From the NCBI GenBank assembly GCA_913063035.1, contig CAJXYS010000008.1, positions 1 through 64,000 of the forward strand: 64,000 bases of DNA, written 5' to 3'. The stretch is from an uncultured Maritimibacter sp. (GTDB lineage: Bacteria; Pseudomonadota; Alphaproteobacteria; Rhodobacterales; Rhodobacteraceae). A model generated the notes under the pieces. That model searched no databases. It worked only from the letters and a program-made list of their open reading frames with translations, and was not told where the DNA came from. The translations under genes and the position numbers were made by a program. Below, piece by piece: positions 1-64,000 of the stretch. Within the stretch, counting starts at the first letter, position 1, and each line of letters opens with the position of its first letter.

Positions 1-356
1 CGGCTCTTGAGCACGAAGTCGAGATTGGCCGCGACCGTGCGGCGCAGCAGTACCGGTTTCTGGAACACGAGCGCCTGGCGCGCGGTAACCGCCCCGGGCG
101 GCTGGCCGCCCCAGGCGATCTGGCCCGCGGTCGGCTTGATCAGGCCGTGCAGCAACTTCAGAAGCAGGCTCTTGCCGGACCCGTTCGGGCCCAGGATCAT
201 GGTGCAGCCCGAGGGGCCAAGATCGAGGTCCAGCCCGTCGATCACCGTCGTCTCTCCGAAGCGCAGCGTAAGCCCGCGGGCGGTCAGCGGCAGGACCGGC
301 GCGGATGCCGGGCAGGCGGCGCGTGGCAGGCCGGTCATGGCCGCGGCATCAGACAT
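1..356 (-). CDS. tupC: Tungstate/molybdate-type ABC transporter ATP-binding protein, 3' part cut off by the window edge
   Basis: This is the N-terminal 118 or so residues of an ABC ATPase, read leftward off the window edge. The ATG at 356 starts MSDAAAMTGLPRA, and a Walker A motif GPNGSGKS follows near residue 63, then a Q-loop-like VFQKP segment. The start overlaps the end of the permease gene by 8 bp, so the two are translated as one unit. The ATPase would energise oxyanion import with the neighbouring TupB-like permease. The signature motif and Walker B lie outside the window. The family is clear; tungstate rather than molybdate or another oxyanion is inferred from the permease. Confidence 0.8.
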   Translation of the reverse strand, partial: MSDAAAMTGLPRAACPASAPVLPLTARGLTLRFGETTVIDGLDLDLGPSGCTMILGPNGSGKSLLLKLLHGLIKPTAGQIAWGGQPPGAVTARQALVFQKPVLLRRTVAANLDFVLKS

Positions 357-1056
357 AGGCCTGCCTCGTTGCCGTCAGGCGTACCGTCTGCACCGCCGCG
401 TTCACGCCGAGCGCGATCACCAGAAGGATGATGCCGAGCGCCAGCGCGAGCCCGAGATCGCCCTTCGAGGTCTCGAGCGCGATGGCGGTGGTCATGACCC
501 GCGTCAGGTGGTCGATATTGCCGCCCACGATGATCACCGCGCCTACCTCGGCCACCGCCCGGCCGAAGCCGGCGAGCCCCACGGTCAGCAGCGAATACCG
601 CGCGTCCCAGAGCAACGCCTGCACGCTTTGCCACCGCGTCAGGCAGAGCGAGCGGAACTGCTCGGCATATTCGGCATGCAGGTCTTCCAGCACTTGCCGG
701 GACAGCGCTGCGACGATGGGGGCGATCAGGATGGTCTGGGCGATGATCATCGCCGTCGGCGTGTAAAGAAGCCCGAGGAATCCCAGCGGACCCGAGCGCG
801 ACAGGTGCAGGTAAACCAGGAGCCCGACCACCACGGGCGGCAGACCCATCAGCGCGTTCATGACGACCAGCACGAGGTTGCGACCGCGAAAGCGGCTGAT
901 CGCGACCAGCGCTCCGACGGGCAGGCCGATCAGGCAGGCGATCGCAGTGGCGCTGAGGCTCACCCGCAGGGACAGCAGAACGATCTCGATCAGATCGGCG
1001 TCGCCCGAGAGAACGAGCTGGAGCGCGAGCGTGAAGGCTTCCCCGATACTTTGCAC
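349..1056 (-). CDS. tupB: Tungstate-type ABC transporter permease
   Basis: An integral membrane permease of 235 residues with about five hydrophobic segments, which is the usual TupB length. Features include a central block with GLPPVVVGLLVYL and, near residues 165-180, a cytoplasmic loop with AGFGRAVAEVGAV, the EAA-type motif that contacts the ATPase. The start is GTG at 1056 with only a weak AAGGG upstream. It is followed directly by the ATPase gene with an 8-bp overlap. No solute-binding protein gene (tupA) precedes it, because the next gene upstream is a divergent acetyltransferase, so the binding protein must lie beyond position 1 or elsewhere. Tungstate is the usual substrate of this subfamily; molybdate cannot be excluded. 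Confidence 0.82.
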   Translation of the reverse strand: MQSIGEAFTLALQLVLSGDADLIEIVLLSLRVSLSATAIACLIGLPVGALVAISRFRGRNLVLVVMNALMGLPPVVVGLLVYLHLSRSGPLGFLGLLYTPTAMIIAQTILIAPIVAALSRQVLEDLHAEYAEQFRSLCLTRWQSVQALLWDARYSLLTVGLAGFGRAVAEVGAVIIVGGNIDHLTRVMTTAIALETSKGDLGLALALGIILLVIALGVNAAVQTVRLTATRQAYV

Positions 1057-1474
1057 AATTTACGCCCTTGCGGAAAATTTGCTGCAGACAGCCTAGGGCC
1101 ATGATCCGAACCGATCAAGCGCCGTTTGCCGGACGCCGGTTTCCGAGGCCTCTCGCATGGGAGGCTCTTGTGAAATCATGCGGAATTTTCCCGACCCGCC
1201 GCATCGAAGCCGGGGCGTCCGGGCTGTGATCCCGTGGCCACGGTTGCGCGGCGATGCCCCCGGAATGGGGGCGGGCGTATTGGCAGAATTGGGACCGGGA
1301 TGTACCCTTTTGGGTGTTAGTTGAGTGCGTTTCATACTCCCATGCAGCCGGTTCCCGTGATCGCGGGGACCGGCCTTTTCAATCCGGCCGCGCGGCGTGC
1401 AGAGACCGATCGGCCAGGGGGCAGGTGGCCCGGTTGTGCGCGGTCCGCGCGCGCCCCTGCCGGAGGAGAACGCG
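1057..1474. other. Divergent intergenic region between tupB and a GNAT gene
   Basis: About 420 bp with no convincing coding sequence; open frames here are short and arginine-rich. It must hold the promoters of tupB (leftward) and the acetyltransferase (rightward). A small ACCC-TTTT-GGGT inverted repeat lies around 1303-1314, but its significance is unclear. No terminator or RNA gene was recognised. Confidence 0.5.
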
Positions 1475-1999
1475 ATGACTCGGATCCGGCCTCTCGGCGT
1501 GGTCGACGACATCACCGGGCTCAAGGCCCTGGTGCGGGCCTTCCTCGCGCATGAACTGGCCCAGCTCAGGCAGGTGTCGGGACTCGCCCCGGCGCTGGAG
1601 CCGCTGTTGGCCGGCACCTTCGATCACATGGATCGGTACATGCCGCCGCGCGGGGCCATCCGGGTTGCCGAAGACGACGCGGCCAGGCTGATCGGATGTG
1701 TCTTTCTCAAGACGATCCGCGGCGATGCGGCCGAGATTAAGCGGCTCTATGTGCGGCCGGAAGCGCGGGGCGCGGGGCTCGGGCGCCAACTCATGGACGC
1801 CGCCCTGCAAGATGCGCGCCGCCTGGGCGCGGCACGGGTTCTGCTCGACACAGGCATCTACGATACCGCGGCCCACAGGCTCTACGAGGCGCTCGGCTTC
1901 CGCCACATCGCGCCCTACCCGGAAAGCGAGAACGATCCGGAACTGGCGCCCTATCTCTACTACATGGCATGCGAGCTCGACACGGACCGCGCGCGCTGA
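1475..1999 (+). CDS. GNAT family N-acetyltransferase
   Basis: A 174-residue GNAT-fold acetyltransferase that would transfer acetyl from acetyl-CoA to an unknown amine. The acetyl-CoA pyrophosphate loop is visible as RPEARGAGLGRQL near residues 90-102, preceded by the beta-4 strand IKRLYV and followed by YEALGFRHIAPY, typical of the C-terminal half. The ATG at 1475 was chosen because a GGAGGA Shine-Dalgarno lies 8-9 bp upstream; an in-frame upstream extension has no ribosome site. It stands alone between two oppositely oriented genes, so context gives no substrate. Family certain, function unknown. Confidence 0.8.
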   Translation: MTRIRPLGVVDDITGLKALVRAFLAHELAQLRQVSGLAPALEPLLAGTFDHMDRYMPPRGAIRVAEDDAARLIGCVFLKTIRGDAAEIKRLYVRPEARGAGLGRQLMDAALQDARRLGAARVLLDTGIYDTAAHRLYEALGFRHIAPYPESENDPELAPYLYYMACELDTDRAR

Positions 2000-2030
2000 C
2001 GGGCGCTGCCCCCGGCGCGGGGGCGGCGGG

Positions 2031-2879
2031 TCACTCGGTCGCGCCTGCCGCGCCTCCGGCGTCTTTCGGTTCGGCGCAGGGATAGACCCGCCCGTCCGGC
2101 AGACGGCACAACTCCGCGAGATAGGCCTGGTCGAGCGACCCGTAGCGCGGCAGGGCATGGCTTCGTTCCTGGCGATCCAGGTAGTCGCTGCAGGCGGCGA
2201 CATAATAGGTCTGGCGCCGCCACTCGGACTCGTACCAGGTGCCGAACGCGCGGGCCGTCGCCAGCGCCAAGGCGCCGCTTGCACGCATTTCCGCCTCGAA
2301 GGCCAGTGCAAGGTCTGCATGGGTCGGCCAGGTTTCGAGCGCCGTCCAGACGGACGGATCGCCGGCGGCGCGCAGCTGCCAGGCGACGGCGAGGCTGACC
2401 GCGCTGGCGTCGGCCTCCATGGCCAGGGTGACCCGCGCCGTGGCTTCCATCGACAGGTTCGGGCCCGGGCAGATGCCCGTCCGGGTCTGATGGACATGGC
2501 GCAACTCGTGGATCGCGACCGCGCGCATCAGCGGCGTGGACAGGCCGCGGCGCAGAACGATGCGATGGGCCTCGAGGTCGAAATAGCCTTGGATGCCGAA
2601 GAGATGTTCCGAGAGGCAGATCTCGGGCGGGCGCTCCTCGAGGATGCGTTCGAGGCTCCGGTGCGGTGCGAGCGCGGAGCGGAGCCAGACCGCCAGTGAA
2701 CGGATCCGCCGCTGGGCATCCGTCCGGGCGCCGTCATAGGGGGGCGCGAGGCAGGTCCGGACGGGATCCTCGACCTGCGCCGATGCGGGGGCCGATGCGG
2801 GCGGCGCGCCGAGGCACAGCACGGCCAGCGCGAGCGCCCGCAGCAGCGCGGCGGCCTTCCCCCGCCTCAGCCCACGCAT
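2031..2879 (-). CDS. Exported HExxH protein, putative zinc metallopeptidase (DUF6782-like)
   Basis: A 282-residue protein with an N-terminal signal peptide (MRGLRRGKAAALLRALALAV, then a likely AxA cleavage near residues 30-34). It carries HELRH at residues 124-128, a zincin-type HExxH zinc site, followed about 28 residues on by a MEADASA segment whose glutamate could be the third ligand. Six or more cysteines in the mature part suggest disulfides and a periplasmic location. The ATG at 2879 starts directly at the signal peptide; a longer reading upstream would bury it. Proteolytic activity is inferred from the motif only. Confidence 0.6.
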   Translation of the reverse strand: MRGLRRGKAAALLRALALAVLCLGAPPASAPASAQVEDPVRTCLAPPYDGARTDAQRRIRSLAVWLRSALAPHRSLERILEERPPEICLSEHLFGIQGYFDLEAHRIVLRRGLSTPLMRAVAIHELRHVHQTRTGICPGPNLSMEATARVTLAMEADASAVSLAVAWQLRAAGDPSVWTALETWPTHADLALAFEAEMRASGALALATARAFGTWYESEWRRQTYYVAACSDYLDRQERSHALPRYGSLDQAYLAELCRLPDGRVYPCAEPKDAGGAAGATE

Positions 2880-3226
2880 GACAGGCGTCCCTTGGCGCCG
2901 GCGGCCCGGATGCGCGGACCGCGCAACGGATATGATCCGCCCGGGGGCACGCTTGTCGGCATTCGCAACCTGCTCCTGTTCCTGCCCGGCTTCGCGACCG
3001 GTCCACCCGGAAACGCCGGCTCCGTCCCGTACCGACCCAGACCTAACCTGCAAAGCGCGCGGACTCAAAATGCGCGCGGTCGGGAAAATGAAACGGGATA
3101 CCCGGCCGCCACGGCGCGGTGGCGGCGTGCCGGGCGTTGTCCGGCCCGGCAGTCTGTCGCGGCCGGCCGTCGACCGGACTGGGCCGTCGACAGGTCATTC
3201 CGGCGACGGGGCGCCGGCCGCGCGGG
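2880..3226. other. Intergenic region with a GC-rich hairpin
   Basis: About 350 bp between the start of the exported HExxH gene and the end of yegP, both leftward. No gene is supported. An 8-bp inverted repeat, GCCGCCAC at 3105-3112 and GTGGCGGC at 3119-3126, could form a hairpin. On the minus strand it is followed after some 15 nt by a T-rich stretch, so it may weakly terminate yegP transcription. Confidence 0.4.
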
Positions 3227-3559
3227 TCAGGCCTGGTCGTCCACCTTGGCGTCGGGCGCGTTGGACTTCACCGACTCGATCCCGTTGTCGCGCGCCGATG
3301 CGCTTTCATAGTTCTCGCTGGTGCCGATGACCTGGCCGTTCGTGGACTTGAGGTTGAACCTGAACTTGCCGTTCTTGGTCTCTGTCCGGTCGAAGCGCGC
3401 GTCGTCAGCGGCGTTCTTGCGGACCGACTCGATTCCATTCTCGGCGCTGGCCTTCTGTTTATAGCCCTCGCTCGCCAGAATGATCTGCCCGTTCCCGGCC
3501 TTCAGCCGAAAGCGGAATTCCCCGGCCTTGTCAGTGTAAAGTTCGAATTTCCCAGCCAT
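3227..3559 (-). CDS. yegP: YegP family protein with two DUF1508 repeats
   Basis: A 110-residue soluble protein made of two similar halves of about 50 residues. Each has the DUF1508 pattern: FRFRLKAGNGQIILASEGY in the first and FRFNLKSTNGQVIGTSENY in the second, followed by NGIESV in both. The duplicated fold is typical of YegP. The ATG at 3559 gives MAGKFELYTD, the canonical start; an upstream in-frame ATG at 3592 adds residues that do not belong to the family. The biochemical role is not established. It is monocistronic here. Confidence 0.85.
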   Translation of the reverse strand: MAGKFELYTDKAGEFRFRLKAGNGQIILASEGYKQKASAENGIESVRKNAADDARFDRTETKNGKFRFNLKSTNGQVIGTSENYESASARDNGIESVKSNAPDAKVDDQA

Positions 3560-3766
3560 GCCACTTTTCCGGTTGCTATGTGCCCATATCAATGCCCGAT
3601 ACTATTCTCGCAAACCGAGAAAACGCCAAGGAATTTGTGACCCGTTCCGCACGGCGCGCCGGGCCGGGGCGGGCGGTCGCATGTGTGGGCGGCAGAATTT
3701 TCTTCTCAGCCGCGCGCGGACGGGTACCCTTGGGGTCCGGAAACAAGGCGGGACAGGGGGCGACGG

Positions 3767-5320
3767 ATGCCGGACATGCAGGACAGGGTATTCATCGGTG
3801 GCGGCGGCGCGGGATATGCCACGCCGCAGGGGTTGGCGCTGAAATACGCGAACAGGCACGGGCTTGTCGCGGGCGCCACCGGGACCGGAAAAACCGTGAC
3901 GCTGCAAATTCTTGCCGAGGGGCTGTCCGAGGCCGGGGTCCCGGTGTTTCTGTCTGACGTCAAGGGGGACCTGTCCGGCCTGGCCGCGGCCGGAAGCGCG
4001 GAGTTCAAGCTGCACGAGGCTTTCATGAAGCGCGCCGGGACCATCGGTTTCTCGGACTATCGCTACGCGCGTTTCCCGGTCACCTTCTGGGATCTCCTGG
4101 GCGAACAGGGGCACCCCGTTCGGACGACCGTGGCAGAAATGGGCCCGCTTCTGCTGTCCCGGCTGATGGACCTGACGGAGGCGCAGGAGGGGGTGCTGAA
4201 CATCGCCTTCCGCCTGTCCGACGAGCAGGGGCTTCCGCTGCTCGACCTGAAGGATCTGCAGGCGCTTCTGGTCTGGGTCGGCGAAAACCGCGCCGATCTC
4301 TCGCTGCGTTACGGCAACGTCTCTCCGGCATCCATCGGGGCGATACAGCGCCGTCTCCTGGTGCTGGAAAACCAGGGCGGCGCAAAGCTTTTCGGCGAAC
4401 CTGCGCTGGACCTGGCGGATTTCATGCGCACCGACGCGGCCGGGCGTGGCCGGATCAACATCCTGGCTGCGGACCGGCTGATGGCCAGCCCGCGGCTTTA
4501 CGCGACCTTCCTGCTGTGGCTGATGAGCGAGCTGTTCGAGGAACTTCCCGAGGTGGGCGATCCGGACAAGCCGAAGCTGGTGTTCTTCTTCGACGAGGCG
4601 CATCTGCTCTTCGACGACGCGCCCAAGGCGCTGGTGGACAAGGTCGAGCAGGTGGCGCGGCTGATCCGCTCCAAGGGGGTCGGCGTCTATTTCGTCACCC
4701 AGAACCCCGCCGACGTGCCCGAGGACGTGCTGGGACAGCTGGGCAACCGGATCCAGCACGCATTGCGGGCGTTCACGGCCCGGGACCGGAAGGCGCTGAA
4801 GCTGGCGGCGCAAACCTACCGCGAGAACCCGCGCTTCGATACCGCGCAGGCAATCCGCGAGGTCGGCGTGGGAGAGGCCGTCACCTCGATGCTGATGGAG
4901 AAAGGTGTTCCGGGCGTGGTCGAACGGACCCTTATCCGCCCGCCGTCGTCCCAGCTCGGCCCGATCGATTCCGCGCTGCGTGACCGCATCGTGGCCGCGT
5001 CGCCCGTCGCCGGGAAATACGAGGCCGTGCTGGACCGCGACTCGGCGCATGAAATCCTGACCCGGCGCGCCGAGGCGGCCGCCCGCGCCGCCGCGCAGGC
5101 GGAGGCCGAAGAGGAAGAGATGGCGGCGGCGGAGCGCGAATACCGCGCCGCGCGCCGCTATTCCGGGACCAGGGTTCCGCGCTCGTCATCGCGCCGCCGC
5201 ACGGCCGAGCCCGAAGGCATCGCCAGTGTGATCGGATCCGTCGTGATGAAGGAGTTGAAGGGCACGACCGGGCGGCGGATCGTCCGCGGTATCCTTGGCG
5301 GCCTCTTCCGTGCGCGCTGA
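3767..5320 (+). CDS. HerA-like ATPase (DUF853)
   Basis: A 517-residue P-loop ATPase of the HerA/FtsK-related DUF853 group. Walker A is GATGTGKT near residues 32-39; Walker B is [12 protein letters not shown], followed by a sensor segment with FVTQNP and an arginine-rich C-terminus. The C-terminal 100 residues are rich in A, E and R and probably helical. The ATG at 3767 has an AGGGGG ribosome site 6 bp upstream. Archaeal HerA works with NurA nuclease in DNA end processing, but no nuclease gene is next to this one and bacterial DUF853 proteins have no settled role. Confidence 0.8.
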
Positions 5321-5498
5321 GAGCGCGGCGCGACGGTGTGGATCATGGCGTTCGCCGGCGCGCAGGCGGTCGCCCTGATCGAGCTGTGTGGCCGGGGGGG
5401 CGACAGGCGTCCCGCGCACGGTCACGGACCTGTCGAAAGGGCCAGTCCCGGCGGCGCGACCTGGCCGCGTGGCGGCCGGGCGCGCGGCGGCGTCGGTA

Positions 5499-6854
5499 TC
5501 AGGACGCCCGGCTGAACCGCGCGCCGCCGTCGAGATGCGCGTCGTAGGCGCTGGCGATGATCCGGGTCAGCGGTCGTCCGTCCGGATGGATCGCGAGCCG
5601 CTCGGCGTCGAGCGACACGAGATCGCCGTAGCGTGCCGCCACCTCGGCGTGGACCGGGTCCAGCGCCCCGGCCGCGGCGCCGAAGGTCTCGGCCAGTTCG
5701 GTCCGGTCCAGCGCGAAGTCGCACATGAGCATCTCGATGGCCCGGGCGCGCAGCCGGTCATCGTCGGTCAGGGCATGGCCGCGGGCCCCGGGCAGGTCGC
5801 CGGCCTCGATGCGCTGGACATAGGCCGGCGTGGCGGCGGCGTTCTGCACGTAGCCGCCCGGCAGACGCGAGATCGACGAGGCCCCGACCCCGATCAGGGT
5901 CTGGCAGTGGTCCGCGGTGTAGCCCTGGAAGTTGCGGCGGAGCCTGCCGCTGGCGGCCGCCTCGGCCAGCTCGTCGCCGGGGCGGGCGAAATGGTCGATG
6001 CCAATGGCGTTCAGCCCGGCGCCGCGGAACATCTCGGCGGCGCGCTCGGCCAGGCGCACGCGGGCCCGGTCCCCCGGGAGCGCGGCCTCGTCGATCAGTT
6101 TCTGGCGTTTCGAGGCCCAGGGCACATGCGCGTAGCCGAAGAGGGCCACGCGGTCCGGTCCCAGCGTCAGCACCTTGCGCACGGTCGCCTCGAGCCGTGC
6201 GAGGCTCTGGTGTGGCAGACCGTAGACGAGATCGGCATTGAGCGACTCGACCCCGGCCGCCCGCAGGCAGGCCACGCAGGCTTCGGTGACGCTGTAGGGC
6301 TGTTGCCGGCCGATCGCGTCCTGGACCTCGGGATCGAAGTCCTGGATCCCGATCGAGGCACGGGTCATGCCCTCGTCCGCGAGGGCGAGCACCTTGTCCC
6401 GGTCAACCATGGTGGGGTCGATCTCGACCGAGAATTCCCAGCCGTCCGCTGGCGTGAAGGTTGTCTTGAGCGCGCCGGCGAGCCGGTGGATCAGCTCCGG
6501 CGGCAGGATCGTCGGCGTGCCCCCGCCCCAGTGGAGCCGCCCCATACGCATCCCGTCCGGCAGCGTCTCGCGCAGCAGGGCGAGTTCCCGCTCGACCGTC
6601 GCGAGATAGCTCTCGACCGGCCCGAGCGTCTTTGTGCCCTGGGTATGGCAAGCGCAGAACCAGCAGAGCCGCTCGCAGAACGGAATATGCACGTAGACCG
6701 ATACCGGCTCCGCCGGATCGAGCGCGGCCAGTTCGCCGCGCTGGAACGTCGCGCCCGTCGCGGGCGAGAAGACCGGCGCGGTCGGGTAAGAGGTGTAGCG
6801 GGGCACCCGGGCATTGAAGAGGCCGAGGGTCTCGAGGCGGTCATGCTGTGTCAT
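5499..6854 (-). CDS. hemN: Oxygen-independent coproporphyrinogen III oxidase
   Basis: A radical-SAM enzyme of 451 residues, the normal HemN length, that decarboxylates coproporphyrinogen III to protoporphyrinogen IX without oxygen. The iron-sulfur motif is CX3CX2CXC (C60, C64, C67, C69 in CERLCWFCAC), after the family's RVPRYTSYPTAP opening. GGGTPT follows about 40 residues later for SAM binding. The presence of the RYTSYP start and the fourth cysteine separates it from HemW. An FNR-like box lies 35 bp upstream of the ATG, fitting low-oxygen induction. There is no clear Shine-Dalgarno, so the message may be nearly leaderless. Confidence 0.93.
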   Translation of the reverse strand: MTQHDRLETLGLFNARVPRYTSYPTAPVFSPATGATFQRGELAALDPAEPVSVYVHIPFCERLCWFCACHTQGTKTLGPVESYLATVERELALLRETLPDGMRMGRLHWGGGTPTILPPELIHRLAGALKTTFTPADGWEFSVEIDPTMVDRDKVLALADEGMTRASIGIQDFDPEVQDAIGRQQPYSVTEACVACLRAAGVESLNADLVYGLPHQSLARLEATVRKVLTLGPDRVALFGYAHVPWASKRQKLIDEAALPGDRARVRLAERAAEMFRGAGLNAIGIDHFARPGDELAEAAASGRLRRNFQGYTADHCQTLIGVGASSISRLPGGYVQNAAATPAYVQRIEAGDLPGARGHALTDDDRLRARAIEMLMCDFALDRTELAETFGAAAGALDPVHAEVAARYGDLVSLDAERLAIHPDGRPLTRIIASAYDAHLDGGARFSRAS

Positions 6855-6888
6855 GCGCTAGAATTGCCCGGAATCTTCGCCGCAAACT

Positions 6889-6902
6889 TTGCGACGGATC
6901 AA
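6889..6902 (-). promoter_or_regulatory. FNR/FnrL-like box upstream of hemN
   Basis: TTGCGACGGATCAA matches the FNR consensus TTGAT-N4-ATCAA at 8 of 10 positions, with one perfect half-site. Its centre is about 41.5 bp upstream of the hemN ATG, so a class II FNR promoter would start transcription at or very near the initiation codon. A TTCTAG at 6860-6865 could be the -10 element. hemN is a well-known FnrL target in related bacteria. Confidence 0.6.
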
Positions 6903-7111
6903 ACTTCGCGCCGGAAACGGCGAAACCGCGCAGAGAACGCGTGCGGATCCGAGGCTCCGCGGCTCTAAAGCGGCCCTCGAACCCCGGGGGCCGCGCCTGC
7001 ATGCCCCGTGGACCTCGTGCCCGGCCGGGCTTTCATGCGCAGTCCCGACATCTCGCGGGTCCGCTTGCCGTCGGGGCTGGCGGTTGCCAGGACGGCCGCA
7101 GACCCGGGTTT

Positions 7112-7125
7112 TTGCGGAATCGCAA
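7112..7125 (+). promoter_or_regulatory. NnrR/Dnr-type palindrome upstream of the CPGC redox gene
   Basis: TTGCGGAATCGCAA is a perfect TTGCG-N4-CGCAA palindrome, extended to TTTGCG...CGCAAA at 7111-7126. The half-site TTGCG is that reported for NnrR-type FNR-family regulators in Rhodobacter. The centre is about 58 bp upstream of the ATG at 7177, leaving room for a class II promoter starting near 7160. A regulator gene of that family lies 220 bp downstream. Confidence 0.55.
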
Positions 7126-7176
7126 AGTGCGGCGCGGAAAGCCGGGGCAGTGTGTAGGCCTGGGAGGGAGACCGGC

Positions 7177-7389
7177 ATGCCCCGTGCTTACATCGACATA
7201 GACGACCCCGACCTGCCGCTGGCGGACCTGTTCCGGGACTGGCCCGAGGCGATGCGGCCTTTCCTGGAGCGCCGGATGCTCTGCCCCGGCTGCCCGATCG
7301 CGCCGTTTCACACCGTCATCGACGCTGTCGAGGAATACGACCTGGACGAGGATGCGTTCCGGCTGGAGATCCGCAGCGCGGTCGGATGA
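7177..7389 (+). CDS. Small DUF1858-like CPGC redox protein
   Basis: A 70-residue acidic protein with the LCPGCPI motif near residues 36-42, typical of the DUF1858 / hybrid-cluster-protein-associated redox-disulfide domain. This domain also forms the N-terminus of RIC/ScdA-type Fe-S repair proteins. It lacks a signal peptide, so it should be cytoplasmic. The ATG at 7177 has a strong GGGAGGGAG ribosome site just upstream. Neighbours (a palindrome upstream, an NnrR-type regulator convergent with it) suggest a role in handling nitric oxide or nitrosative damage; this is inference from context. Confidence 0.7.
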   Translation: MPRAYIDIDDPDLPLADLFRDWPEAMRPFLERRMLCPGCPIAPFHTVIDAVEEYDLDEDAFRLEIRSAVG

Positions 7390-7404
7390 TCGTGGCGCGG
7401 GCCG

Positions 7405-8100
7405 TCAGCCGTGGCCGCCGCTCAGCAGCACCAGCCGGTGGGGATCGGTGACCACGATATGCTTGCGAGTCGACTTGACCATGCCGTCCTTCTGCCAGGC
7501 CGCCAGCAGCCGGCTGACGGTATGCACCGTGGTTCCGGTCATCTCCGCGATGTTCTGGCGGGTGATCGGGAAGGCGATCTCGATCCCGTCGCCGCTCTTG
7601 CGCCCGCTCTGGTTGGCCATCCGCAGGAGCGCCCCGGCGACCCGCTGTTCCACGGCGCGGGTGGCCATCTCGGTCAGGGTCCCCTGGATCTCGCCCAGGC
7701 GCTCGCCCAAGGTCTTGTAGGTCTCGGTCGCGAAGCCGTCATGGCGCGCGGCGAAGTCGTGCCAAAGCCGCGACGGCCATTCCAGCGCGATCGACTCCGC
7801 GGCCGCCATCGCCGTGGCCGGATAGGTGTCGCGGCGCAGCGCCGGCGCGATGCCGAACAGCTGGCCCGGCGCGATATGCAGCACGATGATCTGCTCGCCG
7901 TCCGCGGTGGTGCGGATCACGCGGATATAGCCGTCGAGCAACAGGAAGAAACGATCGGCGTCATGCCCCTCGCGGAAGATCGCCCGGCCTTCCGGGTAGC
8001 GCCGCGACGTCGCCTGGTCCAGCACCGCGCGGATCTCGGGACGGGACAGCCGGCTGAAGGGCGGCAGGTCGGTCAGAAGGCTTTCGTCGAGCTTGGGCAA
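7405..8100 (-). CDS. nnrR: Crp/FNR family regulator of the NnrR/Dnr type
   Basis: A 231-residue CRP/FNR-superfamily transcription factor: cyclic-nucleotide-binding-like domain in residues 15-130, a long dimer helix, and a C-terminal winged helix with the recognition segment [15 protein letters not shown] near residues 188-202. It lacks the N-terminal cysteine cluster of FNR, which fits the heme-based NO sensors Dnr/NnrR. In other denitrifiers such proteins switch on nitrite and NO reductase genes. The adjacent pseudoazurin and nnrS genes support this. The box at 8116-8129 is only 22 bp from its own start, so autoregulation is possible. The NnrR name is by context. Confidence 0.75.
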
Positions 8101-8115
8101 GAAACCACCGCGAGT

Positions 8116-8129
8116 TTGTGGAAACGCAA
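8116..8129 (+). promoter_or_regulatory. NnrR/Dnr-type box between nnrR and the pseudoazurin gene
   Basis: TTGTGGAAACGCAA reads on the minus strand as TTGCG-N4-CACAA, the form recalled for Rhodobacter NnrR sites. The centre is near 8122.5; a class II promoter toward pseudoazurin would start near 8164, with CATACC around 8152-8157 as a possible -10. It is also close enough to the nnrR start to repress or autoregulate that gene. Confidence 0.55.
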
Positions 8130-8200
8130 TGTCCCGGGACCTGGCCTATCGCATACCGGCAGCAGTCGAAACAAGCGGATGTGACAGAAAGGACGATCCG

Positions 8201-8629
8201 ATGATCAAGACCCTCGTGATGGCCTCGGCCCTCGCGCTCGGGGCCGCCGCGGCCCAGGCCGAGACCTTCGAAATCGAGATGCTCAACCGTGGCGAGACGG
8301 GCGCGATGGTGTTCGAGCCAGCCTTCGTGAAGGCCGCGCCCGGCGACGTGATCCGTTTCCTGCCCACCGATCGCGGGCACAACGTCGAGAGCATCGACGG
8401 GATGCTCCCCGCCGGCGTCGAGAGCTTCAGGACCCGCTTCGACGACGTGTTCGAGATGACCGTCGCGGCCGAAGGTGTCTACGGCGTCAAGTGCACCCCG
8501 CACTACGCGATGGGCATGGTCGCGCTGATCCAGGTCGGCGACGCGGTCAACGAAGATGAGGCAGCCGCGGTCAAACAGCGGGGCAGGGCCGCCGCCGTCT
8601 TCGGTGATCTTTTCGCGAAGGTCGAGTGA
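8201..8629 (+). CDS. Pseudoazurin, periplasmic blue copper electron carrier
   Basis: A 142-residue type I copper protein that carries electrons in the periplasm, in denitrifiers to the copper nitrite reductase. A signal peptide ends at AQA-ETF (residues 18-23). The copper ligands are all present with exact pseudoazurin spacing: H60, C98, H101 and M106, that is mature H40, C78, H81 and M86. The ATG at 8201 has GAAAGGA upstream. It is divergent from the NnrR-type regulator and lies behind an NnrR-like box. No nitrite reductase gene is in the window, so its partner is elsewhere in the genome. Confidence 0.93.
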
Positions 8630-8710
8630 TCCCGTCCGGACGGATCGTCCGACGTGGGCGGGGCGCCCCGGACAGGCGTCCCGCCGATCCCTTTTCCAGG
8701 AGGTGCCCCG

Positions 8711-9913
8711 ATGCAGACCCGACGGAACTTCACCGGCCCGGCGCTGTTCTCCTACGGCTTCCGGCCCTTCTTTCTGGCCGCCACGCTTTTCGGGCTGGGC
8801 GTGGTCCCGGTCTGGCTTTTGGTCTGGCGCGGCGACCTGATGCCGGGCGGTGCCATGGCGCCGGTCGACTGGCACGTCCACGAGATGATTTTCGGCTACG
8901 GGGCCGCCGTCGTGGCGGGGTTTCTCTTTACCGCCGTTCCGAACTGGACCGGCCGGATGCCGGCGCGCGGCTGGCCGCTGGCCGTGCTGCTCGCGCTTTG
9001 GGTCGCCGGACGGCTCGCCATGGCCGGGGCGTTCGGGGATGACCCGGTGCTTGTCATGTGCGCCGATGGCGCCTTCCTTTTGGCGGTCGCCGGCATGATC
9101 GCGCGCGAGATCGTGGCGGGGCGGAACTGGCGCAACCTCAAGGTCTTGGTGCCGGTGTCGCTGCTGGCCGCGGCCAATGTCTTCTTTCATCTCGAGGCCA
9201 TGCGCACGGGGCTGGCGGAAACGGGCCACCGTCTGGGGATCGCGCTGCTCGTGTTCCTCATCATGCTCATCGGGGGGCGCATCGTGCCGAGTTTCACACG
9301 CAACTGGCTGGCAAGGAGCGGCTCGCCCAGCCGGCCGGTGCCGTTCGGCCCTTATGACGTGGCGAGCCTCCTGGCCGGCGGTGTCGCCCTGTCCGGGTGG
9401 GTGGCGGTCCCGGATGCGCCGGCGACCGGCGTGGCGCTCGCGCTGGCCGCGGTGATGCATGTCGTGCGGCTGGCGCGTTGGCTGGGGGTTCTGACCGTGG
9501 GTGCGCCGCTGCTGGTCATGTTGCACATCGCCTACGGTTTCCTGCCGGCAGGCTTTGCGGCGGCGGCGCTGGGGGCTTTCGGATGGGCCGGGCCGGACCA
9601 GGCTGCGCATCTCTTCGGGATCGGCGGGATCGGCGGCATGACGCTGGCCGTGATGATGCGCGCGACGCTCGGGCACACGGGGCGCCCGCTCGTCGCCGGG
9701 CCGGCGCTGACCGTCGGCTTCGTGGCGGTCGCGCTCGCCGCCCTGGTCCGGCTCTATGGCGCCGATACGTTCTTCCCGGGGCTGGACGGCATTCATCTCG
9801 CCGCGCTGCTCTGGACGGCGGGCTTCGCGCTGGCCGTGCGGCGATTGCTGCCGTGGCTGGCGACGCCGCGCATGGCGCCGCGCCGCCCCGGCCGGGCATC
9901 GCTTCGGACGTGA
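8711..9913 (+). CDS. nnrS: NnrS family heme-copper membrane protein
   Basis: A 400-residue polytopic membrane protein with about twelve hydrophobic segments. Hallmarks are the FSYGFRPFF start, WHVHEMIFGY near residue 58, AAANVFFHLEAM, and GGRIVPSFTRNWL in the middle. NnrS proteins bind heme and copper and help cells resist nitric oxide, lowering formation of iron-nitrosyl complexes. The ATG at 8711 follows a strong AGGAGG; an upstream in-frame start has none. It is 81 bp downstream of the pseudoazurin gene and probably co-transcribed, under the same NnrR-type box. Confidence 0.92.
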   Translation: MQTRRNFTGPALFSYGFRPFFLAATLFGLGVVPVWLLVWRGDLMPGGAMAPVDWHVHEMIFGYGAAVVAGFLFTAVPNWTGRMPARGWPLAVLLALWVAGRLAMAGAFGDDPVLVMCADGAFLLAVAGMIAREIVAGRNWRNLKVLVPVSLLAAANVFFHLEAMRTGLAETGHRLGIALLVFLIMLIGGRIVPSFTRNWLARSGSPSRPVPFGPYDVASLLAGGVALSGWVAVPDAPATGVALALAAVMHVVRLARWLGVLTVGAPLLVMLHIAYGFLPAGFAAAALGAFGWAGPDQAAHLFGIGGIGGMTLAVMMRATLGHTGRPLVAGPALTVGFVAVALAALVRLYGADTFFPGLDGIHLAALLWTAGFALAVRRLLPWLATPRMAPRRPGRASLRT

Positions 9914-10166
9914 GCGTCCGGGCGGGCCGGTGGCCGGGGAACGTTTCCACCCCAGCGCGGCGGCGCGTCGGCACATGCAGGCCTTCGCCCTTAAGGGGAA
10001 GTCTTGATGGCCGGGAGCCCGAGGCCGGGGTGCACGCGCCCTGCACAGAATTCCACGCGGCTCACACATTACGGCAACAATCCATTGAAATTGTGAACGG
10101 TATCTAATTCGGGTTTGTCCAAAGTTTTACCGGCCTGGCTTTTCCTGATACAATTATCGGTAGAAC

Positions 10167-10556
10167 ATGAATGCGCACCCGAATTCCCATGAAATGGCCA
10201 GGTTCCCGATGCTGCCTCCCAGCTTGAGATACTTCATCAAGCACGAAATCGAAGATATCTTCGACCTCGTCCCGGTTTTGATCCTGGGCGTCGGTCTGGC
10301 CTTCGCGATCTTGATCCTGCTGCTTTTCGTGAACACGGAGCCGGACCCGGCCGCGACGCAAGGCCCGGCTGGCGTATCCGCGCCCGTGGCCGAAGACGCC
10401 GCGGCAGCGGGAACGGGCGCGGCATCCACCGCGGCCGATGCCGGTGACGCGGGGATCCCGCGCGAGCCCGGGGCCGCGCCGGAGGAAGAGCCGCGCTCGA
10501 GTGACGGGGCGCAGCGCTTCAGATTGCTCGAGCGCCCGTCCGACTTTCCACCCTAG
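10167..10556 (+). CDS. Hypothetical single-span membrane protein
   Basis: A 129-residue protein of unknown role. The first 30 residues are amphipathic, followed by one strong membrane helix (about 33-56, LVPVLILGVGLAFAILILLL). An alanine/proline/acid-rich, probably disordered tail of 70 residues follows. The 130 bp upstream are markedly AT-richer than the surroundings and likely carry its promoter. The ribosome site is weak. The next gene starts 47 bp later in the same direction. I recognise no family. Confidence 0.45.
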   Translation: MNAHPNSHEMARFPMLPPSLRYFIKHEIEDIFDLVPVLILGVGLAFAILILLLFVNTEPDPAATQGPAGVSAPVAEDAAAAGTGAASTAADAGDAGIPREPGAAPEEEPRSSDGAQRFRLLERPSDFPP

Positions 10557-10602
10557 CGCAGGCCTTTCGCCACGACCATGAACGTTCACGGGGGTTCGAT
10601 AC

Positions 10603-11031
10603 GTGTCATTCTTTCATTCTTCACGGGGTCGCCGCGCCGCTGGCCGCGGTGATTGTGCAGCGCAGCGCGTGCCGGGACCCGCGGGTGTCCTGCGACTGCT
10701 CGGTGTCGCCGCGTGCTGCGCCATGCTGGGCGTGGCAAGCGCGGGGGCGGCCAGTGACACCCCGGCATGGGATGAGATCGCGTGCGAGCCCCTCGAGGAG
10801 CTCGGCGAGGAAATCATGTTCGCACGCCAGCAGGGCGCCTCGACAAGCCTTCTGATCGAAAAGGGAGAAGCCTGGATTCCGCGGGATTCCATCCTGGTGC
10901 AAGAGACCCGGGCGCTCATCCGGGAGATCGTGAAGTTCACCGAGCGCGTGCCGCGGGTGAAGGACTTTCAGGAACGGAAGCGGGTGTCCGAGGATTTCGG
11001 AGACACGCTGTCTTCCATGTGCGAGGGCTAG
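10603..11031 (+). CDS. Hypothetical exported protein or lipoprotein
   Basis: Starts at GTG and encodes 142 residues. Residues 28-50 form an export signal. It has either a lipobox-like VAAC near residue 38 or an AxA cleavage (ASAGAA), so lipoprotein versus soluble periplasmic is undecided. The mature part is about 95 residues, helical and charged, with a cysteine in EIACEPL and another at the C-terminus (SSMCEG) that could form a disulfide. The start is uncertain; an internal ATG exists within the signal region. No family recognised. It is convergent with a second small exported protein. Confidence 0.45.
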   Translation: MSFFHSSRGRRAAGRGDCAAQRVPGPAGVLRLLGVAACCAMLGVASAGAASDTPAWDEIACEPLEELGEEIMFARQQGASTSLLIEKGEAWIPRDSILVQETRALIREIVKFTERVPRVKDFQERKRVSEDFGDTLSSMCEG

Positions 11032-11067
11032 CGCCCGGCGCGGGGCAGGGCGGCCCGCCCGGATGCC

Positions 11068-11451
11068 TCAGGGCAACGAGCCGCGGCAGGCATCGGCGAC
11101 CCGCGTGCGGAACGCCTCGGCGGCTTGCCGTCTCTGCCGCTCGGTTTTTCCGCGGGGTTCGCGATAGGCGAACACGGCGATTTTCCGCAACATGTCCCTG
11201 GTTCCGGACATGTAGGCCGCTGACCAGCCCATGCTCTCGATGGCCATGTCGGTCGCCATGCCGATGGCGAGCCTGTTCTGCCGGGCTTCCATCATCGTGT
11301 AGGCGGCCTGTCCCAGGAGGGTGCAGGCGGGCGAGAACCGGTGCGCGCCGTGATCGCTGGCCACGCCCGGGGCAAGGGCGCCCAGGGCGAAGGCGACCGC
11401 CAGGATCAGGCGCGGCAGGGATCTTGCCGGGAGGATCGCGGTGTGGGTCAT
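11068..11451 (-). CDS. Hypothetical small exported protein
   Basis: A 127-residue protein with a clear signal peptide (MTHTAILPARSLPRLILAV..., cleavage after GVAS). The mature part has two cysteines (SPACTLL and ADACRG) and is mostly helical. It resembles its convergent neighbour in size, cysteine placement near both ends and helical content, though not in obvious sequence identity. It lies 32 bp downstream of the LapG-like peptidase gene on the same strand and may be co-transcribed. Function unknown. Confidence 0.5.
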   Translation of the reverse strand: MTHTAILPARSLPRLILAVAFALGALAPGVASDHGAHRFSPACTLLGQAAYTMMEARQNRLAIGMATDMAIESMGWSAAYMSGTRDMLRKIAVFAYREPRGKTERQRRQAAEAFRTRVADACRGSLP

Positions 11452-11483
11452 GATCCGGTCACTTCCGGGCGGGCCGCCCGGTG

Positions 11484-12125
11484 TCAGTAGGGTTGCACGC
11501 ATTTCGTGATGGACGATGTCGGCCCATCGTCGAGAACGCCGCCGCGCAGCACCATGTTCCATCCGTGCGGGGCGCCCGGGTTCTGAACCCGCATGAAGAT
11601 GTAGCCGGTTTTCGCCCAGCCCAGCAGCTTGTTGTTCAGGTTGTCGAGCACGAAATCCCCCGTCTCGTGGCGGAGCACCAGAACCGCATGGGGACTCATG
11701 TTGGTGTCGAGAACCGTCGCGAGCAGGAGCCGCGCCGGATCGACGCCACTGGCGTAGAGGATCTGCTTTTTCCGGAGCGCGTAGTCCTCGCAATCGCCGC
11801 CGCGTGGTGTCGGCAGGGCCCAAAGCTCCTCCCGGCCGTACTGCTTGAGGTCGGATATCGGGCGGACACTGCGGTTCACGTCCCGATTGACCCGGTGGGC
11901 CATCATCAGCATGTCGTCCAGGCGGCCGTCCCGGTTCGATGATCTCGCACAGGCCCAGGAGAACCGGTTGCAAAGGTCCACCGCGCCTTCGGGGGGTGGA
12001 ACCGCTTCGCCCAGCGGCAGGTGCCGGGGCATTGCGGCCTGCTGTGCCCGCGTCGCGGTTGCGGACGCGGCGATCGACGCAAGCAGGCCTATTCCGAGAA
12101 TGAGACAGCTCAACAGGCGGAGCAC
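11484..12125 (-). CDS. LapG-like transglutaminase-type cysteine peptidase (BTLCP, DUF920)
   Basis: A 213-residue periplasmic protein with a signal peptide (residues 1-27). The papain-like triad is C112 in GGDCEDYALRK, H146 in MSPHAVLVL and D161 in FVLDNLNN, the standard order of the bacterial transglutaminase-like cysteine peptidases. The best known member, LapG, cuts surface adhesins under cyclic-di-GMP control through LapD. No LapD-like gene or large adhesin is nearby, so the substrate is unknown. The ATG is at the natural start of the signal peptide; an inverted repeat 43 bp upstream may be an operator. Confidence 0.8.
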   Translation of the reverse strand: MLRLLSCLILGIGLLASIAASATATRAQQAAMPRHLPLGEAVPPPEGAVDLCNRFSWACARSSNRDGRLDDMLMMAHRVNRDVNRSVRPISDLKQYGREELWALPTPRGGDCEDYALRKKQILYASGVDPARLLLATVLDTNMSPHAVLVLRHETGDFVLDNLNNKLLGWAKTGYIFMRVQNPGAPHGWNMVLRGGVLDDGPTSSITKCVQPY

Positions 12126-12167
12126 GATGAACCTCCGGGGAATGGCATTATCCCGCGGGACTATCGC

Positions 12168-12200
12168 TAAACGTGGGCTGTGGTTTTCAGGACACGTTTA
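12168..12200. repeat. Inverted repeat upstream of the LapG-like gene
   Basis: TAAACGTG at 12168-12175 and CACGTTTA at 12193-12200 are perfect 8-bp arms separated by 17 bp, in an AT-rich stretch 43-75 bp upstream of the LapG-like start. The two half-sites are about 2.4 helical turns apart, so they could be an operator. No regulator is assigned. Confidence 0.4.
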
Positions 12201-12363
12201 AATTGTTGGTCTTATGTGCAGCTGTGTGGAAAATTGTGGCACTTGTCCGACATCTGCGACGTCTGCCAGCCCGCCCGCCCCTCGAGCCGCGCGGGCGCCA
12301 CCGGCTGGGTCCGGTGCCGTCGATGGTCCCGCCGCCACACGCCGGCGCCGATCCGCGTTGCCG

Positions 12364-13218
12364 CTATGTCCTGTCCCGCGGCGCAGGGGGCACCACGCGC
12401 GTCACCGCCCCGGCGCGGGTGAACATCCGGTCCCGCTGCCACCAGACGACGACGGCCGCCACGGCGACCAGGATCCAGGTGTCCCACGGCTGCGCGTCGG
12501 GCCAGAACGGGTTTATCAGCTGCCAGTGGAACAGCATCGGCAACAGAAGACTGCCGCGCCCGGCGTTCAGGATCGGCGTGACAAGGATCGCGAGGGTCAC
12601 GTTCCCGATGAAGAAGGGCAGGAAACTCCAGTTCTCGTAGACGACCCCCGCAAGGTAGAAGACGGGAAGGTGCCAGACCCCCCAGACCGCACCGATCAGG
12701 GCGCCGGCCCAGAACGGGGCGACGTGTCGTTGCAGCAGCGGCTGCGCGACGCCGCGCCAGCCGAATTCCTCTATCGGGCCGAGAAAGAGCATCATGCCCA
12801 TCAGGCCAAGCATCGGCGCCGCGCCGCCGGGCGGCAGCGGTGCGAGCAGCGGGCCACCCTTGAGCAGCGATCCGGCCATGAAGACCAGCGGGATCCCGGC
12901 AAGGATGAAAAGCCACCAGGCCACCGCGCATCGCCACAGGAGAAGGCGCGACAGGAACAGCCGCATCCCGCCCGGTCCCGTATGGACCAGCACGAGCGTC
13001 AGCCCGGTGATCGCCGGCGCCCAGGTGGCGACGAAGTACAGCGGATGGCCGCCGCTGATCTCTCCGAAGATCGCGACGGTCGGCCCCGGCGCCAGGATGT
13101 AGCTGCCGATGATGCCCCAGGTGATGGCGAAGGTGCCCAGCAGAAAGAAGGCAAGCGCCCGGGATGGAACCGGCGCGCGGTCCGCGCGGCGTTCAGACGA
13201 CATCAGCCAAATCCCCAT
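12364..13218 (-). CDS. CPBP family intramembrane metalloprotease
   Basis: A 284-residue membrane protein with about eight hydrophobic segments. The CPBP (Abi/CaaX-protease) motifs are present: EEFGWRG near residue 150, the EExxxR signature, then VWHLPVFY and a late LFHWQL supplying the histidines. Such proteases act inside the membrane; bacterial roles range from bacteriocin self-immunity to protein processing, mostly undetermined. The start is either ATG 13218 or ATG 13203, neither with a strong ribosome site. It stands alone, divergent from an ABC importer operon. Confidence 0.82.
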   Translation of the reverse strand: MGIWLMSSERRADRAPVPSRALAFFLLGTFAITWGIIGSYILAPGPTVAIFGEISGGHPLYFVATWAPAITGLTLVLVHTGPGGMRLFLSRLLLWRCAVAWWLFILAGIPLVFMAGSLLKGGPLLAPLPPGGAAPMLGLMGMMLFLGPIEEFGWRGVAQPLLQRHVAPFWAGALIGAVWGVWHLPVFYLAGVVYENWSFLPFFIGNVTLAILVTPILNAGRGSLLLPMLFHWQLINPFWPDAQPWDTWILVAVAAVVVWWQRDRMFTRAGAVTRVVPPAPRDRT

Positions 13219-13602
13219 CCCGAAATATGCGCTCGTCGAAAGCCTAGGCCTTGCGGCGTGCCGACACCATGATGTCGGTCAAGCTGCAGCCGCGCCCGTG
13301 ATTGACATGCCTTGGACAACCGGTAGGAATATCCAGTATTCGAAGGGGCCGATCGTGATTTTCCGACCGCGTAAAGACGCCGACGAGACCGTCGTCGCCA
13401 TGCTGGCTTCGGCGCAGCGGCGCGGGCGGCGGAACGATTTCGACCGCCACGCGGTCCGGCGGCATGGCCTGCGGGCCGCGATGCCGGACCGTGACGCGGC
13501 GCGCGCGTGCGGCGCGCCCGACGGTTGCATCCGCGAAGACATCGCCCCCGGCGCCTGCGCCGGGGCGGCACATCGTCATCCACAACAAAAAGGGAGGAGA
13601 TC
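13219..13602. other. Intergenic leader of the ABC importer operon
   Basis: About 380 bp between the divergent CPBP gene and the ABC operon. A TTGACA at 13302-13307 followed by TAGGAAT around 13324-13330 is a possible promoter. Near the 3' end a perfect 8-bp hairpin, CCCCGGCG-CCTG-CGCCGGGG at 13546-13565, lies 37 bp before the ATG and could affect read-through or message stability. An arginine-rich reading frame crossing this leader is not convincing as a gene. No riboswitch class recognised. Confidence 0.45.
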
Positions 13603-14625
13603 ATGACGACATTCAGCAGACGGCAGGCCCTGGGCCTGATGGGTGCGACCGCGGCGGCGGCGGGGCTGGGCGCCCCGGCGCTGGCGCAGCGCGGCAAGGT
13701 GGTGGTGGGCGCGCTGCCCTTCACCAGCCATTCCGGCAGTTTCGTCGCGCTTCAGCGCGGTTACTTCGAAGAGGCGGGGCTCGACGTCGAGCTCAAGTTC
13801 TTCCAGGCCGCGCAGCCGATGGCCGTGGCCATCGCCTCCGGCGACGTCGATTTCGGGGTCACGGCGATCTCGGGCGGGCTCATCTCGCTGGCTGACAAGG
13901 GCGCAGTGAAGGTTATCGGCGGCGCCCTCAGCGAGGAGCCGGGGATCGACGGTCAGAAGATCCTCGCCTCGAATGCCGCCTTCGAGGCGGGGCTGACCTC
14001 GCCGGCCGCTCTGGGCGAGGCCCGCTACGGCATGACAACGGCCGGCTCGTCCTTCCATTACATGGGGTCCAAGATCGCCGCGGCCGAAGGCGTCGCGCCG
14101 ACCTTCGTGCCGCTCCAGAAGGTGGGCGCGATCATCGGTGCGCTGAAGTCGGGGCAGATCGACGCCTGGTCGATCGTGCCCCATATCGCCAAGCCGCTCG
14201 CCGGCGCGGGCGCGGTCAAGATGATCGGCAACGTCTCGGACTACCTGCCGGACTACCAGGTGACCACGGTCTTCACCTCGACGGGGAATGCCAGTTCGGA
14301 ACGCGAGCTGACCTCGGCCTTCCTCGGCGGGTTCAGCCGGGGCGTGGCGGACTACAACGCCGCCATGGTGGACCGCAGCGCCGGCGAGGAGGCGATGGAC
14401 GAGATGGTCAGGCTGATCCACACCTATGTCTATACCGACCGCCCGCTCGAGAAGGCGGCGCCATCGATCGTCAACGGCTCGATGCGGCTCAACGCGGATG
14501 CGGCGTTGAACGTGGCTTCGGTGCGCGACCAGCTGGACTGGTTCCAGTCCGAGAACCTCGTCGATGCCGACATCACGCTCGAGACGCTCGTGGACAGCAG
14601 CTACGTCGAGACCATCGGCAGCTGA
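13603..14625 (+). CDS. ABC transporter substrate-binding protein, NitT/TauT (NMT1/THI5-like) type
   Basis: A 340-residue periplasmic binding protein. The N-terminus carries a twin-arginine signal (FSRRQALGLMG, then APALAQ), so export by Tat is likely. The fold is that of NMT1/THI5-like proteins: VGALPFTSHSGSFVALQRGYFEEAGLDVEL near the start and SGDVDFGVTAISGG next, typical of nitrate, sulfonate, taurine and pyrimidine-precursor binders. The ATG has a strong GGGAGGAGA upstream. It heads an operon with an ATPase and a permease. The actual ligand cannot be told from sequence. Confidence 0.85.
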   Translation: MTTFSRRQALGLMGATAAAAGLGAPALAQRGKVVVGALPFTSHSGSFVALQRGYFEEAGLDVELKFFQAAQPMAVAIASGDVDFGVTAISGGLISLADKGAVKVIGGALSEEPGIDGQKILASNAAFEAGLTSPAALGEARYGMTTAGSSFHYMGSKIAAAEGVAPTFVPLQKVGAIIGALKSGQIDAWSIVPHIAKPLAGAGAVKMIGNVSDYLPDYQVTTVFTSTGNASSERELTSAFLGGFSRGVADYNAAMVDRSAGEEAMDEMVRLIHTYVYTDRPLEKAAPSIVNGSMRLNADAALNVASVRDQLDWFQSENLVDADITLETLVDSSYVETIGS

Positions 14626-14635
14626 TCGACGCCGG

Positions 14636-14655
14636 AGGGCGGCCGCGGCCGCCCT
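14636..14655. repeat. Intercistronic palindrome in the ABC operon
   Basis: AGGGCGGCCGCGGCCGCCCT is a perfect 20-bp palindrome lying 11 bp after the binding-protein gene and 17 bp before the ATPase gene. Hairpins in this position commonly protect or partly terminate the message so that binding protein is made in excess over the membrane components. No T-run follows. Confidence 0.6.
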
Positions 14656-14672
14656 TCGCAACCGGCGGGGGG

Positions 14673-15443
14673 ATGATGGATATTCGGCTCGAAGGGATCG
14701 CGCACAGCTACGGTGTGACCGAAGTTCTGCGCGACGTGTCGCTTGATATCGACACGGGGCGGATCGTGTGTCTCGTCGGTCCGTCGGGCTGCGGAAAGTC
14801 CACGCTTCTCCGGCTCATCGGCGGGCTGGAGCGTCCGTCACAGGGGCGGGTGCTCCAGATAGGGGCGCCGCCCGAGGGCTGCCTGAACCCGCTCACCTAC
14901 ATTTTCCAGGATTTCGCGCTGCTGCCCTGGCGCACGGTCCGGGGCAACGTCTCGCTCGTGCTCGAGGATCACGGCATCCGGGGCCGCAAGGCCGCGCCGA
15001 TCATCGCGGACGTGCTGGCACGGACCCGCCTTTCCGATTTTGCCGACGCGTTGCCGAAGCAGCTGTCGGGCGGGATGAAACAGCGCGTGGCCATTGCGCG
15101 GGCGCTCGCCGTCAACCCGGCCGTGATGCTGATGGACGAACCGCTCTCGGCGCTGGACAGCCAGACGCGCGAACTGCTCATGGACGACCTGATCTCGCTC
15201 TGGACGCGGGAACCGTTCACGGCCGTCTACGTCACGCACAACCTCGCCGAGGCCGTGCGCCTCGGCCATCGTGTCGTGGTGCTGTCGCGCCGCCCGGGCC
15301 GCATCCGCGAGATCGTCGAGATCGGGAAGCCGCTTGCCGAGCGGGGCTATGCCGATCCCGACCTGGACCGGGTGCAACAGCATCTCTGGTCTCTCATGCG
15401 CGAGGAGGCTCGCGCCGCCGACGAGGAATTGATCGATGTCTGA
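14673..15443 (+). CDS. ABC transporter ATP-binding protein, NitT/TauT type
   Basis: A 256-residue ABC ATPase. Walker A is GPSGCGKST near residue 37, the Q-loop is FQDFALLPW, the signature is LSGGMKQR, Walker B is AVMLMDEPLSALD and the H-loop is VTHNLAEAV, all intact. The FQDFALLPWRTV form and the length are usual for nitrate/sulfonate/taurine importers. Two adjacent ATGs (14673 and 14676) follow a GGGG run. It overlaps the permease gene by 8 bp, so translation is coupled. It energises the importer formed with its two neighbours. Confidence 0.9.
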   Translation: MMDIRLEGIAHSYGVTEVLRDVSLDIDTGRIVCLVGPSGCGKSTLLRLIGGLERPSQGRVLQIGAPPEGCLNPLTYIFQDFALLPWRTVRGNVSLVLEDHGIRGRKAAPIIADVLARTRLSDFADALPKQLSGGMKQRVAIARALAVNPAVMLMDEPLSALDSQTRELLMDDLISLWTREPFTAVYVTHNLAEAVRLGHRVVVLSRRPGRIREIVEIGKPLAERGYADPDLDRVQQHLWSLMREEARAADEELIDV

Positions 15444-16248
15444 CGCCCGTCTCGAAACGCGCCCCATGCGCGAAGTGCGGTTCCGCGGCGGCGGCTTCCA
15501 GCCCGAGCGCCGCCGCTGGATCGGCGTTGCGGTCTTCGTGCTGGTGATCGGCCTGGTGGAATGGGGCACGCGGGCCGGGTGGATCTCGGCGCTGACCCTG
15601 CCGCGGCCCTCGGAGGTGCTGGCGACCTTCGGCGAGCTCTGGGAGTCGGGCCTGTTCTTCGCCCATCTCGTGCCGTCCCTGACCCGGCTCGCGGTCGGTG
15701 CGGCGCTTGGCGCCAGTGTCGGGATCGCGACCGGTATGCTGATCGGCCTCTTCTCTTACATGCGCGCGGCGCTCGTGCCGGTGATCGCCGCCATCTTCCC
15801 GATCCCGAAAATCGCGCTTCTGCCGCTCTTCGTGATCTGGTTCGGGATCGACGAGGGGTCGAAATACGCCCTGATCGCGTTTGGCACCTTCACGCCCACG
15901 GTGGTGGCGACCTACGGCGCGGTGGACAATGTCGACCGAACGCTGATCCGGATGGGGCAAAGCTTCGGACTGTCATGGCTGTCGATCGTGCGCAAGATCG
16001 TCCTGCCGGGGGCGATGCCGGGCATCCTCTCGGGGCTTCGCATCAGCCTTGCCATCGCCATCATCCTTCTGGTGGCGGCCGAGATGCTTGGCGCGCAATA
16101 CGGGATCGGCGCCTATATCCTCGAGGCGGGGTCGCTCTACGATCTCGAGCGTCTGTTCGCGGGCGTGGTGATCCTGTCGATCCTCGGCGTTCTGGTCAGC
16201 ATGACCATCGGGTTCATGGAACAGCGCCTGCTGGGCTGGCGGACATGA
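15436..16248 (+). CDS. ABC transporter permease, NitT/TauT type
   Basis: A 270-residue inner membrane permease with six hydrophobic segments. The EAA-type loop is visible as LGLSWLSIVRKIVLPGAMPGILSGL in altered form around residues 175-200, and the RPSEVLATFGELW segment near residue 55 is typical of SsuC/TauC-like permeases. It is the last gene of the three-gene importer operon, overlapping the ATPase gene. Substrate unknown. Downstream lies a GC-rich hairpin that may terminate the operon. Confidence 0.9.
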   Translation: MSDARLETRPMREVRFRGGGFQPERRRWIGVAVFVLVIGLVEWGTRAGWISALTLPRPSEVLATFGELWESGLFFAHLVPSLTRLAVGAALGASVGIATGMLIGLFSYMRAALVPVIAAIFPIPKIALLPLFVIWFGIDEGSKYALIAFGTFTPTVVATYGAVDNVDRTLIRMGQSFGLSWLSIVRKIVLPGAMPGILSGLRISLAIAIILLVAAEMLGAQYGIGAYILEAGSLYDLERLFAGVVILSILGVLVSMTIGFMEQRLLGWRT

Positions 16249-16270
16249 CGCGGGGTGACCTGCCCCTGCG

Positions 16271-16302
16271 ACGGCCGGCCATTCCTGCGCGGAGCCGGCC
16301 GT
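16271..16302 (+). terminator. GC-rich hairpin after the ABC importer operon
   Basis: ACGGCCGGC at 16271-16279 and GCCGGCCGT at 16294-16302 form a perfect 9-bp stem with a 14-nt loop, 23 bp after the permease stop. There is no T-run, so intrinsic termination would be weak; Rho-assisted ending is equally possible. Confidence 0.4.
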
Positions 16303-16479
16303 GCGCCATGGCCTCCGGCCACGCCCGAGCGGCCCAGGCACGCCCGAAATTCTCGACGGGGCCCGGTCGATACCTGAAACAGTCCTGATCCTTCCCGTCG
16401 GTCCAGGAGGCCAGGGGCGGGCAGATGCCGAACGGACCCGGAGGGCGGCCGTCGATCCCAGGCGCATTTTTCTGGACGA

Positions 16480-16554
16480 TGGCTGGGGTGGTAGGATTCG
16501 AACCTACGATACACGGTACCAAAAACCGCTGCCTTACCACTTGGCTACACCCCA
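16480..16554 (-). tRNA. tRNA-Gln (anticodon TTG), CCA encoded
   Basis: On the minus strand a full cloverleaf can be folded: acceptor TGGGGTG pairing with CACCCCA, D-arm GCCAAGTGGTAAGGC, anticodon stem GCGGT/ACCGT with loop TTTTGGT, so anticodon TTG, and T-arm GTAGG-TTCGAAT-CCTAC. The discriminator is G, followed by an encoded CCA (16480-16482). It is 72 nt without CCA. The U1-A72 pair is usual for tRNA-Gln. The gene stands alone between the importer operon and kdsA. Confidence 0.95.
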
Positions 16555-16645
16555 ACGTGGCCGGTTAGATACGCCGCCGCGGCGTCGGCTTCAAGTCAAA
16601 ATTCGGCGGAAATCCGTGGATTTTCCAAGAGGGCCGGCCGCGATG

Positions 16646-17479
16646 TCAGACCCGCAGGGGCGCGGCCTTGGCGAGGCGGTCGAAATCCATCAGCGACGCG
16701 ATCAGCCCCGGCATCTGGTCGAGCGGGATCATGTTGGGTCCGTCTGAGGGGGCGCTGTCGGGAGCCTCGTGGGTCTCGATGAACACCGCCGCGATGCCGA
16801 GAGAGACCGCGGCCCGGGCCATCACCGGCGCGAACTCGCGCTGCCCGCCCGACGCGCCGCCAAGCCCGCCGGGCTGCTGCACGGAATGGGTGGCATCCAT
16901 GACCACGGGGTAGCCGGTGCGGGCCATGATCGGCAGGCTTCGCATGTCCGTCACGAGGGTGTTGTAGCCGAAGCTGACGCCCCGCTCGGTCAGGAGAATC
17001 CGCTCGTTGCCGGTGGACGCGATCTTGGCGGCCACGTTGGGCATGTCCCAGGGGGCCAGGAACTGGCCCTTCTTGACGTTGATCGCCGCGCCGGTGCGCC
17101 CGGCGGCCAGCAGCAGGTCGGTCTGGCGGCAGAGAAAGGCCGGGATCTGGATCACGTCCACGGCGGCGGCGGCCTCGGCGCAGTGGGCGGCCTCGTGGAC
17201 ATCGGTCAGGACCGGGCAGCCGATCGCGTCACGCACCCCGGCAAGGATCGCGAGCCCGGCCTCGGCGCCGACCCCGCGCTTGCCGGACAGCGAGGTGCGG
17301 TTGGCCTTGTCGAAGGACCCCTTGAAGACGAAGCGCGCGCCCGCGGCGGCGCAGGCGTCCTGCATGGCGCCGGCGATCATCTGGGCGTGATCCGCGCTTT
17401 CCAGCTGGCAGGGGCCGGCGATCACGGTCAGCGGCTGGTCGTTTCCGACGGCGAAATCGCCGATGTCTATGGTGGTCAT
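16646..17479 (-). CDS. kdsA: 3-deoxy-8-phosphooctulonate synthase (KDO-8-phosphate synthase)
   Basis: A 277-residue enzyme that condenses phosphoenolpyruvate with arabinose-5-phosphate to make KDO-8-phosphate, the precursor of KDO for lipopolysaccharide and for the linker of group 2-type capsules. Recognisable blocks are VIAGPCQLES near residue 19, FKGSFDKANRTS near 52, PVLTDVHE near 88 and DATHSVQQPGG near 195. The C-terminal FIETHEAPD fits. It follows the capsule-export genes on the same strand with almost no gap, which suggests it supplies KDO for capsule as well as LPS. Confidence 0.95.
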   Translation of the reverse strand: MTTIDIGDFAVGNDQPLTVIAGPCQLESADHAQMIAGAMQDACAAAGARFVFKGSFDKANRTSLSGKRGVGAEAGLAILAGVRDAIGCPVLTDVHEAAHCAEAAAAVDVIQIPAFLCRQTDLLLAAGRTGAAINVKKGQFLAPWDMPNVAAKIASTGNERILLTERGVSFGYNTLVTDMRSLPIMARTGYPVVMDATHSVQQPGGLGGASGGQREFAPVMARAAVSLGIAAVFIETHEAPDSAPSDGPNMIPLDQMPGLIASLMDFDRLAKAAPLRV

Positions 17480-17480
17480 G

Positions 17481-19058
17481 TCAGGCGGTTACCTGTTCCC
17501 TGAGAATGGCGGCCGTAAGCGACAGCATCAGGTATAAACCGCCGAAGATCAGGAACGCCAGCAGCGTGTTCTCGGCCGCGCGCGGATAGCTGGGCTCGTC
17601 GGGGACGACCGGGCTGACGCCGAGCGACAGGTAGCGCACCTGCCGGTTGGCCTCGATCCGGGCGGTCTCGAGTTGCTGGAGCGCCTGGGCGAGCAGGGCC
17701 TGTCGCGTCTCGAGATCGGCCTGTGCGACGACAAGCTCGCCGGAAATCTCGGCGAGGGAGGCCGATCCACCGGCGCTGCCGGTCATTTCGTCGCGCATGC
17801 GGGCGATCATATTCTCGAGCCGCGCGATGTTGGCGCGCGCGACCTCGACGCGCGTGGCGTTGGGCGCGGCGTTGTCGAGCAGGCGCTCGAGCTTCAGGCG
17901 TTCGTTGCGCAACTCGACCTCGAAAGTGGAGATCTGGTTCATCTGCGCCGATACTTCCATCTCGGCGCTCAGGACGCCGCGTTTCTTCTGCAGCTCCAGA
18001 ACCCGGTCCTGCGCCGCCAGCATCTTGCGTTCGGCCTCCTCGTAGCTGTCCCGGGCGCCGGCCATCTGGTCGGCGCGCAGCCGACGGGTCAGGTTGTCCA
18101 CCTGTTCCTCGGCGTAGGAGATCAGCGCGCGTGAGAACTCCGCGCTCTTCTCGGGGCTGGTGGCGGCGACCTCCATGCGGATGAGGCCCTCGGTCGGGTC
18201 GTAGCCGATCGTGACGTGCCGCTTGTAGAGACGGTAGGCGGCCTCGTTGGTGGCCCCCTCGGGCAGGCGCTGGACCGGGTCGATCCCGGGCTGGCTGAAA
18301 TGCGCCTTGAAGCCCTTGTCCCGGTCGAGCCGCAGCATCGCCTCGCGCGACAGGAGGTAGCTCTGGACCGTGATGGAATCCTGCGTGGTGGCGAACTGGG
18401 TTCCCGCGAAGAGCCCGCCCAGCTGTCCGCCGCCGCCGCCGCCGTCGGCCTGCTGTATGACGAACTCGCTCTGCGTGGCGTAGAGCGGCGTGGCCACCTT
18501 GAAGTAGTAATAGGCCGCGGCCAGCGTCGGGAGCAGGACGAATACCGCCAGCCGCGCCGCGAGGAAAGCCACGCGCAGGCGCCTGCGCCGGGCGATGTCC
18601 CTCTGGATGCGCCGGATTTCCTGCGCCCGCGCGATCTCGGCATCGGGCTGCGGTGCCGCCGGTGTCGGCCGGGCGGGCTGTTTCGGCGCCCCGGGCTGGT
18701 TGGCGAGGCGGTCCCGCGCCGTATCGGCGCCCGGGGCGATCAGGTTCATCACGTCCGACGGCTTGAACGGGTCGATGCCCTTGCGGCGCAGAATCCGCAC
18801 CGCGTCGATGTCCGACGCGGGTTCCAGCCCGTGCTTCTGTGCGATCCGCCGGGCCATGCGCAGCTGGCGCCCGGTAAGGTTCTCGCGGCGGATGGCCTCG
18901 AGTTCCTGTTCCGGCGAGGCATCCGGCCCGGGCGACGCCGACGGACCAGCCGTTTCCTGCGTCCGTCCGTCCGCCGGTCCGGCTTCCGGCCCCGGCATCG
19001 CGTCGCGAAGCGACGGCCGCCTGACGCGGTAGTTCCTAGCCGTTGGTTTCGTAGTCAT
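17481..19058 (-). CDS. kpsE: Capsule polysaccharide export inner-membrane protein (KpsE/BexC/CtrB-like)
   Basis: A 525-residue PCP/OPX-partner protein. The N-terminal 160 residues are a proline/alanine-rich cytoplasmic region containing a small helical block (LTGRQLRMARRIAQKHGLEP). One membrane helix spans about 163-187. The large periplasmic part holds extended coiled coils (about residues 320-470), and a second helix lies at the very C-terminus (TLLAFLIFGGLYLML). This topology is that of KpsE, which bridges the ABC exporter to the outer-membrane channel. The ATG at 19058 overlaps the kpsT end by 23 bp. The long N-terminal region exceeds E. coli KpsE. Confidence 0.82.
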   Translation of the reverse strand: MTTKPTARNYRVRRPSLRDAMPGPEAGPADGRTQETAGPSASPGPDASPEQELEAIRRENLTGRQLRMARRIAQKHGLEPASDIDAVRILRRKGIDPFKPSDVMNLIAPGADTARDRLANQPGAPKQPARPTPAAPQPDAEIARAQEIRRIQRDIARRRRLRVAFLAARLAVFVLLPTLAAAYYYFKVATPLYATQSEFVIQQADGGGGGGQLGGLFAGTQFATTQDSITVQSYLLSREAMLRLDRDKGFKAHFSQPGIDPVQRLPEGATNEAAYRLYKRHVTIGYDPTEGLIRMEVAATSPEKSAEFSRALISYAEEQVDNLTRRLRADQMAGARDSYEEAERKMLAAQDRVLELQKKRGVLSAEMEVSAQMNQISTFEVELRNERLKLERLLDNAAPNATRVEVARANIARLENMIARMRDEMTGSAGGSASLAEISGELVVAQADLETRQALLAQALQQLETARIEANRQVRYLSLGVSPVVPDEPSYPRAAENTLLAFLIFGGLYLMLSLTAAILREQVTA

Positions 19059-19704
19059 AGAGCCTCTTGGCCTCTTCAAGGGTCTCGAACATGAGCATCT
19101 GACCGTCCTTCAGCACCGCGGCGGAGCGACAGAATTTCTCAAGCGTCCTGGCGTCGTGCGAGACGATGACCACCGTGGCGTTCCGCAGCCTTTCCTGCAG
19201 GATCGTTCCGGCCCGCTTGTTGAAGCCGACATCGGTGGTGGCGGGCATGCCCTCGTCGATGAGGTAGACGTCGAAATCGAGCGCCAGCAGCAACGAGAAG
19301 GAAAACCGTGCCCGCATGCCCTGCGAATAGGTGCCCACCGGCATGTCGTAATACTCCGCGATCCCGCAGACGTAGCGGCTGAAAGCCTCGACGTAATCGG
19401 GGTCAAGGTCGTAGAGCCGCGCGATGTAACGCGCGTTCTCGGTGCCGGTGTGACGGTTGACGACCCCGCCCATGAAGCCGAGCGGGAAGGAAATGCGGCA
19501 ATTGCGGCGGATATGGCCCTCGTCGGGCTTCTCCAGCCCGGCCATCATGTTGACCACGGTGGTCTTGCCGGTACCGTTCGGGGCGAGGATGCCGAGGCTG
19601 CGGCCCTGCTCCACGCGGAAAGACGCACGGTCGAGGATGACCTTGCGCTGGGTTCCCGTCCAGAAGGACTTGCTGACGCTCTCGAACTCGAGCATGCCAC
19701 TCAC
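19036..19704 (-). CDS. kpsT: Capsule polysaccharide export ATPase
   Basis: A 222-residue ABC ATPase of the polysaccharide-exporter branch. Walker A is APNGTGKTT near residue 41, the signature is TYSQGMRAR, Walker B is VYLIDEGM and the H-loop is IVSHDA. The signature and the EGM ending of Walker B are those of KpsT/CtrD rather than importers. It would hydrolyse ATP to move capsule across the inner membrane with a KpsM permease. No KpsM gene is adjacent, since upstream is the divergent-unrelated nhaA. It starts the kpsT-kpsE-kdsA unit. Confidence 0.9.
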   Translation of the reverse strand: MSGMLEFESVSKSFWTGTQRKVILDRASFRVEQGRSLGILAPNGTGKTTVVNMMAGLEKPDEGHIRRNCRISFPLGFMGGVVNRHTGTENARYIARLYDLDPDYVEAFSRYVCGIAEYYDMPVGTYSQGMRARFSFSLLLALDFDVYLIDEGMPATTDVGFNKRAGTILQERLRNATVVIVSHDARTLEKFCRSAAVLKDGQMLMFETLEEAKRLYDYETNG

Positions 19705-19876
19705 ACTGCACTGGCCACGATCCTCGTGGCAGGACCGGCGACGGGCCGTAACACCGCGCCAAACCGGTATTTACCACGGCCAGCGCCGGGTTAGAACCTT
19801 TTTGGCATGAGAGTTTTAATGCCGGAATAATCCCGGTCCCAGGCCCGATCGGCGGGGCCGTCCGCGGCTGGTCCGG

Positions 19877-21094
19877 TCACCGCCGCCCATGCACTCCGAG
19901 CCCACGCCCCAGCAGGAAGGCCGGCACCGCAGCGCAGAGGCTGAGCAAGACCCCGAGCCGCGCGGCCTCGAGCGTTGGCCCGGGGCCGAACGCGGAGGCC
20001 GCGATGAAGAGCGGCATGGTGAACCCGGCGGCCGCGGCCAGACCGACCACGATCAGCGTCCTCGGACCGATCCCGGCCGGCCAGCCGAGACCCAGCGGAC
20101 GCGCCGCGAGCCAGCCCCCGGCCAGGATGCCGAGCGGCTTGCCGAGGAGAAGCGCGGCCAGGACCAACCAGCTTGCCGTGCCGAACGCGCCGAGGGGTGC
20201 GCCGGCGTTTACCAGCGCGAAAAGGAACAGGCTGATCTCGACGGGAAGCTTCACCAGGTGGGCTGCACGATTGAGGAGATCGGCAAGCCGGCCCTCTGCC
20301 TCGGCAAAGACACCGAAGGCGTGATCCGAATGCGGAATCGCGGGCACGATCGGCAGAAGACCGAGCGCGGGGTTGAGCCCGGCCTTGTAGACACCGTACC
20401 AGCTGAACGCCCCGGCCACCGCGTAGGGCCAGAGCCCGAACCGCATCCGTATCCGCGTCGCGCGCGGTTGCAGCGGGTCGTCGCCATCGCGCCGGCGCGG
20501 CAGGCGGTTGAAGAGCAGGTAGGCGCCGAGCCCCGCGCCGAGCGGCAGCAGGAGCCAGCCGCCGTCGACTGGCGCGGCCGGGTAGGCCAGGGCGAGGATC
20601 GCCAGCCCGGCGGCATCGTCGGCCAGCGCCAGCAGCAGGATGAGCCGCAGGGCCGGATGCCCGGCGCCGAAGATCGCCCGGCCCACCACGTAGGAAATCG
20701 CGATGTCGGTCGCCGCGGGCACCGCCCACCCCGCGGCCAGCGCGTCCCACTGGGCCGGCGCCAGCGCGGCGGCCAGCGCGACGTAGACGAGGACGGGCGC
20801 CGTCACCCCGCCTGTCGCGGCCAGCAGCGGCGCGGCGCCCCGGCGCCCCCGGAAGGCGCCGTGCTGCAGCACCAGGGCCTCCCAGACTTCCTTGAAGGCG
20901 AAGGCGAAAACCAGCGCCATCAGGACCCCGTTGACGAGGAAGCGGATGGTCGGGCCGCTCTCCGTGCCGGGCAGGGGGGCGGCGGCGAAGGCGCGGTACC
21001 CCGCGGGATCGACCTGCGCCCAGACGAGCGCGAGGATGGCCCCCGCCACCACGAGAGCCGAGGAGTTCGTGACGACGTCCCAGACGCGATACAT
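19877..21094 (-). CDS. nhaA: Na+/H+ antiporter NhaA
   Basis: A 405-residue antiporter with about twelve membrane segments that exchanges internal sodium for external protons, supporting salt and alkaline tolerance. The essential aspartates are present: one in VPAATDIAIS and the pair in LALADDAAGL, equivalent to E. coli D133, D163 and D164. The GxTMPLF segment (AAGFTMPLFIA) in the C-terminal half also fits. The ATG at 21094 was chosen for the AGGGG 6 bp upstream; a start at 21115 is possible. It is monocistronic and divergent from the glycosylase gene. Confidence 0.93.
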   Translation of the reverse strand: MYRVWDVVTNSSALVVAGAILALVWAQVDPAGYRAFAAAPLPGTESGPTIRFLVNGVLMALVFAFAFKEVWEALVLQHGAFRGRRGAAPLLAATGGVTAPVLVYVALAAALAPAQWDALAAGWAVPAATDIAISYVVGRAIFGAGHPALRLILLLALADDAAGLAILALAYPAAPVDGGWLLLPLGAGLGAYLLFNRLPRRRDGDDPLQPRATRIRMRFGLWPYAVAGAFSWYGVYKAGLNPALGLLPIVPAIPHSDHAFGVFAEAEGRLADLLNRAAHLVKLPVEISLFLFALVNAGAPLGAFGTASWLVLAALLLGKPLGILAGGWLAARPLGLGWPAGIGPRTLIVVGLAAAAGFTMPLFIAASAFGPGPTLEAARLGVLLSLCAAVPAFLLGRGLGVHGRR

Positions 21095-21243
21095 GCGAGC
21101 CCCTGCACCTGCCATTTCCCGCGGGATAGAGCAGGCCGCCGGTCGAGGCAACATGGGGCGGATCCAAAGCTCTGCCGCCTGGGACGGTGGCAGGGCCGCC
21201 CGCGATGTTTGGCGGCAGGCCGCGCCGCGCCTAGATTGGGCCC

Positions 21244-21852
21244 ATGACGGAACGTTTCGACGACCTCGCCCGCGCCGTGCGTGGCTGCCGGCTCTGCGCA
21301 GAGACATTTTCCGCGACCGCCACGGCCCATGCGCCGCGCCCGGTTTTCTGGGCACGTCCGGGGGCCCGTATCCTGATCGTCGGCCAGGCCCCCGGCGCCC
21401 GCGTGCACGAAAGCGGCGTGCCGTTTTCCGACCCGTCCGGCGACCGCCTGCGCCGCTGGATGGATATCGCGGAGGCCGAGTTCTACGACCGTGACCGGAT
21501 CGCGATCCTGCCGATGGCCTTCTGCTTTCCGGGCTATGACGCCAGGGGCGGCGACCTGCCGCCCCCGCCGATATGCGCGCGGACCTGGCGGGACCGTGTT
21601 TTCGCGGAACTGCCCGCGGCGCGGCTGACGCTGCTGGTCGGGGGGTATGCCCAGAAATGGCATCTCGGCGGCGCCGCGCGCGGTGGGGTGACCCGCACCG
21701 TCGCGGGTTGGCGGGACCACGCGCCGCGGCTCTTCCCCTTGCCACACCCGTCCTGGCGCAATACCGCATGGCTGAAGAAGAATCCCTGGTTCGAGGCCGA
21801 TCTGGTGCCCGAGCTGCGCCGGGCCGTGCGCGCCGCGCTGGAGGATGGATGA
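21244..21852 (+). CDS. Uracil-DNA glycosylase family protein
   Basis: A 202-residue single-domain member of the uracil-DNA glycosylase superfamily (COG1573-like). The first motif appears as VGQAPGARVHESGVPF near residue 40 and the second as LPHPSWRN near residue 165. The four-cysteine cluster of family 4 enzymes is not complete (only GCRLCAE near the start), so an Fe-S cluster is doubtful and the protein may belong to a cluster-less branch. Likely role is removal of uracil or related bases. The stop overlaps the next start (ATGA), so the pair is translationally coupled. Confidence 0.75.
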   Translation: MTERFDDLARAVRGCRLCAETFSATATAHAPRPVFWARPGARILIVGQAPGARVHESGVPFSDPSGDRLRRWMDIAEAEFYDRDRIAILPMAFCFPGYDARGGDLPPPPICARTWRDRVFAELPAARLTLLVGGYAQKWHLGGAARGGVTRTVAGWRDHAPRLFPLPHPSWRNTAWLKKNPWFEADLVPELRRAVRAALEDG

Positions 21853-22643
21853 CCGAAACGACCCCCCTCGACGCCGCCCGTGCGGCAATGGACCGCGCGC
21901 CGGAGGACACCCCGGCGCGGCTGGCGTTCTACCGCACGTTGGCGGCCTCGGAGCTGTTCCTGCTGCTGAGCCGGGAGCCGGAGGGCGACGAGACCGTCGA
22001 GCCCGAGGTGTTTCCGGTCGAAAACGCCCGGTACGTACTGGCCTTCGACCGCGAGGATCGGCTGACCGCCTTCACCGGTGCTGCCGCGCCATACGCGGCG
22101 CTCTCGGGGCGGGGGCTGGCGGGGATGCTGGCGGGGCAAGGCCTGGGGCTGGGGCTGAACCTCTCGGTCGCGCCGTCGGAAACGCTGCTCCCCGCCGAGG
22201 CCGTCGATTGGCTGTCCGAGACCCTCGGTGCAGACCCGGACCAGGTGGAAGACCACCCCGAAACGCTCGATGCGCCGCGGGGCCTGCCCGACCGCCTGCT
22301 GACGGGGCTCGATGCGGGCCTCGCCGCAGCTGGCGGGCGCGCGCGCTGCGCTTACCTCGCCGCGGTCGGGTATCGCGGCGGTGGGCGCGGTCACATGCTG
22401 GCCTTCATCGATGCCGCGCCGGGCGCCGAGCCGGCGCTCACGCGGATCGTCGGCGAGGCGCTGACCTTCTCTGGGATCGAGGCGGGAACGCTCGACGTCG
22501 CCTTCTTCGCGCCGAGCGACCCGATCGCCGCGCGGCTGGCGCGCGTCGGGCTGCGCTTCGACCTGCCGCAAGCCGGCACTCCCCCCGCATCCGCGCCGAA
22601 ACCGCCCGGCAGCGATCCGGACGCGCCGCCGATCCTGCGCTGA
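21849..22643 (+). CDS. SseB family protein
   Basis: A 264-residue cytoplasmic protein with an SseB-like N-terminal domain: an opening helix (ARLAFYRTLAASELFLLL) followed by VFPVENARYVLAFDREDRL and a C-terminal domain after residue 130. SseB-like proteins were named from a type III secretion context, but widespread homologues like this have no known function. It starts within the stop codon of the glycosylase gene, so the two form an operon. The last 25 residues are a proline-rich tail. Confidence 0.7.
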   Translation: MTETTPLDAARAAMDRAPEDTPARLAFYRTLAASELFLLLSREPEGDETVEPEVFPVENARYVLAFDREDRLTAFTGAAAPYAALSGRGLAGMLAGQGLGLGLNLSVAPSETLLPAEAVDWLSETLGADPDQVEDHPETLDAPRGLPDRLLTGLDAGLAAAGGRARCAYLAAVGYRGGGRGHMLAFIDAAPGAEPALTRIVGEALTFSGIEAGTLDVAFFAPSDPIAARLARVGLRFDLPQAGTPPASAPKPPGSDPDAPPILR

Positions 22644-22653
22644 GCCGGGCGCC

Positions 22654-23589
22654 CTAGTAGCCCGCGGCCGTATCCACGAGATGCAGCAAGGGTTCGCCGG
22701 CCTCGCCGCGGCGGATGTTCTCGGCGATGACCCGGGCGGCGCTTTTCGGCCTGGTCTCGGAGGCGATATGCGGCGTCACGGTCACCTTGGGATGCGCCCA
22801 GAACGGGTGCGCCGGCGGCAGTGGCTCCTCGCGGAAGACGTCGAGCGTCGCATGGCCGACCTGGCCCGTATCGAGCGCGGCCAGAAGCGCCGCGTCGTCG
22901 ATCAGGGGACCGCGGCCGGGATTGACGATCACGGCGCCCGCGGGCAGCCGGGCGATCCGCGCCGCGTTCATCAGGTTCTCGGTCGCGTCGGTCAGCGGCA
23001 GGAGCAGCACCACGATCTCTGCCGCCGACAGAACGGCGTCGAGCCCGTCCGCCCCGGCCCGGCAATCGAGCCCCGCGATGGACTTCTGCGACCGGGCCCA
23101 GCCCATGACGTTGAAGTTGAGCCGCGCGAGCGCCTGACCGCAGGCACCGCCGAGTTCCCCGAGCCCCAGCATGCCGATCGTCCGGTCCCGGGCGAGCGGC
23201 GGCACGGTGCCGCTGCGCCAGATGCCGTCCTGGCCCAGGATGTGGCGGTCCATCCCGAGATGGTGGCGTAGGACGTGGCCGGTCACCCATTCGACCATGC
23301 CCTCGGTCAGGCCCTCGTCCACCATGCGGGCGAGCGGCGCGGTCAGCGTGTCGTTGGTGACGATGTTCTCCACCCCGGCCCAGAGGTTCAACACCGCCTT
23401 GAGCCGGGTGTAGGGCCGGAAATCCTGCACCGCGCCGCCGGGCGCGTAGACCATGTAGTCGACCGCCTCCGGCGCGGCGTCGCGGACAAGGCGCGCGTCG
23501 ATGCCCGTCTCGGCGAAGGCCGTCCGAAGCGGGGCCTCGTAGGCGTCCCAGTTATCCTCCGGGGCGGCGAACAGTACGGTAACCGTCAT
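22654..23589 (-). CDS. ghrA: Glyoxylate/hydroxypyruvate reductase A
   Basis: A 311-residue member of the D-2-hydroxyacid dehydrogenase family that reduces glyoxylate to glycolate and hydroxypyruvate to glycerate with NAD(P)H. The dinucleotide-binding GLGELG is near residue 143. The catalytic residues are expected in LNLWAGVENI, VNPGRGPLID (Arg), DVFREEPLP (Glu) and TPHIASETRP (His), and all are present. The short N-terminal domain and GMVEWVTGHVLRHH segment are those of GhrA rather than GhrB. It follows rodA by 36 bp on the same strand and may be read from the rod-shape operon. Confidence 0.9.
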   Translation of the reverse strand: MTVTVLFAAPEDNWDAYEAPLRTAFAETGIDARLVRDAAPEAVDYMVYAPGGAVQDFRPYTRLKAVLNLWAGVENIVTNDTLTAPLARMVDEGLTEGMVEWVTGHVLRHHLGMDRHILGQDGIWRSGTVPPLARDRTIGMLGLGELGGACGQALARLNFNVMGWARSQKSIAGLDCRAGADGLDAVLSAAEIVVLLLPLTDATENLMNAARIARLPAGAVIVNPGRGPLIDDAALLAALDTGQVGHATLDVFREEPLPPAHPFWAHPKVTVTPHIASETRPKSAARVIAENIRRGEAGEPLLHLVDTAAGY

Positions 23590-23625
23590 GCGGGTTCCTC
23601 TCTTCGGGGCGGTTGTGGACGGCGC

Positions 23626-24765
23626 CTAGCGCGGGCGGTGGATATGGGCGCTCTGCACGAGGCCGAAGGCGACCAGCAGCACGAGCATCGCCGAGCCGCC
23701 ATAGGAGATCAGCGGCAGCGGCACGCCGACGACCGGTGCGAGGCCCATCACCATCGACATGTTCACGGCGAAGAACAGGAAGAAGGTGGTGCCGAGCCCC
23801 AGCGTCAGCAGCGAGGCGAAGCGGTCGCGGTTCCGAAGCCCAGAGACGAAGCAGAGCACCACGATCAGCGCGTAAAGCGACAGCAGCGAGATGCCGCCGA
23901 GAAAGCCGAACTCCTCGGCGAGCGTGGTGAAGATGAAATCGGTGTGCTTTTCGGGCAGGAAGTTCAGACGCGACTGGGTACCCTGCATGAAGCCCCGGCC
24001 GGTCCATCCCCCGGACCCGAGCGCGATCTTCGACTGGGTGATGTGATACCCGGCGCCCAGCGGGTCCGAGGCCGGGTCGAGGAACGTGTCGATCCGGCGG
24101 AACTGGTAGTCCTTCAGCAGCTGCCAGGGGGTCCCCCGCGACATCAGAACCGCCGCAACCGCCCCCCCGCCGAGCGCGATCACCGCGGCGAAGTAGATCC
24201 AGCTGACCCCGGCGAGGAACATCATCGTGCCACCCCCCGCCGCCAGCAGCAGCGCCGTGCCGAGGTCGGGCTGGCGCAGCACCAGCGCCATCGGCAGCGC
24301 GATCAGCAGCAGCGGCAGCATCACGAAGAGGGGGCGGGACACCTTCTTGATGTCGAGCCAGTCGTAATAGGCCGCGAGGATCATCACCAGCGTGATCTTG
24401 GTCAGCTCCGAGGGTTGCAGCCGCATGAAGCCAAGGTCGATCCAGCGCTGGGCGCCCATGCCGACGGAGCCCATGAACTCCACCGCGAGCAGCAGCAGCA
24501 TCGAGACACCGTAGGCAAGGGCCGCCATGTTCCGCCAGAACCAGATCGGCACGAAGGCCACGATCAGCATCAGCACCAGCCCCAGCGCAAAGCGCTTCAT
24601 CTGCGGATCGGCCCAGGGGTCCATCGTGCCGCCCGCCACGGAGTAGAGCATCAGGAACCCGAAACCGGCGGCGGCCGCGATCAGCAGGATCAGCGCCCAG
24701 TTGAGGTAGAGCACCTTGCGCAGCCCGCTCGGGACGGTCTTGACCTTGTATTCGAGGTAACTCAT
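23626..24765 (-). CDS. rodA: Rod-shape peptidoglycan glycosyltransferase RodA
   Basis: A 379-residue SEDS-family membrane protein with about ten hydrophobic segments, which polymerises lipid II into glycan strands during side-wall growth. Family landmarks include QPSELTKI near residue 117, the GWTGRGFMQGTQS loop with LPEKHTDFIF around residues 240-260, and the closing PLISYGGSAML. The partner transpeptidase gene overlaps its start by 4 bp (ATGA type). It completes the mreBCD-mrdA-rodA set here in one direction. Confidence 0.96.
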   Translation of the reverse strand: MSYLEYKVKTVPSGLRKVLYLNWALILLIAAAAGFGFLMLYSVAGGTMDPWADPQMKRFALGLVLMLIVAFVPIWFWRNMAALAYGVSMLLLLAVEFMGSVGMGAQRWIDLGFMRLQPSELTKITLVMILAAYYDWLDIKKVSRPLFVMLPLLLIALPMALVLRQPDLGTALLLAAGGGTMMFLAGVSWIYFAAVIALGGGAVAAVLMSRGTPWQLLKDYQFRRIDTFLDPASDPLGAGYHITQSKIALGSGGWTGRGFMQGTQSRLNFLPEKHTDFIFTTLAEEFGFLGGISLLSLYALIVVLCFVSGLRNRDRFASLLTLGLGTTFFLFFAVNMSMVMGLAPVVGVPLPLISYGGSAMLVLLVAFGLVQSAHIHRPR

Positions 24766-26702
24766 GCGCGGCTCCGAACCGGCGATGGGCGCTGTGGCGC
24801 GCGCAGCTCGAGGCTGTCCAGCATATCGCCGATCTCGCGGCGCTGCCCGCTTGGATAGGACTCGAGCGGCGGCACCCCGCCATGGAGCGCGTAGAGCAGC
24901 ACGTCGCGCGCGATCGGCGCGGCCGCGGTCGAGCCGCCTCCGCCATGCTCGACCACCACCGTCACCGCGTAGCGTGGCGCGTCATGCGGCGCGAAAGCGA
25001 CGAAGAGCGCGTGATCGCGCCTGTTCCAGGGCAGGTCCTCGTTGCGGAAGACGCCCTGCCGGCGCTCCTCGGTGGTGATGTTGCGGACCTGGCTGGTGCC
25101 GGTCTTGCCGGCCATGCGCAGGGCCTCCGCATCGATCCGCGAGCCATAGGCCGTGCCGCGCCGCTCGTTCGAGACGGCGAACATGGCCTGGCGGACCAGC
25201 GCCAGCGCCTCGGGCTGCAGGCCGAGCGGCGGCGCCGAGACCGGGGTCTCCACGCCGTCGACGGATTTCACCAGCCGCGGCACGACGGCCCTGTCGGAGG
25301 CCAGTCGCGCGGTCATGACCGCGAGTTGCAGGGGCGAGGCCAGCACGAAGCCTTGGCCGATCCCGGCATTGAGCGTGTCGCCCACGACCCAGGCCGCGCC
25401 GCGGCGCCGCTCCTTCCAGGATTTCGTCGGCGTCAGGCCTTCGGCGATGCCCGACAGCGGCAGGTCGTGGCGCAGGCCCAGGCCGAGCCGCTGCGCCATC
25501 GCGGTGATCTTGTCGATGCCGACACGTTCCGCGATGTCGTAGTAGTAGACGTCGCAGGACTGCTTGATGCTGTCGATCAGGCTGACATGCCCGTGCCCGC
25601 CCCGCCGCCAGCAATGGAAACGCCGTCCGGCGCGGTCCAGGTGGCCGGGGCACCAGACGGTTTCCTCGGGGTCGACGAGCCCTTCTTCCAGCGCGGCGAG
25701 GGCCACGACCATCTTGAAGGTCGAGCCGGGCGGGTAGAGCCCTTGCACCGGCTTCCCGGCGAGCGGGCGGCGTTCGTTCTCGGTCAGGGCGCGGTAATCG
25801 GGCACCGAGATGCCGCGCACGAACTTATTCGGGTCGAAGCTGGGCGAGGAGCCCATCGCGAGGATGTCGCCATTGTTGACGTCCATCACGATTGTGGCGG
25901 CGCTTTCCGCGCCCATCCGGGCCTGTGTGAAATTCTGCAGCCCGTGATCCACCGTCAACTGCACGTCGTCGCCGGGAATGCCGTCCTTGCGATCGAGTTC
26001 GCGCATCACCCGGCCCACGGCGTTGACCTCGATCCGCTTGGTCCCGGCCTGGCCCCGAAGCCGTGTCTCGAGCTTGGCTTCGACACCGTATTTGCCGATC
26101 TGGAAGTTCGGGATCTGCAAGAGCGGGTCGGGATCTTCGAGCCGTTCGAGATCGTAGTCGCTCACCGGGCCGACATAGCCCACGACATGGGCGAAATCGC
26201 TCTGGAGCGGGTAGTGCCGCGAGAGCCCGACCTCGGCCGTGACGCCGGGCAGGGCAGGGGCGTTGACGGCGACCGCGGCGACCTCCTCCCATTCCAGCCG
26301 GTCGGCGAGCGTGACCGGCACGAAGGGGCTGCGGCGCGCCATCTCGCGGCGTGCGCGCTCGATATCCGCGGGCGGTAGCGCCACCAGTTTCTGAACGCGG
26401 GCCAGCACCTCGTCCACGTCGCCGGCTTCCTCGCGGACCATCACGATGCGGTAGTTCTGCCGGTTTTCCGCCAGCGCCACGCCGTTGCGATCGAAGATCA
26501 GGCCGCGCGCCGGTGGGATCAGCCGGATGTTGATCCGGTTCTCTTCGGCCAGCAGGCGGAACTGGTCGGCCTGGTTGACCTGCAGGTGACGCATGCGCGC
26601 GGCCAGCAGCCCGACGAAGCCAACCTGGGCCGCGCCCAGGATCAGCCCGCGCCGGCTGATGCGGCGGGTGCTTTCCTCGGTATCGCGGCCCGGTCGTTTC
26701 AC
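24762..26702 (-). CDS. mrdA: Penicillin-binding protein 2 (peptidoglycan transpeptidase)
   Basis: A class B PBP of 646 residues. A short cytoplasmic part and one membrane helix (about 22-40) are followed by the non-catalytic domain with PARGLIFDRNG and the transpeptidase domain. Catalytic motifs are present: SxxK as GSTFKM, SxN as QSCDV and KTG as GKTGTSQ. It crosslinks side-wall peptidoglycan with RodA. The SCD form of the second motif is usual for PBP2. It overlaps mreD and rodA by 4 bp each, so all are translationally coupled. Confidence 0.96.
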   Translation of the reverse strand: MKRPGRDTEESTRRISRRGLILGAAQVGFVGLLAARMRHLQVNQADQFRLLAEENRINIRLIPPARGLIFDRNGVALAENRQNYRIVMVREEAGDVDEVLARVQKLVALPPADIERARREMARRSPFVPVTLADRLEWEEVAAVAVNAPALPGVTAEVGLSRHYPLQSDFAHVVGYVGPVSDYDLERLEDPDPLLQIPNFQIGKYGVEAKLETRLRGQAGTKRIEVNAVGRVMRELDRKDGIPGDDVQLTVDHGLQNFTQARMGAESAATIVMDVNNGDILAMGSSPSFDPNKFVRGISVPDYRALTENERRPLAGKPVQGLYPPGSTFKMVVALAALEEGLVDPEETVWCPGHLDRAGRRFHCWRRGGHGHVSLIDSIKQSCDVYYYDIAERVGIDKITAMAQRLGLGLRHDLPLSGIAEGLTPTKSWKERRRGAAWVVGDTLNAGIGQGFVLASPLQLAVMTARLASDRAVVPRLVKSVDGVETPVSAPPLGLQPEALALVRQAMFAVSNERRGTAYGSRIDAEALRMAGKTGTSQVRNITTEERRQGVFRNEDLPWNRRDHALFVAFAPHDAPRYAVTVVVEHGGGGSTAAAPIARDVLLYALHGGVPPLESYPSGQRREIGDMLDSLELRAPQRPSPVRSRA

Positions 26703-27238
26703 AGCCTGTGCCCCAGCAGTTCCGCCTCTCCCAGGGTCACCTTCTTAACCCCGAAAAGCACGTTCGAAAACAGTACGACCGCCGGGTAGGCCAGGATCGT
26801 GAAGAGCGCGGCCAGGACCGCGCCGCCCAGTGGTGGCTGGCCGGTGAAGGTGAGGGCGTGCAGGAGCCGCTCGCCCGTGACCACGGCCAGGATCGTGGCC
26901 GCGACCAGCATGAACTCGAAGGTGAAGGCGGTATCGCGGATCCGGTGAACCTGGCCGCGCAGGAATTCCGCGGCGATCAGCACCACGATGGTCTTCAGGG
27001 CCGGCGGGCGCATGAAGAGGAAATCCGCCAGCAGGAACACGGCCACGATCAGCAGCGCCGGCACGAATTCCGGCCGCCGCACCAGCCAGGCGAAGGTCAG
27101 GCAGAGCATCAGGTCTGGTCCCGGCAGGGGGTCGGCGCCGTCGCCCAGCGGGAGAAGCCGCAGGAACAGCACCATGAAACACAGGCCGAGGAAGGCCGCG
27201 CGGTAGATCCAGATGCGTGTCGTGACCGGGTCAATCAT
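26699..27238 (-). CDS. mreD: Rod shape-determining protein MreD
   Basis: A 179-residue hydrophobic protein with about five membrane segments, matching MreD in size and position. The opening IWIYRAAFLGLCFMVLFLRLLPL and PDLMLCLTFAW are typical of alphaproteobacterial MreD. The ATG at 27238 overlaps the mreC end by 8 bp. MreD sits in the inner membrane with MreC and RodA as part of the elongasome. Sequence is weakly conserved in this family, so identification rests partly on gene order. Confidence 0.88.
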   Translation of the reverse strand: MIDPVTTRIWIYRAAFLGLCFMVLFLRLLPLGDGADPLPGPDLMLCLTFAWLVRRPEFVPALLIVAVFLLADFLFMRPPALKTIVVLIAAEFLRGQVHRIRDTAFTFEFMLVAATILAVVTGERLLHALTFTGQPPLGGAVLAALFTILAYPAVVLFSNVLFGVKKVTLGEAELLGHRL

Positions 27239-28169
27239 CGGCGCCGGTCTCCGGGGCGGTATCGGGCGCGGGGGTGGACCGCGCCTCTTCCGGGGCCGCC
27301 GGGGCCGCCGGGCGGGTGGACACGAGCCCCCCGGGGTCCGATATGCGCTCGGCAGGCTGGCTGCGCAGGACGCGCAGGAAATCCAGCCGCCCGTAATCGG
27401 CGGAGAGGCGCGCGCGCATCCGTCCGTCCGAGCCGAAGGCGACCTGCCCGACAAGCAGCCCGGCCGGGAACACCCCGGCATCGCCCGACGACACGATCCG
27501 GTCGCCCGGCTGAACCAGCTCCGGCGTCTCGACGAAGTCGACCAGCGGATTGGGCGTGTTGTCCCCGGTCAGCATGGCCGTCTGGCCCGAGGGTTGGATG
27601 GTGACCGGGATGCGGCTGTTCGAATCGGTCAGCAGGATCACCCGGGAGGTCGTGCGCCCGACCCCCGAGATCCGCCCGACCAGCCCGAGCCCGTCCATCG
27701 TGGCCCAGCCGTCGCGGATCCCGTCGACCGCGCCGACGTTCAGCAGCACCGACTGGCGGAAAGGCGAGCCCGAATCGGCCATCACCACGCCGGTCACGTA
27801 TGTGAGCTGCGGGTTGAGCTGCACGTTGTTCAGGTCGAGCAGCTTCGCGTTTTTCTGTTCCAGCTGCAGCGCCGCCTCGCGCCAGGCCTTCATCTGCTGC
27901 AACTCGCGCCGAAGCTCCTGGTTCTGCTCGTAGATCCGGGCGTAGGACTGGAAATCCTCGATCATCCGCGCCGTCCGCGTCACCGGCGCCATGGCCCAGT
28001 CCATGCTGGGCACGACCCGGTCCACGACCGCCGCCCGGAAGCGTTCCATGCGCGGGTTGTCGACCCGCCAGACCAGGAACACGGCGAAGAGGGCAAGCAG
28101 GACCACCCCGATCAGGATGCGCCGGATCGGACGGGAATAGGTCTCCTCGGAGCTCCTGTCCCGGGCCAT
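27231..28169 (-). CDS. mreC: Rod shape-determining protein MreC
   Basis: A 312-residue bitopic protein: one membrane helix (about 18-36), a coiled coil (about 65-110), then the beta-barrel periplasmic domain with VVMADSGSPFRQSVLLNVG and GLVGRISGVG. The last 45 residues are a proline/alanine-rich tail. MreC activates PBP2 and links the outer elongasome to MreB filaments. It starts 34 bp after mreB ends and overlaps mreD by 8 bp. Confidence 0.94.
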   Translation of the reverse strand: MARDRSSEETYSRPIRRILIGVVLLALFAVFLVWRVDNPRMERFRAAVVDRVVPSMDWAMAPVTRTARMIEDFQSYARIYEQNQELRRELQQMKAWREAALQLEQKNAKLLDLNNVQLNPQLTYVTGVVMADSGSPFRQSVLLNVGAVDGIRDGWATMDGLGLVGRISGVGRTTSRVILLTDSNSRIPVTIQPSGQTAMLTGDNTPNPLVDFVETPELVQPGDRIVSSGDAGVFPAGLLVGQVAFGSDGRMRARLSADYGRLDFLRVLRSQPAERISDPGGLVSTRPAAPAAPEEARSTPAPDTAPETGADD

Positions 28170-28203
28170 GAACGGTCCTTTTCGCGGCGGAATGACTCGC
28201 CTG

Positions 28204-29259
<1,056 letters not shown>

Positions 29260-29363
29260 TTATGCGCGAGCGCGCGTCTCGCGAGTCTCTTGCGCGCCGA
29301 AGGCTCTTATAGGGCGGGAGCCGAACGGGGGTAAAGGGTCCGCGACGCGCGGCCCGCATGATT

Positions 29364-29383
29364 CCGCCGGTCCGGACCGGCGG
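29364..29383. repeat. Perfect 20-bp palindrome upstream of mreB
   Basis: CCGCCGGTCCGGACCGGCGG is fully self-complementary and lies about 120 bp upstream of mreB and 5 bp from the strong leuA hairpin. It may be a second part of the leuA terminator or a site in the mreB promoter region. Confidence 0.4.
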
Positions 29384-29388
29384 TTTCG

Positions 29389-29413
29389 CCGGGGGGCGGC
29401 ACCCGCCCCCCGG
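29389..29413 (-). terminator. Strong hairpin after leuA
   Basis: CCGGGGGGCGG at 29389-29399 and CCGCCCCCCGG at 29403-29413 make a perfect 11-bp stem with a 3-nt loop. It begins 7 bp after the leuA stop, which is a typical terminator position. No clear T-run follows on the minus strand, so ending may be pause- or Rho-assisted. Confidence 0.6.
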
Positions 29414-29420
29414 TCCCTGA

Positions 29421-30989
<1,569 letters not shown>

Positions 30990-31029
30990 CGGAAATCTCT
31001 CTGTCTGTACTCAGCTCTCGTGCGATTGT

Positions 31030-31066
31030 CCGGCGCGGTCACGATTCCCCTGAGCGGACGCGCCGG
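31030..31066 (-). promoter_or_regulatory. Candidate attenuator hairpin in the leuA leader
   Basis: CCGGCGCG at 31030-31037 and CGCGCCGG at 31059-31066 form a perfect 8-bp stem, starting 12 nt after the leader-peptide stop codon and ending about 40 nt before the leuA ATG. The placement suits a transcription attenuator or a structure hiding the leuA ribosome site. There is no U-run, which weakens the terminator reading. Confidence 0.45.
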
Positions 31067-31078
31067 CCGACGGCACGC

Positions 31079-31168
31079 TCAGAGGCGGCTAAGTAGAAGA
31101 AGCGCAGCGCAGGCCGGGCCACGGAAAGCGGCCGGCAGGGTCGAGGGCTGTGCGGTCATGCGCGTCAT
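31079..31168 (-). CDS. leuL: Leucine leader peptide of leuA
   Basis: A 29-codon frame, MTRMTAQPST followed by LPAAFRGPACAALLLLSRL, ends in four consecutive leucine codons (CTT CTT CTA CTT) plus a final leucine, including the rare CTA. Ribosome stalling on these codons when charged tRNA-Leu is scarce would alter folding of the RNA after it. A TATAGT box lies only 9 bp upstream of the first ATG, so the message would begin at or within a base or two of that ATG. This resembles the leaderless trpL of Sinorhizobium. A second ATG at 31159 is an alternative start. Confidence 0.7.
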   Translation of the reverse strand: MTRMTAQPSTLPAAFRGPACAALLLLSRL

Positions 31169-31176
31169 GGGGCCGC

Positions 31177-31205
31177 ACTATACGCCTTCATGCGGCGAGG
31201 AAAAC
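31177..31205 (-). promoter_or_regulatory. Predicted promoter of the leuL-leuA transcript
   Basis: The minus strand has TATAGT at 31182-31177, matching five of six bases of the -10 consensus. GTTTTC at 31205-31200 is a weak -35 with a 17-bp spacer. Start of transcription would fall near 31168-31170, at the leuL start codon. Confidence 0.5.
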
Positions 31206-31214
31206 CCCGTTTTT

Positions 31215-32009
31215 TCAGACCAGCCCGAGTTCCGCGTCGCCGGCGATACGGTCGTATTTGTCACGCGGGGGCATCGGCCTGGCCGGCCAGTCGGGGTCGA
31301 ACACGAAACTCGAGCGCGCGCGGCCCTCGGGCAGCGCGCCGTTGCCGGCGCCCACGGCGTAATCGTAGTAGAGCTTCACGATCCGCTCGAACCCGACCTG
31401 CTGCGCGGCGGGGTGGGCGCGACAGGCCTCCTGCCAGCGCCGCACGCGGGCGAAACCGAGACCATCCGGCAGCGTGAAATCCTCGTAATACTCCAGGAAC
31501 CAGAAGCGCATCATCAGCGGCGTGTAGACCAGTTCCGCCAGTCCGAAGCGGTCGAAGAGCCAGGTGCCATCGGGGTTGTGGTGGCGCAGCGCGTCGTCGA
31601 GCCAGGCGTATTCGGCAAGCAGCGCGTCGCGCAGCTCGGCCGTGCGCGCGCGGTCGCGGTTCATGACGAACCGGTATCCTGCCATGCCGAACGGGCCCTC
31701 TCGTGACATGACGAGGCGCTCGACGGCGCGTTCGAACGGGTCGCTCCGGGCGATCCGCGGTGTCGCGAAGCGTTCCTCGACATATCGCATGATGACGAGG
31801 CTTTCCTTGAGAATGCGGCCGTCTTCGGTCTCGAGGATCGGCAGGGCGGTGGTGCCGCGCGATTTCTCGAGCAGCCATGCCGGCCGGGGCCGCGTGATAT
31901 CCACCACGTGGTAGTCCACCGCATCCCCGAGTCCCTTCAAGTCCAGCAGGATCTCGACCCGTTGCGAGAAGGGGCAGACGGGAATGTGGTAGATGATCGG
32001 CCGTTTCAT
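31215..32009 (-). CDS. Glutathione S-transferase family protein
   Basis: A 264-residue protein with an N-terminal thioredoxin-fold domain (IIYHIPVCPFSQRVEILL, including CPFSQ, then TTALPILETEDGRILKES with the cis-proline and glutathione gamma-glutamyl contact). A C-terminal helical domain follows after residue 85. The CPFSQR active-site segment suggests a cysteine-type GST with thiol-transfer or lyase activity rather than a classic conjugating enzyme. The C-terminus is longer than usual by about 40 residues. The ATG at 32009 has AGGAAA upstream. It is divergent from the SDR-cryB pair. Confidence 0.82.
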   Translation of the reverse strand: MKRPIIYHIPVCPFSQRVEILLDLKGLGDAVDYHVVDITRPRPAWLLEKSRGTTALPILETEDGRILKESLVIMRYVEERFATPRIARSDPFERAVERLVMSREGPFGMAGYRFVMNRDRARTAELRDALLAEYAWLDDALRHHNPDGTWLFDRFGLAELVYTPLMMRFWFLEYYEDFTLPDGLGFARVRRWQEACRAHPAAQQVGFERIVKLYYDYAVGAGNGALPEGRARSSFVFDPDWPARPMPPRDKYDRIAGDAELGLV

Positions 32010-32068
32010 GAGGGGTTTCCTGCGCGATAGCTGTTTGACGGGTGGCCCGGGCAGGATATCTGCCACGC

Positions 32069-32740
32069 ATGGTTATTGAAAACGCTCTGGTGATCGGCGC
32101 CTCCGGTGGTATCGGGCAGGCCCTTTGCAAGGCGCTCGCGGCCCGCGGCGTCAGCGTCACCCCCCTCTCGCGCAGCCGTGACGGGCTCGACGTGACGGAC
32201 GAGCAGTCGGTCGAGACGGTGCTCGGCGGGCTCGACGGCCCCCATGACCTGGTCTTCGTCGCCACCGGCGCGCTCGAGATCAACGGGCACGCGCCCGAGA
32301 AGGCCCTGCGGCAGGTGTCGGCCCCGGGCTTCATGGAGCAGTTCGCGGTGAACGCCATGGGCCCGGCCTTGATCATGAAGCACGCCGCCCGGCTTCTGCC
32401 GCGCGACCGCCGGGCCGTCTTCGCCGCGCTGTCGGCGCGGGTCGGCTCCATCGGCGACAACCGGCGGGGTGGCTGGTACGCCTACCGGATGGCGAAGGCG
32501 GCGCTGAACCAGTTCGTGCATGGCGCGGCGATCGAACTGGCCCGCAGCCATCGCGAGTCGATCTGTGTGGCGCTTCACCCCGGCACGGTCGAGACGCCCC
32601 TCACCGCGAAGTATGCAGGCAACCATCCGACCGTGACGCCCGACCAGGCCGCGCGGCACCTGCTTGGTGTCATCGACGGGCTGACCCCCGCCGAGACCGG
32701 GCTGTTCTTCGACTGGGCCGGCAAGCGAGTGGAGTGGTGA
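32069..32740 (+). CDS. Short-chain dehydrogenase/reductase
   Basis: A 223-residue SDR. The nucleotide-binding motif is GASGGIG near residue 9, an N-A-M-G segment (FAVNAMGPAL) follows near 100, and the catalytic YxxxK is in WYAYRMAKAAL, with ALSARVG supplying the serine upstream. The ATG at 32069 starts MVIENALVIGAS; an upstream GTG adds nine residues with no support. It overlaps the cryB gene by 7 bp, so the two are co-translated. The substrate is unknown; the conserved pairing with cryB suggests a linked light or redox role. Confidence 0.82.
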   Translation: MVIENALVIGASGGIGQALCKALAARGVSVTPLSRSRDGLDVTDEQSVETVLGGLDGPHDLVFVATGALEINGHAPEKALRQVSAPGFMEQFAVNAMGPALIMKHAARLLPRDRRAVFAALSARVGSIGDNRRGGWYAYRMAKAALNQFVHGAAIELARSHRESICVALHPGTVETPLTAKYAGNHPTVTPDQAARHLLGVIDGLTPAETGLFFDWAGKRVEW

Positions 32741-34266
32741 ATCCGCGTCTCGTCCTGGTGCTGGGCGACCAGCTGTCGCCGGGCGTCGCCGCGCTGAAGG
32801 CGGCGGACAAGGACCGCGATGTCGTGGTCATGGCCGAAGTGGCCGACGAGGCCGGCTACGTCCCGCACCATCCCAAGAAGATCGCGCTGGTCCTGGCGGC
32901 CATGCGCAAGCATGCCGAGCGCCTGCGCCATGACGGGTGGCATGTCGCCTATACCCGCCTCGACGATCCGGAAAACACCGGCAGCATCGCGGGCGAGCTG
33001 CTGCGCCGGGCCGAGGAACATCGCGCGGGCGAGGTGCTGGCGACCGAGCCCGGCGAATGGCGGCTCATCCAGCTGCTGGATGCGCTGCCGCTGACGGTGC
33101 GCCAGCTGCCCGATGACCGCTTCGTCTGTTCCAGCGCCGAGTTCGCGCGCTGGGCCGAGGGCCGCAAGAGCCTCCGGATGGAGTTCTTCTATCGCGAGAT
33201 GCGGCGCAAGACCGGGCTGCTGATGGAAGATGGGCAGCCGGCCGGCGGGCAGTGGAACTTCGACCACGAGAACCGGAAGCCGGCACCCGGCGAGGTCGCT
33301 TACGGTGGGCCGATGCAATTCACCCCGGACGCGGTCGTCGAAGAGGTGCTCGACCTGGTCGAGGCCCGGTTCGGGGGCAATTTCGGGGATCTCCGCCCCT
33401 TCGCCTTCGCGACCGAGCCCGGCCAGGCTCGCCGCGCGCTGGCGCATTTCGTCTCCGGGGCGCTGCCGCGCTTCGGGGACTACCAGGACGCCATGCTGGA
33501 AAGCAGCCGGACGCTCTACCATGCGGTGATTTCGCCGTATCTGAATATCGGCCTTCTCGACCCGCTCGAGGTCTGCCGCGCGGTCGAGGAGGCCTGGCAG
33601 GCCGGGGATGTGCCGATCAACGCCGCCGAGGGGTTCATCCGCCAGATCATCGGCTGGCGCGAATTCGTGCGCGGCATCTACATGCTTCAGGGGGCCGACT
33701 ACACGGCCTCCAACATGCTGGGCCACGACCGGGACCTGCCCGCCTTCTTCTGGGGCGCCGAGACGCGGATGAACTGCATCGCCCACACCGTCGCCCAGAC
33801 GCGCGAGGACGCCTATGCGCATCACATCCAGCGGCTGATGGTGACCGGCAATTTCGCCCTGCTCGCGGGGATCGATCCCGCCCGGGTGCACGAATGGTAT
33901 CTCGCTGTCTACACCGACGCCTTCGAATGGGTCGAGGCGCCCAACACCATCGGCATGAGCCAGTTCGCCGATGGCGGCGTGGTGGGGTCGAAGCCCTATG
34001 TCTCTTCGGGCAACTACATCTCGAAAATGTCGGACTACTGCCGGGGCTGCGCCTACAAGGTAAAGGACAAGACGGGCCCCGGGGCCTGCCCCTTCAACCT
34101 GCTTTACTGGCATTTCCTCGATCGCCACCGCGCGCGGTTCGCGCGCAATCCGCGCATGGCCCAGATGTACCGAACCTGGGACCGCATGGACGACGCGCGC
34201 CGTCGCACGATCCTGTCCGAGGCCGGGGACTGGCTCGCCCGGCTCGACGCGGGCGAGACGGTCTAG
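32734..34266 (+). CDS. cryB: CryB-type photolyase/cryptochrome with Fe-S cluster
   Basis: A 510-residue FeS-BCP (bacterial cryptochrome and photolyase with iron-sulfur cluster). The N-terminal Rossmann-like domain opens LVLVLGDQLSP, and the C-terminal helical FAD domain holds WREFVRGIYM and the late DAFEWVEAPNTIGMSQFADGG. Four cysteines, C348, C436, C439 and C452, match in spacing the 4Fe-4S ligands of Rhodobacter CryB. Such proteins also bind a ribityllumazine antenna and have (6-4) photolyase or photoreceptor activity. The start is GTG at 32734 (or 32737) within the end of the SDR gene. Confidence 0.93.
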   Translation: MVNPRLVLVLGDQLSPGVAALKAADKDRDVVVMAEVADEAGYVPHHPKKIALVLAAMRKHAERLRHDGWHVAYTRLDDPENTGSIAGELLRRAEEHRAGEVLATEPGEWRLIQLLDALPLTVRQLPDDRFVCSSAEFARWAEGRKSLRMEFFYREMRRKTGLLMEDGQPAGGQWNFDHENRKPAPGEVAYGGPMQFTPDAVVEEVLDLVEARFGGNFGDLRPFAFATEPGQARRALAHFVSGALPRFGDYQDAMLESSRTLYHAVISPYLNIGLLDPLEVCRAVEEAWQAGDVPINAAEGFIRQIIGWREFVRGIYMLQGADYTASNMLGHDRDLPAFFWGAETRMNCIAHTVAQTREDAYAHHIQRLMVTGNFALLAGIDPARVHEWYLAVYTDAFEWVEAPNTIGMSQFADGGVVGSKPYVSSGNYISKMSDYCRGCAYKVKDKTGPGACPFNLLYWHFLDRHRARFARNPRMAQMYRTWDRMDDARRRTILSEAGDWLARLDAGETV

Positions 34267-34267
34267 G

Positions 34268-35764
34268 TCACTCGGTTCCCGCGGCCGCGGCGTCGTCCAC
34301 CGCCGGCGTCTCGGCCGGGGTAGCCCCATCGCCGTCGCCGGCGGCCTCGCGGCCGTCGATCCATTGGCCGTCGTAGACTTCGCCCGAGGCGTAGGTCATC
34401 ACGCCCTGGCCCTGGCGCTTGCCCTCGACGAACATGCCTTCATAGACGTCGCCATTGGCGTATTTCGCGGTGCCCTGTCCGTGGATCTCGCCGTCGCGCC
34501 ACGCGCCGCTGTATTCGAACCCGTCGGGCATGACGATGGTCCCGCGCCCGTGGCGCTGGCCGTCGCGAAACTGGCCGGTATAGACGGTGCCGTCCGCATA
34601 GGTGGCGACGCCCTGGCCGTCGCGCTGGCCCTCTTTCCATTCCCCGACGTACTTGTAGCCGTCGGTGTAGGTCATCGTGCCCTGGCCATGGTTCTTGGCA
34701 TCGCGGAATTCACCCTCGTAGACGAGCCCGTTGGCGTATTCCGCGCGGCCCTTGCCCTCGATCACGCCCTCGACCCACTCACCCTCGTAGGAGGAGCCGT
34801 CCGCGTAGACGATCCGCCCCTCGCCATGGGCGAGGTCGTTGCGGAATGCGCCCTCGTAGACAGATCCGTCCGGATAGGTGACCGTGCCCATCCCCTCGAT
34901 CCGGCCCTGGGCCCATTCGCCGGTGTAGACATACCCGTCGGTGCCGCGGAAGGTGCCCTGGCCATGGCGCTTGTCGTTGCGGAACTCGCCTTCGTAGACA
35001 TCGCCGTTGGCGTAGCGGACCGTGCCGTTGCCGTGGCGCTGCCCGTCGACGAGCGTGCCTTCGTAGACGTCGCCGTTGGGCTGGGTCAGCGTGCCGAACC
35101 CGTTGATCTGCCCGTTCTTCCAGGCGCCGACATATTCCAGGCCGTCGGGCATGACCAGCGTGCCCTGGCCTTCGCGGACGCCCTGCGCGATCTCGCCCTC
35201 GTAGACCGCGCCGTCGGGGTAGGTGATGGTGCCGCGACCTTCCTTGACGCCGCGGCTCCACGTGCCCTCGTAGACATAGCCATTGGGGCTGCGCATCACG
35301 CCGAAGCCGTGGTGGAGCGCGTTCTGGAACTCGCCCTCGTAGCGCACCCCGTTGGCATAGATCGCCACGCCCTTGCCGGTGATCTTTCCCTCGGCCCAGT
35401 CGCCTTCGTAGATGCCGCCGTCGGGAAAGGTAATCTGCCCGAACCCGTGCGGCTTGCCCTCGGCGAAGCTGCCCTCGTAGACCGAGCCGTCGGGAAACCG
35501 CGCGATCCCCTGTCCGCGGATCTCTCCATCGACCCACTCGCCGCTGTATTCGTAGCCGTTCGGCAGACGGTAGGTGCCGGTGCCGTGCTGCTTGCCGTTC
35601 CGGAAGGTGCCCTCGTAGATGCCGCCGTCGTCATACTGTTTGGTGACGACCTCGCCATCGGCCTGCGCGGCGGCCGGGCCGGCTGACAGGGCCAATGCGA
35701 TTGCGACCGTGGCGCCCCGGAAATGTATCGGCGCGCCGCCTGCGCCGGTCTTGGGATGATGCAC
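34268..35764 (-). CDS. Exported MORN-repeat protein
   Basis: A 498-residue protein made almost entirely of MORN repeats: 18 complete units of exactly 23 residues in unbroken phase, plus a degenerate nineteenth, of the form YEGxFxxGxxHGxGxxxxxxG. An N-terminal signal peptide (GATVAIALALSAGPAAAQA) directs it to the periplasm or beyond. The start is taken as GTG at 35764, with AGGGGG 6 bp upstream and a clean signal sequence; ATG at 35815 is possible. The C-terminal 30 residues are acidic and alanine-rich. MORN arrays make elongated beta scaffolds and often bind membranes; the function here is unknown. It is convergent with cryB, 1 bp apart. Confidence 0.85.
   Translation of the reverse strand: MHHPKTGAGGAPIHFRGATVAIALALSAGPAAAQADGEVVTKQYDDGGIYEGTFRNGKQHGTGTYRLPNGYEYSGEWVDGEIRGQGIARFPDGSVYEGSFAEGKPHGFGQITFPDGGIYEGDWAEGKITGKGVAIYANGVRYEGEFQNALHHGFGVMRSPNGYVYEGTWSRGVKEGRGTITYPDGAVYEGEIAQGVREGQGTLVMPDGLEYVGAWKNGQINGFGTLTQPNGDVYEGTLVDGQRHGNGTVRYANGDVYEGEFRNDKRHGQGTFRGTDGYVYTGEWAQGRIEGMGTVTYPDGSVYEGAFRNDLAHGEGRIVYADGSSYEGEWVEGVIEGKGRAEYANGLVYEGEFRDAKNHGQGTMTYTDGYKYVGEWKEGQRDGQGVATYADGTVYTGQFRDGQRHGRGTIVMPDGFEYSGAWRDGEIHGQGTAKYANGDVYEGMFVEGKRQGQGVMTYASGEVYDGQWIDGREAAGDGDGATPAETPAVDDAAAAGTE
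34382..35623 (-). repeat. Tandem 69-bp coding repeats (18 units)
   Basis: The coding sequence for the MORN array consists of 18 consecutive 69-bp units without a single insertion or deletion between units. The units are diverged at the DNA level, with shared stretches such as those coding YEGEF and GQGT, so the array is old rather than a recent expansion. Confidence 0.85.
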
Positions 35765-35927
35765 GTGTGCCCCCTGGTCCGCGATTGCTGCGCGTTGTTG
35801 ATCCATGTGGGCCAAAACCTACTTGAGCGGTCATGCGGAGACAACGCTTTTCACGAGACGGCCCTTTCCCCCGGCGCGGGTTCTGCTAAAGAGTCTGCCC
35901 GATCCGCAGGGCCCGAGAGGACATCCC

Positions 35928-37586
35928 ATGTCAGCGACATTCCGCCTGACCTTGGCGCAGCTTAACCCGACGCTCGGCGCCTTCGAGGAGAACGCCGCCA
36001 AGGCGCGCGCCGCCCATGCCGAGGCCAGGGCCGCCGGGGCCGACATGCTGGCGCTGCCCGAGATGTTCATCACCGGCTACCAGCCCCAGGACCTCGTGCG
36101 TCGCCCTGCCTTCGCGCGCCAGGCCATGGATGCGATCGACCGGCTGGCGGCCGACTGCGCCGACGGGCCGGTGATCGGGATCGGGGGGCCGTTCTCGGGG
36201 GACGGGCACCTCTACAACGCCTACCATATCCTCGAAGGCGGCCGCGTGGTGGCGCGGATCTTCAAGCACATCCTGCCCAATAGCGGGGTTTTCGACGAGA
36301 AGCGGATCTACGACTCCGGGCCGATCAACGGGCCCTACCGCGTCGGCCCGTTGCGGATCGGAACGCCGATTTGCGAAGACGCCTGGTTCGAGGATGTCTG
36401 CGAGGCGCTGGAAGAAACCGGCGCCGAGCTCCTGCTGGTGCCGAACGGATCGCCCTATCACCGCCGCAAGCACGATACGCGCACCGGGCTGATGGTGGCA
36501 CGGGTGATCGAGACCGGACTGCCGCTCGTCTACCTGAACCTCGTTGGCGGGCAGGACGACCAGATGTTCGACGGGGGCACGTTCGTTTTGAACCCCGGCG
36601 GACGGCTGGCGGTGCAGATGCCCCCGCTCGAGGAGGCGCTGACCCATGTGGATTTCGAGCAGACCGCCGACGGCTGGCGGGCGGTACCGGGCGCGCTGGC
36701 GCCGCTGCCGGACGCGTGGGAGGCCGACTACCGCGTCATGGTCGAGACGCTGCGCGACTACCTTCGGAAATCCGGGTTCGACAAGGTTCTTCTCGGGCTT
36801 TCGGGCGGTGTCGACAGCGCGCTGGTGGCGACCATCGCCGTTGATGCCATCGGGGCGGAGAACGTGCGCTGCGTGATGCTGCCCTCGGAATACACCTCGC
36901 CCGCGTCGCTGGAGGACGCGGCCGCCGTGGCGGCGGCGCTGGGATGCCGCTGCGACACGGTGCCGATCGACAAGGGCCGCGCCGCGGTCACCGAGACGCT
37001 GGCACCGCTTTTCGCCGGCCGCGACGAGGACGTGACCGAGGAGAACATCCAGTCGCGCCTGCGCGGGCTGCTTCTGATGGCGCTCTCGAACAAGTTCGGC
37101 GAAATGCTGCTGACGACCGGCAACAAGTCCGAGGTCGCGGTCGGCTACGCCACGATCTACGGCGACATGGCCGGCGGCTACAACCCGATCAAGGATCTCT
37201 ACAAGACCCGCGTCTTCGAGACCTGTCGCTGGCGCAACGCCAATCACCGCGACTGGATGAAAGGCCCCGACGGCACGGTGATACCGCCGCGCGTGATCGA
37301 CAAGCCGCCCTCGGCGGAGCTGCGCGCCGACCAGAAGGACGAGGACAGCCTGCCGCCCTATGACGCGCTCGACCGTATCCTCGAGATGCTGGTCGACGAG
37401 GAGCGGTCGGTCGACGAGATCGTCGCCGCAGGGTTCGACCTCGCGACGGTCAAGCGCATCGAGCATCTCGTCTACATCTCGGAATACAAGCGGTTCCAGG
37501 CCGCGCCGGGCACCCGCCTGACCGAGCGCGCCTTCTGGCTCGACCGGCGGTACCCGGTCGTCAACCGCTGGCGCGACGGCGGCTGA
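35928..37586 (+). CDS. nadE: Glutamine-dependent NAD+ synthetase
   Basis: A 552-residue two-domain enzyme that makes NAD+ from deamido-NAD, ATP and glutamine. The N-terminal nitrilase-type amidotransferase domain (1-270) has the catalytic set E in LALPEMFITGY, K in FKHILPN and C in GTPICEDAWF. The C-terminal synthetase domain has the P-loop LGLSGGVDSAL and TTGNKSEVAVGYATIYGD. The ATG at 35928 follows GAGAGG. Length is normal for this fused type. It is divergent from the MORN gene. NadD is also in the window (51241-51849). Confidence 0.96.
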   Translation: MSATFRLTLAQLNPTLGAFEENAAKARAAHAEARAAGADMLALPEMFITGYQPQDLVRRPAFARQAMDAIDRLAADCADGPVIGIGGPFSGDGHLYNAYHILEGGRVVARIFKHILPNSGVFDEKRIYDSGPINGPYRVGPLRIGTPICEDAWFEDVCEALEETGAELLLVPNGSPYHRRKHDTRTGLMVARVIETGLPLVYLNLVGGQDDQMFDGGTFVLNPGGRLAVQMPPLEEALTHVDFEQTADGWRAVPGALAPLPDAWEADYRVMVETLRDYLRKSGFDKVLLGLSGGVDSALVATIAVDAIGAENVRCVMLPSEYTSPASLEDAAAVAAALGCRCDTVPIDKGRAAVTETLAPLFAGRDEDVTEENIQSRLRGLLLMALSNKFGEMLLTTGNKSEVAVGYATIYGDMAGGYNPIKDLYKTRVFETCRWRNANHRDWMKGPDGTVIPPRVIDKPPSAELRADQKDEDSLPPYDALDRILEMLVDEERSVDEIVAAGFDLATVKRIEHLVYISEYKRFQAAPGTRLTERAFWLDRRYPVVNRWRDGG

Positions 37587-37614
37587 AGCGCGCCGCCCGC
37601 ATCCCGCGGCGGCG

Positions 37615-38037
37615 TTATCCGAGACGGGCGTCGAGCGTGATGTCGGCGGTCAGCAGCTTCGACACCGGGCACCCGGTCTTGGCACTGTCGGCCGCTTCCT
37701 GGAAATCGGCCTCCGAGGCGCCCGGGACCTTGGCGGTGACGTCGAGATGCACGGCCGTGATCGCGAACCCGTCCTCAACCTGCGCCAGCGTCACCTCGGC
37801 GTCGGTGGCGATCATCTCGGGCGTCAGGCCGCGCGCGCCCAGGATCATCGACAACGCCATGGAATAACAGCCGGCATGGGCGGCGCCGATCAGCTCTTCG
37901 GGGTTGGTGCCGGGCGCGTTCTCGAAGCGGTTGTCGAAGCCGTAGGATACGCCGTCGAGCGTGCCGCTCTCGGTCGAGAGGCGCCCGCGCCCGCTTTTCA
38001 GTTCGCCTTTCCAGACGGCGGAACCCTTGCGTTTCAT
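37615..38037 (-). CDS. osmC: OsmC family peroxiredoxin
   Basis: A 140-residue OsmC-type thiol peroxidase that reduces organic hydroperoxides. Two redox cysteines are present in the expected contexts, HAGCYSMALS near residue 57 and TGCPVSKLL near residue 122. The N-terminal RKGSAVWKGELKSGRGRLS strand is typical of OsmC rather than Ohr. It lies between nadE (convergent) and a small metallopeptidase gene on the same strand. Confidence 0.92.
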   Translation of the reverse strand: MKRKGSAVWKGELKSGRGRLSTESGTLDGVSYGFDNRFENAPGTNPEELIGAAHAGCYSMALSMILGARGLTPEMIATDAEVTLAQVEDGFAITAVHLDVTAKVPGASEADFQEAADSAKTGCPVSKLLTADITLDARLG

Positions 38038-38107
38038 GCTGTCTCCTCCTTGGTGTGAACGGTTGCGTCGGACACCAACGCAGCGGGGCCGGGAAAGGTT
38101 CGCCCGC

Positions 38108-38518
38108 CTATTCCCACCAGCGGTCTATGGCGGCGATGTCGTCGTCGGACCAGCCGAAGTGATGCGCCATCTCGTGGACCAGAACATGCGCGACCAGGGC
38201 ATCCAGCGCCACGTCGCCGCGATGCGCCCATTCGTCGAGGATGGGGCGGCGGAACAGCCAGACCGTGTCGGGCCCCTGTGGCTGGTCGAGCACCGATTTC
38301 TCGGTCATCGGTATGCCGTCATAGAGTCCCGTCAGCTCGAACGGATCCTGGATGCCGAGCTCGGCCAGCATGTCGTCGCCGGGGAAGTCCGCGACGCGGA
38401 TGGCCACCGCCGCGGCCCCGTCCCGGAAAGGCGGCGGCAGCGCATCCGCGGCGGCGCGGGCCATCTCGGCGATCTCGTCGGCGGTGGCGGCGGTGCGGTC
38501 TTTCCAGTGCAACGGCAT
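38108..38518 (-). CDS. Small zincin-type metallopeptidase family protein
   Basis: A 136-residue acidic protein of the DUF1025/zincin_1 group. HEMAHH near residue 115 gives the HExxH zinc site, and DDDIAAIDRWW closes the protein. The family also shows VWLFRRPIL and the LTGLYDG segment seen here. Such proteins are found alone in many alphaproteobacteria; protease activity is predicted from the motif but not established. The ATG at 38518 starts MPLHWKDR, and longer readings run into the gltX leader. Confidence 0.8.
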   Translation of the reverse strand: MPLHWKDRTAATADEIAEMARAAADALPPPFRDGAAAVAIRVADFPGDDMLAELGIQDPFELTGLYDGIPMTEKSVLDQPQGPDTVWLFRRPILDEWAHRGDVALDALVAHVLVHEMAHHFGWSDDDIAAIDRWWE

Positions 38519-38597
38519 GCGGGGTCTCCTGTCGCCTCCCCGTGGATATGGACAAAACAGGCGGCTTGTGAAAGAGCAGGCGCCAAGGAGACTGCCC

Positions 38598-39920
38598 ATG
38601 ACCGTGACCCGTTTCGCCCCGTCCCCCACCGGCTATCTGCATGTCGGCAACCTGCGCACCGCGCTCTTCAACTTCCTGATCGCGCGGAAATCGGGGGGCA
38701 CCTTCATCCTGCGGCTCGACGACACCGATCCCGAGCGGTCGAAGCAGGCCTATGTCGACGCCATCAAGGAAGACCTGGAATGGCTGGGGCTGGGCTGGGA
38801 CCGGGTGGAGCGGCAGTCCGAACGGCTCGACCGCTATGCCGAGGCCGCGGACCGGATGCGCGCCGACGGGCGGCTCTACGAGTGTTTCGAGACCCCGTCC
38901 GAACTGGACCTGAAGCGCAAGAAGCAGCTCAACATGGGCCGCCCGCCGGTCTATGACCGCTCGGCGCTGAAGCTGTCCGAGGCCGAGAAGGCGGCGCTGC
39001 GCCGGGAACGGGCGCCGCACTGGCGCTTCAAGCTCGACCATGAACGGATCGAGTGGGTGGACGGCATTCTCGGCGACGTGTCGATCGATGCGGCCAGCGT
39101 GTCCGACCCGGTTCTTATCCGGGGCGACGGCCAGGTGCTCTACACGCTGGCGTCGGTGGTGGACGACACCGAGATGGGCATCACGCATGTGGTGCGGGGC
39201 TCCGACCACGTCACCAACACCGCCACGCAGATCCAGATCATCGGCGCGCTGGGCGGCACGGCGCCGGACTTCGCGCATCATTCGCTGCTGACCGGACCGC
39301 AGGGCGAGGCCCTGTCGAAACGCCTGGGCACGCTCAGCCTGCGCGACCTGCGCGCCCAGGGGGTCGAGCCGATGGCGCTCCTGTCGCTCCTCGCACGGAT
39401 CGGGTCGGCCGATCCGGTGGAGCTGCGGGGATCGGTGGACGACCTCGTCGAGGGCTTCGACATCTCGCGCTTTTCCGCCGCGCCGACCAAGTTCGACGTC
39501 AACGATCTGTTCCCGCTCACCGCGCGCTACCTGGCGAGCCTGCCCTACGCGGCGGTCGCGGACCGGATCGCCGCGCTCGGCGTGCCCGAGGAAATCGCCC
39601 CGCGGTTCTGGGAGGTCACCCGCGAGAACATCACCGTGCTGGACGACCTCGGGGGATGGTGGGCGCTCTACCGCGACGGGGCCGCGCCCGACATCGCCGA
39701 GGAGGATCGCGATTTCGTCGCGCAGGCGATGGGGCTGTTGCCCGAGCCGCCCTACACGGACGCGACCTGGTCCGAATGGACCGCCGCGGTGAAGGACGCA
39801 ACCGGCCGCAAGGGCAAGGGGCTGTTCATGCCCCTGCGCAAGGCGCTCACGGGGCGCGCGCACGGGCCGGACATGTCGAAGGTCATGCCGCTCCTGCAGA
39901 AGGTCCGGGCCAAGGACTGA
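38598..39920 (+). CDS. gltX: Glutamyl-tRNA synthetase
   Basis: A 440-residue class I aminoacyl-tRNA synthetase charging tRNA-Glu (and, where GlnRS is absent, tRNA-Gln for later amidation). The HIGH-type motif is PTGYLHVGN at residues 10-18 and the KMSKS-type motif is ALSKRLGTL. An ATG with AAGGAG upstream sets the start. The protein is at the short end for GluRS. Alphaproteobacteria often carry two gltX genes, so this may be one of a pair. Confidence 0.95.
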   Translation: MTVTRFAPSPTGYLHVGNLRTALFNFLIARKSGGTFILRLDDTDPERSKQAYVDAIKEDLEWLGLGWDRVERQSERLDRYAEAADRMRADGRLYECFETPSELDLKRKKQLNMGRPPVYDRSALKLSEAEKAALRRERAPHWRFKLDHERIEWVDGILGDVSIDAASVSDPVLIRGDGQVLYTLASVVDDTEMGITHVVRGSDHVTNTATQIQIIGALGGTAPDFAHHSLLTGPQGEALSKRLGTLSLRDLRAQGVEPMALLSLLARIGSADPVELRGSVDDLVEGFDISRFSAAPTKFDVNDLFPLTARYLASLPYAAVADRIAALGVPEEIAPRFWEVTRENITVLDDLGGWWALYRDGAAPDIAEEDRDFVAQAMGLLPEPPYTDATWSEWTAAVKDATGRKGKGLFMPLRKALTGRAHGPDMSKVMPLLQKVRAKD

Positions 39921-39926
39921 GCCCGC

Positions 39927-40511
39927 TCAATCGCGGACGATCCGCGCGGGCAGCCGGGCCAGCCGGTCGTCCACGAAGTCGCGCTCGAACGTCGTCAGGT
40001 CCACGTGGCGCGGATATCGCGGCGCGGCCCGGTCGTCGAGAATCGTTCCGTCCCAACCGTCGGTCGTCTCGAAGAAACGGTCCGCGCCCGCCTCGCCGAA
40101 GACATGCAGGAAGCCCTGCACGACGCAGTCGAGATAGCTCAGCAGGATCGGATGGGCGGCCTCTGGCGCCTCATGCGCGGGGCTGGTGCGGTAGATCGAC
40201 ACCGTGATGGGGTGCGGGTGATCATGCGCGACGTCGGGTGCGGCCAGCGGCAGCCGGTCGTAGGCAGCCTCGCGCGCGTCGAGCGCGGCCCAGTCGCCGC
40301 CCGGAACGGCCGCGACCAGGCCCTCGATCTGGTGGCCCGGCGCTTCGCGGACGGAAAGGAAGGCGGCGGGGCGCCGACTGGTGTGGCGCCAGACGCGCCG
40401 CCAGCCCCGGGCGCGGGCGGGCAGGGCGGTCGGGTAGTCGTGGGTCTTGCGGTTCACGAGCGATCCGTAGCCGAAGAAGAACGGATCCGGATTTCGAACA
40501 GGGCGGGTCAT
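39927..40511 (-). CDS. Gamma-glutamylcyclotransferase family protein
   Basis: A 194-residue protein of the gamma-glutamylcyclotransferase/AIG2 fold. The substrate-loop motif FFFGYGSLVN lies near residue 12, and the catalytic glutamate is expected in ALDAREAAYDR, which is present. Such enzymes release 5-oxoproline from gamma-glutamyl peptides. The ATG at 40511 starts MTRPVRNPDP; a far longer reading upstream only shadows the gcv genes. It is convergent with gltX, 6 bp apart. Confidence 0.8.
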   Translation of the reverse strand: MTRPVRNPDPFFFGYGSLVNRKTHDYPTALPARARGWRRVWRHTSRRPAAFLSVREAPGHQIEGLVAAVPGGDWAALDAREAAYDRLPLAAPDVAHDHPHPITVSIYRTSPAHEAPEAAHPILLSYLDCVVQGFLHVFGEAGADRFFETTDGWDGTILDDRAAPRYPRHVDLTTFERDFVDDRLARLPARIVRD

Positions 40512-40588
40512 GGCCTCTATGTGCCTCCGGCGAATTCCCGGTGCAAGGTGTTGCCCGCCGGCGGGGCTTGGTCTACCATCGCGGTTGT

Positions 40589-40745
40589 TGGATACGGGAG
40601 AACCGGCTCTGCCGGTGCCGAAGGAGCAACCGCCCCGGAAACTCTCAGGCGACAGGACCGAATCCGGCACGACACTCTGGAGAGATCCCGGACTTGGTCC
40701 GGGGCGCCGAAGGGATAACGATCTCAGGCGGAAGGACAGAGGGGG
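40589..40745 (+). promoter_or_regulatory. Tandem glycine riboswitch controlling gcvTHP
   Basis: Two consecutive glycine aptamers can be seen. The first (about 40590-40684) has GGGAGA, GCCGAAGGAGCAA, CTCAGGC...AGGACCG and the closing CACTCTGGAGAG. The second (about 40685-40745) has CGCCGAAGGGATAACG, CTCAGGCGGAAGGACAGAGG. The linker is short. Glycine binding turns on the cleavage operon downstream. The gcvT start lies about 85 bp further on. Confidence 0.93.
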
Positions 40746-40829
40746 CATCGCCGGTGGCCGCCAGTGGGCCGCCCTGACGCGGTGCCGACGTTTTCCCGCA
40801 GGACGCCGGCGTTGACACGGGAGACGGGT

Positions 40830-41960
40830 TTGTCCGAACTGAAGCGCACGGCGCTCTACGATCTGCACATGGAACTGGGGGGCAAGATGGTGCCCTTCGC
40901 CGGATACGAGATGCCGGTTCAGTATCCCATGGGGGTGATGAAGGAACATCTGCATACCCGCGCCGCGGCGGGGCTTTTCGATGTCAGCCACATGGGGCAG
41001 GTGATCCTGCGGTCGGCCTCCGGCGACATGGCGGATGCGGCGCGTGCGCTGGAAACCCTGGTGCCGGTCAGCGTCCTGGGGCTCAAGGAGAACCGCCAGC
41101 GCTACGGCTTTTTCACGAACGCGGCCGGCGGCATCCTCGACGACCTGATGATCGCCCATCGCGGCGACCATCTCTTTCTCGTCGTGAACGCGGCCTGCAA
41201 GGCGGCAGATATCGCGCTGATGCAGGAACGCCTCGGCGCGGACTGCGCCGTGGTGCCGGTGACAGACCGTGCGCTGCTGGCGCTGCAGGGTCCCGCGGCG
41301 GAGGGCGCGCTGGAACGGCTGGTGCCGGGCGTGGCGGAGATGAAATTCATGGACATAGCCGTTCTGGACGGCCCCGACGGGGAGGTCTGGGTCTCGCGCT
41401 CGGGCTACACGGGCGAGGACGGTTTCGAGGTGTCCGTTGCGGCGGATGCGGCCCCGGCCTTCGCGCGGGCGCTTCTGGAGATGGACGCGGTCGCGCCGAT
41501 CGGGCTCGGGGCCCGCGACTCCCTCCGGCTCGAGGCCGGGCTCTGCCTTTACGGCAACGACATCGACGAGACGACCTCGCCGGTCGAGGCATCGCTCGAC
41601 TGGGCCATCCAGAAGGTGCGCCGCAAGGACGGGGACCGCGCAGGCGGCTTCCCGGGCGCCGAGCGTATCCTGGCCGAGCTTGAGACGGGCACCGCCCGCC
41701 GCCGCGTCGGCCTGCTGCCCGATGGCCGTGCACCGATGCGCGAGGGCACGCAACTCTTCGCCGATGCCGAGGGCGGCCAGCCGATCGGCCACGTCACCTC
41801 CGGCGCGTTCGGTCCCAGCATCGAGAAGCCGATGTCCATGGGCTACCTGCCCACCGAGCTTTCCGCCGAGGGCACGCAGGTCTTCGGCGAGGTGCGCGGA
41901 CGGCGCCGTCCGGCGATCGTGGCCGCGATGCCCTTCCGACCCGCAACCTACAAACGCTGA
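40830..41960 (+). CDS. gcvT: Glycine cleavage system T protein (aminomethyltransferase)
   Basis: A 376-residue enzyme that transfers the methylene group from aminomethyl-lipoyl GcvH to tetrahydrofolate and releases ammonia. Landmarks are GGKMVPFAGYEMPVQY near the start, DVSHMGQ near residue 50 and SRSGYTGEDGFEV in the middle. The start is taken as TTG at 40830 because GGGAG lies 6 bp upstream and the length then fits the family; an in-frame GTG at 40764 would add 22 residues. It follows a glycine riboswitch and leads the gcvT-gcvH-gcvP operon. Confidence 0.94.
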   Translation: MSELKRTALYDLHMELGGKMVPFAGYEMPVQYPMGVMKEHLHTRAAAGLFDVSHMGQVILRSASGDMADAARALETLVPVSVLGLKENRQRYGFFTNAAGGILDDLMIAHRGDHLFLVVNAACKAADIALMQERLGADCAVVPVTDRALLALQGPAAEGALERLVPGVAEMKFMDIAVLDGPDGEVWVSRSGYTGEDGFEVSVAADAAPAFARALLEMDAVAPIGLGARDSLRLEAGLCLYGNDIDETTSPVEASLDWAIQKVRRKDGDRAGGFPGAERILAELETGTARRRVGLLPDGRAPMREGTQLFADAEGGQPIGHVTSGAFGPSIEKPMSMGYLPTELSAEGTQVFGEVRGRRRPAIVAAMPFRPATYKR

Positions 41961-41978
41961 CCAACGGGAGTGTCCCCC

Positions 41979-42338
41979 ATGAAATACACCGAAGATCACG
42001 AATGGCTCCGCGTCGAAGACGATCTTGTCGTCGTCGGCATCACCGAGCACGCCTCGACCCAGCTGGGTGACGTCGTGTTCGTCGAACTGCCCGAGGAGGG
42101 CACCAAGGTCGCGAAGGGCGACGACGCGGTCGTGATCGAGAGCGTCAAGGCAGCCTCGGACATCCTCGCGCCGGTCGATGGCGAGATCGTCGCCGTCAAC
42201 GAGGAGCTTGTCGACAAACCGGCGCTGGTCAACGAAGACCCGCTCGGGGCCGCGTGGTTCTTCAAGATGAAGGTGGAGGACATGGAAGCCCTCGACGCCT
42301 TCATGGACGAGGACGCCTACAAGGAACTCATCGACTGA
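41979..42338 (+). CDS. gcvH: Glycine cleavage system H protein
   Basis: A 119-residue lipoyl carrier shuttling the aminomethyl group between GcvP and GcvT. The lipoylated lysine is K57 in [10 protein letters not shown], with the opening KYTEDHEWL and the [18 protein letters not shown] segment fully typical. The ATG at 41979 has GGGAG upstream. It lies 18 bp after gcvT and 20 bp before gcvP. Confidence 0.96.
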
Positions 42339-42358
42339 CATCGCCACGGAGTGCGCGC

Positions 42359-45211
42359 ATGACCTTCACGCCGACGGACTACCTGCCCTATGATTTCGCC
42401 AATCGCCGCCATATCGGGCCGTCGCCGGCCGAAATGGCCGAGATGTTCGCAGCCATCGGGGTCGAGGATCTCGACGACCTGATCGACAAGACGGTCCCGG
42501 CGAGCATCCGCCAGAAGGACAGCCTCGACTGGGGCCGCCCACAGTCGGAGCGCGAGATGCTTCACAACATGCGGATCACGGCCTCGAAGAACCGGGTCCT
42601 GACCTCGCTGATCGGGCAGGGCTATCACGGCACGGTCACGCCGCCGGTTATACAGCGCAACGTGCTCGAAAACCCGGCCTGGTACACGGCCTACACGCCC
42701 TACCAGCCCGAAATCAGCCAGGGCCGGCTGGAAGCGCTGCTGAACTACCAGACGATGATCTCCGACCTCACCGGGCTCGAGATCGCCAACGCCTCGCTGC
42801 TCGACGAGGCGACGGCCTGCGCCGAGGCGATGACCATGGCCCAGCGCGTGGCCAAGTCGAAACTGAAGGCCTTTTTCGTCGACGAGAACTGTCACCCGCA
42901 GAACATTGCCGTGATGCAGACCCGCGCCGCGCCGCTGGGCATCGAGGTGATCGTGGGCGACCCAGCGGCCGACCTGGAGGCCGACAAGGTCTTCGGCGCG
43001 ATCTTCCAGTATCCGGGCACCCATGGCCATCTCTCCGATTTCAGCGACCAAATCGCGGCGCTGCATGCCGAGAAGGCCATCGGCATCGTCGTGGCCGACC
43101 CCCTGGCGTTGACGCTGCTGAAGGAACCCGGCGCGATGGGGGCCGATATCGCCGTCGGTTCCACCCAGCGCTTTGGCGTGCCGGTCGGCTATGGCGGGCC
43201 GCACGCCGCCTACCTGGCGACCAAGGATGCCTACAAGCGGGCGATTCCGGGCCGGCTGGTCGGGGTCTCGGTCGACAGCCACGGCAACCGCGCCTATCGC
43301 CTCGCGCTGCAGACGCGCGAGCAGCATATCCGCCGTGAGAAGGCGACCTCCAACGTGTGCACGGCGCAGGCGCTTCTGGCGGTGATGGCGAGCTTCTACG
43401 CCGTCTTCCACGGCCCCGAGGGCCTGAAGGCGATCGCGCAGCGCATCCACCGAAAGACCGTCCGCCTGGCCCGGGGGCTCGAGAGTATCGGGTTGAAGAT
43501 CGAACCCGAAACCTTCTTCGACACGATCACCGTGGATGTGGGGCCGATGCAGGAGGTGTTGCTCAAGTCGGCCCGCGAGGAGGGCATCAACCTGCGCAGG
43601 GTCGGTACGACCCGGATCGGCATCACGCTCGACGAGCGGACCCGCCCGGCCGATATCGAGGCCGTCTGGCGGGCCTTCGGGCTGCACCGCTCCGACGACG
43701 ATCTGTCGCCGGAATACCGGCTGCCCGAGGGCCTGCTGCGGAACAGCGACTTCCTGACCCATCCCGTCTTCCACATGAACCGGGCCGAGACGGAGATGAT
43801 GCGCTACATGCGGCGGCTCGCCGACCGTGATCTCGCGCTCGACCGTGCCATGATCCCGCTGGGCAGCTGCACCATGAAGCTGAACGCCGCGGCCGAGATG
43901 ATGCCGGTCAGCTGGCGCGAGTTCTCCCTGCCGCATCCCTATGCGCCGGCCGACCAGATGGAAGGCTATCTCGAGATGATCAACGATCTCTCGGAAAAGC
44001 TCTGCACCATCACCGGCTACGACGCGATGTCGATGCAACCCAATTCCGGCGCGCAGGGGGAGTATGCGGGGCTTCTGACCATTGCCGCCTACCACCGGGC
44101 GCGGGGCGAGTCGCATCGGAACGTCTGCCTGATCCCGACCTCGGCGCACGGGACGAACCCGGCCTCGGCGCACATGGTCGGGATGGACGTCGTGGTCGTG
44201 AAATCGGCCGAGAACGGCGATATCGACGTCGAGGATTTTCGCGCCAAGGCCGAGGCCGCCGGTGAGAATCTCGCGGCCTGCATGATCACCTATCCCTCGA
44301 CCCACGGCGTCTTCGAGGAGACGGTGCGCGAGGTCTGCGAGATCACCCATGAGCATGGCGGACAGGTCTACATGGACGGTGCGAACCTGAACGCGCTGGT
44401 CGGGCTGGCCAAGCCCGGCGAGATCGGGTCCGACGTGAGCCACCTGAACCTGCACAAGACCTTCTGCATTCCGCATGGCGGTGGCGGGCCGGGCATGGGG
44501 CCGATCGGGGTCAGGGCTCATCTCGCGCCCTATCTCCCGGGCGATCCGCTGTCCGGTGTCGGCGAGGGGCCGGTCGCCGCGGCGGCCTTCGGGTCGGCGT
44601 CGATCCTGCCGATTTCCTGGGCCTACGTGCTGATGATGGGGGGCGCGGGGCTGACCCAGGCGACCAAGGTCGCGATCCTGAACGCCAACTATATCGCGGC
44701 CCGGCTGCGCGGCGCCTATGACGTGCTGTTCAGCGGCCCGGGCGGGCGCGTGGCGCATGAATGCATCATCGACACGCGGCCCTTCGCCGAGTCGGCCGGC
44801 GTGACCGTCGACGACATTGCCAAGCGGCTCGTCGATTGCGGTTTCCACGCGCCGACGATGAGCTGGCCCGTCGCCGGCACGCTGATGATCGAGCCGACCG
44901 AGTCCGAGACCAAGGCCGAGCTGGACCGCTTCTGCGACGCGATGCTCGGCATCCGCGAGGAAATCCGCGCCATCGAGGAAGGGCGCCTGGACCGCGAGAA
45001 CAACCCGCTCAAGAACGCGCCGCACACGGTCGAGGATCTCGTCGGTGACTGGGATCGGCCCTACAGCCGCGAGCAGGGGTGTTTCCCGTCGGGCTCCTTC
45101 CGGGTCGACAAGTACTGGGCGCCGGTCGGTCGGGTCGACAACGTCTATGGCGACCGTCACCTCGTCTGCACCTGTCCGCCGGTCGAGAGCTACGCCGAAG
45201 CGGCCGAATAG
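42359..45211 (+). CDS. gcvP: Glycine dehydrogenase (decarboxylating), P protein
   Basis: A single-chain P protein of 950 residues that decarboxylates glycine with PLP and loads the aminomethyl group on GcvH. The PLP lysine is K700 in [17 protein letters not shown]. The N-terminal half ([13 protein letters not shown], then IPGRLVGVS) and the C-terminal half are both intact, unlike the split GcvPA/GcvPB type. It is the last gene of the operon, under the glycine riboswitch. The next gene is convergent, 2 bp away. Confidence 0.96.
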
Positions 45212-45213
45212 GC

Positions 45214-46500
45214 TCAGCCGAGGCCGCGCATCCGGCGGAGCGCCTCGCGTTCCGCCGCCAGCGGCAGCGCGCCCTCGGCATAGGCATGGGCCGTCTCCGC
45301 CATGTCCCGCGCCGCCGTCCGAAGCCGCGTGTCCTGCGCCTTCTGGAGCCGCGCGAGGGCCTGCTGCAGGCGGATCGCGATCTCGATCTTGGCGCCGCCG
45401 TCGCGCGCGATCGCCGCGTAGGCGTCGTGCACCAGGTCGGCGGCCCGCGTCGGGGGCACCCAGACCCGCGGATGCCGGATATCCTCGTCCGGCACCACCT
45501 CCGCCCCGAAACGCCAGAGTAGCCGCTCCAGCCGTCCGATCACGTCGATCGCCGTGCCCTGGTCGTTGATGCCGGGGGACAGGGCACGTGTCGCCACCTC
45601 GGCCAGAACCACGAAGCCGAAACGCGCATCCTGCTCGAAGCTGCGGACGTCCGCGATGGTGAAAGCCTGCGCGATACGCGCGGACGTCTTCTCGATGTCG
45701 GACGGGGTGCCCACGATATGCGCGACCGGTCCGTCCTTGAGCACGAAATGGCCCGGCGGGGCGCTGACATAGATGTCGAGATCGTCGGCTTCCGCGGCAT
45801 GGCTCAGCGCTGCCATGTCGATGAACTGGACATATCCCGTGGCGTCCGCCGGGACGGCCGCGCTGTCGGACGGGATCGCGTCGATCCCGTCATTGAGCGG
45901 GCTGCCGCCCAGATGCGGGGGCTTGCGCCAGAACCGCAGGCTGTTTTCGGCGCGCCTTTCGACCACGCGGATCATCTCGTCCATGCTGCCGAGATCCGAG
46001 AGATGGTCGATCCATCGAAGGATCGCCAGGATGACGAGGCCCACGACCCCGACGGTGACCGCGAAGACCACGACAGACGCGCCGCCCTCGTAGACCCCGG
46101 CCCGGAAGAGAATGCTCGCAACCAGGGCGAAGATGAAGGCCCCGATGAAGGTGGCCAGCACGGTCTGCGTGGTCGTGTCCTCGAGCAGGACGCGATGCGA
46201 GCGCGGCGTCACCTGCGAAGAGGCCGACCGGTGGACCGAGACCATGACGCTGAGCGAGAAGGTGGTCACGGCCAGCATGCTGGTGGAGAGAATGTCGAGG
46301 ATCGGCATCACCGACTCCGGTCCGAGCCGCTCCACAAGCCGGTCCGGGATCAGCGGATCGATCACGGCCGCAGCCCCGGCCGCGACGATCGCGAGGACCG
46401 CGATCAGGGTGATCCGCACCCCGAGTTGGCGAGAGAGACGCAGCAGGCGCCAGAAGGTCTTCGAGAACACGAGGTCCGCCCTTGGCCGTTCCGATGGCAC
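45214..46500 (-). CDS. DUF2254 family membrane protein
   Basis: A 428-residue protein. Four hydrophobic segments lie in the first 165 residues (about 27-48, 68-88, 112-133, 142-162). The rest is a soluble domain with VQFIDMAALSHAAEADDL and ARALSPGINDQGTAIDVIGRL, the latter block a hallmark of DUF2254. The family is widespread in bacteria and has no known function. The first two segments flank SVMVSVHRSASSQVTPR. It is monocistronic and convergent with gcvP. Confidence 0.82.
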   Translation of the reverse strand: MPSERPRADLVFSKTFWRLLRLSRQLGVRITLIAVLAIVAAGAAAVIDPLIPDRLVERLGPESVMPILDILSTSMLAVTTFSLSVMVSVHRSASSQVTPRSHRVLLEDTTTQTVLATFIGAFIFALVASILFRAGVYEGGASVVVFAVTVGVVGLVILAILRWIDHLSDLGSMDEMIRVVERRAENSLRFWRKPPHLGGSPLNDGIDAIPSDSAAVPADATGYVQFIDMAALSHAAEADDLDIYVSAPPGHFVLKDGPVAHIVGTPSDIEKTSARIAQAFTIADVRSFEQDARFGFVVLAEVATRALSPGINDQGTAIDVIGRLERLLWRFGAEVVPDEDIRHPRVWVPPTRAADLVHDAYAAIARDGGAKIEIAIRLQQALARLQKAQDTRLRTAARDMAETAHAYAEGALPLAAEREALRRMRGLG

Positions 46501-46546
46501 GTGACGGAGTCTGGCGGTTTCCCGGGTCCGGGTCCAGCCCCGTGCG

Positions 46547-46723
46547 TCAGCGGCGTTTCAAGTCGGCCGCGTCGAAGTGGATCCCGCGCTCGGCCAGCCA
46601 CGCGGCGAAATGCGCCGTCTTCGCCTCGAGCGAACAGGTGCCGGTCAGGCAGGACGGGTCATCCGCGTATGCCTGCCTGAGCTGGGTCTGCGTTGCGGTG
46701 TCCAGCTTGGCCCAGGGCGTCAT
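46547..46723 (-). CDS. Hypothetical 58-residue protein
   Basis: A small soluble frame, MTPWAKLDTATQTQLRQAY continuing to DFAADLKRR-like end, with two cysteines (DPSCLTGTC) three residues apart from each other around residue 25. The composition fits the host's coding pattern. It lies between the DUF2254 gene and the divergent thioredoxin. I recognise no family; the C-x4-C pair may be redox-active or structural. An ATG at 46783 would add 20 residues. Confidence 0.45.
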   Translation of the reverse strand: MTPWAKLDTATQTQLRQAYADDPSCLTGTCSLEAKTAHFAAWLAERGIHFDAADLKRR

Positions 46724-46815
46724 GGCGTGCTCCGTTTCCGTGCTGCACGGCTTGAACCTGCGCCGTGTTTTCACAATATACATGCAAACATATTTAATCG
46801 CAGGAGCAGCGCAAG

Positions 46816-47262
46816 ATGAGCGGCGCGATGAAAATGGTCTGCCACGACTGTGGCACGGTGAACCGCGTTCCCGCGGCCAGGCTGGGGGCAGGCCCCAAAT
46901 GCGGCACCTGCGGGACGAAGCTGACGGCGGGCAAGGTGCGGGAGCTCGATCTCAAGACCCTCGAGAAAAGCGTCAGGACCGACGACGTGCCGCTTCTCGT
47001 CGATTTCTGGGCGCCCTGGTGCGGCCCATGCCGGATGATGGCACCGGAGTTCGCCAAAGCCGGCGACATGCTCGCGCCCGGGGTCCGGCTCGCCAAGATC
47101 GATACCCAGTCGCACCCGGACGCGGCGATCCGCTACAGCATCCGGGGCATTCCCGCACTGATCCTGTTCCGGGGCGGGCGCGAGGTCGCGCGCAAGGCCG
47201 GGGCCATGCCGGCGGCGGGCATCGCGGCCTTCGTCCGCGCGCATGTGAAGACAGACGCATGA
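46816..47262 (+). CDS. trxC: Thioredoxin 2 (zinc-ribbon thioredoxin)
   Basis: A 148-residue TrxC-type disulfide reductase. The N-terminal zinc ribbon uses C9, C12, C29 and C32 (CHDCG and CGTCG), and the thioredoxin domain holds WCGPC at residues 68-72 with the cis-proline in IRGIPALILF. TrxC works in oxidative stress and is inducible by OxyR in E. coli. An AT-rich 90-bp stretch upstream holds the divergent promoter region. It ends 75 bp before tRNA-Ala. Confidence 0.93.
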   Translation: MSGAMKMVCHDCGTVNRVPAARLGAGPKCGTCGTKLTAGKVRELDLKTLEKSVRTDDVPLLVDFWAPWCGPCRMMAPEFAKAGDMLAPGVRLAKIDTQSHPDAAIRYSIRGIPALILFRGGREVARKAGAMPAAGIAAFVRAHVKTDA

Positions 47263-47298
47263 CCGGCGGGCGCGCCTGCGGCGCCGCCACAAGCGCGC

Positions 47299-47327
47299 TT
47301 GACACCGCTCGCGAAAAAAGCCACATC
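47299..47327 (+). promoter_or_regulatory. Promoter of tRNA-Ala
   Basis: TTGACA at 47299-47304 is a perfect -35 box. After a 17-bp spacer, CACATC at 47322-47327 is a modest -10. The start would be near 47334, just before the tRNA. A perfect -35 is usual for tRNA promoters in these bacteria. Confidence 0.65.
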
Positions 47328-47337
47328 AGGCGCCGTC

Positions 47338-47413
<76 letters not shown>

Positions 47414-47432
47414 GATTCCCAGGCTCAGGATC

Positions 47433-47960
47433 TCAGCGCACCGTCACCACGGTGCAGTTGGCGTGCTGGTTCACCTTGTGCGAGACGCTGCCCAGCAGAA
47501 GGCCCTTCAGACCGCCGAGCCCCCGGCTGCCCATCACGATCATGTCGGCGCCGATATCCTTCGCCGAGTCGAGGATCGTCTCGGCATAGTCGCCCGGCAG
47601 AACCCGGACGCTCACATCCTTGGCACCGCGGCTCTCGGCGCGGTCGGCGGCATCCTGCGCAAGCCGGTCGCCGAGGGCCGAAACGACCCGCGCCGTTTCG
47701 TCGGTGCTCTGGGTCAGGCGGAACAGATCGGTCATCGATCCCGGCATGTCGTCGAGCTTGGGCATCGTCTTTTCGGCCGTGTGGCGGACCAGGTGTTCGG
47801 CTTCGGCGAGGCGGTCCATCTCCTCGGCCTCGCGGCCGTGCATCAGGACATGCAGCACGGTCAGCTTCGCGTCGAAGGCCGCGGCCATGTCGGCGGCCAT
47901 GTCGACCGCTTTCCGCGCGGTGTCGGATCCGTCGGTCGCGACAAGGATCTTCTGGGTCAT
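47433..47960 (-). CDS. Universal stress protein (UspA family)
   Basis: A 175-residue single-domain Usp. It opens KILVATDGSDTARKAVDMA and ends with the ATP-type loop IVMGSRGLGGLKGLLLGSVSHKV, so nucleotide binding is likely (G-2x-G-9x-G-S pattern). The middle carries an extra 25-residue helical insert (MHGREAEEMDRLAEAEHLV). A GGAGGAG ribosome site precedes the ATG. An FNR-like box lies 81 bp upstream, spaced for class II activation, so low-oxygen induction is likely. Confidence 0.92.
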   Translation of the reverse strand: MTQKILVATDGSDTARKAVDMAADMAAAFDAKLTVLHVLMHGREAEEMDRLAEAEHLVRHTAEKTMPKLDDMPGSMTDLFRLTQSTDETARVVSALGDRLAQDAADRAESRGAKDVSVRVLPGDYAETILDSAKDIGADMIVMGSRGLGGLKGLLLGSVSHKVNQHANCTVVTVR

Positions 47961-47999
47961 CTCGCTCCTCCTTCGTTTTCGATCCGGGCGTCCGGACCT

Positions 48000-48035
48000 G
48001 AAACGAAAATAGGCCCGCCGGGTTCCGGCGGGCCT
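48000..48035 (-). terminator. Intrinsic terminator of the cold-shock gene
   Basis: A perfect 11-bp hairpin, AGGCCCGCCGG at 48011-48021 with CCGGCGGGCCT at 48025-48035, is followed on the minus strand by ATTTTCGTTTC. It lies 45 bp after the csp stop and has the full features of a Rho-independent terminator. Confidence 0.85.
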
Positions 48036-48048
48036 TGAGGCAGATCAA
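48035..48048 (-). promoter_or_regulatory. FNR-like box upstream of the universal stress gene
   Basis: On the minus strand TTGATCTGCCTCAA matches TTGAT-N4-ATCAA at 9 of 10 positions. The centre is about 42 bp upstream of a start expected near 48000, and TATTTT at 48011-48006 sits at the -10 position, which is the class II FNR layout. The box touches the csp terminator, and the -10 lies at the hairpin's edge. Confidence 0.7.
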
Positions 48049-48080
48049 TCCGGGCCGAAACCCGGCTTGTCCGATCGAGA

Positions 48081-48290
48081 TCAGTCAGCCAGGGCGAGGT
48101 TGCCGGCCGACTCGCGGCCGTCACGGCCGGTTTCCAGGTCGAAGGTGACCTTCTGGCCGTCCTCGAGGCCGGTCAGGCCGGCGCGCTCGACGGCGGAGAT
48201 GTGGACGAAAATGTCCTTGGAGCCGCCCTCGGGTTGGATGAAGCCGTAGCCTTTGGTGGAGTTGAACCACTTCACGGTGCCATTAGCCAT
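48081..48290 (-). CDS. Cold-shock family protein
   Basis: A 69-residue-class CSD protein (68-69 residues counting from ATG 48290) that binds single-stranded RNA and DNA. RNP1 is KGYGFIQP and RNP2 is [13 protein letters not shown], both intact, with [12 protein letters not shown] at the start. A GGAGA lies 11 bp before the ATG. Whether it is cold-induced or constitutive cannot be told. A strong terminator follows. Confidence 0.95.
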
Positions 48291-48612
48291 TTGATATGTC
48301 TCCATATTTTTCACTGCCCACGGTATTGCGGCAGCTCGGCGCAGTCAGTGCTTAATCGAGTCACTGTGGCCGGTAAGGGAGACAGCAGGTCGATAGAGAG
48401 TAACGTCGCAGCGCTCATATGGGCCAACAGGGCGGGCATTGCAAGGGGAATCACCCTATGCTGTCCTCGGGTTGGCCCCCGGACCCCGGCATTTCTCTGC
48501 CGATCCGCGGCCGGCCGGTTGCAGCACCGGGCCTGCACGCATAGCTGGCCTGCAAGGCCGGGGGTTCGCGCGCGCGGGCCGGACCCGGCTGGAGATGGAA
48601 AAAGGAGATTTC
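48291..48612. other. Divergent intergenic region between csp and the DUF4168 gene
   Basis: About 320 bp with no supported gene. It must hold the csp leader and promoter on the left and the DUF4168 promoter on the right. The stretch at 48300-48440 is AT-richer than its surroundings. No riboswitch or terminator recognised. Confidence 0.5.
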
Positions 48613-48975
48613 ATGAAACTCGCAGGAAAGACCGCCGGCGCCGCCGCGGCGCTCGGACTCGCCATCGCGGCCGCCGCAATGCCGGTCGCGGCACAGGAGG
48701 CCGATTTCAGCGACGCGCGGCTCGATTCATTCGTGCAGGCGGTCATCGACATCGCCGAATTGCGCCAGAAATACGAGGTCCAGATGGCCGAGGCCGGCGG
48801 CGAAGCCGAGCAACAGAAGCTGGCGGAGGCCTTCCAGTCGGAGGCCATCGCCGTGGTCGAGGCGGCCCCGGATCTGACCGTCGATCAGTATGTCGAGATC
48901 GGTCAGCAGGCGACCGAGGACGCCGAACTCGGCGCGCGTATCCGCGAGATGCTCGCCGCCCGGATGGACGGCTGA
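48613..48975 (+). CDS. DUF4168 exported protein
   Basis: A 120-residue protein with a signal peptide (MKLAGKTAGAAAALGLAIA..., cleavage at VAAQ-EA). The mature part is acidic and helical with FSDARLDSFVQAVIDIAELRQKY, the DUF4168 hallmark. The ATG at 48613 has AAAGGAGA upstream. The family is periplasmic and of unknown function. A structured intergenic region follows. Confidence 0.8.
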   Translation: MKLAGKTAGAAAALGLAIAAAAMPVAAQEADFSDARLDSFVQAVIDIAELRQKYEVQMAEAGGEAEQQKLAEAFQSEAIAVVEAAPDLTVDQYVEIGQQATEDAELGARIREMLAARMDG

Positions 48976-49025
48976 CAGGCGCCGCGGCGGCCCGCCCAGC
49001 AGCCTGGCGGGCCGCCGTGGAAGAA

Positions 49026-49085
49026 TGTCCAATTTTCGACGGAAAAATGGCGCGATATGGGCGCTTTCGCGCCTCGATTTGGACA
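49026..49085. repeat. Nested inverted repeats after the DUF4168 gene
   Basis: An outer pair, TGTCCAA at 49026-49032 and TTGGACA at 49079-49085, encloses an inner pair, GGCGCGA at 49049-49055 and TCGCGCC at 49067-49073. Together they can fold into an interrupted stem-loop of 60 nt. A 22-codon frame with ATG at 49047 overlaps it. It may be the end of the DUF4168 message or a leader for the small gene downstream. Confidence 0.45.
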
Positions 49086-49174
49086 CGGGTGCAGCGCATG
49101 GTTGAGTCATCATAACACAAAAAGGCGGTCCGACAGCCCGCCGCGAGCCACCAACGCATCAGAGGATCAAAACC

Positions 49175-49360
49175 ATGTCGCACCTTCTTCAGAAAGCCCG
49201 CAACGGTCGTGTGAGTGCCCTGGAAAGCTGCCGCGAGCGCGCCGGCGAAACCCCCTTCGGAACCGGCGCCGAGGCACGGTTCCGCATGCAGCGCCAGGTG
49301 CGCAGCCTGTCCTTCGTGTCGTCCCGCGGGTCCGGCCGCGGCGAGATCCTCCCGGGCTGA
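49175..49360 (+). CDS. Hypothetical 61-residue basic protein
   Basis: A small arginine- and serine-rich protein (MSHLLQKARNGRVSALESCR and on) with no membrane segment. An AGAGGA ribosome site precedes the ATG at 49175, and a strong terminator follows 44 bp after the stop, so the stretch is probably a real transcript. I recognise no family. Confidence 0.45.
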   Translation: MSHLLQKARNGRVSALESCRERAGETPFGTGAEARFRMQRQVRSLSFVSSRGSGRGEILPG

Positions 49361-49403
49361 ACGCCGGTCCAGGCGTCGCGATTTCCCTCGCAACGCGTCC
49401 CAG

Positions 49404-49436
49404 GGGCGCCCGCAGGCCAGGCCGCGGGCGCCCTTT
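49404..49436 (+). terminator. Intrinsic terminator between the 61-residue gene and ettA
   Basis: A perfect 10-bp stem, GGGCGCCCGC at 49404-49413 and GCGGGCGCCC at 49424-49433, is followed by TTTCGCG. It lies between convergent genes and may end both. Confidence 0.75.
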
Positions 49437-49469
49437 CGCGTTGGGCGCCCGGGGCGCCGGCCGGATCCC

Positions 49470-51125
<1,656 letters not shown>

Positions 51126-51240
51126 GAAGGAACCGCCTCTGGTCTGGTGTTTCGGATCAAGGCGGTAGATACCGATTCCGCTGGACAAGGGCAATGTGCG
51201 GATGGATACGCTCTGCCCGTCCAGGGAACGGAGGACGATT

Positions 51241-51849
51241 TTGCGCGAGGGCTTTCCGAAAGCCGAGCCCGGCATGCGGATCGGGTTGCTGGGCGGGTCC
51301 TTCGATCCGGCCCATCAAGGCCATGTCCATGTCACCCGCCATGCGCTCAAGCGGTTTGCGCTGGACCGCGTCTGGTGGCTGGTCAGCCCGGGCAACCCGC
51401 TCAAGCGTCATGGCCCCGCGCCGCTGGCGCACCGGATGACGGTGGCGCGGGAGGTGATGCGCCACCCGCGGGTCGCGGTCACGGACATCGAGGCGCGGAT
51501 CGGCACGCGCTACACGGCCGAGACGCTGAACGAATTGATGGCGCGCTACGCGGGCGTCCGTTTCGTCTGGCTCATGGGGGCCGACAACCTGGCCAGTTTT
51601 CATCGCTGGCAGCGCTGGGACTGGATCATGGAAACCGTGCCCGTCGGTGTGCTGGCCCGGCCGGGGCAGCGGATTTCCGCCCGGCTCTCGCCCGCGGCGC
51701 GGGCCTTTGCGCGCTACAAGGTACCGGCGGCGATGGCTCCGCGGCTGGCCTTTTGCAGGCCGCCGGCCTGGTGTTTCCTCAATGTGCCGATGGTCGATAT
51801 CTCGTCGACCGCCATCCGGCGTGCGGGCGCGTGGCAGTCGCAGGGTTGA
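51241..51849 (+). CDS. nadD: Nicotinate-nucleotide adenylyltransferase
   Basis: A 202-residue enzyme that joins nicotinate mononucleotide and ATP to deamido-NAD, the step before Nad[15 protein letters not shown] is the phosphate-binding loop with the H-x-x-H motif, and the closing VDISSTAIR is the second nucleotide motif. A TTG at 51241 with GGAGGA 7 bp upstream is the preferred start; an ATG at 51274 (MRIGLLGG) is the alternative and leaves the catalytic core intact. It is followed 31 bp later by a PBP4-type gene on the same strand. Confidence 0.92.
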
Positions 51850-51880
51850 GCGCGCCCGGTTCCTCGGTTTAACTCGGCCC

Positions 51881-53380
51881 ATGGCACAGGGCCGCGACTC
51901 CTTCGATCCGATCCGCCGCGCCGTTCTCGGCGGGCTCTTGTCCGGCGTGGGCAGCGCGGCCATGGCCGGGGCGCCGCCGACCTCGCTGCGGCCGCGCCCG
52001 CGCGGGCGGCTTCTGCCGCGCCGCGCGGTCGCCGCGCCCGAGACCCTGATAGAGCAGGCCAAGATCTCGGGGCAGGTCAGCTTCGCGGTGGCCGATGCCG
52101 ATACCGGCGAAATCCTCGAGACGCGCAGCCCGCTTCTGCGCCAGCCCCCGGCCAGCGTCGCCAAGACGGTCACCACGCTCTACGCGCTCGAGACGCTGGG
52201 GCCGGCCTACCGCTTCCAGACCCGGCTCGTGGCGACCGGGCCGGTGGAAGAGGGCGCCGTGAAGGGTGACCTCGTGCTGCAGGGCGGCGGCGACCCGACG
52301 CTCGATACCGATGCGCTGGCGGCACTCGCCCGCGATCTCAAGTCATACGGGATCGAGCGGGTCGCGGGGCGCTTCCTCGTCGATGCCAGCGCGCTGCCGG
52401 ACTTGCCCCATATCGATCCGGGCCAGCCGGATCATGTCGGCTACAACCCGGCGATCTCGGGGCTCAACCTGAACTTCAACCGCGTTTTCTTCGAATGGAA
52501 GCGGGGCGCGGGGGGCTACGACCTGACGATGGATGCCCGCTCGGCCCGCTATCGCCCGCGCGTCAGCATCGCGCAGATGGAGGTCGTCGACCGCGCCCAC
52601 CCGGTCTACACCTATTCCGAGAGCGCCGGCCGCGATGCCTGGACCGTCTCCAAGAAGGCGCTGGGCAGCGGTGGCGGGCGCTGGCTGCCGGTCCGCCGGC
52701 CCGGGGGCTATGCCGGCGAGGTCTTCCACACCATCGCCCGCGCCGAGGGGATCGCGCTGTCGAAACCGACGCCGGGACAGGGCAGCGGGGCCGTGCTGGC
52801 CCAGCACTCGAGCGCCGAGCTTTCGGTGATCCTGCAGGACCTGCTGAAGTATTCCACAAACCTGACCGCCGAGACCGTCGGGCTGACTGCGACGCGGGCC
52901 CGGGGGGCGCCGGACGGGTCGCTGGCGGCCTCGGCCCGGGCGATGTCGGACTGGGCCATCGAACGCCACGCTGTCCGGCACATGGCATTGGTGGATCATT
53001 CGGGGCTAGGCCCGGACTCGCGCGTGTCGGCGCGCGCGATGCTGCAGATGCTGCTGTCTTCGGGCTGGGACGGGCCACTCCGGCCGCTGTTGAAGCCGGT
53101 GCGTTTCAAGGACGAGCGCGGCCGGCCGATGCGGAACCATCCGGTCGAGGCGGTCGCCAAGACCGGGACGCTGAATTTCGTCAGCGGGCTCGCGGGATAC
53201 TTCCAGGTGCCCGGCGGGCGCCGCATGGCCTTTGCCATTTTTGCCGCGGACTTGCCGCGGCGTGCGGCGATCCCGCCCCAGAACCGCGAACGCCCGCCGG
53301 GTGCGCGGCCCTGGGCGGTGCGGGCGCGCGCGCTGCAGCAGGACCTGATCGAACGCTGGGCGCAGCTTTACGGGGCGTGA
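51881..53380 (+). CDS. dacB: D-alanyl-D-alanine carboxypeptidase/endopeptidase (PBP4 type)
   Basis: A class C penicillin-binding protein of 499 residues that trims D-Ala or cuts crosslinks in peptidoglycan. Motifs are SxxK as ASVAKT near residue 90, SxN as YSTNLTAE and KTG as AKTGTLNF. The large insert between the first two motifs marks the PBP4 family. The N-terminus has RRAVLGGLL, a twin-arginine-like signal instead of an ordinary Sec one. It follows nadD closely and is convergent with a TerB-like gene. Confidence 0.9.
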   Translation: MAQGRDSFDPIRRAVLGGLLSGVGSAAMAGAPPTSLRPRPRGRLLPRRAVAAPETLIEQAKISGQVSFAVADADTGEILETRSPLLRQPPASVAKTVTTLYALETLGPAYRFQTRLVATGPVEEGAVKGDLVLQGGGDPTLDTDALAALARDLKSYGIERVAGRFLVDASALPDLPHIDPGQPDHVGYNPAISGLNLNFNRVFFEWKRGAGGYDLTMDARSARYRPRVSIAQMEVVDRAHPVYTYSESAGRDAWTVSKKALGSGGGRWLPVRRPGGYAGEVFHTIARAEGIALSKPTPGQGSGAVLAQHSSAELSVILQDLLKYSTNLTAETVGLTATRARGAPDGSLAASARAMSDWAIERHAVRHMALVDHSGLGPDSRVSARAMLQMLLSSGWDGPLRPLLKPVRFKDERGRPMRNHPVEAVAKTGTLNFVSGLAGYFQVPGGRRMAFAIFAADLPRRAAIPPQNRERPPGARPWAVRARALQQDLIERWAQLYGA

Positions 53381-53386
53381 GCCGGG

Positions 53387-53821
53387 TCAGACCGTCAGGT
53401 GACGCGCCCGCGCGCCCTGTTCGATGGCCGCGCCGTGCAGGCGGTCGATGTTGAGCTGGTAGCGGATTTCCTCGAGCAGGCGCAGTTCCGTTTCGCCGAG
53501 GCGCCCGTCCGCCGCCGCCACGTCGCAGGCCAGCGCGTAGGCGGTCTCGTTCAGCCGCTCCGGCAGGCTCTCGCGGATGAGGGCGAAATAGGCGTCGAGC
53601 CCGTCCTCCTCTTCGAACAGGTCGAACACCGTCTCGGAAATCCAGCGCATCCGGTCGATGTCGTAATTCGCGAAGACCGGCAGCAGGTTCACGATCGACT
53701 GGATGGTGACCAGTTCCGAGGTCCGGATATCCTCGTCGGAAGCCGAAATGCCGATCATGACCGCGATCAGCGCATCCTGCGGCGTCAGGGTGGGAAGGTC
53801 TCTGGTCACGGCGTTCTCCAT
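53387..53821 (-). CDS. TerB-like tellurite resistance family protein
   Basis: A 144-residue all-helical acidic protein of the TerB/COG3793 group, with the typical ALIAVMIGISASDEDIRTSE and ACDVAAADGRLGETELRLLEEI segments. The two acidic loops (SDEDI and ADGRLGE) resemble metal-binding turns. TerB members are linked to tellurite resistance and stress response, but stand-alone copies like this have unknown roles. The ATG at 53821 starts MENAVTRDL; an upstream ATG lacks support. Confidence 0.75.
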   Translation of the reverse strand: MENAVTRDLPTLTPQDALIAVMIGISASDEDIRTSELVTIQSIVNLLPVFANYDIDRMRWISETVFDLFEEEDGLDAYFALIRESLPERLNETAYALACDVAAADGRLGETELRLLEEIRYQLNIDRLHGAAIEQGARARHLTV

Positions 53822-53928
53822 GCGTCTCTGCAGCTGCACAATATTGACGGCGCGCTGGGCGGGCAATAGGTAGCGGGCCTGACCGCGCGGCAGGGGCCGC
53901 GCCCACCAATCAACCCGGAAGTAGAGAC

Positions 53929-55515
53929 ATGTCTGATCTGCGCGACGCCGCGATGAAGTCCAAGGCCTGGCCGTTCGAGGAAGCCCGCCGCATCCTCAAA
54001 CGTTACCAGAAGGCCGCGCCCGAGAAGGGCTATGTTCTCTTCGAGACGGGCTACGGGCCGTCGGGGCTGCCCCATATCGGCACCTTCGGCGAGGTCGCGC
54101 GCACCACGATGGTGCGCCGCGCCTTCGAGACGATCTCGGACATCCCGACCAGGCTGATCTGTTTTTCCGACGACATGGACGGGCTGCGCAAGGTACCCAC
54201 CAACGTGCCGAACCAGGAGCAGATGCAACAAGACCTGAACCTGCCCCTGACCAGGGTGCGCGATCCCTTCGGCACCCATGACAGTTTCGGCCATCACAAC
54301 AATGCCCGGCTGCGGGCCTTCCTCGACCGGTTCGGCTTCGAGTACGAGTTCGCGTCCTCGACCGAATATTATGCCTCCGGCCGGTTCGACGCGGCGCTGA
54401 TGACCGTTTTGGAACGCTTCGACAAGATCATGGAGATCATGCTGCCGAGCCTCGGCGGGGTCGAGGCCGAACGGGTCAAGACCTATTCGCCCTTCCTGCC
54501 GGTCAGCCCCAAGACCGGCCACGTCCTTCAGGTGCCCACGCTGGAGCGCAACGTCGAGAAAGGCACCATCGTCTACCAGGAGCCCGACGGCGAGAAGATC
54601 GAGGTGCCGGTCACCGGCGGCCATGTGAAGCTTCAGTGGAAGCCCGACTGGGGCATGCGCTGGGCCGCGCTCGGCGTCGATTACGAGATGTATGGCAAGG
54701 ACCTGATCCCGTCGGCGGAACTCAGCTCGAAGATCTGCCGCGCGCTGGGCACGCCGCAGCCTGAACTGTTCAACTACGAGCTTTTCCTCGACGAGAACGG
54801 GCAGAAGATCTCGAAGTCCAAGGGCAATGGCCTCAGCATGGAAGAATGGCTGACCTATGCCAGCCCCGAGAGCCTGTCGCTCTTCATGTACCAGAAGCCC
54901 AAGACGGCCAAGCGGCTCTATTTTGACGTGATCCCGAAGGCCGTGGACGAGTATCACCAGCATCTCCGCGCCTTCGAGACCCAGGATGCGGCCGGCCAGT
55001 TGAACAACCCGGCCTGGCACATACACGAGGGCCGGCCGCCGAAATCGACGATGGTCGTGCCCTTCGCCATGCTGCTGAACCTTGCCGCGGTCTCGGGCGC
55101 CGAGGACAAGGACCGGCTCTGGGGCTTCATCAAGCGCTATGCCCCCGACGCGAGCCCCGAGGCCAATCCCGATCTCGACGCCGCGGCCGAATTCGCAGTG
55201 CGCTATTTCCGCGATTTCGTGGCCCCCACGCGCGAATTCCGCGCGCCCAGCGACGCGGAGCGCGCCGCGATGGAGGATCTTGCCGGGCGCCTGCGCGCCT
55301 GGGAGGACGGGCTCGACGCCGAGGCGCTCCAGAGCGTCGTCTTCGCGGTCGGCAAGGAGCATGGCTTCGAGCCGCTGCGCGACTGGTTCAAGGCGCTCTA
55401 CGAGGTGCTTCTTGGGGCCAGCCAGGGCCCGCGTTTCGGCGGCTTCATCGCCCTCTACGGCATCGATGAGACCGTCGCGCTGATCGAAAGGGGTCTTGCG
55501 GGCGAGCTGGGCTGA
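53929..55515 (+). CDS. lysK: Class I lysyl-tRNA synthetase
   Basis: A 528-residue archaeal-type (class I) lysyl-tRNA synthetase, a form found in most Rhodobacterales in place of the usual class II enzyme. The HIGH-type motif is [13 protein letters not shown] near residue 47 and the KMSKS motif is KISKSKGNG. The C-terminal helical anticodon domain follows. Length is normal. It is divergent from the TerB-like gene and monocistronic. Confidence 0.96.
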
Positions 55516-55781
55516 GCCGGCGCCGCGCCGCGTCCCGGACCATCCATCGGATCTGCCGGCGTGCCGGCGGCGCATCGGGTCCGTGGGCGATGCGGCACGC
55601 GGCGCGCGGCCCGTTTCAGGCCGGCCGGCGGATCCCCGGACAGCACGATAGACCGCCGGCTCGTGGCGGTGGCCGAGACAGGCGCCCAGCTCTTTTGCCC
55701 CGGCGCCCCGGGCCGAAATTGAAACCGCCTGCCCCTTTGATCCGTATGTCAGGTAGCTGGTCTGAACCGAAAGGAAACCCG

Positions 55782-56189
55782 ATGCGCCGCCTCGCCCTTG
55801 TCGTTACGCTCTTCGTGGCGGTCGCGGGACCGCTCCGGGCAGAGCCGGATCCGCAGGCGATCCAGGGGATCATCTCGTCCCAGATCGAGGCCTTTCTGGC
55901 CGAGGATGCCGATGCCGCCTTTGCCTTCGCCGCCCCGAACATCAAGCGGCGCTTCGGCACGCCCGAGGTTTTCGGCCGCATGGTCCGGCAGGGATACCCG
56001 ATGGTCTGGGCGCCGGAGGACCTGCGGTATCTCGAGCTGCGCCGGATCGCCGGCACCTGGTACCAGAAGGTGCTGATCACCGATGACGACGGGGCGCTGC
56101 ACGTTCTCGACTATGCCATGACCGAGACCGCGGATGGCTGGCGGATCGCCGGTGTGCAGATCCTGCCGGCGCCGGAGGTCGGCGTCTGA
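55782..56189 (+). CDS. DUF4864 exported protein
   Basis: A 135-residue protein with a signal peptide (MRRLALVVTLFVAVAGPLRA-EPD). The mature part has an NTF2/SnoaL-like look, with ISSQIEAFLAEDADAAFAFAAPNIKRRFG and a closing ADGWRIAGVQIL, both hallmarks of DUF4864. GAAAGGAAA lies before the ATG. The family is periplasmic with unknown function. Confidence 0.82.
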   Translation: MRRLALVVTLFVAVAGPLRAEPDPQAIQGIISSQIEAFLAEDADAAFAFAAPNIKRRFGTPEVFGRMVRQGYPMVWAPEDLRYLELRRIAGTWYQKVLITDDDGALHVLDYAMTETADGWRIAGVQILPAPEVGV

Positions 56190-56388
56190 CGGCCGTGGCG
56201 TAGGGGGGCACGCGCACCGCGCGGTCGGTTCACCCTTGCGAAAGACCTGTCCCTGACCCTTTTGCGCGATCCTCCGCCCGGCGTGGCGGCGGTCGCGTAT
56301 CTCGGAGAGTCTCACTGATCCTCGCCCGGCCGGTCCGGGTGGCAGGCCGCGTCCGGCCGCCGGGCGGGGACTTGTAAAAGGACAGGTC

Positions 56389-58683
56389 ATGAACAAGGCG
56401 ATCACCGACGGGCTGGTCCTGATGCCGCCCGCCTTCGCAGACGGTTTGGACATCTGGTCGCGGGGCGACGGCACCCCGGGTTCGGCCAGCTACGCGGGCA
56501 CCGGCAGTGCGGCGCTGGTGCCGGCCGACCAGGATTTCGGCCACTGCCTCGAACTGCTGAAGACCGAACCCGTGCAGAAACTGCGCTATACGGGCGAAAC
56601 GCCGCTCTTGCCGGGCTGCTACCTGCGTATCCGCGCCCGGGTCAAGGCCGTGAGCGGCACCCTGCCGTCGGTGCGGATCGCGGCCTGGGCCGGCGGCCCG
56701 GGCGGCGCCCATGTGAGCGGTGTGCCCGAAACCGGGCCGTCGGTCGCGCTGACCGGCTACGGCCAGGTGGTCACGGTGGAGGCGATCGTCGGCACCGGAA
56801 CCCGGACCGGCGTCGACATGCCATGGGGCACCGGCGCGATCTACGGGCATTTCGGCCTCGACATGACCGGCGAGACCGGCGGCGTGGTGCGGATCGACGC
56901 CATCGAGATCGAGGACGTGACCGGCGTCTTCCTGCGCGACATGATGGACTGGGTGGACGTGCGCGACTACGGGGCCGCGGGCGACGGGGCGGCCGATGAT
57001 CATTCGGCCTTCCTCGCGGCCGACGCGGCGGCCGAGGGGCGCGAGATCCTCGTGCCGGCGGGACGCTACAGGATCGCCGAGTCGATCACCCTGCATAACC
57101 GGGTCCGTTTCGAGGGCCGGCTGGACATGCCGGCGGCAGCGCGGCTGTCGTTGATGCAGAACTTCGACCTGCCGAGCTATATCTCGGCTTTCGGCGGCGA
57201 CGAGCCGATGGCCGTTCGCAAGGCGCTTCAGGCCCTCATGAACTTCACCGACCACGCCTGTCTCGACATGGGCGGACGGCGCGTCCAGCTTTCCGAACCG
57301 ATCGACGTGCAGGCGGCGGTCGACAACAAGGAGGTCTTTGCCGTCCGCCGCGCGATCCGCAACGGCCAGTTCGACGCCCAGCCGGACCCCGCCTGGGACG
57401 ATACGGTCGTCACCGCAACGGCCCGGTACGACCGGACGAAACCCCTCGAGCTGCGCGACGTCGCCAATGCCGCGCAGATCCCTGTCGGTGCGCTGGTCAC
57501 CGGCGACGGCGTCGGGCGCGAGGTCTATGTGCGCGACAAGAACGTCGGCGCCGGGATCCTGCAGCTCAGCCAGGCGCTCCACGGGGTCTCGGGCACGCAG
57601 GAGTTCACCTTCCGTCGCTTCAAATACGTGCTCGATTTCAGCGGTTTTTCGTCGCTCAGTTCCTTCGTGATCGACGACGTCGATATCCAGTGCAACGGCC
57701 ATTGCAGCGCGATCCTGCTGGCGCCGGCGGGGCTGGCCTTCCATCTGCGGGACAGTTTCGTCACCAAGCCCAAGGATCGCGGCATCACCTCGATCGGGAC
57801 GGGCTGCCAGGGAATGCTGATCGACCGCAACCAGTTCCTGTCCAGCGAACAACCGGTCCGCGCCCAGGACCGGACGTCGATTGCCTTCAACGTCAACGCA
57901 AACGACGTGAAGCTGCGCGACAACCGGGCGGTCAAATTCGCTCATTTCGGGGTGATGCACGGCACCGGGCATCTCGTCAGCGGGAACCATTTCTTCCAGG
58001 GCGACGACGAGCAGAACGGCGTGCGCCAGGCCGGTCTCGTGCTGACAGACACCAATGTCCAGACCACGATCACCGGAAACTACATCGACAACAGTTTCAT
58101 CGAGTGGGGCAACGAGCATGATCCCGCGCCGGAGATGTCCAACGAGTACTCCTTCGGCGGGCTCACGATCACCGGCAACACCTTTGTCGCGGCCCGTGTC
58201 GGACCCTGGTTCCGCTGGCTGGTTGTGAAGCCTTACGGTCCGGACCACTTCATCCACGGGCTGTCGGTCAGCGACAACGTGTTCCGCACGTTCAACGCGC
58301 AGGTCGACCGGGTGGAGACCGTCGACGAGAGCTTCGCAACGCTCGACATGGGCCGGGCGCGCAACGTGACCGTCAGCGGCAACACCTTCAACGGGGTGGG
58401 GCAGTTCATCGCCAATCCCATCGTCCAGGACCACAGCGCCGCGAGCCCGGACCGCGTCTGGACCATCGGTTTCGACGGCAAGCTGCCTTTCGGCGGGCGT
58501 GCGCGGCTCGTCTCTGCCGTGGTGGCAGAGGGCGAGATGCGTGGCGGCGGCGGGCAGGCGGTCTATGCCATGCCCTGGGTCGCGACCGAGACCGGCACCG
58601 CCCGCGACGAGGTCCAGCTGACCTGGCCCGAGCCGGTGGAGGGCCGCGTCCGCGTCACCGTGCGGATGGACAATCCCGCCTGA
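56389..58683 (+). CDS. GH28-related right-handed beta-helix protein, possible phage/GTA fibre or spike
   Basis: A 764-residue protein without signal peptide. Residues 1-180 form a lectin- or carbohydrate-binding-like domain (LLPGCYLRIRARVKAVSG). At 190 comes VDVRDYGAAGDGAADDHSAF, the start of pectate-lyase-3 type beta-helices common in tailspikes. A beta-helix with repeated S/T-GN-F turns (VSGNHF, ITGNYI, ITGNTF, VSGNTF) runs to about 690, then a small C-terminal domain. Homologues are called glycosyl hydrolase family 28-related. The lack of a secretion signal suggests release by lysis, as in the Rhodobacter gene transfer agent, whose fibre gene is unlinked to the main cluster. That link is inferred, not shown. 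Confidence 0.65.
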   Translation: MNKAITDGLVLMPPAFADGLDIWSRGDGTPGSASYAGTGSAALVPADQDFGHCLELLKTEPVQKLRYTGETPLLPGCYLRIRARVKAVSGTLPSVRIAAWAGGPGGAHVSGVPETGPSVALTGYGQVVTVEAIVGTGTRTGVDMPWGTGAIYGHFGLDMTGETGGVVRIDAIEIEDVTGVFLRDMMDWVDVRDYGAAGDGAADDHSAFLAADAAAEGREILVPAGRYRIAESITLHNRVRFEGRLDMPAAARLSLMQNFDLPSYISAFGGDEPMAVRKALQALMNFTDHACLDMGGRRVQLSEPIDVQAAVDNKEVFAVRRAIRNGQFDAQPDPAWDDTVVTATARYDRTKPLELRDVANAAQIPVGALVTGDGVGREVYVRDKNVGAGILQLSQALHGVSGTQEFTFRRFKYVLDFSGFSSLSSFVIDDVDIQCNGHCSAILLAPAGLAFHLRDSFVTKPKDRGITSIGTGCQGMLIDRNQFLSSEQPVRAQDRTSIAFNVNANDVKLRDNRAVKFAHFGVMHGTGHLVSGNHFFQGDDEQNGVRQAGLVLTDTNVQTTITGNYIDNSFIEWGNEHDPAPEMSNEYSFGGLTITGNTFVAARVGPWFRWLVVKPYGPDHFIHGLSVSDNVFRTFNAQVDRVETVDESFATLDMGRARNVTVSGNTFNGVGQFIANPIVQDHSAASPDRVWTIGFDGKLPFGGRARLVSAVVAEGEMRGGGGQAVYAMPWVATETGTARDEVQLTWPEPVEGRVRVTVRMDNPA

Positions 58684-58739
58684 TCCGGCCATGCGGCCCC
58701 GACATGCCGTGCGGCGCGGCCCGCGCCCGCCGCCGCGGC

Positions 58740-59228
58740 TCAGCCTGCCAGGTCGGCGGCGGCCAGGGTGAAGGCCTTTCCGAAACCGGCGTTCAGGAAG
58801 GCCGTGTCGACGTCGAAGACCACGAAGGCGAAATCGGTGAAGTCGGCATAGAGCGCCGCCCTGGGCCGCGCCGCCAGGTAATGCGCGCGCAGCCCGGCAT
58901 GGGCGTCGCTCTCGCGCGGGACGATGGCGGCCCGCGCCTGGATCGTGAGGCGCGGATGGGTCAGGGGATCGCCCTTGGCCCCGGGCTCGCCGACGAGCAG
59001 CGAACAGCGTGGATCCTCGGCCAGCGCGGCAGTATGCGCGGCGAGCGAGGAGATCAGGCTCATCGGTCGCCCGTCGGGCGCGCGGGCCAGGGCAATGCGC
59101 GAGAGCATGGGCGCCCGGCTCGCGGGGTCCAGCACGCCCAGCGCGGCATGCCGGGCCGCGGCCAGCAGGGCGCGGGCGGTGTCTTTCGCCTCGGCGTCGG
59201 CGGGGCGGATGGGGGACGGATCGACCAT
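58740..59228 (-). CDS. HugZ-like pyridoxamine-phosphate-oxidase-fold protein
   Basis: A 162-residue split-barrel protein of the HugZ/heme-utilization branch. The segment HAALGVLDPASRAPMLSRIALA opens the barrel and SSLAAHTAALAEDPRCSLLVGE follows, both characteristic. Such proteins bind FMN or heme and some release iron from heme. The usual second domain (DUF2470) is missing, so this is the short form. It is divergent from the ParA gene. Confidence 0.78.
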   Translation of the reverse strand: MVDPSPIRPADAEAKDTARALLAAARHAALGVLDPASRAPMLSRIALARAPDGRPMSLISSLAAHTAALAEDPRCSLLVGEPGAKGDPLTHPRLTIQARAAIVPRESDAHAGLRAHYLAARPRAALYADFTDFAFVVFDVDTAFLNAGFGKAFTLAAADLAG

Positions 59229-59311
59229 GCGCCAAAGCTAGCCCGGTCCCGTGGATCCCGCCAGCCCCGCCTGCGGCGTCAGGGGACGTGCAATCGGTCG
59301 GCAACTGTGCC

Positions 59312-59328
59312 ATGCTGCGCCGCAGCAT
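59312..59328. promoter_or_regulatory. 17-bp palindrome upstream of the ParA gene
   Basis: ATGCTGCG-C-CGCAGCAT is a perfect palindrome with a single central base, lying 19-35 bp before the ATG and just ahead of the ribosome site (TTGGAGG). The position suits a repressor or autoregulatory site. Confidence 0.45.
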
Positions 59329-59346
59329 AAGCCTTGGAGGTCCCGA

Positions 59347-59979
59347 ATGCCCGGCAACATCATCACCATCGCCCAGCAAAAGGGCGGGTCCGGAAAGACG
59401 ACGCTGGCGGTCAATCTCGGGCTCGCCTGGCACAAGGCGGGACGGAGCGTGGCCTTTCTCGACACCGACCCGCAGGGCAGCCTCGGGCGCTGGTTCATGA
59501 CACGTCGCGCGACCCTTGGCGCGGAAGAGGGGATGGAGTTCTCCACGGCGTCGGCCTGGGGGGTATCCTATGAATGCGACAAGCTCGCGCGGGCCCATGA
59601 CGTCGTGATCGTCGACACGCCGCCCAAGGCCGACGCGGACCTGCGTCCCGCGCTCAGGGCGGCCGACCTGGTGCTCGTGCCGGTCGCCTCGAGCCAGGTG
59701 GATCTCTGGGCCACCGAGGGGGTGCTGGACCTTGCCCGGCGCGAAGGCCGCCCGGTCCGTGTGGTGCTGAACCGCACCCGCGCGGGCACGCGTCTCGCGG
59801 CGGAGGTGGCGGAGAAGGCCGCCGCGCTCGATGCCGATGTCGCCGTGGCGGTCCTGGCAAACCGGGTCGCCTATGCCGAGACGCTGGGGCAGGGTCTTGG
59901 CGTGCTGGAAGCCGGCCGAAAGGGACCGGCCGCGGTAGAGATCACGGCGCTTGCCGACGAGATCGCCGCGGCGCTCTGA
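59347..59979 (+). CDS. Orphan ParA family ATPase
   Basis: A 210-residue deviant-Walker ATPase. The motif QQKGGSGKTT lies near residue 10 and the switch DTDPQGSLGRW near 40, with VIVDTPPKADADL as Walker B. No parB or parS-like gene is next to it, so it is not an evident partition pair. Related lone ParA proteins position cellular cargo such as chemosensory clusters or carboxysomes. A palindrome lies just upstream. The cargo here is unknown. Confidence 0.85.
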   Translation: MPGNIITIAQQKGGSGKTTLAVNLGLAWHKAGRSVAFLDTDPQGSLGRWFMTRRATLGAEEGMEFSTASAWGVSYECDKLARAHDVVIVDTPPKADADLRPALRAADLVLVPVASSQVDLWATEGVLDLARREGRPVRVVLNRTRAGTRLAAEVAEKAAALDADVAVAVLANRVAYAETLGQGLGVLEAGRKGPAAVEITALADEIAAAL

Positions 59980-60021
59980 CCCGGCGGCGTTCTGTGCCCT
60001 TGCAAGCGGCGCCGCGCTGCG

Positions 60022-60050
60022 TTCTCCTCTCGGATGTAACGAGAGGAGGA
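60022..60050 (+). promoter_or_regulatory. Hairpin sequestering the ribosome site of the rhodanese gene
   Basis: CTCCTCTCG at 60024-60032 pairs perfectly with CGAGAGGAG at 60040-60048 around a 7-nt loop (GATGTAA), and the stem can extend by a wobble and an A-U pair. The 3' arm contains the Shine-Dalgarno GAGGAGGAG just upstream of the ATG at 60057, so the folded RNA would block translation. It could act as a thermosensor or a protein- or metal-responsive switch. Confidence 0.6.
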
Positions 60051-60056
60051 GATTAC

Positions 60057-60659
60057 ATGCGACTGATACTCGCGATGACGGCGATCCTTGGGCTCGGCGC
60101 CGGTGCGGCCGCGGCGCAGGACGATGTCGAGGTGAAGATCGCCAAGGACCGGCCCACCGTCACGGTCGACACCGGCGGCGGAGAGGTCACGATCCAGCGG
60201 ATCCAGGATACCGACCACGAGATCACCGGCGAATTCGCGCGGACATCGCGGCCCTGTCCACCGTTCTGCATCCAGCCGATGACGCCGGCCGAGGGCGTCA
60301 CCACGATCGGCGAGCTGGAACTGCTCGACATGCTGGAAGACCCTGAGGCCATCGTGATCGACAGCCGCACCACCGACTGGTATGTCGACGGCACGATCCC
60401 CGGCGCGATCAACATTCCCTATACCCGCATCAACGACGAGCTGGCCCGGCTGGGCTGCGAAATCGATTTCGACGGCTGGATCTGCGACGAGGCCAGGCGG
60501 GTCGCGCTGTTCTGCAACGGGCTCTGGTGTGGCCAGTCGCCCACCGCGATCCGCAACATGATCGAGGCGGGCTACCCGGCCGACCGGATCTTCTATTATC
60601 GCGGTGGAATGCAGTCCTGGCGCGTGCTGGGGCTGAGCGTGACGGTGCCGGGATCCTGA
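60057..60659 (+). CDS. Exported rhodanese-domain protein
   Basis: A 200-residue periplasmic protein: signal peptide (MRLILAMTAILGLGAGAAAA-QDD), a 60-residue N-terminal part with RPCPPFC (two cysteines four apart), then a rhodanese domain from about residue 85. The active-site loop is FCNGLWCGQSPTAIR, with the catalytic cysteine in the usual place and an added cysteine. It likely transfers sulfane sulfur or senses redox state. The SD hairpin upstream suggests translational control. It follows the orphan ParA gene by 77 bp. Confidence 0.8.
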   Translation: MRLILAMTAILGLGAGAAAAQDDVEVKIAKDRPTVTVDTGGGEVTIQRIQDTDHEITGEFARTSRPCPPFCIQPMTPAEGVTTIGELELLDMLEDPEAIVIDSRTTDWYVDGTIPGAINIPYTRINDELARLGCEIDFDGWICDEARRVALFCNGLWCGQSPTAIRNMIEAGYPADRIFYYRGGMQSWRVLGLSVTVPGS

Positions 60660-60676
60660 GACCGGCAAAGCGACGC

Positions 60677-60690
60677 ATGATATAGGTCAA
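60677..60690 (+). promoter_or_regulatory. FNR-like box upstream of a universal stress gene
   Basis: ATGATATAGGTCAA matches TTGAT-N4-ATCAA at 8 of 10 positions. The centre is 62 bp before the ATG at 60746, so a class II promoter would start near 60725. Weaker than the box at 48035-48048, but before the same kind of gene. Confidence 0.4.
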
Positions 60691-60745
60691 GGCAAAGGGC
60701 GGGCCGGACGGGCAGGGTGACCCGGACAGCAAGGAGGTCCGCCCC

Positions 60746-61153
60746 ATGTACAGCAACATCCTCGTTCCCATCGCCTTCGATCACGAGCGTGACACGAACG
60801 CGGCCCTCGCGGTCGCGCGCCAGCTGCGCGCGTCGGGCGGGCATATCACCGCGCTCAACGTCGAGGAGGAAGTGCCGCAATTCGTGGCGCGCTACATCCC
60901 CGAGGACAGCCGCGCCGACAGCCGCGAGGCGATCACCGAGGCGCTGCGCGCGCGCATCGGCCATGCCGAGGATGTCGAGGTCGCGGTCGTCACCGGCCAT
61001 GGCGGCGAGGCCATCGTCGACTACGCCCGTGACCACGGCATTGACTGCATCGTCATCGCCTCGCACCGCCCGGGCGTGCAGGATTACTTCATCGGCTCGA
61101 CCGCGGCCCGGGTGGTCCGTCATGCGCCCTGCGCGGTACATGTGGTACGCTGA
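60746..61153 (+). CDS. Universal stress protein (UspA family)
   Basis: A 135-residue short Usp opening NILVPIAFDHERDTNAAL and ending with the loop IVIASHRPGVQDYFIGSTAARVVRHAPCAV, so ATP binding is likely. AGGAGG precedes the ATG. An FNR-like box lies upstream, as for the other universal stress gene in the window. It is 24 bp upstream of the monooxygenase-like gene on the same strand, so both may share a transcript. Confidence 0.9.
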   Translation: MYSNILVPIAFDHERDTNAALAVARQLRASGGHITALNVEEEVPQFVARYIPEDSRADSREAITEALRARIGHAEDVEVAVVTGHGGEAIVDYARDHGIDCIVIASHRPGVQDYFIGSTAARVVRHAPCAVHVVR

Positions 61154-61177
61154 GGCGGCAGGCCGAAAGGAGTCGCC

Positions 61178-61591
61178 ATGCCAAGCATATCGACCGGTTT
61201 CGACGGGCAGACCGTCATCACCACGTTCGAGATGACGCCCGGCACCTGCCAGGACCTGCTGGAGGAACTGACCCGCGCCTATGACGAACTGATCAGCCAC
61301 CAGCCCGGCTTCCTCGGCGCCGGGCTGCACGTGAACGACGCGCAGACCCGGATCGTGAACTATTTGCAATGGCGCCGGCGCGAGGATTTCCAGGCGATGC
61401 TGCGCACCCCCGAGATGCGCGAGCGGAACCGCAAGATCGCCGCGCTGTGTTCGCGGTTCGAGCCGGTGATGGTGGAGGTCGCGGCGGTGTTTTTGAGGGC
61501 GACATGCCGACGGTATTCCGGTATCTTGGTTTCCGCTTCTTCTTCTATTCGAACGAGGGAGACCCGCGCGAGCCGCCCCATGTGCATGTGA
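61178..61591 (+). CDS. Antibiotic-biosynthesis-monooxygenase (ABM) family protein with apparent +1 frameshift at the 3' end
   Basis: The first 106 residues are a typical ABM dimeric ferredoxin-like domain (VITTFEMTPGTCQDLLEELTRAY, GFLGAGLHVN, NYLQWRRREDFQAML). The normal end would be VEVAAVF-stop. Here a T-run (TTTTT at 61490-61494) carries one base more than expected, so the stop TGA at 61494-61496 is out of frame and the reading runs 33 residues into the next gene. Removing one T restores the end just before the DUF4160 start. The extra base may be a true mutation or a sequence error. A diverged copy of this 3' end, with the stop in frame, lies at 61984-62045. Confidence 0.7.
   Translation: MPSISTGFDGQTVITTFEMTPGTCQDLLEELTRAYDELISHQPGFLGAGLHVNDAQTRIVNYLQWRRREDFQAMLRTPEMRERNRKIAALCSRFEPVMVEVAAVFLRATCRRYSGILVSASSSIRTRETRASRPMCM
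61437..61499 (+). repeat. Direct repeat, copy 1 (3' end of the ABM gene)
   Basis: A 63-bp segment covering the codons for AALCSRFEPVMVEVAAVF and the TGAGGG after them. It matches copy 2 at 61984-62045 with about seven substitutions and a one-base difference in the T-run. The two copies flank the DUF4160-DUF2442 pair. Confidence 0.8.
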
Positions 61592-61746
61592 TGGGAGAGG
61601 GCGGCGAAGCGAAGTTCTGGCTGCGGCCGGAGGTTTCCGTCGCGACAAGCGCGGGGCTCGACGCGCGCCACCTGCGGCGGCTTCTTCGGGTCGCGGAGGC
61701 GCGGCGGGACGAGATCGAGAGGGCATGGCATGAGCATTTCCGCTGA
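61504..61746 (+). CDS. DUF4160 protein
   Basis: An 80-residue basic protein opening MPTVFRYLGFRFFFYSNEGD, with EPPHVHV-like PREPPHVHVMG and AKFWL, all hallmarks of DUF4160. The C-terminal helix ends IERAWHEHF. DUF4160 genes commonly sit beside DUF2442 genes, as here, and the pair has been suspected of being a toxin-antitoxin-like module. The ATG follows a GAGGG 7 bp upstream and overlaps the extended ABM reading. It overlaps the next gene by 17 bp. Confidence 0.8.
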   Translation: MPTVFRYLGFRFFFYSNEGDPREPPHVHVMGEGGEAKFWLRPEVSVATSAGLDARHLRRLLRVAEARRDEIERAWHEHFR

Positions 61747-61975
61747 GACGGTGCGCTTCGACGACGACGCGATGTGGGTCACGCTCAGCGACGGCCGCGT
61801 GATCGGCGTGCCGCTGGCATGGTTCCCGCGCCTGTTGCGCGCCAGCGAGGAGGAGCGCGCGGCCGTCACGATTTCCCCCTTCGGCCTGCACTGGGAAGCG
61901 CTGGACGAGGATATCTCGGTCGCCGGGCTGCTGGCGGGCCGGGGCGACATGGGCGGGGTGGGGCAGGTGGCGTAG
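61730..61975 (+). CDS. DUF2442 protein
   Basis: An 81-residue protein with VRFDDDAMWVTLSDGRVIGVPLAWFPRLL and GLHWEALDEDISVAGLL, the family's diagnostic segments. It begins inside the DUF4160 gene (17-bp overlap), so production is coupled. DUF2442 resembles a small DNA- or protein-binding fold and may be the antitoxin-like partner. The codon use is like that of the host. It ends 8 bp before the second copy of the direct repeat. Confidence 0.8.
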   Translation: MSISAETVRFDDDAMWVTLSDGRVIGVPLAWFPRLLRASEEERAAVTISPFGLHWEALDEDISVAGLLAGRGDMGGVGQVA

Positions 61976-61983
61976 CGCTATGG

Positions 61984-62045
61984 TCGCCGTGCTCTGGTCA
62001 CGGTTCGAGCCGATGATGGTGAAGGTGGCGGCGGTTTTTTGAGGG
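61984..62045 (+). repeat. Direct repeat, copy 2 (remnant of an ABM gene 3' end)
   Basis: Reads VAVLWSRFEPMMVKVAAVF-stop, the same end as copy 1 with the stop in frame. It has no start codon or upstream domain, so it is a gene fragment. It marks the right edge of the DUF4160-DUF2442 cassette. The sequence becomes AT-richer immediately after it. Confidence 0.75.
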
Positions 62046-62048
62046 AAA

Positions 62049-62062
62049 CTTAAGTTCTTAAG
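62049..62062. repeat. Short palindromic repeat at the cassette/island junction
   Basis: CTTAAG-TT-CTTAAG, two identical 6-bp palindromes 2 bp apart, lies 4 bp after the second direct repeat and 24 bp before the HNH gene's stop. It may end transcription from either side or mark a junction. Confidence 0.4.
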
Positions 62063-62085
62063 CTGCGAGGGATTCTAAAGCAGTT

Positions 62086-63036
62086 TCAAGAGCTATTGTA
62101 CGTCCTCAAGAATCTTCCGTGACATGAAGAAAACTTCATGCCGCTATTGCAAGGGCAATTCGCGCACGGATTGATTGCGGCCCACGCAAAATCAAGATGC
62201 AGGGGGAAGTAGTTGGCGTCGGTTCGAGTCCACATAAAACTCACGCCATTTGGGTCGCCTTCTTCAACAACTAGAGTTCCATTTTTTTCAAAGCTAATCA
62301 AATTTGGGTGCTCGTAGACGCCAATTCTCTCCATAGGGACGTTGCGAATCGAGCTTCCATCGCCATTGGTGAGTTCGTAGCTGCCATCAAAAACCTTAAG
62401 GGCTGCCTTTGCGAACTTGATTTCAGCCCTTGTTATCTCGAACAGTCTTGGCGGCGTTGTTGTGATCTGAAGAACAATCCTTCGATGTCGTTCGCGTATA
62501 GTGACTGTCCGGCCCACCACGTCGACATCCCAATTCTGAACTCCAGCCTTCCACTCATTGTCCTCAATGATCATGGCTTCCGCCCCGTTGGAGGAAGGAA
62601 ACCTTGCACAAAGCCGAAATGGGGCACCAGTTTCTTCTGGTGGCTTAACTTGGAGAAGAGACTGCCCACCGGCGCTGATAATGCTGCGGCTATTTCTTGC
62701 CACAATCGCACCCAGCTTGACGATCGGGGGTACACGGCACAAATCAAACATGCCAAAGGAATACCCACGCTTCTTGGTTTCGGGGTTCTTCTTGGCGCGC
62801 AACACGCTGGATTTCGAGAGAAAGCCGCGGGTTACCCTGTCGTGACAGGCCGCGCACAAGAGTGTCATTCTTGTCGGATCATGCTCTCTTGATTCCGAGA
62901 ATACTGGATCGATGTGTTCATACTGAAAGATTGCGTTTCCACAAACGACGCAGCCGAAGCCCGCCTCCCGGCGAATTTGCCGTTTTATGTTTTCGGGGAT
63001 GTTTCGACTCAGGCCAAACTTGTTTGTACTCGCCAT
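62086..63036 (-). CDS. HNH endonuclease-like protein with C-terminal SEC-C motif
   Basis: A 316-residue protein. Residues 25-70 form a zinc-bound HNH nuclease: C29/C32 in CVVCG, H41 in YEHIDP, and C61/C64/H65 in CAACHD. A beta-rich middle part of about 180 residues is of no family I recognise. The C-terminus ends with PCANCPCNSGMKFSSCHG, a good match to the SEC-C metal-binding motif. The ATG at 63036 has GGAGAGAA just before it. The gene is clearly lower in GC and different in codon use (AAA, ATT, CTT) from its neighbours, a sign of transfer. Defence or recombination roles are possible; none is shown. Confidence 0.75.
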   Translation of the reverse strand: MASTNKFGLSRNIPENIKRQIRREAGFGCVVCGNAIFQYEHIDPVFSESREHDPTRMTLLCAACHDRVTRGFLSKSSVLRAKKNPETKKRGYSFGMFDLCRVPPIVKLGAIVARNSRSIISAGGQSLLQVKPPEETGAPFRLCARFPSSNGAEAMIIEDNEWKAGVQNWDVDVVGRTVTIRERHRRIVLQITTTPPRLFEITRAEIKFAKAALKVFDGSYELTNGDGSSIRNVPMERIGVYEHPNLISFEKNGTLVVEEGDPNGVSFMWTRTDANYFPLHLDFAWAAINPCANCPCNSGMKFSSCHGRFLRTYNSS

Positions 63037-63069
63037 TTCTCTCCACTCGTACACAATTGCGGCCGGTTA

Positions 63070-64000
63070 TTACCGCCCCCGCTTCCCCCGCTGCGGCCGT
63101 GATCCCGCGCGCCCGGCGGTCGATCGGCCCTTGACCTTCTGCGCCGCCTCCACCGCCTCCTCGATCACCGACTGCCGCGCCAGCGGGTCGTCGTGGACGG
63201 CCAGGTCGACCGCCTCCAGCCGCTTCACCTCGTCGCGGAGCCGTGCGGCCTCCTCGAATTCGAGGTTCTCGGCGGCTTTCATCATCCGGTCCTTCAGCCC
63301 GTCGAGATGGGCCTGCAGGTTCTGCCCGACCATCGGCTTCTCGATCTCGGCGGTGACGCGGGCCATGTCCGTGTCGCCCTTGTAGAGCCCGGCCAGCACG
63401 TCCTCGACGTTCTTGCGGATCGTCTCGGGGGTGATGCCGTGTTCCTCGTTATAGGCGATCTGCTTGGTACGGCGGCGGTCGGTCTCGCCGATGGCGCGTT
63501 CCATGCTGCCCGTGACGCGGTCGGCATACATGATCACCCGGCCGTCCGCGTTCCGCGCCGCCCGCCCGATGGTCTGGATCAGCGAGGTTTCCGAGCGCAG
63601 GAAACCCTCCTTGTCGGCATCGAGGATCGCCACCAGCCCGCATTCGGGGATGTCGAGCCCTTCGCGCAGCAGGTTGATCCCCACCAGCACGTCGAAGGCG
63701 CCGAGGCGCAGGTCCCGCAGGATCTCGATCCGCTCGATCGTGTCGATGTCGGAATGCATGTAGCGCACGCGGATTCCCTGTTCGTGCAGGTACTCCGTCA
63801 GATCCTCGGCCATGCGCTTGGTCAGCGTGGTGCAGAGCGTGCGGTACCCCGCCTGACTGACGCGCCGCACCTCGTCCAGCAGGTCGTCGACCTGGGTGCC
63901 GACCGGGCGCACCTCCACCGGCGGGTCGAGCAGGCCGGTGGGCCGGATCACCTGCTCGGCGAAGACGCCGCCGGTCTGATCCAGCTCCCACGGGCCGGGC
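63070..64000 (-). CDS. uvrB: Excinuclease ABC subunit B, 5' part cut off by the window edge
   Basis: The C-terminal 309 or so residues of UvrB, the damage-verifying helicase of nucleotide excision repair. Helicase motifs V and VI are present as [14 protein letters not shown] and [12 protein letters not shown], and the C-terminal UVR domain ([17 protein letters not shown]) binds UvrC. The end ([11 protein letters not shown]) is a basic tail. The start lies beyond position 64000. The HNH gene follows 33 bp downstream on the same strand. Confidence 0.95.

Follow-up and report, generated by a model that had tools for sequence, protein, structure and literature searches.

A HNH-SEC-C gene with an all-beta middle domain at a variable site beside uvrB in an uncultured Maritimibacter sp.

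The window, a 64,000-bp stretch of a contig from an uncultured Maritimibacter sp., ends within uvrB, and the gene described here follows uvrB on the same strand (Table 1). Its open reading frame of 316 amino acids is intact and runs from an ATG at bp 63036 to bp 62086, with a GGAG resembling a ribosome-binding site a few bases 5' of the start; an alternative GTG start is possible 18 bp further upstream, which would lengthen the product to 322 amino acids. The host genome contains a single copy. No promoter-like site was found in the gap between uvrB and the HNH-SEC-C gene and, since this gap is 33 bp long and the two genes lie on the same strand, they are probably co-transcribed. The gene has a GC content of 0.507 compared to a mean of 0.680 (sd 0.029) for 951-bp windows, the minimum of the whole 64 kb, which bears out the sharp contrast with the host described in the initial annotation. 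The GC3 of the gene is 55% (0.55) as compared to 92% for the adjacent piece of uvrB, which has a GC content of 0.69. Most of the family members that were checked are also more AT-rich than their surroundings.

Table 1. Features at the 3' end of uvrB and within the adjoining HNH-SEC-C gene
Feature	Coordinates (bp)	Strand	Evidence
3' end of uvrB, left flank of the insertion; core gene, GC3 92%	63070..64000	(-)	Gene order in relatives, composition
33-bp gap from uvrB stop to ATG, with GGAG site	63037..63069	(-)	Sequence scan
Whole gene, 316 aa: HNH, all-beta domain, linker and SEC-C	62086..63036	(-)	ORF
Predicted HNH nuclease domain, residues 1-90, Cys4/His zinc-ribbon-like residues	62767..63036	(-)	PHROG HNH models, sub-threshold PF01844, Cap5 Z 8.1, conservation
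All-beta domain, residues 91-236, no recognised fold	62329..62766	(-)	AlphaFold pLDDT above 90; no significant PDB match; part of PHROG 6544
Linker, residues 237-292, low-confidence, not common to most relatives	62161..62328	(-)	pLDDT below 50; alignment
SEC-C motif CANCPCNSGMKFSSCHG, residues 293-309	62110..62160	(-)	PF02810 above cut-off; also in L030 and L055

Relatives keep the order of ABM and uvrB, with differing content between the two genes. In the sister genome (G024, locus L163), whose ABM is 95% identical, the site holds 745 bp and is empty of both the HNH gene and the DUF4160-DUF2442 pair that adjoins it in the window. The site next to the 3' end of uvrB, suggested earlier as a hot spot, is variable, and the pair is the cassette insertion that had been reported alongside the gene. 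An imperfect 57-nt direct repeat (61437-61493 and 61984-62040, 86%) flanks the pair (61504-61975). This repeat is the 3' end of the ABM gene; L163 has a single copy of it and lacks the pair, so the pair seems to have brought its own ABM gene end. In the first ABM copy the stop codon position has been lost through one extra T. A DUF4160-DUF2442 pair also lies downstream of ABM in another relative (G012, L174 3657-4127), where DUF2442 is 79% identical, indicating that the pair reached the ABM side of the site early or on more than one occasion.

The domain order proposed from the sequence, HNH followed by a beta-rich middle and a SEC-C tail, was upheld: the HNH domain was recognized by PHROG models and by structure, the middle is predicted to be all-beta, and PF02810 passed its cut-off. 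PHROG HNH models match residues 10-75 with E values down to 1.5e-6, and PF01844 at residues 29-69 (E 0.0011, 19.5 bits) falls below the Pfam cut-off of 21.4. The zinc-ribbon-like residues are C29, C32, H41, H52, C61, C64 and H65. An alignment of 51 members showed C29, C32, Y39, H41, H52, C61, N160, W169 and D170 to be invariant; the window protein keeps all of these, plus C64 and H65. H41, proposed for mutation in the initial annotation, is among them. The Asn from which HNH takes its N, on the other hand, is not conserved. Sequence and structure both support a nuclease, and by analogy with related families this domain is a probable metal-binding, DNA-cutting one.

The nearest structures to the HNH part are Cap5, then IscB, EcoKMcrA and ScoMcrA, with Z values of 8.1 to 5.8 that indicate fold class and not function. 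Cap5, an HNH-SAVED effector of CBASS, resembles the window protein in its HNH domain, which aligns over 76 residues at Z 8.1 and rmsd 2.4, and in carrying a sensor-like domain C-terminal to an N-terminal HNH, but the all-beta domain modelled alone returned no match to Cap5 or its SAVED domain. The window ORFs of the upstream 8 kb include no CD-NTase gene; the neighbours there are ABM, DUF4160, DUF2442 and other ORFs, with uvrB on the opposite side, where the window ends. McrA-type HNH restriction enzymes share the HNH fold (EcoKMcrA Z 6.7, ScoMcrA Z 5.8), but their HNH is C-terminal to a DNA-reading domain whereas that of the window protein is N-terminal, and its beta domain gave no match to that DNA-reading domain.

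An AlphaFold model of the full protein, built with 51 sequences, is confident over residues 1-236, with pLDDT above 90 to about residue 230, and drops below 50 for most of residues 237-316 and nearly all of 237-295. Prediction of the middle on its own, suggested beforehand, gave pLDDT 90 and pTM 0.86 for residues 91-262. The beta domain carries a conserved signature, N160-E-W...W169-D170...T-I-R. Foldseek searches of PDB and BFVD with the full model returned no match below E 0.001; for the beta domain alone the top Foldseek E was 0.17 and the top VIA Z was 3.4 over 68 residues, all to unrelated-looking beta proteins. This lack of a significant PDB match does not prove that the modelled domain is a new fold. 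Beta domains lacking an HNH were sought in IMG/VR, plasmids, phages and phylum genomes; the matches were known HNH members or, in the cases inspected, frames that also carry an HNH. At every occurrence found, the beta domain is fused to this HNH type.

Residues 1-208 are covered by PHROG 6544 (E 4.2e-58), a phage protein family labelled 'unknown function', and the beta part alone matches it with E 5.6e-17. Because PHROG 6544 spans the HNH and most of the beta domain, these form one known, uncharacterised unit. The 248-position family ends there, however, while the window protein runs on for approximately 100 residues and the SEC-C motif. Judged by sequence, the window protein is a variant of this family with an extra C-terminal hundred residues or so. 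The initial annotation considered the domain order unnameable, which is correct in that no family spans the whole protein, but not for the HNH and beta portion, which is an existing PHROG reaching residue 208. Comparison of the full protein with Pfam, NCBIfam, PADLOC and PDB sequences picked up just its HNH and SEC-C portions. In PADLOC, which lacks a model of the core, the hits were restricted to E2 models at residues 288-314, over the SEC-C motif. A search of the literature, excluding preprints, on HNH with SEC-C or on prophage hotspots returned nothing on the HNH-beta-SEC-C architecture.

The HNH and beta core recurs in more than 100 records, which include several kinds of prophage, plasmids, integron cassettes and positions beside restriction genes. 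It was detected at 5 genome-collection loci, on at least 90 IMG/VR contigs, on 9 plasmids, in one Klebsiella phage and in 97 of 5,426 E. coli genomes, where prophages of lambdoid and P2-like type carry it. Among 61 close relatives, the one genome that carries it is the window's own. One of the 385 class genomes has it, as do 5 of the 398 phylum genomes and 9 of the 394 family genomes; five of these 9 match only the first 85-123 positions, at HNH level. A viral contig (L091 2332-4427) carries two different members in tandem, the second of 376 amino acids with an unassigned extension, and the copy in E. coli ST12468 (L110 6986-9023) is broken by an IS3 element.

The settings of individual members are varied. 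A lambdoid prophage of E. coli strain F9792 carries the gene between ybcK and ybcN-ninE-rusA. In JS316 (L109) the gene is part of a P2-like prophage, where replication genes and portal genes flank it and a SEFIR gene adjoins it, and on a Pseudomonas luteola plasmid it follows portal genes. Six 143-nt attC-like repeats, 585-881 bp apart, are present in genome G986 (L111 166-3567), and the gene precisely fills the interval between two of them, as an integron cassette; similar sites are present in L003 and L005 at one edge. The repeats of L004 were not accepted as integron sites. One member (L106) follows a type I restriction cluster, made up of hsdS, a PDC-S06-like AAA gene and hsdR, at a distance of 85 bp on its downstream side, and the gene next to another (L055) is a Mrr_cat restriction-type gene. 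The initial annotation proposed looking for the architecture near defence genes: three individual members (L106, L055 and L109) adjoin defence or restriction genes, L055 among them having a SEC-C tail. Core genes with host-like composition were looked for among the homologues and not found. Composition, the mobile settings of relatives and absence from the sister genome agree with the horizontal acquisition suggested at the outset, and the gene reads as a recent arrival.

PF02810 matches residues 294-308 with 24.2 bits, above its cut-off of 20.4. The host genome has one other SEC-C match, in a frame ending in a SecA-type tail, CPCGSGKKFKHCHG. The window protein resembles SecA in having a C-terminal C-x-C-x-SG-x6-CH motif after a flexible linker, but it lacks the SecA motor and has CPCNSG in place of CPCGSG. 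Although the SEC-C tail noted in the initial annotation is present, it is one among several alternative tails. A comparison of 57 sequence-distinct members found it in three: the window protein and two prophage proteins, L030 and L055 (353 and 305 aa), the only other HNH-beta-SEC-C members found. The three show 31-37% pairwise identity, and their linker lengths are unrelated. They fall in one part of the tree, where SEC-C takes 2 changes, or 1 change in 31% of bootstrap trees, so that a single origin of the tail and more than one are both compatible with it. A search with an alignment of the trio found no new SEC-C members. A Photobacterium damselae plasmid member (L012 8001-9191) instead has an FKBP-type peptidyl-prolyl isomerase tail (FKBP_C E 1e-14); the PLSDB table has no annotated gene at this position. 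L103 and L114 have long unassigned C-terminal extensions, and most members end soon after the beta domain. By these comparisons the C-terminal tail is a variable and apparently interchangeable part of the family.

Our tentative reading of the observed architecture, family, mobility, absence from relatives, tail swapping and insertion site, to which we give a probability of about 0.45, is that the gene encodes a horizontally spread, self-contained accessory HNH nuclease whose beta domain and tail control cutting, most plausibly in defence or competition between mobile elements. Mobility and patchy distribution, together with the exchange of tails, speak for an accessory role. The N-terminal domain would cut DNA, and the all-beta domain is predicted to be a control or recognition module that sets when or where it cuts. 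Zinc binding and contact with SecB or the ribosome have been established for the SEC-C of SecA, and this domain touches 70S ribosomes (PMC6620043). By analogy, the tail would dock the nuclease to SecB, ribosomes or nascent chains, although nearly all of the linker to it is predicted at low confidence, leaving the docking without structural support. A docked nuclease may be placed or triggered during infection-driven translation, and the carrier, whether a cell, prophage or plasmid, would be protected against other phages or mobile elements. The more specific proposal of a single-gene anti-phage nuclease, with a new-fold beta sensor or reader and exchangeable tails that couple activation to the nascent-chain and chaperone machinery, is unlikely as a whole.

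The defence neighbours lead us to lean towards conflict between mobile elements, and a virus-defence protein, one possibility raised initially, is a reasonable candidate. However, methyltransferase neighbours are common in prophages, which counts against reading them as defence, and many of the relatives occupy the nin region of lambdoid prophages, surrounded by genes for replication, recombination and late regulation. For these nin-region members a role in serving the phage is equally possible. It is less probable that the family as a whole serves the phage, for example in DNA replication, recombination or packaging, and that the copy in the window was left stranded by a prophage. In favour of this are the family's status as a PHROG and, in lambdoid prophages, the location of members with replication genes on one side and ninE, rusA and Q on the other. 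Against it, the family is also found as an integron cassette, on plasmids of small size and next to type I restriction-modification genes, settings that need no phage genes. Few prophages carry it, its position varies by phage type, and no phage genes surround the window copy.

Tight control would be required of a toxic nuclease that lacks a partner immunity gene, and this weighs against our preferred reading. Location on plasmids and prophages, with RelE/ParE-type genes nearby in some loci, would suit a stability or toxin gene that acts on its own cell through addiction or abortive infection; this we consider improbable, as no conserved partner gene adjoins the members and the window gene is maintained alone. 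Nor is it probable, and rather less so, that the gene is a decaying acquisition with no present function. Its atypical composition and the absence of a promoter-like site upstream are consistent with decay, but the 316-codon frame is open, the conserved HNH and SEC-C residues are all kept, a ribosome-binding-like site is present, and the gene is on the same strand as uvrB, so that readthrough can express it. Free-standing HNH genes are often homing endonucleases, and the sporadic distribution of the family would fit a selfish element that cuts allelic sites to spread. Members occupy unrelated positions and replicons and not one allelic site, such enzymes do not typically combine a beta domain this large and conserved with exchanged tails, and the window gene is a single copy with no intron or disrupted gene, making homing very unlikely.

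If the gene is indeed an accessory nuclease under the control of its beta domain and tail, the swapping of tails such as SEC-C and FKBP provides an experimental handle, since tails that set the trigger should, when exchanged or deleted, alter which phages are affected. Compact, and carried by plasmids, integron cassettes and prophages of both lambdoid and P2-like type, the HNH and beta protein is a good target for functional and structural study.
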